45,310 bases of DNA, taken from positions 1 through 45,310 of the forward strand of contig JABHXC010000028.1 of NCBI GenBank assembly GCA_018657475.1, in the 5' to 3' direction. Both the position numbers and the translations under genes were made by a program. The DNA comes from Candidatus Woesearchaeota archaeon (GTDB taxonomy: Archaea > Nanobdellota > Nanobdellia > Woesearchaeales > GW2011-AR9). Shown piece after piece: positions 1 to 45,310 of this stretch. The notes under the pieces were generated by a model, which had not been told where the DNA came from, made no database searches, and saw only the letters and a program-made list of their open reading frames with translations. Each line of letters begins with the position of its first letter. Position 1 is the first letter of the stretch.

Positions 1-3000
1 GTTGTGTTTACTGTAACAGTGTAATTTGTTTCTGAAAAATTACTAAATCCTGCGCTATCAACACATTCAATATTCCAAATAAATTTTCCATCAGGCATAT
101 ATTTAGTTATGTTGTTTGTAGTGCTGTTACTGACATCAAAAATGGTAGTGTCTCTCTGCCAAGTTCCAGTTATGTTATTGTATAAAGAACAATTTGTCAA
201 ACTAGCATCATCATCACTAACGGTGAAGTTGAATTCGACCAATGAGTCAGTTAGTATGGCATTATTTGCGGGATTTAGTAATGAGATGTTAGGTACTTGT
301 GTTACATTGAAGAAAGTGGTAACACTACTGTTTATGTTAGTTACTGAGTCTGTTGCAATAAAAGTGACATTATGCCTACCGATTATTTGAGTAGTGTAGG
401 TGGAATTGTAGATGTCATCTGCGTCACTGTCAGTTAAAGTAATTTGATTGATAGTACCATTAGGAAGAGTTACATTAGCTAAAACTGAACTGACAGTGAA
501 CACATCAATTACAGTTACATTAAGATTTACTGTGTTTCCAAGACTGTAGTTTGTATTTTCATCTGGCTGAGGTAAAGTTACCGCAGGAGCAACAGTGTCA
601 ACTGTAACAGTGAAGTTGTTTACTGCAAATGCTGAATTTCCTCCCCCAGTACTGTTATCTGTTACTAAACAATTCCAAAGATGTTGTCCGTCAGCCACAT
701 TGTTTATTGTAAAACTAGTTTGATTTGTAGTTCCGTTTAATTCAATAGTTTCATTTGCAGTGAAAGTTCCTGAAAGATTATGATAAAGTGTAAAGTTGAA
801 CAAACCACCTGCATCAGTAGCATTACAAGTGAAAATCACTGTTGACGAGTTCTGGGAGGATGTATCTGCCGGAGAAACCAAAGTTACCAATGGAGCTGCA
901 GATTCTTGGATGTTAAAATCCCTAGTTTCAGTGTTGTTTAAATTTCCATCAGTGTCATTAGCTAAGATTAAGATAGTGTAAGTTCCAACGGCAGAAGTTT
1001 GATTAAATGTAACATTGTAAATCCCATTAGCATCATCATCAGTTAAAGTCTCTTGGATGATAGTTGTGTTAGGTAAAGTGATGTTGGCTAAGACAGTTTC
1101 CACAATTAGTTGATCGGTAACATTAACATTGATGATAACGTCAGTATCTTGAGCAAAATTACTTCCTTCTGCTGGAATTGTGATGTTGACTGAAGGTGGA
1201 TAAATATCATTTATAGTGAAATTAGTTGTTTCTGAATTGTTTACAAATCCTACACTATCATTAGCTATGATAGTTACATTATAGTTACCTGGCAGGGTTG
1301 GAGCTGTAAATGAACCATTGTATTTTTCTCCGCTGTCTAGAGAAAGAGTTATTTGTTCGATAGTGGAGTTGGGAAAAGTTATGTTAGCTAACACGGTGTC
1401 GATGTTTACTTCAGTAACATTAGCTGCAATTTCAATAGTTGATGCATTGTAAGCGGTGCTAGCGATTGGAATTAAATCGAATACTAAAGGCGTAGTGGTA
1501 TCGATGATGATATTTGTTCTTGTTACGGTATCGTTACTATTACCAACATTGTCTACTGCTGTTGCATTAATCAAATAAGTTCCGTCAACTAAATCGGTGA
1601 AGTTAACAAAGTGTGGAGATGCAGTAGTGTTAATAGTAGTGTTTAGTAAGACTAAATTTGAAGCATTGTAAAGATAAGTAGTGATATTAGCGATATTTGT
1701 ATCTGTTGCAGTTACATTAGTTAAGATGTTTGTTCTAGTTTGGTAAGTGCTAGCGTTATCTGTTGGATCGACGAAAATAATTGTGGGATTTGTTCCGTCA
1801 ACTGTAACCGTTCTGCTTTCAGTCCAATTAAGATTATTAGAGGTATCGTTCCCATACACTTGGAATGTATATGAGCCGTCTGCTAAACTTGTTTTTGTTA
1901 CTGAACACTGCTTTTCTGTTCCTGAGATGGTTGTTTCAGTCATTGACTCATTAGCACCATCAAATTCTAAAAGACAACTACCCACAGCAGTTTCATCGGT
2001 TAAAGTTGCATTGATGGTAAAAGTAGGGAGTTGTAAGGAAGTAGTGTTTGGTGTTGGATCAGTAAAAGTTATGTTTGGCCCAATAATGTCTGCCGCTTCA
2101 TTATAAGTCACATTAAAGAAGAATACGTCTGTGGAGACAGTTTCAGTTGAAGGAGCTCCAGCAGTAGTACGTTCCATTTCCATTTTTGCAAAAGCTCTCG
2201 TACCAGCTGCACCAAAGAAATTTGCACAAGTCCAGATTTCACCATTCCCGGTTACATCAGTACAAGTAACTCCAGGATTTGCTGCAGCACCTGGACAAGT
2301 ATTAGTAACTGCAGTATAAGAAAGCCCACCATTGGCATCAACAGAAACGTCACAAGTTTGAGTGTTAGTCCCAGTAGCCCAACGTTCATAACAAAGTAGT
2401 ACAGAATCAATGCTACCACAATTCGTTATTGATGTATTTACGGTTTGAATTCTTAATCCACCGAAATTAGTTCCACCTTTACCATAAGTTTGAGTTTCTA
2501 CCAGAGAGTTATCTGATTCTAATAAAGAACCGTCAGCAGCATCACAAGCACTAGCAAAAACGCCTGGACCAGCAGAATTTTCGGCATCACAAGTACTAAC
2601 TTCTTCTCCGAAAACCGGATCTTCAGCTGTTAGGATAAATGTGTAAGTTTCTCCTGGAGTTAAATTGGTTTGGAATAAAGCCCATTCACCGTAACAATCT
2701 TGTTGTTCAAAGTCGTAATCTTTACATTTGTATAAGTTTATTCCTTTTGCTTCTACTGTTACTAAACCATCCGTAAAATCTAGATTTTCTGGGTTAAGAG
2801 CATAAACTTGGGCCCAGCTCCCTAGAGGTGAAGGAAAATCTTTTGGCAGTTCTTCAAAGCCAAGATCGTTTTCATTGTTTAAATTAAGATCATTTAATCT
2901 GATTTCTTTAATCGGACTATTTTCTGGAGTGATCTTTAGATTGACTAGAGAATCATCACTTGCAATTCCTATATTTGAATCAGTGATAATTTCGTATTGT

Positions 3001-3554
3001 GCTGAAACTGTTTTTCTTTTACTATTCTTTAAATCGAAGTTATCAATTTGAGTTATAGTTGGAGTTATGGTTTCTGGTGAAATCTCAGCTACAGGAGTTG
3101 GCTCTGGTTCAGTGATAATTTTTTCTACTGTTTCATCTTCAGGAATAGAAACAACTTCTTGGGAAGGTTCCTCAATATTGTTGAGGAACTCTTCTGGAAG
3201 TTGTTTGGAGGTGTTGTTTGGAGGTAGGTTTATTGTTTCTGAGGTTTCATTTTCTGTAACATTAGAAAGGTGAACTTCCCCAGAAGAGTTCTCTGGGTTA
3301 GGGAGAGTCTCTTCTGGAGTTTGTTCTGGTTTCTTCTCTATTGGATTTATGTTACTTCGGTTTCCACCTAGAGTATGATTTGTGATATTTGATTCGTTTA
3401 CGATTTCTTCAGATGAATCAATGAACCCAATTTCTTCTGACACTACTGCACCGGTTATAGTTCCGGCACTAATTAGGGCAATTGTAAACATTACAGCTAG
3501 GACACTTACTAGTATAATAATGGGTGCTAGTCCGGATAGATGTTGGCGTTTCAT
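1..3554 (-). CDS. Giant Ig-like-repeat surface protein, N-terminal part (3' end outside window)
   Basis: Reading the minus strand from the ATG at 3554 gives an uninterrupted frame of 1184 codons that runs off the left edge, which is why the ORF track omits it. Residues 1-44 are a short basic stretch, a hydrophobic anchor (about 9-33) and 'TITGAVV', a typical secretion or anchor signal of DPANN exported proteins. A Pro/Glu/Asn-rich linker (about 45-170) follows, then a Cys-containing beta-rich region (about 280-480). After that come repeated Ig-like units sharing patterns such as 'VLANITLPN', 'SETTNFTI' and 'ANDSVGFVNN'. Many N-x-S/T sequons suggest glycosylation. It is probably a cell-surface or S-layer-associated adhesin-like protein. 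Its ATG overlaps the stop of the upstream winged-helix gene (ATGA), so the two are probably cotranslated. The ligand and the C-terminal anchor cannot be seen. Confidence 0.85.
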   Translation of the reverse strand, partial: MKRQHLSGLAPIIILVSVLAVMFTIALISAGTITGAVVSEEIGFIDSSEEIVNESNITNHTLGGNRSNINPIEKKPEQTPEETLPNPENSSGEVHLSNVTENETSETINLPPNNTSKQLPEEFLNNIEEPSQEVVSIPEDETVEKIITEPEPTPVAEISPETITPTITQIDNFDLKNSKRKTVSAQYEIITDSNIGIASDDSLVNLKITPENSPIKEIRLNDLNLNNENDLGFEELPKDFPSPLGSWAQVYALNPENLDFTDGLVTVEAKGINLYKCKDYDFEQQDCYGEWALFQTNLTPGETYTFILTAEDPVFGEEVSTCDAENSAGPGVFASACDAADGSLLESDNSLVETQTYGKGGTNFGGLRIQTVNTSITNCGSIDSVLLCYERWATGTNTQTCDVSVDANGGLSYTAVTNTCPGAAANPGVTCTDVTGNGEIWTCANFFGAAGTRAFAKMEMERTTAGAPSTETVSTDVFFFNVTYNEAADIIGPNITFTDPTPNTTSLQLPTFTINATLTDETAVGSCLLEFDGANESMTETTISGTEKQCSVTKTSLADGSYTFQVYGNDTSNNLNWTESRTVTVDGTNPTIIFVDPTDNASTYQTRTNILTNVTATDTNIANITTYLYNASNLVLLNTTINTTASPHFVNFTDLVDGTYLINATAVDNVGNSNDTVTRTNIIIDTTTPLVFDLIPIASTAYNASTIEIAANVTEVNIDTVLANITFPNSTIEQITLSLDSGEKYNGSFTAPTLPGNYNVTIIANDSVGFVNNSETTNFTINDIYPPSVNITIPAEGSNFAQDTDVIINVNVTDQLIVETVLANITLPNTTIIQETLTDDDANGIYNVTFNQTSAVGTYTILILANDTDGNLNNTETRDFNIQESAAPLVTLVSPADTSSQNSSTVIFTCNATDAGGLFNFTLYHNLSGTFTANETIELNGTTNQTSFTINNVADGQHLWNCLVTDNSTGGGNSAFAVNNFTVTVDTVAPAVTLPQPDENTNYSLGNTVNLNVTVIDVFTVSSVLANVTLPNGTINQITLTDSDADDIYNSTYTTQIIGRHNVTFIATDSVTNINSSVTTFFNVTQVPNISLLNPANNAILTDSLVEFNFTVSDDDASLTNCSLYNNITGTWQRDTTIFDVSNSTTNNITKYMPDGKFIWNIECVDSAGFSNFSETNYTVTVNT

Positions 3555-3748
3555 TTAACTTTAAACCAGGCAGTTGCTTTGCCTATAGTAAAACAGTCTA
3601 CTTTCTTCTTCAATTGCAATTTTAGACAATTCCTGTCAGCAGTATGCCATGCAATGTTGAGTTTTTCTGCAATCTCTCGTGTTGAAATGGGCTGCTTGCT
3701 AGCATTGAGAAGTCGTACTATCTGCTTTGCTACCTCTTTTTTGGTCAT
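3551..3748 (-). CDS. Small winged-helix/HTH protein upstream of the surface protein
   Basis: A 65-residue basic protein whose whole length fits one winged-helix fold: helix 'KEVAKQIVRLLNAS', then 'ISTREIAEKLNIAWHTADRN' as the helix-turn-helix, then a short wing ending 'GKATAWFKVK'. It probably binds DNA. Its stop codon overlaps the start of the giant surface-protein gene in an ATGA arrangement, and a minus-strand TATA box lies about 32 nt upstream of its ATG. It is therefore the first gene of a two-gene operon and could control expression of the surface protein or itself. No ligand domain is present. The specific family is not recognised. Confidence 0.75.
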   Translation of the reverse strand: MTKKEVAKQIVRLLNASKQPISTREIAEKLNIAWHTADRNCLKLQLKKKVDCFTIGKATAWFKVK

Positions 3749-3775
3749 TCAGTGCTAGAAGAGAGTTCTTTTTCG

Positions 3776-3785
3776 TATATAAATG
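3776..3785 (-). promoter_or_regulatory. TATA box for the wHTH-surface protein operon
   Basis: On the minus strand the sequence reads ATTTATATAC, centred about 32 nt upstream of the ATG at 3748. Initiation 25-26 nt downstream would leave a leader of only about 6 nt. Inferred from spacing and the archaeal TATA consensus. Confidence 0.5.
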
Positions 3786-3880
3786 TTCGCATATAAGTAA
3801 TTAATTAGAGTAATACAGATTAGTTAGTAGAATTAGTAACATCCATTAAGAGAGTATATTCGCACTTTTTGAATAGAAAA

Positions 3881-3890
3881 TATTTAAATA
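3881..3890 (+). promoter_or_regulatory. TATA box for the 67-aa membrane protein
   Basis: TATTTAAATA is centred about 26 nt before the GTG at 3912, the spacing expected for a leaderless archaeal transcript. It is divergent from the surface-protein promoter about 100 bp away. Confidence 0.5.
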
Positions 3891-3911
3891 CTGTAGAAAA
3901 ATAAAGGAATA

Positions 3912-4115
3912 GTGGCATTACAAAAGAATAGTAATCATCGTGCGCTCTGGAGTCATCTTCAAATTTGGCTAGGAATAGTGATAGTGTTAGTAGGATTGCT
4001 TGTTTTCAAATATTCATGGATTGCAAGTGTAATTGTTTTAGTAATAGGCATTCTTCTTCTTGCCTGGAAGAAAAAAGAATTAAAAGATTTTAAAGAAAAA
4101 CAAAAAGAGAAATAA
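3912..4115 (+). CDS. Small two-helix membrane protein, hypothetical
   Basis: A 67-residue protein with a GTG start. It has a short polar N-terminus, two closely spaced hydrophobic segments (about 17-33 and 36-51) and a very basic, Lys-rich cytoplasmic tail ending 'KDFKEKQKEK'. The start is supported by a TATA box 26 nt upstream, implying a leaderless mRNA. The last 47 bp of coding sequence are duplicated exactly at 5288-5334 next to a decayed relative of this gene. No enzymatic motif is visible and the function is unknown. Confidence 0.6.
   Translation: MALQKNSNHRALWSHLQIWLGIVIVLVGLLVFKYSWIASVIVLVIGILLLAWKKKELKDFKEKQKEK
4067..4113 (+). repeat. 47-bp direct repeat, copy 1 (3' end of the membrane-protein gene)
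   Basis: Perfectly identical to 5288-5334 over 47 bp. This copy encodes the basic tail of the 67-aa membrane protein. The two copies bracket the Fic gene. Confidence 0.95.
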
Positions 4116-4118
4116 AAA

Positions 4119-5048
4119 CTATTTATGAAATAAGAACTTCTGAATTGTTGGTCTCCAAAATGTTTTTGATGTTTTCAAATATTGTTCCATGGACAATCTA
4201 CAAAAATCAAAATTTTGATGGTTGCAATACTCAACTAATGTCTCACGAATTTGAAAATTCATATCACCTTTAAATATCAAAGGAGGATAATTATTCTGAA
4301 GCATTTGTACAACTAATAAAATTCTTCCCAAGCGACTATTACCATCAATAAATGGGTGAACTTTTTGGTAATTGAGATGAAAAATCAGTGGACGTAAGAA
4401 AGGATATACTTTTCTATCTTTATATTTCTTTAAAGTTTCTTTTAAATCATTTCTAATTTTGTTTGGCAATGATGTTAATGCTTTCTCAAGATAGCCAAAT
4501 GTGTTAATCTGTTTTTTAAATTTACCAGCATGTGAATAAATTCCACGATAAATGTCTTCATGTAACCTTTTAAACTGAACAATTGATCTAAATTCACTTT
4601 GCATTAATCTGAAGAGAGATTTTTTAGAATTATTATACAAATGAATGTCTAATTCTGGAAGTACAATTCTTTTCTTTTTATCTATGCTATCTGCAAGTTT
4701 AGGAGTTATTGTTGAACCTTCTAATTCCATACTATTTGCTAAAAAAAGCCTAACAAACTCACTAAAAATCTCTTTTTTATTTTTCTCTTCCAGTAAATTG
4801 AAAAATATTTGATAAAAAACTTTTTCTGTTTCTATTTCAACAATCTCTTTTAAAGTGAAATATGTTTGGAAATTTTCTTTAAAATATTTCGCTCTATCTG
4901 TAGCTATTTTCTGAATTATTTTTTCATTATAGCCTATTTTATCTTTAGCGATTATGAATGAGGCTTTTTTGATTTTATTTCCTATCCGAAAACTATGATC
5001 TATATAAGTGTAAGTTATACCATTAACCACTCTTTTTTGTAAAAACAT
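4119..5048 (-). CDS. Fic-domain protein (probable AMP transferase) with N-terminal inhibitory helix
   Basis: 309 residues. The Fic active-site motif is clear at 231-242, 'HPFIDGNSRLGR', matching HPFx(D/E)GN(G/S)R: the His is the catalytic base and the acidic and Arg residues bind Mg-ATP. At 106-111 'SMELEG' matches the inhibitory motif (S/T)xxxE(G/N), placing it in the class with an N-terminal self-inhibitory helix. By family knowledge it would transfer AMP or a related group to a protein hydroxyl side chain; the target cannot be told. The N-terminal about 100 residues are Lys-rich and unassigned. A TATA box at 5071-5078 gives a leaderless transcript. It sits alone between two genes on a segment bounded by a 47-bp direct repeat, suggesting later insertion. 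Confidence 0.88.
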   Translation of the reverse strand: MFLQKRVVNGITYTYIDHSFRIGNKIKKASFIIAKDKIGYNEKIIQKIATDRAKYFKENFQTYFTLKEIVEIETEKVFYQIFFNLLEEKNKKEIFSEFVRLFLANSMELEGSTITPKLADSIDKKKRIVLPELDIHLYNNSKKSLFRLMQSEFRSIVQFKRLHEDIYRGIYSHAGKFKKQINTFGYLEKALTSLPNKIRNDLKETLKKYKDRKVYPFLRPLIFHLNYQKVHPFIDGNSRLGRILLVVQMLQNNYPPLIFKGDMNFQIRETLVEYCNHQNFDFCRLSMEQYLKTSKTFWRPTIQKFLFHK

Positions 5049-5070
5049 GATTTTTTTTTGTTTAATAGAT

Positions 5071-5078
5071 ATATAAAT
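5071..5078 (-). promoter_or_regulatory. TATA box for the Fic gene
   Basis: The minus strand reads ATTTATAT, centred 26 nt from the ATG at 5048; a leaderless transcript is predicted. Confidence 0.45.
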
Positions 5079-5238
5079 GTTATGTGGTTTTTAAACCTAC
5101 ATAATCTCAAAAAAAACAAGTAGTGGGGTTATTTAAACGCAATTTAAGTAAGAGATACCACTACACAAAAACAAAAACAAATCAAAAATTAAACCTACTA
5201 AATCACACTAATTTGGAAAAATTACTCCAAAAACACCA

Positions 5239-5336
5239 ATGGACAGAAGCATTATTATTCTGACTATTGGAATTATCTTAACTTTGTGAAGAAAAAAGAA
5301 TTAAAAGATTTTAAAGAAAAACAAAAAGAGAAATGA
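5239..5336 (+). pseudogene. Decayed partial copy of the 67-aa membrane-protein gene
   Basis: From the ATG at 5239 the reading is a short hydrophobic helix resembling the second membrane segment of the 3912 gene ('IIILTIGIILTL' against 'IVLVIGILLLAW'). At the TGG codon one base is missing (actttg-tg-aag), causing an immediate stop. Restoring that base re-opens the frame into the identical tail encoded by the 47-bp repeat and a TGA at 5334-5336. The first membrane segment is absent. The remnant ends 1 bp before the stop codon of the KaiC-like gene on the other strand. Confidence 0.7.
5288..5334 (+). repeat. 47-bp direct repeat, copy 2
   Basis: Identical to 4067-4113. It lies at the 3' end of the decayed paralogue, abutting the end of the KaiC-like gene. 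The exact identity contrasts with the diverged sequence upstream, suggesting recent duplication, gene conversion or selection on this tail. Confidence 0.95.
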
Positions 5337-5337
5337 G

Positions 5338-6819
5338 TTAACTCTCATCCAACCCACCAAATATTTCTTGGTCAGGAAAGACGTCAAGACCATCAGAAGT
5401 AATATTCATAGCTACAATCTTGTGCTGATGACCAGCTCCCCGTAATTTAAGAACTTCAATTGCTCGCTCCCTTACATTACCTCGTTTAATGTTATAAATC
5501 ACAACAACGGCGTCAGCAAGAAATTCTTCAACACCAGTGGTAGAAAAAATAGTTGGAACTTGTTTAGTTTCCGTTATCAAAAATGAAGTTGCACCAATTT
5601 CTTCAAAAAATCTAAACAACTGCTCAATGTAAATTCTGTAAGAATCCTCTTTACCAGTAAAAGCAGAAGCAATAGCTGTTAAAGAATCAACAACAATAAT
5701 GTCTGGTTTAAAATTACCTGGAAAAATGATTGGTTGGACATCAATTAATAGTTCACCTTTTGATTTCATTAAAAGAGCATCCACACTACGCGTGATTTCA
5801 AATGGATTAAACCTTTTTAGAAGAAGATTACCGTCTTTGATATGTTTCTGGGGGTCCCAGCCAAAATCCTCCATATGTTTAATTAGTCGTTCTTCAGACT
5901 CTTCAAAGCTCATATACAAACATTTCTCGCCATGAGAAGCATGATATTCAAGAGTTTGTAATGCAAAAATAGTTTTTCCACTTCCTGCACCACCTGCCAC
6001 CAATACAGCAGCCCCTTTTGGCAATCCTTTATCCAATAAAGCATCAAATCCCTCAATACCAGTATAAATGTATTCTTGTTCTTCTCCTTTTTTGAGTTTT
6101 TTATGGGGCTTCTTTTTTCCTTTTAACTCTTCTTCAATTTCTTCTTTTATAGCAGCCATGTCAATTTTCTTGTTGCCATTTACTGTTTTGGCAACATGGG
6201 CGACAGGTGCACGTTCCTCTTTGATTTTAGCATGATGTCTCTTGATTTTGCCAGACTTCAATTCTGCCTGAATTTTATCTTTAGCTTCTTCAATATCAAA
6301 TTGAGGTTTAGTTGATTTTGATTCTGATTCTTTTTCTGCTTTGGATTTACGAGGTAATTTAGTAATATGTTCTTCTTGAAGAGGTTGAAGTTTAACATCT
6401 TCTTTTGGAGATGGTTCATCTTTTAGCGTGTGGACGTTGTCCTGGTTTACTTTTTTAACATTAACTTTGCCAGAGTTGGTCAAAGAATGTAACTGATCAG
6501 AGATTGTTGATTTAGTTAAGCCGGTTTTTTCAATCATCTCACTTATTGAAAGTCCTTCAGGATGACTTTTAAGAAGTTCTTGAAGAGATTGAAGCGCAAT
6601 ATCTTCTTTTGTTGGTTCTTCTTGCTTCCATTTATGCACTTTTGCCATATTGATTTGTTTGACATCAACTTTTTCAGAACCAACTAAAGCATGTAAACGA
6701 GCTAAAACAGTATGTCTGGCCAAACCGGTTTTGTTCATAATATCCTGAATAGTAAGACCATCTGGGTGTGACTGGAGAAGATCAATAATTGTAATTTTCT
6801 TTTTATCTTTTTTTTCCAT
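5338..6819 (-). CDS. KaiC/RadA-like ATPase with two N-terminal HTH repeats
   Basis: The listed ORF starts at 6849, but the TATA box at 6855-6862 would start transcription near 6832, downstream of that ATG. The ATG at 6819 has an AGGAA ribosome site just ahead, so I use it (493 aa). Two homologous winged-helix-type repeats lie at about 9-62 and 79-130 ('LLQSHPDGLTIQDI' and 'LLKSHPEGLSISEM'). A long charged linker follows, then one KaiC domain from about 250: Walker A 'GGAGSGKT' (276-283), a 'FEES' acidic pair (about 305-308) and Walker B 'PDIIVVDS' (372-379). Family members are ATP-dependent signalling or recombination-type ATPases. The HTH repeats suggest recruitment to DNA. It lies at the 3' side of the signalling island, which also contains a P-loop-less relative (17676-18200). 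Confidence 0.85.
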   Translation of the reverse strand: MEKKDKKKITIIDLLQSHPDGLTIQDIMNKTGLARHTVLARLHALVGSEKVDVKQINMAKVHKWKQEEPTKEDIALQSLQELLKSHPEGLSISEMIEKTGLTKSTISDQLHSLTNSGKVNVKKVNQDNVHTLKDEPSPKEDVKLQPLQEEHITKLPRKSKAEKESESKSTKPQFDIEEAKDKIQAELKSGKIKRHHAKIKEERAPVAHVAKTVNGNKKIDMAAIKEEIEEELKGKKKPHKKLKKGEEQEYIYTGIEGFDALLDKGLPKGAAVLVAGGAGSGKTIFALQTLEYHASHGEKCLYMSFEESEERLIKHMEDFGWDPQKHIKDGNLLLKRFNPFEITRSVDALLMKSKGELLIDVQPIIFPGNFKPDIIVVDSLTAIASAFTGKEDSYRIYIEQLFRFFEEIGATSFLITETKQVPTIFSTTGVEEFLADAVVVIYNIKRGNVRERAIEVLKLRGAGHQHKIVAMNITSDGLDVFPDQEIFGGLDES

Positions 6820-6854
6820 GTTGAATTCCTGTTTAAACGAGTATATCATATTCG

Positions 6855-6862
6855 TTTATAAA
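6855..6862 (-). promoter_or_regulatory. TATA box that decides the KaiC-like gene start
   Basis: TTTATAAA is centred at about 6858. Initiation about 26 nt downstream (near 6832) excludes the upstream ATG at 6849 and leaves a 13-nt leader with AGGAA before the ATG at 6819. Confidence 0.5.
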
Positions 6863-6902
6863 CATTGCGCATGGTAATTGAGTGGTTTGTTCGTCATTGA
6901 TA

Positions 6903-6940
6903 GATGCCTATCACAGATTAAATTTAGGTTCAAATTTAAT
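6903..6940. repeat. 38-bp element, copy A
   Basis: Shares TATCACA.ATT.AATTTA.GTTCAAATTTAAT with 7091-7129. It contains an inverted repeat, TTAAATTT(6 nt)AAATTTAA, consistent with a dimeric-regulator site or weak hairpin upstream of the KaiC-like promoter. Confidence 0.55.
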
Positions 6941-7090
6941 GAAATTACGATGAGGCGAAAGAGTGAGTCCAAAAAAATTAACGAGTGCATTGAAGTCATC
7001 ATTTTTGATTAAGAGAGTATTTATTTTAAGTATATGAGAGTTGTTTATAATAATTGTTATTCACCCACAAGTAGTTTTAACAACACTAAT

Positions 7091-7129
7091 ATGCATCTAT
7101 CACACATTGAATTTAAGTTCAAATTTAAT
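7091..7129. repeat. 38-bp element, copy B
   Basis: Second copy, about 188 bp from copy A with a handful of substitutions; its inverted repeat is TTGAA(6 nt)TTCAA. The conserved core is longer than expected by chance even in AT-rich DNA, but its function is unknown. Confidence 0.55.
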
Positions 7130-7146
7130 CAAAATTAGATTCCTAA

Positions 7147-7190
7147 CCACAAAAAAAATGGTCAAAATTATTAAAATTTATGTTTAAAAA
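7147..7190 (-). terminator. Possible T-tract terminator after the coiled-coil gene
   Basis: Downstream of the stop codon at 7195-7197 the minus strand carries two T runs (7 and 8 nt), the usual archaeal intrinsic termination signal. There is no strong stem-loop. Confidence 0.3.
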
Positions 7191-7194
7191 AAGA

Positions 7195-10065
7195 TTAGTT
7201 TAATTTATTCTGTAATAATTCTAGCTGTTTTTTAAGATTTTTTCTGATTTTTTCTTCAGATTGTTTTTTTAACTGAGTTTTTAAATCAATTTCTTGTTGA
7301 TGTAATTTCTTCTTCAATTTCAAATGGGCAGCTCCAATAAGTTCTTTCTTCAACTTAGCTTTTTCAGTTTTTAATTTGATCTCATCTTTTGCTTTAAGAT
7401 CTGCCAATTTTTGCTGTAAGTCGTTATCTTTTAATCTCAAATCACTCAGATGATTTTTCTGCTCCATAGCCAATTCTTTTGATTTTTCTTGAAGAAGAGT
7501 TTTTTTTCGTTTTAATTCATCATTAAGTTTTTTGATCTTACTTTGACTGAGATTGCTTGACTTTCTAAACACACCAAGATGTTTGTTTAATTCTCGTACT
7601 TCATTTAAATGATGTTCTTTCTCTAGAATTAATTGTTTTTTCTTCCTGTTTAAAACAGTAGTTTTTAACTTTAAATTACTTCTAAGTTTCCTGATTAAAA
7701 CTTGATTGAGCTTTTGTTCATCATTTAAAGCCTGAACTGTTTTGTTTAATTCATTAGATTTTTTTCTCCAAAAGTCTTGACTTTCTTTACTTTTTTCTCT
7801 TAAGTTTAATTCTTTTAACTTTAGAATTTTTTTATCATGAGCAATTGTTTTGTTTAGTTTGCTTAGCTTAAGAGAGAATTCTTTGTTTAACTTAACAGTT
7901 AATTTTCTTTCATGTTCAGCAATCTTTTCATTTAACTCTTGGTGAGCACTTTGAATAATTCTTTCTTTTAGTTCAGCTTTTTCCCTAATAAGTCTAGCAT
8001 GATCTCTCTTTTTAATAGATTCAATTGATCGGAGTTGTTTCTGTTGGATCAATTTTTGCTGTTGAATTAATTTCTGTCGAGAAATCTTTTCTTGCTCAAG
8101 CTGAATTTCTTTTCCTTTTAAGACAGCTATTTTTTGTTGCAAGCCACCTACCATCTTTCTTACTTTGTTACTGCTTAAACTTTGATCGCTTTTTAATTCG
8201 TTAATTTGGTTGTTTAGATCTTCTTGTTTCTGTTTCAGAGAAACAAGTTCTTTAACTAAAACATCTTCTTTCAATTTTAAAGAATCGCGTTCACTTTTGT
8301 TTCTTACACTTAATTCTTCTAACTTCTTTTCTGTTTCTTCATTTAGCGCTCTTAATTTGTCTTCTGCTTCCGCACCCAAACGAGACTTTAATTCCTGTTC
8401 TTGTTGGAATAATTTATTATGAAGATTTTCTTGCGCCTGATTGAGTATATTAACTCTTGACTGAACTTTTTCATTCTCTAACTTTTCTCGTTCTTGCTTT
8501 TTAAGAACAAAAAATTCTTTTTCTAGATTTTCTCTTTGTAGATCTAACTCGTCTTGATAGTGTCTTTTCTCTTCAGCAAGCAGTTTTTCTTTCTCTTGAA
8601 GAGAGTTATCTTTTAACTGTAAATTGTTTACCAATCTACTGACTTCACTCTTAGTTAAGATTTGATCTTTTTCTAAAGAACTAATTTTATTTTTTAGATT
8701 TTCTCGTAATTGCTGAGCTGAGCTTTCTTTTTTGCTCATCTCTTCCAACATCCTGTTCTCTCTTAAGTTTAAATTACTTTTTTCTTGCTCCATTTTTGTC
8801 TGGAGCACATTTATCTTAGAGTTAAAATCTTGTTTTAATTTTTTTTCAAGAACGGTTCTCTGCTTATTCAAAGCGCGATGAAGTTTCTTTTTGAGCTTCT
8901 TTTCATGTTGTTGGTCCAACTTACTTTTTAAATTGGTTTGAGTCTCTTTAACAATCGTTGTTACTAGTTGAGCTTTCTCACGCTCAAATCTTGCTTTTTC
9001 TTGTTTTTTAAGTTCAGTAAAACTCTTTATCAAATTTTGCTTTTGAGAATCAAGATCGTCTTGATAACGCTTCTTTTCAGTTACTAATTGTTTTTCTTTT
9101 TCTTTTAAATCATTATTTTTTAATTGTAAATTGTCTTTTAATCTTTTTAGCTCGCTCTTGCTAAAAACTTGATCTTTTTCTAAAAGACGAATTTGAGTAG
9201 TTAAGTTTTGTTGTTGTTGTTGCAATGATTGTCTTTGTTTTTTAAGTTCAATAAAACTCTTTGTTGAATTTTGCTTTTGAGAATTAAGATCGTCTTGATA
9301 ACGCTTCTTTTCAGTTACTAATTGTTTCTCTTTTTTATTTAAATCATTATTTTTTAATTGTAAATTGTCTTTTAATCTTTTTAGCTCGCTCTTACCAAAA
9401 ACTTGATCTTTTTCTAGAAAACGAATTTGGTTTTTAAAGCCTTCTTGCTTTTGTCGCAGTGAAAGCTCACTTTTTTTCATCTCTTCTAAGATTTTCTTCT
9501 TCCTTAAATTAAGATCAGATTTTTCTTTCTCCATTCTTTTTTGGAGACCATCAATCCTAAGATCAAAATCTTGTTTTAATTTGGTCTCTAGAACTTTCTT
9601 TTGTTTACGTAGTGCTTGTTGCAGTCTTCTTTTGAATTTTAGTTCATATTCTTTTTCTAATTGTTTTTCTAATTGTTCTTTTTCACGACGTTCTTTCTCC
9701 CTATAAGCTTCATCAATGATTTCAGGAGGTATTCTTGGAGATAATTTTTTCTTAATTTTAACTAAAATGTTTTCTTCAACGGGTTGAACCTGGGATTCTC
9801 TGAAAAAATACTTTTCAACTATTTCACCTTTAGGTTCCGTTTTTTTTCTTTGATTCTTTTTAGTAGTTTTTTTAGAATTATGTTTGTTATGAGTCTTTTT
9901 TTTAGCATTAACTTTCTTAACAGAAGTTCTTTTAGCACTTGATTTTTTGTTAGGATTTCTGCTAGAATTCTTCTTTGAAACTTTTTTGGATTTAGATAGA
10001 ATAGTTTTACTGGAAACGGGCGTACTCTCCCTCTGCTTACTGAAGACTTTATCGAAAAGTGCCAT
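7195..10065 (-). CDS. 956-aa repetitive coiled-coil protein with basic N-terminus
   Basis: Residues 1-80 are Lys/Ser/Asn-rich and strongly basic. Residues 116-129 carry 'IIDEAYREKERREK', resembling the 'EAY' motif in the tails of the two HAMP receptors of this island. From about 125 to the end the sequence is almost continuous heptad-type helix (Lys, Glu, Leu, Gln) without Pro. An internal unit recurs at least five times, for example 'SELKRLKDNLQLKNNDL' followed by 'EKKRYQDDL' about 20 residues later. Two neighbouring copies are nearly identical in DNA with a 78-residue period. There is no ATPase head, so it is not an SMC protein. A long rod-like scaffold or filament for the receptor cluster is inferred. 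An AGAGGT ribosome site precedes the ATG, and it follows the CheY-like gene by 65 bp. Confidence 0.8.
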   Translation of the reverse strand: MALFDKVFSKQRESTPVSSKTILSKSKKVSKKNSSRNPNKKSSAKRTSVKKVNAKKKTHNKHNSKKTTKKNQRKKTEPKGEIVEKYFFRESQVQPVEENILVKIKKKLSPRIPPEIIDEAYREKERREKEQLEKQLEKEYELKFKRRLQQALRKQKKVLETKLKQDFDLRIDGLQKRMEKEKSDLNLRKKKILEEMKKSELSLRQKQEGFKNQIRFLEKDQVFGKSELKRLKDNLQLKNNDLNKKEKQLVTEKKRYQDDLNSQKQNSTKSFIELKKQRQSLQQQQQNLTTQIRLLEKDQVFSKSELKRLKDNLQLKNNDLKEKEKQLVTEKKRYQDDLDSQKQNLIKSFTELKKQEKARFEREKAQLVTTIVKETQTNLKSKLDQQHEKKLKKKLHRALNKQRTVLEKKLKQDFNSKINVLQTKMEQEKSNLNLRENRMLEEMSKKESSAQQLRENLKNKISSLEKDQILTKSEVSRLVNNLQLKDNSLQEKEKLLAEEKRHYQDELDLQRENLEKEFFVLKKQEREKLENEKVQSRVNILNQAQENLHNKLFQQEQELKSRLGAEAEDKLRALNEETEKKLEELSVRNKSERDSLKLKEDVLVKELVSLKQKQEDLNNQINELKSDQSLSSNKVRKMVGGLQQKIAVLKGKEIQLEQEKISRQKLIQQQKLIQQKQLRSIESIKKRDHARLIREKAELKERIIQSAHQELNEKIAEHERKLTVKLNKEFSLKLSKLNKTIAHDKKILKLKELNLREKSKESQDFWRKKSNELNKTVQALNDEQKLNQVLIRKLRSNLKLKTTVLNRKKKQLILEKEHHLNEVRELNKHLGVFRKSSNLSQSKIKKLNDELKRKKTLLQEKSKELAMEQKNHLSDLRLKDNDLQQKLADLKAKDEIKLKTEKAKLKKELIGAAHLKLKKKLHQQEIDLKTQLKKQSEEKIRKNLKKQLELLQNKLN
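9007..9184. repeat. 234-bp-period repeat in the coiled-coil gene, copy 1
   Basis: Nearly identical to 9241-9418 with only scattered substitutions, in frame (78 codons apart). Evidence for recent internal duplication of the coiled-coil unit. Confidence 0.85.
9241..9418. repeat. 234-bp-period repeat in the coiled-coil gene, copy 2
   Basis: Partner of 9007-9184. Both encode the unit with 'KSELKRLKDNLQLKNNDL' and 'EKQLVTEKKRYQDDL'. Confidence 0.85.
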
Positions 10066-10130
10066 TACAAACCTCTTTTTAAATAAGAATGAATTAGGAG
10101 GTTATAAATGTTACTTTGTTCAAAGTTTTA

Positions 10131-10475
10131 TTAGATAAGTGATTTTACTTTATTAAGTAAACTCTCAGAAGTAAATGGTTTCTGAATAAAACCGTCAATA
10201 TCTTCCATCCTTACATCTGCTTTTGGAATAATAGTGGCATAAATCATTTTTGCATCGTGATTTATGCGTTCTCTAAGTAATCTTAGAAGATCATATCCAG
10301 ATAAAGTAGGCATTTGAACGTCAATTATGATTAAATCAAAACCATCTTTTACTTTGTCTAAACCATCTGCACCATTATTTGCAGTTACAACACTATAACC
10401 ACCTTTTTCTAAAACATCTTTCATAGTGTCAAGATCTTCCATGTCATCATCAATAATTAATATTTTCTTTGCCAT
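10131..10475 (-). CDS. CheY-like single-domain response regulator
   Basis: 114 residues, the length of a bare receiver domain. The acidic pocket is 'IDDD' (about 8-11), the phospho-acceptor is the Asp in 'LIIIDVQMP', the switch Thr is in 'IYATIIP' and the conserved Lys is in 'FIQKPF'. No output domain is present, so it probably passes phosphate or binds a partner. An AGGT ribosome site precedes the ATG. It lies between the HAMP-PAS receptor and the coiled-coil gene, which suggests it acts on one of them. It is the second receiver of the island; the other is at 18202. Confidence 0.92.
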   Translation of the reverse strand: MAKKILIIDDDMEDLDTMKDVLEKGGYSVVTANNGADGLDKVKDGFDLIIIDVQMPTLSGYDLLRLLRERINHDAKMIYATIIPKADVRMEDIDGFIQKPFTSESLLNKVKSLI

Positions 10476-10503
10476 TTTTAAACCTGGTTTATTGTTTTTT
10501 TAG

Positions 10504-11886
10504 TTATCTTTTTTTAGTGGTTTTCTTAACTTTTTTCTTTTTATTAATAGTTTTCTTAGCAACATTTTTCTTTCTATTTATTTCTTTAGCTAGCTTCTCG
10601 CCTTTATCATATAACGCTTTTTCCCTATAAGCTTCTTGAACTAGCTTTTTAGATAACTTTCTGAAAAGAGATTTTTCTTTAGGATTGTTGGACCGCCCGT
10701 TTTTCTTAACTTGTTTGGTAATATCATATACTATCCCATAAACTCCCTGAAGCTTACCTGATTTAAACACTGAAGTTTTACGATCCTCAACTGTTCTCAC
10801 ATTTTTATTTTTGTCAATAATCCTATATCTCTGGATTATTGATCCTGGTTTTCTAATTAATTTTGAACCTTGCTTAAAAACTATTTTTTTATCTTTAGGG
10901 TAAATTAAATCTGCCCAACTAACTTTTTTCTTGGAAAAATCTTTTATTGAATAACCACAAACAAGTTCGCTATTAGCTATTATTTCAGCAGACCAATCTT
11001 GTTTTCCAATATAAAACATCCCAGAGGAATTTTTAACAATTAATTTATATTTATCTTCAATTTCTTTTTCCTTTTCTTTAATTGCTTCTCCCAAACCAAT
11101 CTCTTCTTTTGTTGTCCCAATTCTTAAAATGGCTAATTTTAAACTTGCAAGAATACGATCGAGGGAATTAGTTAGACTTTGGATTTCAAAAATATTACTT
11201 CCTTCTAACTGAATGTCTAACTTTCCTTTTGTTATCTCTTCAATACTTCTAGTTAATTTTACAATGGGATCAGAAATACGTTTAGCAGCAAAAATTGAAG
11301 TAAATATTAAAATAGTAGCGAGAATTATTGAGACGATTAAAATCAAGTTTCTAGATAATTCCTGACTTTCTCTTAACTCATCTTTAACAAAATCAGATAA
11401 CTTTAAAGAATTGGAAATCATTGATCGTGAAGTTACTAACATCTTAGAAATTATTCTTTCTTCAATAAGTTCAGATTTTTTAATCTCTTCAAGAGGAGAA
11501 TTTTCTTGAATTAATTTTTTCTTTGCATCGTAGTTTGCAACTAAGTCCGAGAATGAACTTCCAAGAGACATATAATCATTATTTATTGTTATGACAAGTT
11601 CTTTTTCTTCATCATCATCCCAATAACTTTCAGGTGAATTTATAAAGACACCCATGGAGTTATATTTTAAGCGCCATTGCTGCTCCATTCTCTCTTCTTG
11701 AAACAAAAAATATTCAGAAGTAAGAATATCAATTTCTGATACTGACTGCAGAACATTTTCGGTTAAATCAAGTTCTTTCGTTTCCCTGGATATCTCATTA
11801 GAAGTTATCAAAACTACAAGAACAAGCGTTAAAACTAGAAATACTGAAATTCCAGAACTAATGTAAAGTTTGGTTCTTATTTTCAT
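10504..11886 (-). CDS. Membrane receptor with extracellular helical sensor, HAMP and PAS domains, no kinase
   Basis: 460 residues: TM1 about 7-29; an extracytoplasmic helical domain of about 150 residues; TM2 about 180-200; HAMP about 200-253 ('RISDPIVKLTRSIEEITKGK'); a PAS-like domain about 275-395. The C-terminal tail (412-460) begins 'SKKLVQEAYREKALYDKGEK' and ends in Lys-rich sequence. There is no HisKA, HATPase, methyl-accepting or GGDEF domain. It probably receives a signal, perhaps from the substrate-binding proteins encoded just upstream, and passes it to a separate protein through PAS or the basic tail. It starts 7 nt after the second substrate-binding gene. Confidence 0.85.
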   Translation of the reverse strand: MKIRTKLYISSGISVFLVLTLVLVVLITSNEISRETKELDLTENVLQSVSEIDILTSEYFLFQEERMEQQWRLKYNSMGVFINSPESYWDDDEEKELVITINNDYMSLGSSFSDLVANYDAKKKLIQENSPLEEIKKSELIEERIISKMLVTSRSMISNSLKLSDFVKDELRESQELSRNLILIVSIILATILIFTSIFAAKRISDPIVKLTRSIEEITKGKLDIQLEGSNIFEIQSLTNSLDRILASLKLAILRIGTTKEEIGLGEAIKEKEKEIEDKYKLIVKNSSGMFYIGKQDWSAEIIANSELVCGYSIKDFSKKKVSWADLIYPKDKKIVFKQGSKLIRKPGSIIQRYRIIDKNKNVRTVEDRKTSVFKSGKLQGVYGIVYDITKQVKKNGRSNNPKEKSLFRKLSKKLVQEAYREKALYDKGEKLAKEINRKKNVAKKTINKKKKVKKTTKKR

Positions 11887-11889
11887 CTT

Positions 11890-11983
11890 TTAATCATCTT
11901 ATTATCCCAATAGCTTCTGGTTTAACTTTTTCTAATGTATTCAAATGAATATAGTCCAAATAATTTGGAACTTCTTTTGCATC
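11890..11983. repeat. 94-bp duplication at the 3' end of the substrate-binding gene, copy 1
   Basis: Matches 12882-12975 with a single mismatch; offset 992 bp, the gene length. It covers the last codons and the gene junction. Confidence 0.92.
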
Positions 11984-12889
11984 CGTTAAATCATTTTCAA
12001 TTGCCCATCTTGCTTCATCTTCTAGAGTTACTAATAAAGATTGGTCTAAAGAAATTTTAAATTTAAAGTCATCCCAGAGAGTAGTTATAATCTCTTGATC
12101 TAAATTTAATCTTTCAGCTACAATTGTTTGTGATTCTTCTTTGTTGTTTTTGATAAAATTAGTTGCTTCATCAACCGCCATAAGAAACTTTTCTATAATT
12201 TCAGGATTGTCTTCTACAAACTTATTCAGTACCATTAAATTAAAAGTTTCAGTGTAAACTTCAGAACTGGGTATTACTAAAGAGTTATCTCCCAATAAAT
12301 TTATTGCATTATACGCATGTGGTTCCCAAATAACAATGGCATCAACGTCCCCATTCTGTAACGCAGATGGTAATTCTGAAGGGATAAAACTTACTGTTTC
12401 CACATCAGATTCTAAAATTTTAGTATAAATTAAAAAAGCTCCTAAGAAAAACTGACTTGTTGAACCATCAACAATTCCTATTTTTTTACCTTTTAGATCT
12501 GCTGCAGAGTTAATTCCAACATCTTTTCTGGTAATTACTTTCACATCCTCATTAGAATCTACAAATGTTGCAAAAATAGAAAAGTCTTGTCTCTTGAAAC
12601 TATTAAACATAATAGGAGTAGGTGCAACTGTCGATATGTCCACACCACCATTTAACATATCGTTGAAACTTGCTTTCCCAGAATCAAATTCTTTAATAGT
12701 TAAATCCAATCCTTGTTCTTGAAAATAACCTTGATCTTCTGCAACCCAGACTGCTGCAGTGAGTAAACTTGTTTCTGCACCTAACGTGACTTTGTCAAAT
12801 TCTACTTGCTCTTGTGAACAACCTACAACTAGTAGACTAAACGATAAAATCAAAATTAAACTAATTATTTTTCTCTCCATCTTAATCAT
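11894..12889 (-). CDS. NMT1/SsuA-like periplasmic-type substrate-binding lipoprotein (second copy)
   Basis: 331 residues. It has an N-terminal signal with lipobox 'LLVVGCSQ' (Cys about 24), then a type 2 binding-protein fold of the NMT1/THI5/SsuA/TauA group: 'VTLGAETSLLTAAVWVAEDQ', 'GVDISTVAPTPIMF', 'LKGKKIGIVDGSTSQFF' and 'GDVDAIVIWEPHAYN' are typical. In that family the ligands are nitrate, sulfonates, bicarbonate or thiamine precursors; the ligand here is not predictable. No permease or ATPase gene follows. Instead it is flanked by HAMP receptors, so a ligand-presenting role in signalling is inferred. The ATG overlaps the stop of the upstream paralogue (ATGA). A second ATG three codons in is an alternative start. 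Confidence 0.87.
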   Translation of the reverse strand: MIKMERKIISLILILSFSLLVVGCSQEQVEFDKVTLGAETSLLTAAVWVAEDQGYFQEQGLDLTIKEFDSGKASFNDMLNGGVDISTVAPTPIMFNSFKRQDFSIFATFVDSNEDVKVITRKDVGINSAADLKGKKIGIVDGSTSQFFLGAFLIYTKILESDVETVSFIPSELPSALQNGDVDAIVIWEPHAYNAINLLGDNSLVIPSSEVYTETFNLMVLNKFVEDNPEIIEKFLMAVDEATNFIKNNKEESQTIVAERLNLDQEIITTLWDDFKFKISLDQSLLVTLEDEARWAIENDLTDAKEVPNYLDYIHLNTLEKVKPEAIGIIR

Positions 12890-12975
12890 CTTATTATCCC
12901 AATAGCTTCTGGTTTAACTTTTTCTAATGTATTTAAATGAATATAGTCCAAATAATTTGGAACTTCTTTTGCATC
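12882..12975. repeat. 94-bp duplication at the 3' end of the substrate-binding gene, copy 2
   Basis: Partner of 11890-11983, one mismatch, far more similar than the rest of the two genes. It indicates tandem duplication with later gene conversion or strong local constraint. Confidence 0.92.
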
Positions 12976-13944
12976 TGTCAAGTTATTCTCAACATACCAT
13001 CTTGCTTCATCTTCAAGAGTTAAAAGTAAAGAGTGATCCAGAACAACATTAAAGTTATAATTCGCCCATAGTTCTTCTATATCTTGTTTAGTTCCATTAA
13101 CAGCAACAGCAACAATTTCTATAGACTCTTGTTTATTTTGTTTAACAAATTTTTCTGCTTTAAACAACGCTCTAATTATCTTTTCAAAAACTTCTGGATG
13201 TTCACTAATCAGATCAGTCTTTGATGCTAAATTAAATGTTGCAGAATAGCCATAATCATTTGGTAAAAGATTAGCTTCTTCCCCTAAACTTCTCTGAGCT
13301 TTTATAATGTTTGGTTCCCAAGTAAAAATAACGTCCACTTGTTTACTTTTAATTGCTTCAACCATCTCACCCGGTTTTAAATCAATGAGTTCAACATCAT
13401 CTAAACTTAAACTATTGAAGACAAAAAAAGTTATCATTGAAAAATGAGCAGTGGTTCCTTTCGTTGTAGCTACTATTTTTCCTTTTAAGTCTGCTGGATT
13501 CACAATTCCCGTATCTTTCCTGGTAAGAACTTTTACGTGATCTGCAGAATTAACTATTGTTGTAAAAGTCATAAAATCATTTCTTTCAAAACTTTTAACC
13601 ACAATGTTAGGATCAGAAACAGTTGCAATATCAACCTCATCATCTAACATCGCCTGAAAAGCAAATTTTCCTGCTGAATAACCTTTTATCTCGACATTAA
13701 CACCTTCTTCCAAAAAATAACCATTAGAATCAGCTATATGGATCAAAGCAGGAAGAAGACTTGTAGCACTAATACTAATAGATACATCTTCAAAATCTCT
13801 TTTTTCTTCCGCCTCAGAGACCATAAAAGATACTAAGAAAATTAGGCCCAAGATCACAACAATTCCTATAACTACCAACAATAAATTACTTGATTTTTTA
13901 TTGTTATTATTGTTTTTATTATTGTTATCTATCACTTTTTTCAT
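12886..13944 (-). CDS. NMT1/SsuA-like substrate-binding protein, membrane-anchored (first copy)
   Basis: 352 residues. The N-terminus is Asn/Lys-rich followed by one membrane segment (about 22-43) with no lipobox Cys, so it is anchored by a helix rather than a lipid. The rest is paralogous to the next gene: 'SISATSLLPALIHIADSNGY', 'EVDIATVSDPNIVV', 'LKGKIVATTKGTTAHF', 'KQVDVIFTWEPNI'. The last about 26 residues, from 'NLTDAKEVPNYLDYIHLN' on, are almost identical in both proteins although the middle parts have clearly diverged, presumably for different ligands. It is the first of the tandem pair and lies just downstream of a HAMP receptor. Confidence 0.87.
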   Translation of the reverse strand: MKKVIDNNNKNNNNNKKSSNLLLVVIGIVVILGLIFLVSFMVSEAEEKRDFEDVSISISATSLLPALIHIADSNGYFLEEGVNVEIKGYSAGKFAFQAMLDDEVDIATVSDPNIVVKSFERNDFMTFTTIVNSADHVKVLTRKDTGIVNPADLKGKIVATTKGTTAHFSMITFFVFNSLSLDDVELIDLKPGEMVEAIKSKQVDVIFTWEPNIIKAQRSLGEEANLLPNDYGYSATFNLASKTDLISEHPEVFEKIIRALFKAEKFVKQNKQESIEIVAVAVNGTKQDIEELWANYNFNVVLDHSLLLTLEDEARWYVENNLTDAKEVPNYLDYIHLNTLEKVKPEAIGIIR

Positions 13945-13982
13945 CTTATTTAACCAAATTTTGTTTTTAATCTTCTATAATA

Positions 13983-14945
13983 TTATTTTCTTCTTTTTGT
14001 TTTTTTCTTTCTATTAATTTGTTTGGCCATTTTTTCTCCTTTATTGCGTAATTTGTTTTCTTCATAAGCTTCATCTAACAATTTTTTAGAAACTTTTAGG
14101 GAGACACTTTTCTCTTTTTTTTCTAACACTGCCAATTTCATTGATTTTATAACCCTATTTAATGAGTGGTTTAATTTGTTGATCTCGTTTATCTTTTCAC
14201 TCCCATTAAGATTCAGATTAAAATTTCCTCGACTGATCTCGTCAACTACATTGGCCATATGATTAATAGGTTTTGAAATTGAACGAGAAGTAAAAAAAGC
14301 AACAACTGCTCCAACTATAAGAATAATTATGAAGAAAATTAGAGCTATTTTTAGATTACTGTCTAAAGATCGATGTATATCTTCAGCAGTATTAGTTATA
14401 CCAATTGTAGAACTTTTAACGATTTCTGTAGAAAATGATCCTCTCTTTGAGAAGTATTTTTCTAATCCTATATTATAAATCTCTTTCTGGTCCCAATATT
14501 CAGCACTTTCTAAAATAGTAACAGCACTTTCTTTTTCACCCTGAGAAACTCTAAGTATGGCTTCTTCTTCCATATCAACTAAAGCCAAATTTGCTGATTC
14601 AATACTTTGAAAAAAAATTTTATCTTCTAAATCTCCTTTTTCAATAGCCTCTTTTACTACTCTGTCCAATTCTGGAACTATTGTGTTATACCTTTGCTTC
14701 CATTTTTCATCACTAGTGAAAGCATAGTTTCTAGCACTCATAGTTAAAACTTCATCATAATACTTAATTAAATCGGCAAGTTTGTCCAACTCTAATTTCT
14801 TTGATAAATCAGAGATATCTTCTTGAATTTGATGTTCTAGTGGATGAGTAGATTTTTCTAAACCAGAGTATGAAATAAACCCAGAGATAAATATTAATAG
14901 TAAGATTAAAGAAAATCCAATATAAAATCGTGTTGAGATCTTCAT
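13983..14945 (-). CDS. Membrane receptor with helical sensor and HAMP domain, no output domain
   Basis: 320 residues: TM1 about 7-27; an extracytoplasmic four-helix-type sensor (about 28-198); TM2 about 199-220; HAMP about 218-272 ('SRSISKPINHMANVVDEISR'). A short linker leads to a basic tail (282-320), 'SKKLLDEAYEENKLRNKGEK', closely matching the tail of the HAMP-PAS protein. The architecture resembles a methyl-accepting receptor whose long signalling hairpin is missing. The tail is therefore the only candidate output and may dock onto a partner. A palindromic leader (14952-14984) around its ribosome site may regulate translation. Confidence 0.83.
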   Translation of the reverse strand: MKISTRFYIGFSLILLLIFISGFISYSGLEKSTHPLEHQIQEDISDLSKKLELDKLADLIKYYDEVLTMSARNYAFTSDEKWKQRYNTIVPELDRVVKEAIEKGDLEDKIFFQSIESANLALVDMEEEAILRVSQGEKESAVTILESAEYWDQKEIYNIGLEKYFSKRGSFSTEIVKSSTIGITNTAEDIHRSLDSNLKIALIFFIIILIVGAVVAFFTSRSISKPINHMANVVDEISRGNFNLNLNGSEKINEINKLNHSLNRVIKSMKLAVLEKKEKSVSLKVSKKLLDEAYEENKLRNKGEKMAKQINRKKKTKRRK

Positions 14946-14951
14946 TTTATT

Positions 14952-14984
14952 GATAACACCTCAACAATTAATCCCATTGTTATC
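14952..14984 (-). promoter_or_regulatory. Palindromic leader with alternative pairings around the ribosome site
   Basis: On the minus strand GATAACAAT can pair either through AACAAT with ATTGTT, or through GATAAC with GTTATC. The second arm adjoins the GAGGTG ribosome site of the HAMP receptor gene. The arms share bases, so the pairings exclude each other. Regulation is only inferred. Confidence 0.3.
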
Positions 14985-14992
14985 GCCATATT

Positions 14993-15286
14993 CTAATTAT
15001 TGACTCCTTTAATTACTCTAAAAAAGTAGTATGTACCAATTAATAAAATAATTGAACCGATTAATACTAAAATTGGCATGACATTAAATAGAATGTTTTC
15101 GCTTAAAAATCCATATGCCTCTAAAAACTCAGCCAATGAATGTAAAGCAACACTTACTAAAACCCCTGTAGCTAGTAAAACTGCACTGGTGTGAAGACCT
15201 TTTGCACATTTGTTTGCAACAATAAACAAGTACACTGTTGCAGCAATAGCTGAGATCGCAGATAATAAATTTAATATTTCAATCAT
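14993..15286 (-). CDS. Small three-helix membrane protein of the signalling island
   Basis: 97 residues with three hydrophobic segments (about 4-26, 33-52, 68-91) and a short basic C-terminus. A His in the second helix region ('VALHSLAEFLEAYGF') and acidic residues near the membrane are notable. I do not recognise a family. Its ATG overlaps the stop of the 57-aa gene (ATGA), implying translational coupling, and a HAMP receptor follows. A membrane partner of the receptors is possible but not shown. Confidence 0.7.
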   Translation of the reverse strand: MIEILNLLSAISAIAATVYLFIVANKCAKGLHTSAVLLATGVLVSVALHSLAEFLEAYGFLSENILFNVMPILVLIGSIILLIGTYYFFRVIKGVNN

Positions 15287-15456
15287 TTTATACGCCTCTT
15301 TTTTTGTTTAATATTTTTTACTCTTTTTCTTTTTTTAACTTGCTTTTTTACAAAACCGTTATTTTTTAACTTATTTTCGTCAACAAGAATTTTTTTTAAT
15401 TTTTTAATCAAACCTTTTTTTAGTAATGATTTGGCATCAACTGGTTTTTTAATCAT
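15283..15456 (-). CDS. 57-aa basic protein resembling a free-standing receptor tail
   Basis: Missing from the ORF track. ATG at 15456, stop overlapping the next gene's ATG. It has a GAGGT ribosome site 7 nt before the start and a TATA box 37 nt before it. The sequence is Lys-rich; 'KKILVDENKLKNNG' aligns with 'KKLLDEAYEENKLRNKG' in the HAMP receptor tail once a three-residue gap is allowed, and both are followed by a poly-basic stretch. It may compete with or extend the tail interaction of the receptors. Because it is the first gene of the operon and carries its signals, I consider it real despite its size. Confidence 0.6.
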   Translation of the reverse strand: MIKKPVDAKSLLKKGLIKKLKKILVDENKLKNNGFVKKQVKKRKRVKNIKQKKRRIK

Positions 15457-15488
15457 CTTGTACCTCTACTTACCACATTCTTTTTTTT

Positions 15489-15497
15489 TATATAAAT
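15489..15497 (-). promoter_or_regulatory. TATA box for the 57-aa/3-TM/receptor operon
   Basis: The minus strand reads ATTTATATA immediately downstream of the kinase stop codon. Predicted initiation near 15467 leaves a short leader with GAGGT. Confidence 0.5.
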
Positions 15498-15498
15498 G

Positions 15499-17556
15499 TT
15501 ACTTTGTCTTTGATTTTTTTAATTTCCTGGGATGGTCAATATTATTCTTTACAAACCCTGCTTCAATAATCTCTTTACCTGCTACCTTTTTATCTAAACG
15601 GTTATTAGATGATCTTTTCTCAAACAAAGCAAGCACATTATCCCTAAAATCACTTGCTTCTTTAACTGTAAGGATGTGATTTCTTTCTAAGATATTGATG
15701 TCTCCAAGAATATCCTTAGTAGTTATTCCAGGAAGTTTGTTAAGTTGTTTTTCACCCATCGGACCAAGAACTTTAAGATATAAATTTCTAATTTCAGCAG
15801 AAACGTCCTTTCCAAAGAATTTTTCTACAACCAAAATCAGATTTTGTGTTTGATTATTGTTAATGATGCCATGCCCTTGTATCTCTTTAACATAACTTAG
15901 TATGGTATCTTTTGATAGCCCTAATCGTTTTAATATATTAAACTCTTTTTCTCCCATTGGGCCAAGAATTTCTAAGAATAATTTTTTAAATTCTAACTCT
16001 ACATTTTCCTGTGATGAAAATAATAACTTGATTGCTTTAATCTCTTTAACAGGGATTAAAGGGAGGGTGAAGTAAAATGTTGACCCTTTACCCACTTCAG
16101 ATTCTAACCAAAGTTTTCCATTTTGTGCTTCTACAATACCGCGACAAATTGCTAAACCTAATCCAGTTCCACCTTTCTTACGATATATTGTTTGTTCGGC
16201 TTGATAAAATGGTTCAAAAATTCTTCTTTGATCTTCTAGTTTTAAACCTACACCCTGATCAGTCACACTAAATTGGATATAATTTTCTTTCTTTTTAGCA
16301 GTGACCACAACTTGTCCATTGTCTGGACTAAATTTAATTGCATTATTGATTAAATTTCTTAGGACTTGATCAACCCGATCAGGATCAACTTCAATTATTG
16401 GTAAATTATCAATGTGACCAATGATCTTAACTTTTTTCTCTGGCATGAACCCTTCCATAAATTTTAGTAATTGGTTCACTGATTGAGTTAGACTTACTTT
16501 CTTAAAAATAAATTTTAACCTAGCTGCCTCAATCCGGCTTACTTCTAAAAAGTCAACAATAATTTTGTCTAATCTATTAGCGTTTCGAATAACTGTTTGA
16601 ACTGCTTCTTTTTGTTTTTTAGAAATCTTGCCAAAATATTCGCCCTCTAACATTTGTAACTGTGCTTTCATAGGAGTCATTGGACTCCGTAATTCATGAG
16701 AAGTAATACTGATAAATCTGGTTTTTGCACTATCAATTTGTTTTCTTTCTTTTTCCACTTGAGCTAGTGCTTCTGTTGTTTTGTTTAATGCTAATCCTAA
16801 CTCTTCTAACTCATCTCCAGTTTTAACATCAACGCGGGAAGTATAATCGCCTTGTCCAATCTTTTTTGTTGCAAGATACAAATGTTGAATCGGTTTTGAA
16901 ATGGATTTGGAAACAACAAAACCAAACAATAATATGATAACAGTTATTACAAACATTATTAATGAAGTAATATTACCAACAACTTGTTTTCCCTCATTAA
17001 TTTTCACATAAGCAGCTGCAATCTCATTATTTCTTCTTAACATCTCGGGACTATTATCTTCAAGAAAATCAAGAGAAGATTTAATCTTAGGATTAAGTGT
17101 TCCATTAATAAAAGTTACTTCATTGGCAATAATATCTGCTTTTTCTTTGTATTCTAACCATAATTCTTCAGCTTTTAAAACAGTGGGCATGATACTTGGA
17201 ATTGCAGGGGGTAAAATTTTATTGTCAGCTATACCTGGAGCAATTCCTCCATCTTTTAAAGCATAAAAAGAAGTGTGATGTAATTCAATAAATGAGAGAA
17301 GTGGAGCTCTATCCTCTTCGTGTCCCTTAGCAACCATCTCGGAGTAATATCCAATTCTTTGAGAAAGCATCCTGTTTCTTCCAGCAGCATCTATAAGAGC
17401 ACCATCTGATTTTTGTGAAGATTGAAGATTGTAAACTAAAATAACATTAGATAATGTAATAAGAAATATAATGGAAAAGATGAAAATAAACTTTCTATTG
17501 ATCTTATTTGTTACCCACTTTTTCAAACTAAAGTGTTTTTTACTATCTAAGTCCAT
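15499..17556 (-). CDS. PilJ/HAMP sensor histidine kinase with a C-terminal 'LGPMGEK' repeat
   Basis: 685 residues: TM1 about 23-43; an extracytoplasmic PilJ/NarX-like sensor with 'AAGRNRMLSQRI' (58-68); TM2 about 196-215; HAMP 215-268; HisKA with phospho-accepting His287 in 'SHELRSPM'; HATPase with N box 'NNAIKFSP', G1 'DQGVGL' and G2 'GGTGLGLAI', ending near 500. A C-terminal extension carries two copies of a unit ('LFLEILGPMGEKEFN', about 526-553, and 'LYLKVLGPMGEKQLN', about 592-617) and a basic end. All kinase motifs are present, so it should autophosphorylate. The receivers at 18202 and 10131 are the likely targets. A GAGGT ribosome site and its own TATA box precede the gene. Confidence 0.93.
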   Translation of the reverse strand: MDLDSKKHFSLKKWVTNKINRKFIFIFSIIFLITLSNVILVYNLQSSQKSDGALIDAAGRNRMLSQRIGYYSEMVAKGHEEDRAPLLSFIELHHTSFYALKDGGIAPGIADNKILPPAIPSIMPTVLKAEELWLEYKEKADIIANEVTFINGTLNPKIKSSLDFLEDNSPEMLRRNNEIAAAYVKINEGKQVVGNITSLIMFVITVIILLFGFVVSKSISKPIQHLYLATKKIGQGDYTSRVDVKTGDELEELGLALNKTTEALAQVEKERKQIDSAKTRFISITSHELRSPMTPMKAQLQMLEGEYFGKISKKQKEAVQTVIRNANRLDKIIVDFLEVSRIEAARLKFIFKKVSLTQSVNQLLKFMEGFMPEKKVKIIGHIDNLPIIEVDPDRVDQVLRNLINNAIKFSPDNGQVVVTAKKKENYIQFSVTDQGVGLKLEDQRRIFEPFYQAEQTIYRKKGGTGLGLAICRGIVEAQNGKLWLESEVGKGSTFYFTLPLIPVKEIKAIKLLFSSQENVELEFKKLFLEILGPMGEKEFNILKRLGLSKDTILSYVKEIQGHGIINNNQTQNLILVVEKFFGKDVSAEIRNLYLKVLGPMGEKQLNKLPGITTKDILGDINILERNHILTVKEASDFRDNVLALFEKRSSNNRLDKKVAGKEIIEAGFVKNNIDHPRKLKKSKTK

Positions 17557-17590
17557 CTATCAACCTCTAATGTAAAATGAATGTTTTTTT

Positions 17591-17600
17591 CTTTTTAAAG
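17591..17600 (-). promoter_or_regulatory. TATA box for the histidine kinase gene
   Basis: The minus strand reads CTTTAAAAAG, about 40 nt upstream of the ATG at 17556. The predicted 14-nt leader contains GAGGT. Confidence 0.45.
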
Positions 17601-17675
17601 TATTCCTCTAAATAGAATGAAAAAATGGAATAAAAGTAGGATTAAAATATAAAAATAAGATATAGAAAAAATGGT

Positions 17676-18200
17676 TTATTTTATCTCTATTACCGCATCA
17701 ACAAACATTGAAGCTTTCTTGATCAAAGCTTCCTGCTCTTTTATGTTTAAAGCGAGAAAAATTCCTTTAGTCTTACTAGCTTTGACTTTGTTGATTAGGT
17801 TACAAACAAATTTTTCTACTACGTTCGGTTTTCGATATGTTAAAAGATTAGTGATAGAATCAAAAATTAAATAGTCAAAACCGTGACCAATAAACTTTGA
17901 AATCACTATAGATAACTCAGTCAATGCACCTGGAGAGCTTACAAAATAGCAGCTTTCTGTTTGATCTTCTGATTTTTTAATTGTTTTAGAAATTGCGTCA
18001 ATAAAAACCATATTTTCTAACTTAACTTTTTTCTTTTTGAATTGTTCAGTAAGAGCATAAAAAGTTTTGTTTAAAGTGACATAACAAACATTCTTTTTAG
18101 AAAGTTTTTTTGTAACATCTGCTAAAATATCATGGTAGTCGGAACTGGGGAGTACTATTAACACGGTTTTATTTTCTGCTAATGTTTTTTCAATATCCAT
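17676..18200 (-). CDS. KaiC/RecA-like protein lacking a Walker A motif
   Basis: 174 residues with an alpha/beta pattern of a RecA-type domain: 'KTVLIVLPSSDYHDIL' sits where the P-loop strand would be but has no GxxxxGK(S/T). 'HGFDYLIFDSITNLLTY' matches the Walker B strand and following Ser/Thr of KaiC proteins, and a late strand is 'TKGIFLALN'. Similar P-loop-less domains occur in archaeal signalling proteins, so binding of a partner ATPase or receiver rather than ATP hydrolysis is inferred. It follows the response-regulator gene with a 1-nt gap, so the two are almost certainly cotranscribed, and precedes the histidine kinase. Confidence 0.72.
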   Translation of the reverse strand: MDIEKTLAENKTVLIVLPSSDYHDILADVTKKLSKKNVCYVTLNKTFYALTEQFKKKKVKLENMVFIDAISKTIKKSEDQTESCYFVSSPGALTELSIVISKFIGHGFDYLIFDSITNLLTYRKPNVVEKFVCNLINKVKASKTKGIFLALNIKEQEALIKKASMFVDAVIEIK

Positions 18201-18201
18201 T

Positions 18202-18555
18202 TTATCCCAAGATTTTTTTTACTCTGGCTATAAGAGTTTTAATATCAAATGGTTTTTGAATAAAATCAACTATATTCTTTTGACCAAGTAGTTCTTCTTT
18301 TTCAGCTTCTGAGGTTCTTACAACACTCAAAAAAGAGATTTTGACGTTCTTTATTTTTTTTACAACATCTCTTGTTGGAGTTCCTGGCATCATTATGTCC
18401 ATTAAAATTAGATCAGGTTTAGTCTTTTCTAATTTCTTTAAACAGTCATCACCACTTACTGCAGTAACAACAGAGTAGCCCTCTTTCTTCAGAATCATCT
18501 TAACGGAAGAACGAATATCCTCTTCATCATCCACAACCATTATTGTTTTAGTCAT
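18202..18555 (-). CDS. CheY-like response regulator, probable partner of the PilJ/HAMP kinase
   Basis: The listed ORF begins at 18633. The ATG at 18555 has a GAGGT ribosome site 8 nt upstream, and the TATA-like GTTTAAAAA near 18600 would start transcription after 18633, so I use 18555 (117 aa). The receiver motifs are complete: acidic pair in 'VVDDEED', phospho-Asp in 'LILMDIMMPG', Ser/Thr in 'SVVRTSE', Lys in 'FIQKPF'. There is no output domain. It begins the signalling island on the minus strand and is tightly coupled to the P-loop-less KaiC-like gene, which could be its effector. Confidence 0.92.
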   Translation of the reverse strand: MTKTIMVVDDEEDIRSSVKMILKKEGYSVVTAVSGDDCLKKLEKTKPDLILMDIMMPGTPTRDVVKKIKNVKISFLSVVRTSEAEKEELLGQKNIVDFIQKPFDIKTLIARVKKILG

Positions 18556-18653
18556 AATTATTACCTCTATATTATTATTTGAAGAGTTGCCCACATTTTT
18601 AAACGTTTCGTATACTGATTGTAGGTTGTTCACAGTAGTTTTTTAAAGAAATT

Positions 18654-19055
18654 TCAGTTTAACTCCCTAATTCTTTTAATAAAATTTTTCATTCTTATTA
18701 AAACAGCTTGTGCTTCTTTCACATTAATTTCTTTGCCATAATAATTTAGTGCATTTCTTAATTTTCTGAATTTATCAAATTCGTCTCCAAGTCTGGATTC
18801 ATTAATAATTTCTTTAAGAAAAGCAGTATAACATTCATGGTTGTAAATTTTTAAGCTATTTTTTAGTGCTAAAACTTCTAAAAGAATACGTAAAGAATCA
18901 TACAATAAAGTTATTTTTGAATCTATGAAACTTAATGGGAGAGAATTTGAAGCTTCTTCTTTTCTTTGAGCACTTTTCAATAAAGCAATTATTTTATTCC
19001 GATCTGTTGTAACTTTCTTCACAAACCCACTCTTTTTGCAATTTACCATGTCCAT
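18654..19055 (-). CDS. HEPN-domain protein (toxin-like partner of the MNT gene)
   Basis: A helical protein of about 133 residues from the ATG at 19055; the ORF track's 19064 start is a TTG overlapping the upstream gene. The region 'FDKFRKLRNALNYYGK' (about 97-112) is the HEPN signature in its archaeal form. The usual Rx4-6H has Asn/Tyr where His is expected, so RNase activity is uncertain. It follows a minimal-nucleotidyltransferase gene by 2 nt, the classic order of MNT-HEPN toxin-antitoxin modules, where the MNT protein modifies and silences HEPN. A 'GGGAG' sequence serves as ribosome site. Confidence 0.8.
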   Translation of the reverse strand: MDMVNCKKSGFVKKVTTDRNKIIALLKSAQRKEEASNSLPLSFIDSKITLLYDSLRILLEVLALKNSLKIYNHECYTAFLKEIINESRLGDEFDKFRKLRNALNYYGKEINVKEAQAVLIRMKNFIKRIRELN

Positions 19056-19057
19056 TA

Positions 19058-19567
19058 TTACCAACTCCCAGAAAGTAAGAAACCGTTAAGAATATTGTGT
19101 AATAATTCCTTATTTTTATTTAATGATTCTCTATCTTTAAAAGTAAATAATTGAATTTCTCTTTTGAATTTTGATTCAAACTTCTTTAAATTAATTGGTT
19201 TCTTTGTTGGAGAAAATATGGCAAGGTCAATGTCAGAATTCTCATTAATCTCACCTTTTGAAAAAGAACCGAATAAGATGATTACGGGATCGAGAAATTG
19301 TTCTTCTAAAAAAAAAGTTAATGGCTCTAAATATTTAGTATAATAAGCCTGTTGTAGCTTTACAAATAGCTTATTCTCTCGATTTGCTTGGAAAAAGTGA
19401 TAACGACGATCTTCTTCTTTTGTAAGCAGACCTTCTCTAGTAAAAAAGTTAAGTAATTTTGAGGCGTGGGGTGGACTAATTTTTTTAAACTTAGCAAATT
19501 CTCTAACACTTATCTTTACATAATTGTCTTCAAAAAAGTAAGCAAGGGTGTTAAATATTTCTAACAT
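19058..19567 (-). CDS. Winged-helix plus minimal nucleotidyltransferase (MNT) antitoxin-like protein
   Basis: 169 residues. Residues 1-65 form a winged helix ('VREFAKFKKISPPHASKLL', wing 'KEEDRRYHFF'). Residues 90-160 form a nucleotidyltransferase with 'ILFGSFSKGE' and 'SDIDLAIF', giving the GSx10DxD metal site. MNT antitoxins of this type AMPylate their HEPN partner. The fused winged helix fits self-repression: a 20-bp near-palindrome lies directly upstream of the ATG, between it and a TATA box, where a bound dimer would block a leaderless start. Confidence 0.87.
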   Translation of the reverse strand: MLEIFNTLAYFFEDNYVKISVREFAKFKKISPPHASKLLNFFTREGLLTKEEDRRYHFFQANRENKLFVKLQQAYYTKYLEPLTFFLEEQFLDPVIILFGSFSKGEINENSDIDLAIFSPTKKPINLKKFESKFKREIQLFTFKDRESLNKNKELLHNILNGFLLSGSW

Positions 19568-19587
19568 GTGTAATTAAAAATTAACAC
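19568..19587. promoter_or_regulatory. Near-palindromic operator candidate at the MNT start
   Basis: GTGTAATTAAAAATTAACAC is an inverted repeat with one mismatched position per arm. It abuts the ATG and lies between TATA box and start, an ideal repression site. Confidence 0.5.
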
Positions 19588-19670
19588 TGTTATTTAAATC
19601 TATCGAAAAATGAATATATTTTTTGGGAGATCCTAGAAACTTTGTTTCTGACATATTTTGTAAACAAATT

Positions 19671-19697
19671 ATTACACCTGTTAAATTAAATTAACAC
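19671..19697. promoter_or_regulatory. Second operator-like site
   Basis: Contains GTTAAATTAAATTAAC flanked by TTACAC and ACC, repeating the GTGTTAATT half-site of the 19568 palindrome about 100 bp away. Confidence 0.3.
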
Positions 19698-19867
19698 CCT
19701 CTGATTAATACACACCAAGGGATCTCATTAGTTTTTAAAGAGATAATAGGAATAATTCCTTACTGGATTTTGGAAACTTTTTTAGTTTAAATTTTTACAG
19801 AAGTTAAATTAAGATGAAAAACTAAATCTACATCACTTTTTTAAAGAGAACATAGAATTGTAAGATT

Positions 19868-20935
19868 ATGCAACAAACTAGCTATGATCCACACCAATTT
19901 GTACATGTAGAGGATATTAAGATTAAACAAGAGACTGAACTGCTTTTACAAGAAGCAACTAAAGTCTATAAAGAAAATTTTGATGGAAAGACATGGTATG
20001 GAAGATGTATTTTTATCTCATGGTATTGTTCATTAGCAGATTGTACATTTTGTTTTAGATCAACTAATGCCCATAAAGAAAGGCATCCAGAAACTTCTAG
20101 AAGAGGAATGGGAAGCATGTTATTAGAAGCATTATTCTGTAGACTTTTTAACTGGAGAATAGAATTTATTACTGGGGGTTATGGAATAATGCAATTTCCA
20201 GATATGTTAGAAATTGTAAAAAGTATTTCAACAGTTTATGGAGAAAAAATATGGTTAAATATTGGAGTTATCGCTCCTGCACATTTGAAAGAATTGAAAC
20301 CGTACGTTAAAGGTGTTTATGCTTCTTTAGAAACAGTAACTCCAAAATTGCATGATTATGTTTGTCCTAGTAAACCAATCAAACCGTATGAAATGATGTT
20401 TGACAAATTAGACGGCTTCAAAAAGAGTATAGCAATAATTGTAGGATTGGGTGATACAATAGAAGATATCAAGTATTTATTTGATTTTATTGAAAAACAT
20501 CAAGTTGATAGAATTACATTATATGCATTAAAGCCAGTTAGAGGAACAGAATATACTCACGGTCCTTCAGTAGAAGAATACATTACTTGGATCGCAAAAT
20601 TGAGGATTAAATTTCCAAAATTACAGATTGTTGCAGGAACTAACTTGAGGAGATGTGAAGATACTGGTTTTGTAATAAGAGCGGGTGCAAATGCAATAAC
20701 AAAATTTCCTGCAACAAAACAATTTGCAACTAAGAAAGCAAAATTATTAAAACAGTTAATTGAAAATCAAAATAGAAAATTTATCAGCAATTTTACGGAA
20801 TTGCCGGAAATTGATTGGAATAAAGAGATTAATTCTTTAGACATTAAAGACGAGTATAAACAAGAAATGTTAGAAAAATTGCCACCATATTTAAAGCGTT
20901 TCCAGAATCCTGTTGATAAGGATAAGGCTATTTAG
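19868..20935 (+). CDS. Radical SAM enzyme with unusual CX4CX2C cluster motif
   Basis: 355 residues. Cys54, Cys59 and Cys62 in 'CSLADCTFCF' form the [4Fe-4S] site with four residues between the first two cysteines instead of the usual three. This is similar in spirit to the CX5CX2C of HmdB-type enzymes of the biotin-synthase branch. 'EFITGGYG' (about 99-106) is a GGE-like SAM-binding element and 'SLETVTPKLHDYV' fits the barrel core. The protein fits a compact barrel without auxiliary clusters. Substrate unknown. A TATA-like box 26 nt upstream suggests a leaderless mRNA. Its 3' end overlaps that of the convergent MazF-like gene by 8 bp. Confidence 0.82.
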   Translation: MQQTSYDPHQFVHVEDIKIKQETELLLQEATKVYKENFDGKTWYGRCIFISWYCSLADCTFCFRSTNAHKERHPETSRRGMGSMLLEALFCRLFNWRIEFITGGYGIMQFPDMLEIVKSISTVYGEKIWLNIGVIAPAHLKELKPYVKGVYASLETVTPKLHDYVCPSKPIKPYEMMFDKLDGFKKSIAIIVGLGDTIEDIKYLFDFIEKHQVDRITLYALKPVRGTEYTHGPSVEEYITWIAKLRIKFPKLQIVAGTNLRRCEDTGFVIRAGANAITKFPATKQFATKKAKLLKQLIENQNRKFISNFTELPEIDWNKEINSLDIKDEYKQEMLEKLPPYLKRFQNPVDKDKAI

Positions 20936-21251
20936 TGAAAATTTTAATTAAAGAATTTTGTAATTCTTTTAGTTTGTTTTCTTTTAGCTTTCCAATTCTT
21001 GACTTTATTATTGAAATGTCTGCAGTAAAAAGTTTGTTTGGCCTGATGATACTAGATACATGTAACTTGCCTTCTTGAAAATCTTCTGCTTCTAGGTTAA
21101 TTGCATATTTGTCTCTCCTGGAAGCAGCACTTGTTATCTGTACAAGAATTAAATCGTTTCCGCTAATGTTTGCAGCTACAACGGCTGGTCTCTTTTTAGA
21201 TGAGCTTAAGTCAGAAAAAGGAAAAAGAAGAACAACAATATCTCCCCTCAC
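20928..21251 (-). CDS. MazF/PemK-type toxin (endoribonuclease family)
   Basis: About 107 residues from a GTG at 21251 that overlaps the antitoxin stop (GTGA). The track's 21263 start is a TTG giving four more residues. 'RGDIVVLLFPFSDLSSSKKR' then 'PAVV' matches the N-terminal strand and loop of MazF/PemK proteins, where the Arg and a later Ser/Thr ('QITSAAS') form the RNase site. Family members cut mRNA or tRNA. Coupled translation with the AbrB-type gene upstream supports a toxin-antitoxin pair. Confidence 0.85.
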   Translation of the reverse strand: MRGDIVVLLFPFSDLSSSKKRPAVVAANISGNDLILVQITSAASRRDKYAINLEAEDFQEGKLHVSSIIRPNKLFTADISIIKSRIGKLKENKLKELQNSLIKIFTK

Positions 21252-21496
21252 AAGTCTTTCCAAGCTTCATCCTCCTCTGCAGTTAGCCAATCTTTTGCGA
21301 GAGATTTTTCACTGACTAATGCAGGAAAAAATTTCTCATTGAACTGTTTTAAAGGTCTTAACTCAACTTTATTTTCAAAAGCAAGAATTGCAATTTTGGT
21401 GCCTTCTTGAAAACCTTCAAGTCTCCTTATGTCTTTTGGTATTGCTATCTGTCCTTTCTCGGTAACTGTTACAGTTCTTATTTCTATTAACGCCAT
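21248..21496 (-). CDS. AbrB/MazE-type antitoxin
   Basis: 82 residues from the ATG at 21496. The listed ORF extends 39 codons upstream through the promoter, but the TATA box (TTTAAATA near 21523) predicts a leaderless start at 21496. Residues 1-45 match the swapped-hairpin AbrB fold: 'VTVTEKGQIAIPKDIRRLEG' and 'GTKIAILAFENKVELRPL'. The C-terminal part is acidic ('WLTAEEDEAWKDL') and would wrap the toxin. It overlaps the toxin gene by 4 nt. Confidence 0.87.
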   Translation of the reverse strand: MALIEIRTVTVTEKGQIAIPKDIRRLEGFQEGTKIAILAFENKVELRPLKQFNEKFFPALVSEKSLAKDWLTAEEDEAWKDL

Positions 21497-21499
21497 TTT

Positions 21500-21511
21500 C
21501 TTACTAGTAAG
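21500..21511. promoter_or_regulatory. 12-bp perfect palindrome at the MazE start
   Basis: CTTACTAGTAAG lies between the TATA box and the leaderless ATG, followed by a further half-site-like 'ataagtaag'. Likely autoregulatory operator; inferred from position. Confidence 0.5.
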
Positions 21512-21590
21512 ATAAGTAAGATTATTTAAATCTTTCTCATTTTTTATAAATAAAGGATATTTTTTAAAAAAACAAGTAAAAAGTACTATA

Positions 21591-22838
21591 ATGACAAAAA
21601 CTGTAGAAATCATGGCCCCTGCGGGTAGTTATGAATCATTACATGCAGCAATTAATGCTGGTGCAGATTCTGTATATTTTGGTATTGAACAACTTAATAT
21701 GCGTGCTAGGGCGGCAAATAATTTTACAACTGAAGATTTGAAAAAAATAGTTGCTATTTGTAAAAAAAATAATGTTAAGACTTACCTAACCTTAAACACA
21801 ATTATGTATGATCATGATTTAACATTAATGAAAAAAATATGCGACACTGCTAAAAATTCAGGAGTTAGTGCAGTAATTTGTAGCGATATTGCAGCAATGA
21901 GTTATGCAAAATCAATAGGTTTAGAAATTCATCTATCAACTCAAGCAAACATAAGTAACATCGAAGCGGTAAAATTTTATGCACAATTTGCTGATGTAGT
22001 AGTTTTAGCAAGAGAATTAACATTGCAGCAGATTAAAACTATTGTAAAAGAGATTAAAGAGAAAAAGATTTGTGGTCCGAAAGGGAAATTAATTGGGATT
22101 GAAGTTTTTGTACATGGTGCATTATGTGTTGCAGTTTCAGGAAAATGTTACATGAGTTTAGGAACATACAATGCTTCTGCTAATAGAGGGGCTTGTTTAC
22201 AGAATTGTAGAAGATCTTACAAAGTTATTGATGAAGAAACTGGAGATGAGTTATTAGTTGACAATAAATATATTATGTCACCAAAAGATCTTTGCACAAT
22301 TGGTTTTGTTGATAAATTAATTGAAGCAGGAGTTAATGTGTTTAAAATTGAAGGGAGAGGAAGAGCTCCTGAATATGTTGATACAGTGGTTAGATGTTAC
22401 AAAGGAGCTGCAGAAGCTGTTTCTAATGGAAAGTATAGTAAAGAAAAAATTGATCACTGGATCACACAATTAGAAAAAGTGTTTAACAGAGGTTTTTGGC
22501 ACGGCGGTTATTATCTTGGAAAAAAATTAGGAGAATGGAGTGGAGAATATGGAAGTCAGGCCACTACAGAAAAAATATTTGTAGGAGTTGTTCAAAATTA
22601 TTTTAAGAAAAATAAAGTTGGACAATTCTTGTTAGAAGCTGGAAGTTTGCAAGAGGGCAATACCATTCTTATCACTGGCCCGACAACAGGAGTAGTTAAT
22701 GGGAAAATTGAAAAAATGATCGTTAATGATGAAAAATCTGAAGTTGCAGAAAAGAATTCAGTTGTAACATTTAAAGTTGATAAGCAAGTTAGGCCAAATG
22801 ATAAACTATTTGTAATTAAGGAGAAAAAAAGTGCCTAA
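21591..22838 (+). CDS. Peptidase U32-family protein (YegQ/TrhP-like, tRNA or rRNA hydroxylation)
   Basis: 415 residues. It opens 'IMAPAGSYESLHAAINAGAD', the hallmark of U32 proteins, continues with 'LSTQANISN', and carries the Cys-rich segment 'HGALCVAVSGKCYMS' plus 'NRGACLQNCRRSY', an Fe-S site in this family. Despite the name, characterised members (TrhP, RlhA) hydroxylate RNA using a prephenate-derived donor. A tRNA U34 role is the closest guess because length and C-terminal domain ('KIFVGVVQNYFKK') fit TrhP/YegQ. A ferredoxin gene overlaps its end by 8 nt, consistent with electron supply to the cluster. A TATA box near 21545 drives it divergently from the MazE gene. Confidence 0.87.
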   Translation: MTKTVEIMAPAGSYESLHAAINAGADSVYFGIEQLNMRARAANNFTTEDLKKIVAICKKNNVKTYLTLNTIMYDHDLTLMKKICDTAKNSGVSAVICSDIAAMSYAKSIGLEIHLSTQANISNIEAVKFYAQFADVVVLARELTLQQIKTIVKEIKEKKICGPKGKLIGIEVFVHGALCVAVSGKCYMSLGTYNASANRGACLQNCRRSYKVIDEETGDELLVDNKYIMSPKDLCTIGFVDKLIEAGVNVFKIEGRGRAPEYVDTVVRCYKGAAEAVSNGKYSKEKIDHWITQLEKVFNRGFWHGGYYLGKKLGEWSGEYGSQATTEKIFVGVVQNYFKKNKVGQFLLEAGSLQEGNTILITGPTTGVVNGKIEKMIVNDEKSEVAEKNSVVTFKVDKQVRPNDKLFVIKEKKSA

Positions 22839-23055
22839 GATTGTTCATTACAGAAACAAATGTATTGGCTGTAATTCTTGTGTAGAACATTCTCCAAACA
22901 ATTGGAAAATATCTTCAAATGATGGAAAGTCTGATTTAATTGGGAGTGTTAAGAAAAAAGATACTTTTGTAAAAAAAATTAGAGAAGATGAAATTGTTGA
23001 AAATGAATTAGCTGCAAGAGATTGCCCTGTAAAAATAATTCATATTTTTAAGTAG
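22831..23055 (+). CDS. Single-cluster ferredoxin coupled to the U32 protein
   Basis: 74 residues from a GTG that overlaps the U32 stop region. 'CIGCNSCVE' and a later 'CP' give the four ligands of one [4Fe-4S] cluster, as in Thermotoga/Pyrococcus-type monocluster ferredoxins. The overlap with the U32 gene suggests a dedicated electron donor. Confidence 0.85.
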   Translation: MPKIVHYRNKCIGCNSCVEHSPNNWKISSNDGKSDLIGSVKKKDTFVKKIREDEIVENELAARDCPVKIIHIFK

Positions 23056-23068
23056 TCAGTTGTCATGA

Positions 23069-23272
23069 TTATGATGCGTTATTTGAGTGATTATAAGACC
23101 TAGGCATTATACCCTTCGGCTCAACATCAGTTAATTTGATTTTTACACTCTCACCATTTTTTTTAAAAATAACTTCATGAATATGTTTCTTCATTGCACT
23201 ATCTATTTTACGAATTATTTCCTCTTCACTGATATGTGCTTTGTCTAAGTATAGCAACTTTTTTATTGACAT
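23069..23272 (-). CDS. Small conserved-looking hypothetical protein
   Basis: 67 residues; mixed alpha/beta with a helix 'EEEIIRKIDSAMKKH' and strands 'HEVIFKKNGESVKIKLTDV', and an Asn/Ser/His tail. No family recognised. A GGGGGAT ribosome-site-like sequence sits just before the ATG and a minus-strand TATA-like TTTATATAT is about 35 nt upstream, so I accept it. It converges with the ferredoxin gene. Confidence 0.55.
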   Translation of the reverse strand: MSIKKLLYLDKAHISEEEIIRKIDSAMKKHIHEVIFKKNGESVKIKLTDVEPKGIMPRSYNHSNNAS

Positions 23273-23334
23273 ACCATCCCCCGAGATTAGTAAGGTAAAG
23301 AAATATATAAATTATTTGGAGAAAAAGTGTGAAT

Positions 23335-24276
23335 TCACTTTTCTGGAGTTAACATATCTTCCATTAGAGCTTTAATGTTTTCTATAGTTTTCACATGTAA
23401 TAATCTCCCGCGAATGATTTTCCCGCCAACCATGCCTTTAGTGAAATTCATTGCTTGCATTCTGATATTGGCAAATTTAATTGTGGGATAATTTTTTGTA
23501 TAATCTAAATATTTAAAAAAAGCATGGATTCTTCTTTTATCAGAAACTTCACGATATTTACCTGTTTCTAAAAAGTGATTAATTTGTTGGAAGATAAATG
23601 GATTTTTTGCTGCAGCTCTACCAATCATCACATAATCACAACCAGTTTCGTCCAACATTCTTTTTGCATCTTCTGGAGTTTCAATGTCACCGTTTCCCAC
23701 TACAGGAATTTTTACTAACTGTTTTAATTCTTTAATTAATTTCCAATCAGATTTTCCGGAATAACCTTGTTTAACTGTTCTTGGATGTAACGTTATCATT
23801 TGCACACCTTCTTCTTCTGCAATTAATGCTATTTCTTTCCATTTATCAGAAGAAGTAACACCTGCTCGGATTTTTAGTGAGATTGGTTTCTTTGTTGATT
23901 GTACCATTGTTCTTAGAATTTTTCTTGTTAACTCTGGTTCCCTTAATAGTGCAGAACATGCCATTTGTTGTGTAATGTGAGGAGATGGACAACCCATATT
24001 GTAATCAATAATATCAAAATGTGGTTCAACAATTTTTACTGCCTGTTTTAGTTTTGTTAAATCTGAACCAAATAATTGTACAGATAATGGTCTTTCTTTT
24101 GGTGAGAATTCAATAAATTTCGTAATATCTTTTTGTTTTGCAGTAACTGCATGAATACTTTTAAACTCAGTAACGACTAAACCTGCCCCTAACTCTTTAC
24201 AAAGTAATCTTAGTGCTGGATCTGATAATCCTGCCATAGGTGCAAGAAATGCTTTACTTTGAAATTTTGGTAACAT
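23335..24276 (-). CDS. dus: tRNA-dihydrouridine synthase
   Basis: 313 residues with the flavin barrel of Dus enzymes: 'LAPMAGLSDPALRLLC' at the N-terminus, the catalytic Cys in 'IDYNMGCPSPHI', 'KIRAGV', 'ITLHPRTVKQGYSG' and the phosphate-binding 'VVGNGDIETPEDA' plus 'YVMIGRAAAKNPFIF'. It reduces specific uridines in tRNA using FMN and NADPH. The position specificity of the archaeal enzyme cannot be set from motifs. It is near a second RNA-modification candidate, the U32 protein. Confidence 0.95.
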   Translation of the reverse strand: MLPKFQSKAFLAPMAGLSDPALRLLCKELGAGLVVTEFKSIHAVTAKQKDITKFIEFSPKERPLSVQLFGSDLTKLKQAVKIVEPHFDIIDYNMGCPSPHITQQMACSALLREPELTRKILRTMVQSTKKPISLKIRAGVTSSDKWKEIALIAEEEGVQMITLHPRTVKQGYSGKSDWKLIKELKQLVKIPVVGNGDIETPEDAKRMLDETGCDYVMIGRAAAKNPFIFQQINHFLETGKYREVSDKRRIHAFFKYLDYTKNYPTIKFANIRMQAMNFTKGMVGGKIIRGRLLHVKTIENIKALMEDMLTPEK

Positions 24277-24306
24277 ATGAAGAAGATGATATAGTGTTTT
24301 TAAAAA

Positions 24307-24561
24307 CTATTTGATTGTTTCTCTAAACTCAGGAAAATATTTCTCAATGATTAGTAACTCAAACTCACTCATTATTGATTCTTTAGGTTCTCTTTCTAAC
24401 AGAAATTCAAAAGATTTTTTTAATAATTTTTCTTTTGAAATTTTTTTGTTTGTTAATTCTCCATATACTTTATCAGAAATATGAACAAGATGTTTTGTTG
24501 TTGTATCTTCAATTACTTCAACTAAGAAAGTTTCTTCATCCTGTTTTGTTATTTTTATCAT
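24307..24561 (-). CDS. Small hypothetical protein
   Basis: 84 residues: N-terminal beta strands ('FLVEVIEDTTTKHLVHIS'), then helices ('KISKEKLLKKSFEFLLERE', 'MSEFELLIIEKYFPEF'). It resembles short uncharacterised proteins common in DPANN and CPR genomes, but I cannot name a family. It lies between the Dus and DUF5654 genes on the same strand. Confidence 0.6.
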   Translation of the reverse strand: MIKITKQDEETFLVEVIEDTTTKHLVHISDKVYGELTNKKISKEKLLKKSFEFLLEREPKESIMSEFELLIIEKYFPEFRETIK

Positions 24562-24581
24562 ATAATAAAAGAAAAAGAAAA

Positions 24582-24836
24582 TTATTCAGGTTTACAACCT
24601 TTTGCTTTTTCAGCAGCTTTTGCAATCCAAATAGTTGCGATTACCGCAAGAATTGTTACAACTATTGCATACGCCCATGGCCCACCAGCAGATAGTGCAC
24701 ATAATGCTCCTGCATCTTCTGTGCCACAAGGACCAGCAAATAATGCTTTAATTGCATCATTCCATGCTAATGCGGCAATTAAACCAAAAGCGGCAGTTGT
24801 TAATGCTGCAAATTTTTCTACAACGTCTTTTCTCAT
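24582..24836 (-). CDS. DUF5654-type small membrane protein
   Basis: 84 residues. 'FGLIAALAWNDAIKALF' in the first helix matches the DUF5654 pattern; a Cys-containing loop follows, then a second membrane helix ('YAIVVTILAVIATIWIA') and a basic end. GGGGGA lies 7 nt before the ATG. Function unknown. Confidence 0.75.
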   Translation of the reverse strand: MRKDVVEKFAALTTAAFGLIAALAWNDAIKALFAGPCGTEDAGALCALSAGGPWAYAIVVTILAVIATIWIAKAAEKAKGCKPE

Positions 24837-24933
24837 TTTTATTCCCCCTATTATAAGTTATATTAATCTTCCATTTTTAAACTTTTTTGCATAAAAAGAA
24901 ACACATAAATAGCTAAAAACAATTACTTAGACA

Positions 24934-25593
24934 ATGAGCTCAAAAGAAACACTGATTAATCAGTGGAGAGCACACAACGTTGATTCAGATATTCTTGAAG
25001 CTTTTCTAACAGTTCCGAGAGAACATTTTGTTATAGACAGTGAAATGAAACAGTATGCATATGATGATAATCCACTTCCAACATTAAGAAAACAGTCATT
25101 ATCACAACCTACTACAGTGATCATGATGTTACAAGCATTGCAAGTAAAACAAGGACACAGAGTTTTTGAAGTTGGTTCTGGTGCAGGGTATAATGCAACT
25201 CTTCTAGCAGAACTTGTGGGAAAAGATGGTTATGTAGTCACAACCGAAGTTATTCCTGAACTAGTTGCCGTTTCAAGAAGAAAAATGGAGGAATTAGACT
25301 ATTCAAATTTTACAGTTTTTGAAACTGACGGGAGTGAAGGTTATTTGCAACAAGCACCATATGATAGAATTATTATTACTGCAGCATGTCCAAGTTTCCC
25401 ACAACCATTAATTGATCAATTAAAAGATGAAGGAATAATTCTTGCCCCAATAGGAGATCCAGAAAAACAGCAATTAGTAAAAGGAACAAAGAAAAATGGA
25501 AAACTTTCCCTAGAATTCTTAGGTCCATTCTGTTTTGTACCCATGATTGGCAAATTAGGGTTTAAAGAAATAGAACTACCCAACAAAAGATAG
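24934..25593 (+). CDS. pcm: Protein-L-isoaspartate O-methyltransferase
   Basis: 219 residues with the full Pcm pattern: 'VPREHFV', 'PLPTLRKQSLSQPTTVIMML', SAM site 'VFEVGSGAGYNATLLAELVG', and 'YDRIIITAACPSFPQPLIDQ'. It repairs isoaspartyl residues in aged proteins. A TATA-like box at about 24904-24912 is spaced for a leaderless mRNA. The stop directly abuts the stop of the convergent lipoprotein gene. Confidence 0.95.
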   Translation: MSSKETLINQWRAHNVDSDILEAFLTVPREHFVIDSEMKQYAYDDNPLPTLRKQSLSQPTTVIMMLQALQVKQGHRVFEVGSGAGYNATLLAELVGKDGYVVTTEVIPELVAVSRRKMEELDYSNFTVFETDGSEGYLQQAPYDRIIITAACPSFPQPLIDQLKDEGIILAPIGDPEKQQLVKGTKKNGKLSLEFLGPFCFVPMIGKLGFKEIELPNKR

Positions 25594-26259
25594 TTATTTT
25601 CTCAAAGTAAAAATTAAATCTTCATCACTAACTTTGTTAAAAAGCATGTTATCATACTCATAAACTGTTCCTTGATTTTCTACTCTTAGAGGAATTCCAT
25701 AATAAGTGTCAATCCAATAGAAATCTTCACCATTGACTAATACTTTCCAAACTTTTCTATTCTGTAGATTTTCTTCAACAATCTTCTCAGCTTCAGTTAT
25801 TTGACTCAACCAATCAAATGGAGTTTGTTGGTAATAATCAGTAAAATCAACAGGACCCATTTCTCCCGTTGTGATACAATATTTTTCACTTGCACAATAA
25901 CCAGTTCCTTTTCCACTTGGAATATCAAAAATTACGGTATCAAGTTCCATAGTGTTTAGAATATCACTTCCTGGTGGAATTTCTAATTTCATAGTGTTGC
26001 CTTTTAATGCGGTGTGATAAATTTCTGCTTTTATTCTTAAGAGATCTTCCTGATAATCATAGATTAAACTCTTAACATTGTTCTTTTTGTCTAAAACGTC
26101 TTGAATTTCATCTGGAATTCTAGAAACAATTACTTTTACTGGTTTAGGAGTTTCTTTAACTACCTCTGGTTCTATTACTTCTTGTTCTTGAACAATCTCT
26201 ACCTGAGTACAACCCACCAATAAAACGAGCAAACCAAGTAGTAAGAATAACTTTTTCAT
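25594..26259 (-). CDS. Secreted lipoprotein, hypothetical
   Basis: About 221 residues from the ATG at 26259: the TTTAAA box at 26281-26286 puts the transcription start there, so the track's 26292 start is too long. Signal peptide 'MKKLFLLLGLLVLLVGCTQ' has a lipobox LVGC. A Glu/Val/Pro linker leads to a domain with two Cys ('YCASEKYC') and strands such as 'KVLVNGEDFYWIDTYYGIPL', a layout like LolA/outer-membrane-lipoprotein-sorting-type folds. No firm family. Confidence 0.7.
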   Translation of the reverse strand: MKKLFLLLGLLVLLVGCTQVEIVQEQEVIEPEVVKETPKPVKVIVSRIPDEIQDVLDKKNNVKSLIYDYQEDLLRIKAEIYHTALKGNTMKLEIPPGSDILNTMELDTVIFDIPSGKGTGYCASEKYCITTGEMGPVDFTDYYQQTPFDWLSQITEAEKIVEENLQNRKVWKVLVNGEDFYWIDTYYGIPLRVENQGTVYEYDNMLFNKVSDEDLIFTLRK

Positions 26260-26288
26260 ACTAGTAAGAAACCTTGAAACTTTAAAAA

Positions 26289-26849
26289 TCATTCTGTTGT
26301 TATAAACAATTGTTGTAATGTTCTAAACGAAAATAATTCTAAAGGTACAACTCTAAAATATTCTTGATTCATTTTACTGTATAATTTTCTGGATTTTTCT
26401 AACTCTGAAAGCAATGTTGATTTGTTTATTGCACCATAAAATTTTACACATCCGTTACTGTTATGGCAAACAACAATAAAGTCGGCAATTTTGTGTTGTT
26501 CAGTTCTAAAACGATCATCAGGGTAAGCTACTGATTTATATTTGTTTAATGAATCTGGTGCAACAGAACGAAGACCAATACTTACTTCTTTCTCACCTTG
26601 TTTTATCACAAAATCTTCCCCTGCACCTGCTGCATCGCCAAAATATAAACCCCTGTTTCTTAATGTGATTTTCTTTTGCATTAATAGTTGTTTAAACGCC
26701 TCTTCAGTGATCCAACAATGAACAAAATTTTGTATTTTAACTTCTTTATTTCTTCCTAACCATTTTTCATTTTCTATCTTTTGCCTAGCTTGTTCTGTAA
26801 AGAAATCTATTGTTGTTTTAGATACTGTGTGTTCCAAATAATTATTCAT
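26289..26849 (-). CDS. Putative type II restriction endonuclease beside the methyltransferase
   Basis: 186 residues of no family I recognise. Overlap of its ATG with the methyltransferase stop (ATGA) and the same strand suggest a restriction-modification unit. 'GEDFVIKQGEKEVSIGLRSV' has an acidic residue followed by an acidic-x-x-x-basic strand, loosely like a PD-(D/E)XK core with Arg for Lys. 'HKIADFIVVCHNSNG' resembles the strand after such a core. The function rests mostly on context. Confidence 0.5.
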   Translation of the reverse strand: MNNYLEHTVSKTTIDFFTEQARQKIENEKWLGRNKEVKIQNFVHCWITEEAFKQLLMQKKITLRNRGLYFGDAAGAGEDFVIKQGEKEVSIGLRSVAPDSLNKYKSVAYPDDRFRTEQHKIADFIVVCHNSNGCVKFYGAINKSTLLSELEKSRKLYSKMNQEYFRVVPLELFSFRTLQQLFITTE

Positions 26850-27622
26850 TTTTCTTCGATTTTTTTAAAGATTAAACAGTAATGATGGTGAACATTAGGT
26901 ACAAAACTGTAACGATAGCCGTAAGGGTATAAAGTCTTATTATCTTGACACCAAATACGTTCTCCACGAAACTGAAAATTTTGACTAACTAATTTTGCTA
27001 CGTCCCAAGCTAAAGGAATGTAGGTTCCTTTCTGCATATAATTTTGAAGAATTATTACCACATGACCATTTAATTTTACTTTAGGTTTAAGTTGAATAAA
27101 TAATTGATTGAGTTTTTCCACAAATTCATCGTGAGTTTCCACATTACCTAAATCGGCCTCATCATCACTATATTGTGTGTCTAATCCTTTATCAGAACGT
27201 TTTTTGGCAGCCAGGCTTTTCTTTTGTAACATTGCACCATATGGTGGGGAAGTAATAACAAGATCAATCTCTGGCAAATTGTGATTGTCAAAAGCATTGC
27301 CGATAATTATATGTTGTGTTTTATCAACTCTTTGTTTTGCAATTTCCGCATATCTCTTCTGTAATTCTATTCCAATACCTTTTCTTCCTGTTTGTTGTGC
27401 AGCAACCAAAGTACTTCCAGTTCCTAAAAATGGATCAAAAACAACTTGACCAGGTTTTGTAAAAAATTCAATGAATTCTTTGATTAGATTTTCTGGATAT
27501 TTAGCAGGATGTAACTGTTCTACTTTCTTCCTAGGAGGAGGATTATGAACAAACCAAGTTTTAGTGAATTTTAACCATTGTTTAGCACTTAGTTCATTCA
27601 AACGATTTTTAGGATCAAACAT
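26846..27622 (-). CDS. DNA N4-cytosine/N6-adenine methyltransferase
   Basis: 258 residues. SAM motif 'VFDPFLGTGSTLVAA' (about 60-75) comes before the catalytic 'VITSPPYG' (about 128-135). This is the motif I then IV order, and SPPY is typical of N4-cytosine enzymes. 'LHPAKYPENLIKEFI' precedes motif I. 'WCQDNKTLYPYGYRYSFVPN' near the end may contact DNA. A TATA-like CTTTATATAC about 25 nt upstream fits a leaderless mRNA. It is paired with the putative nuclease gene downstream. Confidence 0.92.
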   Translation of the reverse strand: MFDPKNRLNELSAKQWLKFTKTWFVHNPPPRKKVEQLHPAKYPENLIKEFIEFFTKPGQVVFDPFLGTGSTLVAAQQTGRKGIGIELQKRYAEIAKQRVDKTQHIIIGNAFDNHNLPEIDLVITSPPYGAMLQKKSLAAKKRSDKGLDTQYSDDEADLGNVETHDEFVEKLNQLFIQLKPKVKLNGHVVIILQNYMQKGTYIPLAWDVAKLVSQNFQFRGERIWCQDNKTLYPYGYRYSFVPNVHHHYCLIFKKIEEK

Positions 27623-27694
27623 AATGGACTAAGAGAAAGAGTGTATATAAAGATTTAGAATGTAAGAAAGAAAAAAAATAAGAAAAAAAGCGAC

Positions 27695-28183
27695 TTATCG
27701 TCGTCTTTTCGTTGTTTTACGTTTAGCAGGAGCTTTACGCTTTGCAGCTTTTTTCTTAGCTGGTTTACGTTTAGCAGGAGCTTTACGCTTTGCAGCTTTT
27801 TTCTTAGCTGGTTTACGTTTAGCAGGTGCTTTACGCTTTGCAGCTTTTTTCTTAGCTGGTTTACGTTTAGCAGATGCTTTACGCTTTGCAGCTTTTTTCT
27901 TAGCTGGTTTACGTTTAGCAACTTTTTTCTTAGTAGCTTTTTTCTTACTACGTTTTCTTCCTCGTGCCATTTTAGCTCGAGCAACGTTTCCTTGCTTGTC
28001 GATGAAGTATAAGTAACCAGACTCTTTCTTCACGCCAGCTTTTGCTACCACCTGTGTTTTCTTACGGCCTTTTCTTTGACCAGCTCTACTCATTGGAGCT
28101 CGTGCTACATTCCCATTTTTATCAACGAAATATAAGTAGCCTGACTCTTTTTTTACTTTAGTTTTTGAAACAACTTGTGCCAT
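27695..28183 (-). CDS. Histone-H1-like Lys/Arg-repeat DNA-binding protein
   Basis: 162 residues. Two copies of a 40-50-residue unit with 'KKESGYLYFVDKNGNVARAPM' (about 11-32 and 52-73) are followed by a tail of four 16-residue repeats 'APAKRKPAKKKAAKRK' (variant 'ASAKRK...'), a composition like eukaryotic histone H1 tails and bacterial KAKPAK proteins. It probably coats DNA or RNA. GAGGAGGTAG 7-8 nt before the ATG is a very strong ribosome site and CTTTAAATAC is a likely TATA box, suggesting high expression. The 27655-27984 ORF is its out-of-frame shadow. Confidence 0.82.
   Translation of the reverse strand: MAQVVSKTKVKKESGYLYFVDKNGNVARAPMSRAGQRKGRKKTQVVAKAGVKKESGYLYFIDKQGNVARAKMARGRKRSKKKATKKKVAKRKPAKKKAAKRKASAKRKPAKKKAAKRKAPAKRKPAKKKAAKRKAPAKRKPAKKKAAKRKAPAKRKTTKRRR
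27717..27908. repeat. Four tandem 48-bp units in the H1-like gene
   Basis: Units at 27717, 27765, 27813 and 27861 differ by one or two bases and keep frame (16 codons). A partial unit follows. Confidence 0.95.
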
Positions 28184-28305
28184 TGTATCTACCTCCTCTT
28201 TTACGAGTTACTATCGTGCTACAAGAGAAACAATTTGAGTATTTAAAGCTTTCTTTTTATCGACGGGCAGCAACGCTTTTATAGTTGTAGAAAGTTCTTT
28301 GCAAA

Positions 28306-28851
28306 ATGGAACAATATATTCACCGCTGGACAAAACTAGTTCAAAAATTAAGAACAAAGTACCTTAACCCAGTAGGAAAAATATGCGTGAAAATAGGTTT
28401 AAGTGCTAATTTTATGACTGCAATTTCATTATTTTTTGGGGTCGTAGCGGTTTATTATCTATTTAGTGATCATAGAATGTTTTTAATTTTAGGATTACTG
28501 CATTTAATTGCAGATGGATTAGATGGAGTGATAGCCAGAGTAAGTAAAGAAACAATATTTGGAAAATACTTTGATTATTTTACTGACAGACTGATCATGG
28601 TTTTAATATTGTTAAAAGTTGGAATTGTTTTAGGGGAGTTATATGCATTTGTTGCTTTAAGTGTGGCTGTACTTGCACAGATAGTACATATATGGAGCAA
28701 AATGCAATCTCCAATATTATTTACAAGAACTTGGTTATTATTCTTTATGGCAGTACAATTGCCTATTGTTGGTTACTTAGTTACAGGAGTAGTTGCAGTT
28801 TATGTATTAGCTAGACAATTACAATGGTTTGTTGAAAAGCATAAAGTTTAA
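28306..28851 (+). CDS. CDP-alcohol phosphatidyltransferase family enzyme
   Basis: 181 residues, multi-pass membrane protein. 'DGLDGVIARVSKETIFGKYF' followed by 'DYFTDRL' matches the signature DGx2ARx8Gx3Dx3D that binds two metals and the CDP head. In archaea such enzymes join CDP-archaeol with serine, glycerol phosphate or inositol phosphate; the acceptor cannot be told. A TATA-like TTTTATAG 26 nt upstream fits a leaderless mRNA. It is convergent with carS, whose product would be its substrate. Confidence 0.87.
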   Translation: MEQYIHRWTKLVQKLRTKYLNPVGKICVKIGLSANFMTAISLFFGVVAVYYLFSDHRMFLILGLLHLIADGLDGVIARVSKETIFGKYFDYFTDRLIMVLILLKVGIVLGELYAFVALSVAVLAQIVHIWSKMQSPILFTRTWLLFFMAVQLPIVGYLVTGVVAVYVLARQLQWFVEKHKV

Positions 28852-28852
28852 T

Positions 28853-29371
28853 TCACCATTTAACTTTTCTTATTCTTAAATAATAAGCAATTCTATTAAC
28901 GACAATGTGAAGAACTGGACTGAAAACTATAATTGTAAGGATTATCTCTGCAGGAGGGATATAAATGAAAAACATAAACAATAATCCACCAAAAACAAAA
29001 TCTAATTGGTCCCAAGGAAACCATCTTTTGCCTGGAGCGATACCTGCTTTTCTTTTCAACCAACTTTCAATTAAGTCTCCAAGAATTGCTCCAAAACCCA
29101 AAAGAGCTCCGAAACCAACAGAGAAGTCAAGATAATCAATAACTGCCCATTGCGTAAAGCCATTATTGTAAGCTAATTTCTGAAATGAAAAAATAATTAT
29201 TCCAAAAAGTACAGCAACAACTAAGCCTCGCCATGTTTTATTCTTACCAAACCAGCGTTCATGAATTGGTTTGTTTAAGAAGGGTAACCATTTAAACAAT
29301 ACTGGTGCCATATTAGCGAAATAGACTGGTAAGAAAAGATAGAGTGCTTTTATTATTACTATGCCAACCAT
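28853..29371 (-). CDS. carS: CDP-archaeol synthase
   Basis: 172 residues with about five membrane helices. 'RWFGKNKTWRGLV' and 'GAILGDLIESWLKRKAGIAP' then 'GKRWFPWDQLDFVFGG' are the diagnostic CarS stretches. It transfers CMP from CTP to unsaturated archaetidic acid, the committed step of archaeal polar lipid assembly. A TATA box (about 29397) 26 nt before the ATG gives a leaderless transcript. Strong evidence that the host is an archaeon with ether lipids. Confidence 0.93.
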   Translation of the reverse strand: MVGIVIIKALYLFLPVYFANMAPVLFKWLPFLNKPIHERWFGKNKTWRGLVVAVLFGIIIFSFQKLAYNNGFTQWAVIDYLDFSVGFGALLGFGAILGDLIESWLKRKAGIAPGKRWFPWDQLDFVFGGLLFMFFIYIPPAEIILTIIVFSPVLHIVVNRIAYYLRIRKVKW

Positions 29372-29415
29372 GTTTGGAGTTAAATGTTATATGATTTTAA
29401 AAGTTCCGTTTAAAT

Positions 29416-29886
29416 CTAATCTTTACTGTAAATTACCAGGTGTTCATGAGTCGTAGTTGGAGTCATAGGAATTCCTGCTAATTCGCCTAATTTTTGAATT
29501 TTAGGATCCGCCATATTTGATTTCCTAATAAAAAATACCTCAATATCGTACTTGTCCTCAACAAAATTCTTATTTCTATAAGCTAAATTTAGCTTAGCAT
29601 CCGGAAAAGGTTTACCTGCAGGTTCTTTATCAAGCCATTTAGGAATTTTATAATCTTCTTCAACAAAAACTATAAAATCAAAATCAGAGAATAAACTACC
29701 CCTAAACCCAGGAGGAGCATACTTACCAAAATTATTTTTTACTGATGAACCTATTAAAATGATCTTAATTATCTTTTTATTTGGTAAAAGGTTAGATTTA
29801 ATTTTATTAATTGCTATACTCCGAAGAACTAAAATTTTTTCTTTAGGAAATATTTCTTTATGAGGCCTATCAAAATATTTTTTCAT
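29416..29886 (-). CDS. Nucleotidyltransferase-fold protein
   Basis: 156 residues. 'IKIILIGSSVKNNFGKYAPP' followed by 'LFSDFDFIVFVEED' gives the GS...DxD metal site of the nucleotidyltransferase superfamily, with an insertion between the two parts. A third acidic residue may be in 'KYDIEVFFIRK'. Target and partner unknown; no HEPN gene is adjacent. A minus-strand TATA-like box lies about 30 nt upstream. Confidence 0.72.
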   Translation of the reverse strand: MKKYFDRPHKEIFPKEKILVLRSIAINKIKSNLLPNKKIIKIILIGSSVKNNFGKYAPPGFRGSLFSDFDFIVFVEEDYKIPKWLDKEPAGKPFPDAKLNLAYRNKNFVEDKYDIEVFFIRKSNMADPKIQKLGELAGIPMTPTTTHEHLVIYSKD

Positions 29887-29987
29887 ATGATCTTCTAATT
29901 AACGAACTTTATTAAAATATCTTATGATTCCGCTTACAACTTCCTATCAATGAGAAAGATGAGTTGTAACATCACTCATCAAGACCA

Positions 29988-29999
29988 TAAATATATTTA
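29988..29999 (+). promoter_or_regulatory. TATA box of the nrdR-nrdJ operon
   Basis: TAAATATATTTA is spaced to start transcription near 30020, just before the first NrdR-like box. Confidence 0.5.
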
Positions 30000-30026
30000 A
30001 ACGAAAAACAATTTTGTCTTGCAAAA

Positions 30027-30042
30027 ACACCATATGTGCACT
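30027..30042. promoter_or_regulatory. NrdR-box-like site 1
   Basis: ACACCATATGTGCACT shares 12 of 16 positions with the reverse complement of site 2. It lies at the predicted transcription start. Confidence 0.45.
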
Positions 30043-30057
30043 TACTTTTTTTAACAC

Positions 30058-30073
30058 ACACCACATATAGTGT
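30058..30073. promoter_or_regulatory. NrdR-box-like site 2
   Basis: ACACCACATATAGTGT closely resembles the bacterial NrdR box (ACACWATATATWGTGT-like). It is 31 bp, three helical turns, from site 1, the usual paired-box spacing. Confidence 0.6.
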
Positions 30074-30106
30074 TTTGTCACTTACTAAGAAAAACAGAGG
30101 AAGAAG

Positions 30107-30538
30107 ATGGATTGCCCTTATTGTGCACACAATGATACAAAAGTATTAGAGTCCCGTTTAGTTTCTGAAGGGGTTAGAAGAAGACGTTCTTGTGGAAAAT
30201 GTGAAAATAGATTCACAACATATGAAAAAGCGTTCTTCAACCTCACAGTGTTAAAAAAAGATGGTAGAATGCAACCTTTTGACACTAAAAAGATTTCTGA
30301 AAGTTTGCAACGTTCATGTATCAAAGTTGATGACACAAAGTTAATTGAAATAACAAACTTGATTGAAAGAAAATTATTAGCAAAAAAAATTAACCCAATT
30401 AAGACTAAAGAAATTGGAAAAGTAGTTTTAAGAGAATTGAAAAAAATTGATAAGATGGCTTATTTACGTTTTGCATCTATTCATAAGTCAATTGAAGATC
30501 CTAAGCTCCTGGAAAAAGAGCTACAGACTATTACATAA
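30107..30538 (+). CDS. nrdR: NrdR transcriptional repressor of ribonucleotide reductase genes
   Basis: 143 residues. The zinc ribbon comprises 'CPYC' (3-6) and 'CGKC' (29-32) with the NrdR-specific 'RRRRSC' DNA-binding run. An ATP-cone follows ('[16 protein letters not shown]', about 48-63, to about 140). NrdR senses ATP/dATP and represses nrd genes; it is widespread in bacteria but patchy in archaea. It is the first gene of the reductase operon, 14 nt before the large nrdJ, with two box-like sites in its own leader, implying autoregulation. Confidence 0.95.
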
Positions 30539-30552
30539 GAGGTGGAGAGTAT

Positions 30553-33500
30553 ATGGAACAAGAAAGTATTACACAAAGCAAAGGATTGAAGATCCCAAGG
30601 TATTTTACTACAGAAGGTGTTGACCCATTCAGTATGTTTACATATGAAAAAAGAAATTCTACAATTAAAAATCCTGATGGATCATTAGTATTTCATATGA
30701 ATGATGTTGAAGTGCCAAACTTTTGGACACAAGTAGCAACAGACGTTCTTGCACAGAAATATTTTAGAAAAGCAGGAGTACCATTAAAAGATAAAAGTGG
30801 TGATTTACTTCTTGATGAAAGTGGAAAAATTATTACAGGCAGTGAAACAAGTATTAAACAGGTTGCACATAGAATTGCAGGTTGTTGGCGTCACTGGGGA
30901 GAAAAATTTAATTATTTTTCCTCATTACAAGATTCACAATCATTCTATGAAGAAATGGTTTTTATGATCATTAATCAGTCTGCTGCCCCAAATAGTCCAC
31001 AATGGTTTACTACCGGATTAAATTGGGCATATGGATTAACAGGGCCAGCACAAGGGCACAGTTATATTGATCCAGTAACAGAAAAATTAGAGTTTTCAAA
31101 AGATACTTATTCTAGATCGCAACCTCACGCATGTGCAGAGTACCATACACAACTTTATACAGAAAAAGGAACTAGGTTTATTGGCGAGATTGTTGATAAA
31201 GATTTAACAGGTTTAAAAGTTTTTGATGGGGAAAAATTTGTAAAGATTCTCGCTACTAAAGACAATGGTGAAAAAGAAGTTTTTAGAATAACATTAAAAA
31301 ATGGGAATTATGTTGATCTTACTGAAGATCATCTTGTTTTATCTTCTGATAAATGGAAAGGAAAATATGATTGGAATGAAGTAAAAAGTTTGAATCTAGG
31401 CAACAGACTTCAACAACCACTTGTTCTTGACGTTAAAGAGAAAAATGTATTCAGTAAAGATTTAGCAGAAGCAAGACTAGCTGGCTGGACAATCGGAGAT
31501 GGATCCATTGGTATTTATCAAAATGTTATGCGCATGGAGATAATAACAGTAAATGATTCTGAGCATAATGCTGTATTAAGAGATCTTGAAGAAGTTTTTG
31601 GTGAAGAGTTATCATATTGGGTAACTAGTTTTGCAACTAAAGGGAAACATTTAGATGGAAAACGTATTCATCTTTCTGGAAAGAAGATTCATTCTTTTGT
31701 GGAAAAATATGAATTATTAGAAATGAGAAGTAGGACTGCCAGAGTACCTAAAAAGATAATTTATGGAAGTGCACAAGAAAAAAGAGAATTTATCAAAGCA
31801 TTATTTCAAGCAGACGGCTGTGTAAGAATTCGTGTTGATCAGAATAGAAATTCTGGTGATATTTGTTTAACAACTTGTTCAAAAGAGTTATCATTTGGTG
31901 TTCTTCAACTATTAAATTCCATTGGAATTTACGCAAGAATTTCTTGGAACAAAGATTCTAGAGAAAATAGAGCAGGAACACATCAAGTAACTATTGCTTA
32001 TGGAAGTGCACGAAATCAATATCAACAACAAATAGGATTCATCAGCCAAGAAAAGAAAGATAAATTAGTTATTTTGAATAAACTGGTTCAGCGTTCAAAA
32101 TCTGTGGCAATGATTAGGGAAGAAACAATTACTTCCATAGAGAAAATTGGGATTAAAAAAGTTTACGATATCCAGACTGAAAGTGGAAAATTTTTGGGAA
32201 ATGGTGTTGTTGTCCACAACTGTTTTATTCAACAAGTTGATGATGATCTTGTTCGTCCAGGAGGAATCTTTAGTTTATTAACTAGGGAAGCGAGAGTTTT
32301 CAAATATGGATCTGGAACAGGAAGTAACTTCTCAAACTTAAGAGGTAAAGGAGAAATTCTTTCTGGTGGTGGAACTAGTTCAGGATTGATGAGTTTCTTA
32401 AAAATATTTGATGTTGCAGCAGGTAGCATTAAATCAGGAGGAACAACAAGAAGAGCTGCAAAAATGGTAAGTCTTGACATGGACCATCCTGAAATTGAAG
32501 ATTTTATCTGGTGGAAAGTTAGAGAAGAAGAAAAAGTTGCATCTTTAGTAGCAGGTAGTAAGACATTAAAACAAAGGTTAAGTGCATTGATAAACTCTGC
32601 TAAAAATAAAGAAACACCATTAGAAGATAATTCTGTGAAAGAAGCAATCCAATTAGCTGCAAAAGATAATATTCCAGTTAGTTATTTAGTTAGGGCGTTA
32701 CACTTAGCAAAACAAGGATATGATTTACCGCTACAAGAGTTTGATACACATTACGAATCTGAAGCTTACTTAACAGTTTCTGGCCAGAACAGTAATAATT
32801 CTATCAGAATTCCTAACAAATTTTTTACTGCATTAAAAGAAGGTAAAGAATGGGAGCTAAAAGGTAGAACTCACGGTGATGTGATGAAAACTTTACCTGC
32901 AGCAAAATTATGGGATGATGTTGGTTATTGTGCATGGGCTTCTGCAGATCCAGGAGTTCAGTTTGATTCCACAATTAACGAATGGCATACTTGTTCTGCT
33001 GATGGTAGAATTAATGGAAGTAACCCTTGCAGTGAATACATGTTTTTAGATGATACTGCTTGTAATTTAGCATCCATGAATTTAGTGAAATTGTATGATG
33101 AAGATAAAGGATTTGACATTCAAGGTTATCGTCACACAATTAGACTATGGACAATTGCATTAGAAATTTCTGTTTTAATGGCACATTTCCCTTCAGAACC
33201 TATCGCAGCAAGAAGTTATGAATACAGAACTTTAGGGTTAGGTTTTGCTAACTTAGGAACTTTGTTAATGTTACAAGGAATCCCCTATGATAGTGAAGAC
33301 GGAAGATCAATCGCTGGAGCCATTTCAGCAATAATGACCGGAGATTCTTACACAACTTCTGCAGAGATGGCAAGCGTGTTAGGAACATTCAAACATTATG
33401 AACGTAACAAAGAATCAATGTTAAAAATTATGCGAAATCATCGAAGAGCAGCGCATAATGATGCCACATACGAAGATCTTACTGTTGAACCAATGAGCCT

Positions 33501-34827
33501 TAACCAAAAATCTTGTCCTGCAGATTTTTTAGCTGCCGCAAAGAACTCTTGGGATAATGCTGTTAGTGAAGGAGAAAAGCATGGTTACAGAAATGCACAA
33601 ACTACTGTTATTGCACCAACAGGAACAATAGGTTTAGTTATGGATTGTGATACAACAGGAGTTGAACCAGATTATGCATTAGTTAAATTCAAAAAATTAG
33701 CTGGAGGAGGATTTTTCAAAATAGTTAATCAGTCTGTCCCAAAAGCATTAAAGAAACTGAATTATCAACATAACCAAATTGATGAGATTCTTGCTTACTG
33801 TTTAGGTAAAGGTACTTTTTCTGGAAGTCCAGCAATTAATAAAGAAACTTTAGCTGCTAAAGGTTTAACAGAAGAACAAATTTCTACAGTTGAAAAAGAT
33901 TTGGGAAGTTCTATGGACATCAAGTACATGTTTAATCAATGGACATTAGGAGAAGAATTTTACAATAAATTAACACAAAACGGGGCTACAGATGTGTTAT
34001 CTGCATTAGGTTTTACTGTTGCAGAAATTGATGAAGCAAATGGATACATTTGTGGAACAATGACGCTTGAAGGGGCACCACACTTACTGAAAGAACATTA
34101 CCCAATATTTGATTGTGCAAATAAATGTGGTAAAATTGGAAAAAGGTACATTCATCCTTATGGGCACATTAAAATGATGGCTGCAACCCAGCCATTTATC
34201 TCTGGAGCGATTAGTAAAACAATTAACATGCCACAAGACTGGACAGTTGAACAAATTAAGCAGGCATATTATGACGCCTGGGCAATGATGGTTAAAGCTG
34301 TTGCTTTGTACAGAGATGGTTGCAAATTAAGTCAACCATTAAACACAACATTAGATGGAGATCCTTTGTTAAAACAGGTTTTGTCTGAAAGAATAGTTAC
34401 AGCTACTGCTTCTAACACAATGGTACATAAAATGAAAGTAGGAAATAAAGAGTTACGAATCACAGGTAAGCAAGAAGGAGTAATGTTAACAAATGTTGCT
34501 GTAACATTACAAGGGTTATCACCTGCTCAAGAAGCAATGATGCAAGCGTTAGTTAACTCAGTTAATTTAAGTTTACAACAAGGTGTTAACCCTGGTTTAA
34601 TTGCTTCTTCATTGAACATGGGAGGACACCCCGTTATAAGTGGACTTCAATCATTCTTAGAAGAGTTTGGAGATGTTAAAGAAAGTTTATCAATGGAAAC
34701 TTCAAAGATATCTTTATCTGGACAAGGGGAGAAGCAAACTTGTAATGCTTGCGGTGCAGCACAATTAAGACAAAACGGAACTTGCATGTTATGCGAGGTG
34801 TGTGGAGAAACAACAGGGTGTAGTTAA
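30553..34827 (+). CDS. nrdJ: Class II (B12-dependent) ribonucleotide reductase with intein
   Basis: 1424-residue precursor; removing the 363-residue intein (194-556) leaves 1061. Extein motifs: '[15 protein letters not shown]'; first redox Cys at 557 directly after the intein ('[10 protein letters not shown]'); radical Cys826 and Glu828 in 'NPCSEYM' with the second redox Cys837 in 'CNLASMNL'; '[20 protein letters not shown]'. A TSCPAD-type region follows, and a C-terminal zinc-ribbon-like end has 'CNACG' and 'CMLCEVCG'. It reduces ribonucleotides with adenosylcobalamin. A gene for the cofactor-making adenosyltransferase is in the same operon. It has no ATP-cone at the N-terminus. Confidence 0.95.
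31132..32220 (+). other. Intein with LAGLIDADG endonuclease, in NrdJ
   Basis: 363 codons from Cys194 ('[13 protein letters not shown]') to His-Asn ('GNGVVVHN'), followed by extein Cys. Block B is 'TEDH'. The endonuclease has two LAGLIDADG-like helices, 'LAGWTIGDG' and 'ALFQADG'. Splice residues (Cys1, His-Asn end, Cys+1) are all intact, so splicing should work. The insertion is immediately before the redox Cys of the reductase, an invariant site favoured by inteins. Confidence 0.95.
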
Positions 34828-36881
34828 TGGAAGTAGTAGTTACAAAGATTAAAGAAGTCGTAAAAAGGGACGGCAGAGTTGTAGAATTTCATCCTACAAA
34901 GATAGTTGATGCTATATTTAGGGCAGTACAATCAGTAGGGGGAAGTGACAAAGAAGAAACTAAAAAGATTGCTCAGGAAGTTGTAGAATTATTAGAAATA
35001 CGAGACAAAAAAGATTTGCCAACAGTAGAAGATGTACAAGATTGTGTTGAAAAAGTTCTAATTGAAAAAGGACATGCAAAGACTGCAAAAGCGTTTATTC
35101 TTTTTAGATATAAAAGAAATGAAGAAAGAAAACAGCGCGTGTTTATTTTAGGAAGAGAAAAAGCTAGTGAAAACATGAATTTTTCTAACCAAGCATTAAC
35201 CATTCTTGAAAGGCGTTACTTGATTAAAGATGAACAAGGTAGTCTTTTAGAAACTCCAAAAGGTATGCTGCAAAGAGTTGCACACCATGTTGCTGCAGCT
35301 GATGCTAAATACGGAATTAAAAGAGAGGGGATAAAAAATGCAGAAGAAAGATTTTTTGAAATCATGGCAGATTTACGATTCTTACCAAATTCTCCAACAT
35401 TGATTAATGCAGGAACAGAAGTTCAACAATTAAGTTCTTGTGTTGTGATGCCAATTGAAGACACAATGGAAGGGATCTTTGGAACGTTAAGAGATGCCGC
35501 AATGATTCATCAACAAGGTTCTGGCACAGGATTCAGTTTTTCTAGATTAAGACAAAAAGGTGACAAAGTTGGAACCCATTTAGGAGTTGCTGCTGGGCCA
35601 GTAGCATTCATGCAAGTTTATGATAGAGCATTAGAAGCAATTAAACAAGGTGGTGTTCGTCCTGGAGCAAACATGGCAGTGTTACGAGTTGATCATCCAG
35701 ACATTATTAGGTTTATTGAAGCAAAAAGAAGTCAAAGAGGATTAAAAAATTTTAACATTTCAGTTGGAGTTACTGACAAATTTATGAAAGCTGTACTTGA
35801 AGATAAACAGTACCAATTATTTAACCCTAGATCAGAAAAAACCATTGGTAAATTGCGTGCAAGGGATGTTTTTGCAGTGATAACACAAAATGCTTGGAAA
35901 ACGGGAGATCCAGGACTAGTATTCATTGACGAAATTAACAGAAAACATCCAGGAAAACATCTAGGCATTATTGAAAGTACTAATCAATGTGGGGAAGCAC
36001 CATTATTGCCACATGAAGGTTGTGTACTTGGTTCTATTAATGTTGCAAGACATATTAAAGAAGATTCTATTGATTGGGAATTGCTGAAAAAAACTGTACA
36101 GGCAGCCGTTCACTTTTTAGACAATGTTATTGATCAAAATAAATACGCTAAAAAAGAAATTAGAGAAATGACTAAAAGAACTAGGAAGTTTGGCCTAGGT
36201 GTTATGGGATTGGCTGATTTGTTTTGTTGTTTAAGGATTAAATATGATTCAGAAGAAGGTTTACAATTTGCAGATAAGTTAATGAGTTTCATTAAAGAAT
36301 CAGTTTACTCAACTTCACAAGCATTAGCTGAACAAAGAGGGGTTTTTCCAGCATGGGAAGGATCATCTCATCATCAAGCTGGACAAAAAATGCGTAATCT
36401 TTGTTGTTTATCAATATCTCCCACCGGAACAATTAGTATTCTAGCCGATACATCTTCTGGTTGTGAACCATTATTTGCACTTGCATATCAAAGAAGTGTT
36501 TTAGGAGATACAGAATTAGTTCATGTAAATAAAGTGTTTGAAAAAGTTGCTAAAGAAAAAGGGTTTTATTCTCCAGAATTAATAAGAAAAATGGCAAGAG
36601 TTGGTGGGGTCCAAGGTTTTACAGATGTTCCAAAATCAGTTAGGGAGATATTTGTAACTTCACAAGATATTTTGCCAGAATGGCATGTTAAAATGCAAGC
36701 AACATTACAAAAATATGTAGATAATTCCATATCAAAAACAATCAATTTTCCAAGAAGTGCTTCAATTAGTGATGTAGAACAAGCTTATGTTCTTGCTTGG
36801 AAAATGAAATGTAAAGGAATTACTATCTATAGAGATGGAAGTTATGAAGATCAAGTTTTAACTATTGGTGATGGCGCATGA
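34827..36881 (+). CDS. nrdJ: Second class II ribonucleotide reductase, ATP-cone type, short C-terminus
   Basis: 684 residues. An N-terminal ATP-cone ('VVKRDGRVVEFHPTKIVDAI', about 10-29) gives allosteric control. Catalytic residues are complete: Cys205 ('LSSCVVMP'), Cys388 and Glu390 ('NQCGEAPL'), Cys400 ('CVLGSIN'), and 'ISPTGTISILADTSSGCEP'. The end, 'YRDGSYEDQVLTIGDGA', lacks the C-terminal Cys pair that re-reduces the active site in most homologues. Start and stop overlap with the preceding nrdJ (TAATG), so they are coupled. It may borrow thiols from the larger partner or an external reductant. Confidence 0.92.
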   Translation: MEVVVTKIKEVVKRDGRVVEFHPTKIVDAIFRAVQSVGGSDKEETKKIAQEVVELLEIRDKKDLPTVEDVQDCVEKVLIEKGHAKTAKAFILFRYKRNEERKQRVFILGREKASENMNFSNQALTILERRYLIKDEQGSLLETPKGMLQRVAHHVAAADAKYGIKREGIKNAEERFFEIMADLRFLPNSPTLINAGTEVQQLSSCVVMPIEDTMEGIFGTLRDAAMIHQQGSGTGFSFSRLRQKGDKVGTHLGVAAGPVAFMQVYDRALEAIKQGGVRPGANMAVLRVDHPDIIRFIEAKRSQRGLKNFNISVGVTDKFMKAVLEDKQYQLFNPRSEKTIGKLRARDVFAVITQNAWKTGDPGLVFIDEINRKHPGKHLGIIESTNQCGEAPLLPHEGCVLGSINVARHIKEDSIDWELLKKTVQAAVHFLDNVIDQNKYAKKEIREMTKRTRKFGLGVMGLADLFCCLRIKYDSEEGLQFADKLMSFIKESVYSTSQALAEQRGVFPAWEGSSHHQAGQKMRNLCCLSISPTGTISILADTSSGCEPLFALAYQRSVLGDTELVHVNKVFEKVAKEKGFYSPELIRKMARVGGVQGFTDVPKSVREIFVTSQDILPEWHVKMQATLQKYVDNSISKTINFPRSASISDVEQAYVLAWKMKCKGITIYRDGSYEDQVLTIGDGA

Positions 36882-37471
36882 AAGTTTATACAAAAGTTGG
36901 TGATAAAGGTAAGACTGCATTTTTTGGATGTGGAATGATACAAAAAGATGATCCACGTATAGAAGCCGTTGGTGCACTAGATGAAGTTAATTCAGTTATT
37001 GGAGTTACACTTTGTTTCATTGAAAATGAGGAATTACGTCGTGTTTTACAAAAAGTACAAAACGATTTATTTCAAGTTGGAGCTGATTTAGCAGGTAGTG
37101 CATTGGAAGCTGATGCACTGCCAAGAATTAGAGAAAGTCATGTTATTGAATTGGAGAAAGCTATTGATAATATTCACGAAAAAGTTGGTGGACAACAAGC
37201 TTTCATTTTGCCAGGAGGTACTAGTGCTAGCTCATTTTTACATCTATGTAGATGTATCACCAGAAGAGCTGAAAGAAGCCTGATTGTTGCCAGTAAAGTT
37301 ATTTCATTGAACCCAGAAATGTTACGTTATGTTAACAGACTGAGTGATTATTTGTTCATGTTAGCTAGAGAAGCAAATAATGAAGTTGACGTTAAAGAAC
37401 AACAACCAATCTATAAATATTTTGATGTAGATAAATCTAAAGATCACAGCACAACAAAGCATATAAACTGA
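36878..37471 (+). CDS. pduO: Cob(I)alamin adenosyltransferase, PduO type
   Basis: 197 residues. 'YTKVGDKGKTAFFG' at the N-terminus is the ATP-binding hallmark. 'RIEAVGALDEVNSVIG', 'FILPGGT', 'CRCITRRAERSL' and 'LNRLSD'-like 'YVNRLSDYLFMLAR' complete the PduO pattern. It attaches the adenosyl group to cobalamin, making the cofactor required by both upstream reductases. It overlaps the second nrdJ by 4 nt (ATGA), a strong sign of functional linkage. Confidence 0.95.
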   Translation: MKVYTKVGDKGKTAFFGCGMIQKDDPRIEAVGALDEVNSVIGVTLCFIENEELRRVLQKVQNDLFQVGADLAGSALEADALPRIRESHVIELEKAIDNIHEKVGGQQAFILPGGTSASSFLHLCRCITRRAERSLIVASKVISLNPEMLRYVNRLSDYLFMLAREANNEVDVKEQQPIYKYFDVDKSKDHSTTKHIN

Positions 37472-37488
37472 TTTTCTTGCTGATAATT

Positions 37489-39882
37489 ATGCTTCTAAAA
37501 CAGTTAACTCTCCAGAACATTCGATCATACACAGATACTGTTGTAAATTTTTCATCAGGGACAACATTATTAGCAGGAGATATTGGTTCTGGAAAATCTA
37601 CAATTCTTCTAGCTATTGAATTTGCTTTATTTGGTACGTCTCGTTCTGATCTTCCCGGGGAGGCACTATTACGAAAAGGAACAGTGAAAGGGTTTGTTGA
37701 ATTGATTTTGTTGATTAATGGACAAGAGATTACTATTCACCGTGCATTAAAAAAAGAAAAAAATGGAATTAAACAGTTAGCTGGTTTTTTATTGGTTAAT
37801 GGGTTAAAAAAAGAATTAACACCTGTTGAATTAAAAGCTGAAGTGATACGATTACTGGGTTATCCTGAAGAGTTTATAACCAAAAACAAGAATTACATTT
37901 TTAGATATACAATATACACTCCTCAAGAATCAATGAAGCAAGTTTTACAAGAAACTGCTGAAATCAGATTAGATTTATTGAGAAAAATATTTAATGTAGA
38001 TAAATATAAGGTTATTAGAGAAAATGTACAATTGTTCTTGAAAAAATTACGGGTAACCTTAGCTGTGTTAAACACAAAATTGGAACCTTTGCCTGAACAA
38101 GAAGAAAAATTTATAGCACTAAAAAATGATATTTCTATAGTTGAAATGAAATTAGAAGAGTTAGTACCAGAAAAATTATTTTATGAAGAAAAGTTGCAGG
38201 GATTTCGGGGAAAATTGGAGAGGGAAAAAGAAAAAGAAAAATTATGTTTAGAAAAAAAGCGTGAGTTACAAACTATCAGTTCTTTAATATTGCATAATAA
38301 AGTGCAACAAGAAAAATTGTTAACTCAGCAAAATGATCTGCAAAGTCGATTAAATGAATTGCAAAAAATTGGAGATAAAGCAGTTATCATAACAAAATTA
38401 GCAGAAGTACAAATTAAAAGAGATGCACACATTACTAAAAAAACACAGATTGAAACAGGAATATTACAAGTACAGCAAAAAATTACAGAAATACAACAAA
38501 ACATTTTTTCTGGCGGAGACATAAGTGAGATATTAGAGAAAAAACAAAATTTATTACAGTTACAACAACAAATTAATGAAAAAGCTGCTGTTGAAGAAAA
38601 ACTTGTTTTGTTAAGTGATCTCTTTACTCACACTACCAGTTTGATCTCTAAAAATTCTACAATATTAGATCAGGCTCAGGAGACTCATGGGCGTCTTAAT
38701 GATTTAGAAGAGTGTCCTACTTGTTTACAAAAAGTACAGGATGAACATAAGTCTAAAGTTCAGCAAAAAGAAGCGGATAAGATTAATCGTTCTGAAAAAT
38801 TACTTGTGGCATTACAAGACAAATTAACTGTGATTTTAGAACAAAAAGCTCAAGAATTAGAAAAACAAACAATAATTCGACAAGCTGAGCAGGAAAAAAT
38901 TAGAAGTGAAGTTGTTTTATCACAAATGGAACAACAAGTAAAGTTAAAAGAAGAATTAAAACAACAGTTAAGAGATAAAGTTAAAGAAAATAACGGTTTA
39001 CAACAAGAGTTACAGCAATTGCCTGGGATGTTAGATCTTGAAAATGAATTGATAGGGCTGCAGAGGCAACAACAAGAAATTTTAGTTTATGAAACAACAC
39101 AAAAAAAGTTATATGAGATAGAATTACAATTTAAAGAAATAGTTGAAAGAAATTTAGAGTTAAACGATAATCAACAAAGTTTACAATTAGAAGCGTCTTT
39201 AGGAGAACATCTTAAAGAAGAGATAATTATCTTAGAGAAAGAATGTGAGATACTACAAAAAAAAGTGACTACAATTGCTGTTGATGTTGCAACTGAAAGG
39301 GCAAACCAAACTTATCTAAATTATGAACTGAAACAAGTTATTAATGAAATTGAAAGATTAAAAAAATTACAAAAAGAACTAATTCACACCAAAGAAAAAT
39401 ATCATTGGTTAGATAGACATTTTCTGCCACTAACTTCAACTATAGAAAAACATGTAATGGCACATATCCATCGTTTATTTAATCAGTTATTTCAAGAATG
39501 GTTCTCTTTATTAATAGATGATGATGCATTAACTGCTCGTTTAGACGATGCTTTTACCCCAATAATTGAACAAAATGGTTATGAAATTTTGTTTGGAAAT
39601 TTAAGTGGAGGAGAAAGAACTTCTGCTTCACTTGCTTACAGATTATCACTAAACAAAGTAATTAATGAGGTTGTACAAGAGATTCAAACCAAAGATTTAT
39701 TGATTTTAGATGAACCAACAGACGGATTTAGTGCTGAACAATTAGATAAAGTTAGAGAAGTATTAGAGTTGTTGGCATTAAAACAGATTATTTTAGTCTC
39801 ACATGAAGCAAAAGTTGAAAGTTTTGTACAACATGTGATTCGTGTGCGTAAAGAACAAAATGTTAGTTTAGTTAGTGTGTAG
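37489..39882 (+). CDS. rad50: Rad50-like SMC-family ATPase
   Basis: 797 residues from the ATG at 37489. The listed TTG at 37477 is less likely: CATATAAAC at about 37459-37467 sets a leaderless start at this ATG. Walker A 'GDIGSGKST' (about 32-40); long coiled coil; zinc hook 'CPTC' (409-412); return coiled coil; signature 'LSGGERTSASLAYRLSL'; Walker B 'LLILDEPTDGF'. The layout is that of Rad50, the DNA-end-processing partner of Mre11. No mre11 gene is adjacent in this window. Length is slightly short for an archaeal Rad50. Confidence 0.9.
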   Translation: MLLKQLTLQNIRSYTDTVVNFSSGTTLLAGDIGSGKSTILLAIEFALFGTSRSDLPGEALLRKGTVKGFVELILLINGQEITIHRALKKEKNGIKQLAGFLLVNGLKKELTPVELKAEVIRLLGYPEEFITKNKNYIFRYTIYTPQESMKQVLQETAEIRLDLLRKIFNVDKYKVIRENVQLFLKKLRVTLAVLNTKLEPLPEQEEKFIALKNDISIVEMKLEELVPEKLFYEEKLQGFRGKLEREKEKEKLCLEKKRELQTISSLILHNKVQQEKLLTQQNDLQSRLNELQKIGDKAVIITKLAEVQIKRDAHITKKTQIETGILQVQQKITEIQQNIFSGGDISEILEKKQNLLQLQQQINEKAAVEEKLVLLSDLFTHTTSLISKNSTILDQAQETHGRLNDLEECPTCLQKVQDEHKSKVQQKEADKINRSEKLLVALQDKLTVILEQKAQELEKQTIIRQAEQEKIRSEVVLSQMEQQVKLKEELKQQLRDKVKENNGLQQELQQLPGMLDLENELIGLQRQQQEILVYETTQKKLYEIELQFKEIVERNLELNDNQQSLQLEASLGEHLKEEIIILEKECEILQKKVTTIAVDVATERANQTYLNYELKQVINEIERLKKLQKELIHTKEKYHWLDRHFLPLTSTIEKHVMAHIHRLFNQLFQEWFSLLIDDDALTARLDDAFTPIIEQNGYEILFGNLSGGERTSASLAYRLSLNKVINEVVQEIQTKDLLILDEPTDGFSAEQLDKVREVLELLALKQIILVSHEAKVESFVQHVIRVRKEQNVSLVSV

Positions 39883-39955
39883 AAAGATATAATTGACAGA
39901 GAGTATCTATCAGAGTATATAAATAGATATAAATTAGCTCTGTTGTGTTATTTTT

Positions 39956-40504
39956 GTGAAAACTAGAGGTGGAAAAACTAGATGGCCGGATTTGTACACA
40001 CTTATCCGTCAGTTGCAGGTAGTAGATGCACGTGTTGAAGATAACACCCCTTATCAGATATCAAATGATAAAGAATTAGGAATTCTTTTTGCAAGTTTTG
40101 TTAGTGGTGTGAAATCTGGATATTCGCCTTCAATTCTTAAAAATAAGCGTGGAAGTGTTAGTCCACAAGTTATTTCAGAATTTAAAAAGAGATTTGAAAA
40201 ATCTGCTAGAGCTTACTTAGGGACTACAAAACAGGAGCTAGCACTTAGACAGTACACAACTGAAAATTTAGAAGTTGAAGGTTTACCAACAGAATTTTCT
40301 GAAAGATTTTCGCCTAACACAGTAGAATCGCTTGTAGCTAATCTTGCTGAAGATGGACGTTTTGGAGATATAGGTAAAGCTGTTACTGCAGGTGCAAGAT
40401 CTTATCATGACACTTGTCTTTCTGAAGGGCGACCACGTCACTTAATTAGAAGAGAATATGACGCTATAGAGAATAAATTAAAAGAAGTTTCTTCAGAGAG
40501 GTAA
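39956..40504 (+). CDS. Hypothetical protein preceding the PIN-PhoH gene
   Basis: 182 residues from a GTG; a TATA-like GTATATAAATAG lies about 36 nt upstream. Mostly helical and charged, no Cys-rich or nucleotide-binding motif ('PQVISEFKKRFEKSARAYLG', 'VANLAEDGRFGDIGKAVTAG'). The stop is 7 nt before the PhoH gene, so the two are probably one operon. In bacterial PhoAT-PhoH2 pairs a small upstream gene regulates PhoH2; this position is similar but no sequence relation can be claimed. Confidence 0.65.
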   Translation: MKTRGGKTRWPDLYTLIRQLQVVDARVEDNTPYQISNDKELGILFASFVSGVKSGYSPSILKNKRGSVSPQVISEFKKRFEKSARAYLGTTKQELALRQYTTENLEVEGLPTEFSERFSPNTVESLVANLAEDGRFGDIGKAVTAGARSYHDTCLSEGRPRHLIRREYDAIENKLKEVSSER

Positions 40505-40511
40505 GAAAGTA

Positions 40512-41840
40512 ATGCAAAAAGATTTCGTTCTAGATACTAATGTATTAATTCATGATCCCGGTTCATTATTTAACTTTGAAGATAATAATGTGATAATTCC
40601 TAGAGAAGTTATCCGTGAAACAGATGGACTTAAAAAATCAAGAGGGGATGCAGGTGTTCATGCTAGAGAAGCAAGCAGAATTCTTGAAGGTTTTAGCACA
40701 CAAGGAGATATTAGAAAAGGAATTGAACTGCCTAATGGTGGAACTCTTCATTTTGATTTTAAAACTTTGGAAGATAGTGTGGTGCGCCGTGTTGCGCCTT
40801 ACGGAACTCCAACGGTTGATGATCGGATCTTAGCACGAGCTTTATTAAGGGCGGAAAATAAAGATGGGTTAGTTACATTAGTAACTAAAGATTTGAACTT
40901 ACGTTTGCTTGCTCGAAATGAAGGCGTTACTGCTGATGATTACAATCATGACAAAGTTAGTTTAGATGTACGTGATCTCTTTGGAAGTCAAGAATCAATA
41001 CAAGTATCAGGAGAGATTATTGATTCAATTTTTAGAGGAGAAGAACTTCATGTTGATTGTTTAAAAGATTATTTATCTGATAAATTAGAATGTAATCAAT
41101 ATTTACAATTGCAAGCAGGAAAATCACAATCTGCTCTTGTGAGATATGATTTAATTAATGGTTTAAGATCAGTAAAAAGAATTAAAGGGAGGGGAATTGA
41201 AGGTATTAAATCTCGAAACGCTGCTCAATCATTTCTGTTTGATGCTTGTCTTGACCCGGAAACACTTGCTGTTTCAGCTCTTGGTATTGCTGGAACTGGA
41301 AAAACGTTAATTGCTTTAGCTGCAGGGTTAAATCAAGTTATAGATGAAAAAAATAGAAGATATGATAAAGTGGTAGTAGTGAGACCAATTTCTGAAGTTG
41401 GAGAAAAAGTAGGATATTTACCTGGAGAACTGGAAAATAAAATTGATCCATTCTATGCACCAATAGAAACTGCTCTAAGGAGAATTATTGGTACTGATTA
41501 TGATGATTATAATTATGGTATTAAAGATTTTGTAGAATTTAGACCAATAACATACATCAGGGGAGACACATTAGACAAAAAATATGTTATTGTTGATGAT
41601 GCACAAAATCTTTCACCAAGAAATATTAAAACTATTGTTACAAGAATGGGGGAAGGTGCCAAATTTGTTATGACAGGTGATCCTTTTCAAATAGATAACC
41701 CTTTCCTTGATGAACGTGATTGCGGACTTACCGTTACAACAGAAGAACTGATGAAAAATAAAGTTCCAGAATTTGTCCATGTTATTCTTGGTGAAGTTGA
41801 AAGAAGCAGATTAGCAGAAATTGGTGCAACGTATCTTTAA
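40512..41840 (+). CDS. PIN-PhoH fusion (PhoH2-type RNase/RNA helicase)
   Basis: 442 residues. The N-terminal PIN nuclease domain has 'DTNVLIHDP' (Asp8), Glu36, 'TVDDRILARAL' (Asp103/104) and 'LVTKDLNLRLLA' (Asp127). The C-terminal PhoH ATPase has 'GIAGTGKT' (258-265), 'VVVRPISEVGEKVGYLPG' and 'YVIVDDAQNL' as Walker B. Characterised PhoH2 proteins unwind and cut RNA in an ATP-dependent way and can act as toxins. All catalytic positions look intact. Confidence 0.93.
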   Translation: MQKDFVLDTNVLIHDPGSLFNFEDNNVIIPREVIRETDGLKKSRGDAGVHAREASRILEGFSTQGDIRKGIELPNGGTLHFDFKTLEDSVVRRVAPYGTPTVDDRILARALLRAENKDGLVTLVTKDLNLRLLARNEGVTADDYNHDKVSLDVRDLFGSQESIQVSGEIIDSIFRGEELHVDCLKDYLSDKLECNQYLQLQAGKSQSALVRYDLINGLRSVKRIKGRGIEGIKSRNAAQSFLFDACLDPETLAVSALGIAGTGKTLIALAAGLNQVIDEKNRRYDKVVVVRPISEVGEKVGYLPGELENKIDPFYAPIETALRRIIGTDYDDYNYGIKDFVEFRPITYIRGDTLDKKYVIVDDAQNLSPRNIKTIVTRMGEGAKFVMTGDPFQIDNPFLDERDCGLTVTTEELMKNKVPEFVHVILGEVERSRLAEIGATYL

Positions 41841-42676
41841 TCTAAAACAGCTTCTAAAGATTTAATGCCAACTTCTAACTGTTTATCGGTAGGTTCTTTA
41901 GTAGTTAGACGTTGTAACCATAATCCCGGAGTTATGAAGATTTTCATTATTGGATTTTTGCAATATTTACCACTAAATTTGATAATTTCATAACCTATGC
42001 CAGCAATTACAGGAATTAGAACAAGTCTTCCCAATAACTCTACCCACCAAGGGCCTCTTAAAAGTGAAAAAATAATAATAGATAAAACTAATACAATTAC
42101 AATGAAAGAAGTTCCACATCTTGGATGGAACCGAGAATATTTTCTTACATTTTCTGGAATAAGTTCTTCTTTAGCTTCATAACAAGCAATAGTTTTATGT
42201 TCTGCACCGTGATATTGAAACAAAATTCTAATATCTTTCATTAATGAAATTAAAGCCAGATAAGCAATGAAAAGCGCTACTCTAAAAATTCCATCCAGGA
42301 CATCAAACCATACCCCTTCTGAATGGATCAATTTTGCAAATAGGAAAGGTAAACCGACAAATACTCCAAAAGCAAAAATAAATGAAAGTGCTACTGTCCA
42401 GGTTACTTCCCCTTTTTTAAGTTCCTCTTCTTCCTCAAGTTGTTGATTAGAACTCCAAATTAACGCTCTAACACCATCATATAACATAAACCACAAACCA
42501 ATAATTCCCCTCAAAAAGAATTTGTTAAAAATTTTGGGATATTTAGTTGTTTTTTCTTTTCTAACTTTTATTTCACCATTTTGAAGCCTAACAGCTACAG
42601 CAAATTTATCTTTATTGCGCATCATAACGCCTTCAATAACTGCTTGCCCCCCGATGTTCATAATAGTCTTGGACAA
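41837..42676 (-). CDS. DUF1385 (YqhQ-like) membrane protein
   Basis: 279 residues. 'GGQAVIEGVMMRN' at the N-terminus, 'YHGAEHKTIACYEA' (about 155-168) and 'SRFHPRCGTSFIVIV' are the conserved stretches of DUF1385. The His/Glu/Cys set suggests metal binding. About four membrane helices. Biochemical role unknown to me. It overlaps the end of the convergent PhoH gene by 4 bp and lies just downstream of the DNA polymerase on the same strand. Confidence 0.87.
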   Translation of the reverse strand: MSKTIMNIGGQAVIEGVMMRNKDKFAVAVRLQNGEIKVRKEKTTKYPKIFNKFFLRGIIGLWFMLYDGVRALIWSSNQQLEEEEELKKGEVTWTVALSFIFAFGVFVGLPFLFAKLIHSEGVWFDVLDGIFRVALFIAYLALISLMKDIRILFQYHGAEHKTIACYEAKEELIPENVRKYSRFHPRCGTSFIVIVLVLSIIIFSLLRGPWWVELLGRLVLIPVIAGIGYEIIKFSGKYCKNPIMKIFITPGLWLQRLTTKEPTDKQLEVGIKSLEAVLD

Positions 42677-42697
42677 TTCAGGTATATAAAAGTTACC

Positions 42698-45130
42698 TTA
42701 AAAGAATTTACCAAGCCCTTGCTGGCTACTTTCTGAGATAATATCGTCCTCTGAATATCCCAAAACTGCAAAAATACTACTAACTACAGGCAATAACTGT
42801 TGTTTTAGATAGTAATTGATATCATAATTTTCTACTTCGTCTGGGATTTTTGCTCGTTCCCTTACTAAACCTGATCCTTTTGCAATAACGTATTCTATGA
42901 TGCTGCCTGGTCCTACTTTTTTGCCCTGTGCAATTAATTGTTTTGCAACAGACACATGTGGGCCAACACTAGTATACTTGTCTACTGGACGAGTTAATTG
43001 CGTTTTTAGGATTAGTTGTTTTAATGGAATTTTTCCTTCTTTCAATTTTTTAGCTACATCTCGTACATAGATTAGTGCCTCTTTTTCATTTCCCTTCAGA
43101 ACTTCTTGTAAAACATGCTGTTGTACTTCTTTAGCTAGAGGTGACCAATTTCTTCTCACAAACTCAAAACCGGTGATTTTTAGCTTTCCATTTTTTTGAA
43201 GTAATGCATATTTTTTCTTAGCACCTTTCTTTGTACCTTTTGTAGCAACAAAAATTCCTTTTGGAAAGTAACCTTCAAACTCTAGTTCCATATGCCCAGG
43301 AAGATCAAAATTAACTTCGTTCATGAAAGCCAAAGCATCATCTAACTTTTGTTTGCCAAGAATCAGAAAACAAGAATCAGTATCTGCATAAATTACTTTG
43401 AATCCTTTCTGTTCTGCCTTATGAATAGTTTGTTTGATATAATCTCTTGCATAGGCAGTTGTAGAAGCTGCACAACCAAAACAATACCATCTAGCTCCAA
43501 AGAATCCAAGATAACCATAAAATGAATTTGCAAGAATTTTCAAAGCAAATGATCTGGCATCTAGCATCCCAGTGGGTTCATCTTTTTCTTTCTGTCCTTT
43601 GATTAATCTTTTAACGCCAGTTCTTCTAAGAATAATATGTTCTAGTACAGAAGGAAGAAAACTCTTCTTTTCTTGACAGAACCAATATTGTTCTCTTTCA
43701 GGAACATGTTGTTTGTCTTTACAACAATCACATTGGAAACCTTCTGGGCCGATATTATGTGCAGTAATAATTGTTGGATACAATGAACTGAAATCAAACA
43801 CCACAATTTCTTCATAGATATTAGGTGTGGGTTGGAAAACAAAAGCTCCCTGGATATGTTCTTCCATCCTTCTTTCTAACTCTTGACCGGTTGCTTTATT
43901 TGGAGCAATAACATTCTTTTTAATTGATTGTTTAAGAATATAATTCTCTACCAATTTGCCATAACGCATTCTTGACAAATCGTAGGGAGGAAGTGCAATT
44001 AACTTAGTAAACTCAATAAGAATTGGAAAAATATGTTGACATAGATCAAATGTTAACTTAGCGTCTTGTAAATTGTAAGCACAGTAACTTGCAAGTTCTT
44101 CAGGATGGTTATCCCAATTTTTTGATAGATCATCTAAATTAACGTCATGTTTTTTATGGCCTAATAATTCTTCAGCCACTGCATTTAATGAAAATGAATC
44201 TGTTTTAAGATTTTGACCAAGAATTTGTTTAATAAATGTATGAACATCTAAATGAACCCTACCGGTAACTTTAGCTTCATTACTGTGAAAACCTCTCCCT
44301 GAACGAATAAACAAATTACTGTTGTTTACACCTAGAATCATAGATAGATCATATTTCTTTGCTCGTGTGTCAATATAAGGAAAGTCAAATTTATCGGAGT
44401 AATAACCTGTTATAAATTCTGGATCTTGTTCATTAATAATTTCGCTAAATCTTTTTAACATTGCTTCTTCATCTTTAAGAACTTCAACATAATCAAAATC
44501 ATGAGGGAAATCTTTCCAGGTTAAAACTTTTTTGAAATTGTTGCTGTAAAGTGCAATCATTAGAATTGGATTTTTTTCAGGGTTAATTTCTTTATCTTTA
44601 GCGTAAGTTTCTATGTCTACAGCTAGCACATTCCACTCTTGAGGCATATCTTTTCCAAGATCTTCCACATTTGTTGCATGAAATATTGGAAGGGGTTTTT
44701 GGGTAAGAAATTCTCCAGTAACTTTAACTTTTGTTAATGGCGTGATTTTGTTATCTCTAAGATATCTGTGTGTATAAAGAATATCTTTCTCATAGCAAGG
44801 AATATTATCTTCAACTAGATGTTTTGATAAAATAGGAACGGCTTTAGGATAATTAACATAAATTTTCCAGAATTGTTGTTCTTGACCTAAAAGTTCAAGA
44901 TTGATTTCTTCAATTTTTGTAATCTTTGCTGCTTCTTTTTTTGTAGGAACAGTTAAACCATTGTAAGGGAAAGTTTCAGTAGTTTTTTTTGCATAAAAAA
45001 AAGCAGGGTGTTCATGAACAACACATATTTTTTCATGATCAGTAGTTTTACCGTACAGATACATAAACGTTTTTTCTTTTTCAACTCTGTACTCAAAATC
45101 GTAAGGATAAAAGATGATTTCCATTATCAT
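42698..45130 (-). CDS. polB: Family B DNA polymerase
   Basis: 810 residues. Exonuclease motifs: Exo I 'DIET' (172-175), Exo II 'GYYSDKFDFPYI' (about 242-253) and Exo III 'YNLQD' (352-356). Polymerase motifs: A 'DFSSLYPTI' (446-454), B 'KILANSFYGYLGF' (531-543) and C 'YADTDS' (581-586). The replicative or repair polymerase of archaea. Exo II normally has Asn after the first Tyr; here it is Tyr, which may reduce proofreading. Two ATGs (45130 and 45124) are both close to the start expected from a TATA-like box near 45152, so the first two codons are uncertain. Confidence 0.95.
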   Translation of the reverse strand: MIMEIIFYPYDFEYRVEKEKTFMYLYGKTTDHEKICVVHEHPAFFYAKKTTETFPYNGLTVPTKKEAAKITKIEEINLELLGQEQQFWKIYVNYPKAVPILSKHLVEDNIPCYEKDILYTHRYLRDNKITPLTKVKVTGEFLTQKPLPIFHATNVEDLGKDMPQEWNVLAVDIETYAKDKEINPEKNPILMIALYSNNFKKVLTWKDFPHDFDYVEVLKDEEAMLKRFSEIINEQDPEFITGYYSDKFDFPYIDTRAKKYDLSMILGVNNSNLFIRSGRGFHSNEAKVTGRVHLDVHTFIKQILGQNLKTDSFSLNAVAEELLGHKKHDVNLDDLSKNWDNHPEELASYCAYNLQDAKLTFDLCQHIFPILIEFTKLIALPPYDLSRMRYGKLVENYILKQSIKKNVIAPNKATGQELERRMEEHIQGAFVFQPTPNIYEEIVVFDFSSLYPTIITAHNIGPEGFQCDCCKDKQHVPEREQYWFCQEKKSFLPSVLEHIILRRTGVKRLIKGQKEKDEPTGMLDARSFALKILANSFYGYLGFFGARWYCFGCAASTTAYARDYIKQTIHKAEQKGFKVIYADTDSCFLILGKQKLDDALAFMNEVNFDLPGHMELEFEGYFPKGIFVATKGTKKGAKKKYALLQKNGKLKITGFEFVRRNWSPLAKEVQQHVLQEVLKGNEKEALIYVRDVAKKLKEGKIPLKQLILKTQLTRPVDKYTSVGPHVSVAKQLIAQGKKVGPGSIIEYVIAKGSGLVRERAKIPDEVENYDINYYLKQQLLPVVSSIFAVLGYSEDDIISESSQQGLGKFF

Positions 45131-45205
45131 TTCAGGGTTTGGCTGTTTTTTAAAAGTTCTGTATTTTAAGAGAAGATTTTTATAGATTCGTTCCCTGTAA
45201 CTAAT

Positions 45206-45310
45206 ATGGGTGGTAAAAAGAAAAGGTTAGAGGCAGCTAACAATCGGCGTTTGGATTTATTCTTAGAAGGGTTAGAAATTGAAGAAACTAAAAGAAAGAA
45301 AATTGTTGAA
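45206..45310 (+). CDS. N-terminal fragment of an unidentified gene
   Basis: Open frame from ATG to the window edge (35 codons), beginning 'MGGKKKRLEAANNRR' and continuing as charged helix. TTTTTATAG about 25 nt upstream supports a leaderless start. Too short to identify. Confidence 0.5.
   Translation, partial: MGGKKKRLEAANNRRLDLFLEGLEIEETKRKKIVE

What the first reader, a model, noticed from the sequence alone, without database searches (positions are those of the whole stretch)
4067..5334. Perfect 47-bp direct repeat bracketing a Fic gene, with a decayed gene copy
The repeat regenerates the 3' end of the small membrane gene on both sides of the Fic gene. Upstream of copy 2, similarity continues weakly into a frame-shifted remnant. 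This looks like an att-like or duplication-mediated insertion without integrase, or paralogue tails homogenised by conversion.
Basis: partly seen in the sequence, partly recalled or inferred. Interest (0 to 1): 0.52.

Follow-up and report, generated by a model that had tools for sequence, protein, structure and literature searches.

The report
Fic gene inserted beside duplicated gene end
In an uncultivated archaeon a foreign-looking toxin-type gene (Fic) sits between two copies of the tail end of a neighbouring gene, the footprint of an insertion that left that neighbour intact, and the same footprint recurs around Fic and other toxin-like genes in related archaea.

Summary
The 47-bp perfect direct repeat is real and unique in the genome. 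It is the last 15 codons plus the first stop-codon base of a 67-aa membrane gene. It brackets a 1,174-bp AT-rich stretch (GC 26%, lowest 0.6% of the genome) holding one Fic gene. Upstream of copy 2 is a short frame-shifted remnant of a related gene: not significant as DNA (P about 0.1), clear as protein (P about 2e-4). The pattern is not private to this window. Of 89 Fic loci in related archaea, eight are bracketed by duplicated gene ends, against 3 of 206 control genes, and those three hold Bro-N or nucleotidyltransferase genes. The two copies usually end at a stop codon in the same register and differ like two coding orthologues. Thirty AsnRS and nineteen Elp3 loci of relatives show no second tail. 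The insert holds no integrase and no recognised tRNA target. Best reading: horizontally acquired single-gene cargo integrated by recombination at a gene-end fragment it carried (insertion with long target duplication), with the last 47 bp homogenised. Movement, donor and recombinase are not shown; the exact empty site was not found. Known in kind, new in this setting.

The parts
3912..4115 (+). Small membrane-protein gene (67 aa, two predicted hydrophobic segments); target gene, intact
   Evidence: ORF; GC 36%, like its surroundings; weak Pfam DUF7649 match below the curated cut-off; no convincing homologue in 353 genomes of the order
4067..4113 (+). Repeat copy 1: in-frame 3' end of the small membrane gene, up to the first base of its stop codon
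4114..5287 (.). Inserted segment (1,174 bp, GC 26.1%, lowest 0.6% of the genome)
4119..5048 (-). Fic gene (309 aa); HPFIDGNSRLGR core and an S-MEL-EG inhibitory-type motif upstream of it
   Evidence: Pfam Fic E=3.6e-11; PDB Fic proteins, best E=1.7e-10; motifs read from the translation
5246..5287 (+). Short frame-shifted remnant of a related membrane gene (SIIILTIGIILTL) upstream of copy 2
   Evidence: not significant as DNA; significant as protein
5288..5334 (+). Repeat copy 2: second gene end, reads to TGA (5334-5336), displaced against the KaiC-type gene
5338..6849 (-). KaiC-type ATPase gene with N-terminal HTH domains; right-hand neighbour
   Evidence: Pfam KaiC E=1.1e-48
3551..3748 (-). 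Small HTH gene; left-hand neighbour, directly next to the KaiC-type gene in relative G006

Best explanation
A horizontally acquired single-gene cargo (Fic) was inserted at the 3' end of a resident small membrane-protein gene. The incoming DNA carried a fragment of a related gene's 3' end. Recombination between that fragment and the resident tail integrated the cargo (Campbell-type insertion-duplication if the DNA was circular). The resident gene stayed complete and a second, truncated tail was left on the far side of the cargo. The last 47 bp of the two tails are identical because the crossover and conversion tract lay there, or because later conversion homogenised them. Shown: the duplication, the foreign composition, the remnant, and recurrence of the same architecture at many unrelated genes around Fic and other toxin-type cargo. 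Inferred: the donor fragment, homologous recombination as the engine, and the order of events.
For: Exact unique repeat. Insert GC 26.1% in the lowest 0.6% of genome windows while the target gene has 36%. Remnant upstream of copy 2. KaiC-type and HTH genes adjacent without membrane gene or Fic in G006. The same architecture around Fic in L008, L010, L013, L166, L181, L192, L211 and L232 and around Bro-N or nucleotidyltransferase genes in this genome. In 10 of 12 protein-gene cases the displaced copy reads to a stop in the same codon. Differences are more conservative than random mutation gives, combined P about 1e-8. Gene-end duplications at 8 of 89 Fic loci versus 3 of 206 control genes, P=0.004. 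No second tail at 30 AsnRS and 19 Elp3 loci of relatives.
Against: The exact empty site (small membrane gene running straight into the KaiC-type gene) was not found. No circular or excised form has been seen. Controls came from one genome, the Fic loci from many. Divergent upstream parts with an identical 47-bp tail need an extra gene-conversion step. Most Fic loci (about 80%) show no bracketing repeat.
Confidence: 0.62

Rival explanations
1. Mini integrative element: the 47 bp is an att core, and a site-specific recombinase encoded elsewhere moves Fic-only elements into gene 3' ends, the element restoring the gene end as genomic islands do.
For: 3' ends, including one tRNA 3' end (L139, 21 nt), are the usual place. 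Two tyrosine recombinases are encoded elsewhere in the genome.
Against: No recombinase in any of these short inserts; about a dozen unrelated targets with unrelated sequences; variable repeat lengths; two cases at gene 5' ends (L075, L063); part of a gene end well before the stop in L065; no repeat occupation of AsnRS or Elp3 in relatives.
Confidence: 0.2
2. Local paralogues: the membrane gene was tandemly duplicated, Fic landed between or within the copies, the second copy decayed, and gene conversion kept the tails identical. No gene end came in with the cargo.
For: Frame-shifted remnant upstream of copy 2 and the sharp identity jump at the repeat edge. Two substrate-binding-protein genes in the same window (11890-12079 and 12882-13071) are tandem paralogues with near-identical tails.
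Against: It does not explain why gene-end duplications gather around Fic, Bro-N and nucleotidyltransferase genes in other loci, where no paralogue remnant was seen.
Confidence: 0.13
3. Assembly artefact: a short repeat or chimeric join in the assembly produced the second copy.
For: The genome is an 81-contig assembly, probably a metagenome bin, and its reads are not available here.
Against: The same architecture occurs in many independent assemblies with diverged, non-identical copies, which an assembler join cannot make.
Confidence: 0.03

Closest known systems
Insertion with long target duplication of restriction-modification genes in Helicobacter pylori (Nobusato et al. 2000, Gene 259:99-108, cited in PMC4978471 and PMC3031569)
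   Same: Small toxin-type cargo bracketed by direct repeats of tens of bases that duplicate target sequence, without a transposase
   Different: Here in DPANN-type archaea, cargo is Fic, Bro-N or nucleotidyltransferase; copies are mostly gene 3' ends and differ like orthologues rather than like a duplication made in place
Genomic islands and prophages that integrate in a gene 3' end and restore it (tRNA genes, or icd for prophage e14; from general knowledge)
   Same: Host gene stays intact, displaced gene end left at the far side
   Different: About 1.2 kb with a single gene and no integrase; many unrelated targets
Minimal mobile elements of Neisseria (papers found; concept from general knowledge)
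   Same: Single genes exchanged between conserved neighbours by homologous recombination
   Different: Those use homology in both flanking genes and need leave no duplicated gene end
Class II Fic proteins (AMP-transferases with an N-terminal inhibitory helix; definition from general knowledge)
   Same: Fic domain, HPF-GN-R core, S-MEL-EG motif N-terminal to it
   Different: Serine after GN in the core (HPFIDGNSR); activity and target unknown

Membership tests
Insertion with long target duplication | Cargo bracketed by long direct repeats of target sequence | tested here: met
   47 bp exact, unique in the genome
Insertion with long target duplication | Related genome with the empty site, one copy only | tested here: inconclusive
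   No relative with the membrane gene found. KaiC-HTH adjacency in G006. For other targets, relatives have a single tail
Insertion with long target duplication | No transposase or integrase in the insert | tested here: met
   Only the Fic ORF is of any length between the repeats
Integrase-driven integrative element | Element encodes an integrase | tested here: not met
   genome's two tyrosine recombinases lie on other contigs
Integrase-driven integrative element | Direct repeat at a gene 3' end, gene restored | tested here: met
Integrase-driven integrative element | Excision to a circle | not testable with these tools
   no reads available
Class II Fic protein | Fic domain with HPF(D/E)GN-R core | tested here: met
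   Pfam Fic E=3.6e-11; HPFIDGNSR in the translation
Class II Fic protein | Inhibitory motif (S/T)xxxE(G/N) N-terminal to the core | tested here: met
   SMELEG in the translation; no structure was predicted
Class II Fic protein | AMP-transferase activity | not testable with these tools
   needs purified protein

The most novel reading that the evidence does not exclude
These archaea host a class of integrase-less, single-gene mobile cassettes (Fic, Bro-N, nucleotidyltransferase or HepT cargo) that travel with a fragment of a housekeeping gene's end and integrate at the matching gene end in a new lineage, restoring the gene each time.
Probability: 0.3. Interest if true: 0.75.

Novelty: new variant of a known kind. 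Interest (0 to 1): 0.55.

Why it matters
How toxin-type genes spread among archaea with small genomes and few transposons or integrases is largely unexplained. A recurrent, searchable footprint (cargo between two copies of a gene end, both open to a stop) gives a direct way to find such insertions, to look for donors from the displaced tail, and to test whether homologous recombination alone is enough to move them.

Tried and rejected
DNA-level alignment upstream of copy 2 was not significant and first suggested no remnant; the anchored protein test reversed that. tRNA target at the window: ARAGORN found no tRNA. Chance repeat: rejected. Target-site duplication made in place: disfavoured, because in most protein cases similarity stops at the stop codon and differences are conservative; L232 and L181 run past the stop. 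Fixed hot-spot genes: AsnRS and Elp3 of relatives show no second tail. The 47-mer in viral contigs: none. One genome-contig scan with the KaiC-type protein gave only two distant loci. Fic loci L162, L164, L172, L179, L217, L243 and L257 also have repeats, but no clear gene-end pattern was established and they are not counted. The repeat at L007 joins two paralogous gene pairs and is not counted. Literature searches on DPANN, Fic and integrative elements gave nothing on this pattern.

Full report
What is there. The window is contig 52 of an 81-contig, 1.06-Mb genome. The nearest named relative of its KaiC-type protein, at 64% identity, is a Woesearchaeota genome, so it is probably a DPANN archaeon (inference). 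The sequence GAAGAAAAAAGAATTAAAAGATTTTAAAGAAAAACAAAAAGAGAAAT occurs at 4067-4113 and 5288-5334, with no further copy found in the genome. Copy 1 is the end of a 67-aa membrane-protein gene (3912-4115, +). Copy 2 sits tail to tail against a KaiC-type ATPase gene (5338-6849, -). Between them lie 1,174 bp with one gene, a Fic protein on the minus strand (4119-5048). The two copies end in different stop codons, TAA and TGA.

Is there a decayed gene copy? As DNA, the 30-200 bases upstream of the two copies are no more alike than shuffled sequence. As protein, read back from the repeat with one base of shift at the TGG codon, SIIILTIGIILTL matches SVIVLVIGILLLA of the intact gene. None of 20,000 random genome segments scored as high, P was 2e-4 for AT-rich segments, and none of 1,137 hydrophobic 13-mers from real ORFs did.

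Is it an insertion? The segment between the repeats has 26.1% GC, in the lowest 0.6% of the genome, while the small gene has 36% like its surroundings. In relative G006 the orthologues of the KaiC-type gene and of the small HTH gene (3551-3748) are neighbours, with neither the membrane gene nor Fic between them. No genome with the membrane gene but without Fic was found, so the exact empty site remains unseen.

Recurrence. Scanning Fic genes of related genomes for direct repeats across the gene turned up the same architecture repeatedly. L008 has 63 identical bases, the end of a phosphoglycerate-mutase-like gene up to its stop (gene names here are my reading of the translations). L013 has 39 nt of an asparaginyl-tRNA-synthetase end, and L010 a 75-nt end. 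L166 has an 85-nt end with Fic and a HepT gene between. L211 has a 105-nt end, both copies open (KVKARYQ* and KVKARYY*). L232 has 31 bp at a 5-formyltetrahydrofolate-cyclo-ligase-like gene; L181 and L192 are shorter. In the window's own genome the end of an Lhr-type helicase brackets a Bro-N gene (L111), the end of Elp3 brackets a nucleotidyltransferase gene (L155), and part of another gene's end brackets a second Bro-N gene (L065). Two further cases lie at gene starts (L075, 132 bp exact; L063, 27 bp).

Numbers. By the raw test, 19 of 89 Fic loci and 4 of 206 control genes have a bracketing repeat (P about 9e-8), but the 19 include the palindrome group described below. Counting only clear gene-end duplications it is 8 of 89 against 3 of 206 (P=0.004), and all three control cases hold Bro-N or nucleotidyltransferase genes. 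The control genes came from one genome only, which is a weakness.

What the copies say. In 10 of 12 protein-gene cases the displaced copy reads to a stop in the same codon as the intact gene. In most, similarity stops at that stop codon; in L232 and L181 it runs past it. Where the copies differ, the changes are more conservative at the amino-acid level than random mutation gives (combined P about 1e-8 over seven cases). Copies made in place and then left without function should not look like this; two coding ends from different lineages would. Thirty AsnRS and nineteen Elp3 loci from relatives have no second tail, so neither gene is a standing hot spot.

Mechanism. I propose that cargo arrives with a piece of a gene end and recombines with the matching end in the recipient, leaving the recipient gene whole and a spare end on the other side. 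Homologous recombination is preferred to a site-specific enzyme because targets are unrelated, lengths vary, starts as well as ends are hit, and no recombinase is in the insert. The genome has two tyrosine recombinases elsewhere, so action in trans is not excluded. At this locus the sharp jump from identical to about 60% alike at the edge of the 47 bp requires gene conversion as well. No step of the movement itself has been observed.

Known relatives. The nearest described phenomenon is insertion with long target duplication of restriction-modification genes in Helicobacter pylori (Nobusato et al. 2000, cited in PMC4978471 and PMC3031569). Islands that restore a gene end, and Neisseria minimal mobile elements, share some features. 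Searches of the held literature found no report of such insertions in DPANN archaea; that library is incomplete and the queries were narrow.

A separate pattern. Another Fic subfamily is bracketed by two copies of a 38-nt interrupted palindrome, TTACCCTYTA to TARAGGGTAA. In eight of ten genomes searched whole, the palindrome occurs exactly twice, on either side of that one Fic gene. It is listed under things noticed because it may deserve its own study.

Noticed in passing
L004, L007, L015, L202, L205, L210, L218, L222 (genomes G028, G044, G045, G229, G251, G257, G272, G093): A Fic subfamily is bracketed by two direct copies of a 38-nt interrupted palindrome (TTACCCTYTA, 16-18 nt, TARAGGGTAA) 1,066-1,083 nt apart. 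It occurs exactly twice per genome, about 30 nt before the start codon and 0-12 nt after the stop; the spacer is near-identical within a genome but differs between genomes. Operator, recombination site or hairpin end of a mobile unit is open.
   Followed up: partly
window 11890-12079 and 12882-13071: Two tandem NMT1-type substrate-binding-protein genes share near-identical 3' ends (85% over 190 nt, first 64 nt 98%), ending at the stop codon; probably paralogues with converted tails.
   Followed up: partly
L075 9365/10722 and L063 359/1575 (same genome as the window): Gene 5' ends duplicated on the far side of 1.2-1.4 kb inserts: 132 bp exact around two unknown ORFs, and 27 bp around a HEPN plus nucleotidyltransferase pair.
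   Followed up: partly
L139 8523-8543 and 9685-9705: Another Fic gene of the same genome has a 21-nt near-identical repeat, one copy at the 3' end of a tRNA gene (9696-9816, -).
   Followed up: partly
window 27708-27947: 48-bp tandem repeats inside ORF 27695-28183 (-), encoding a basic Lys/Ala-rich repeat; similar repeats occur on another contig (L153 about 4894-5090).
   Followed up: no
window 4119-5048: The Fic core reads HPFIDGNSRLGR, with serine where glycine or lysine is usual after GN.
   Followed up: no
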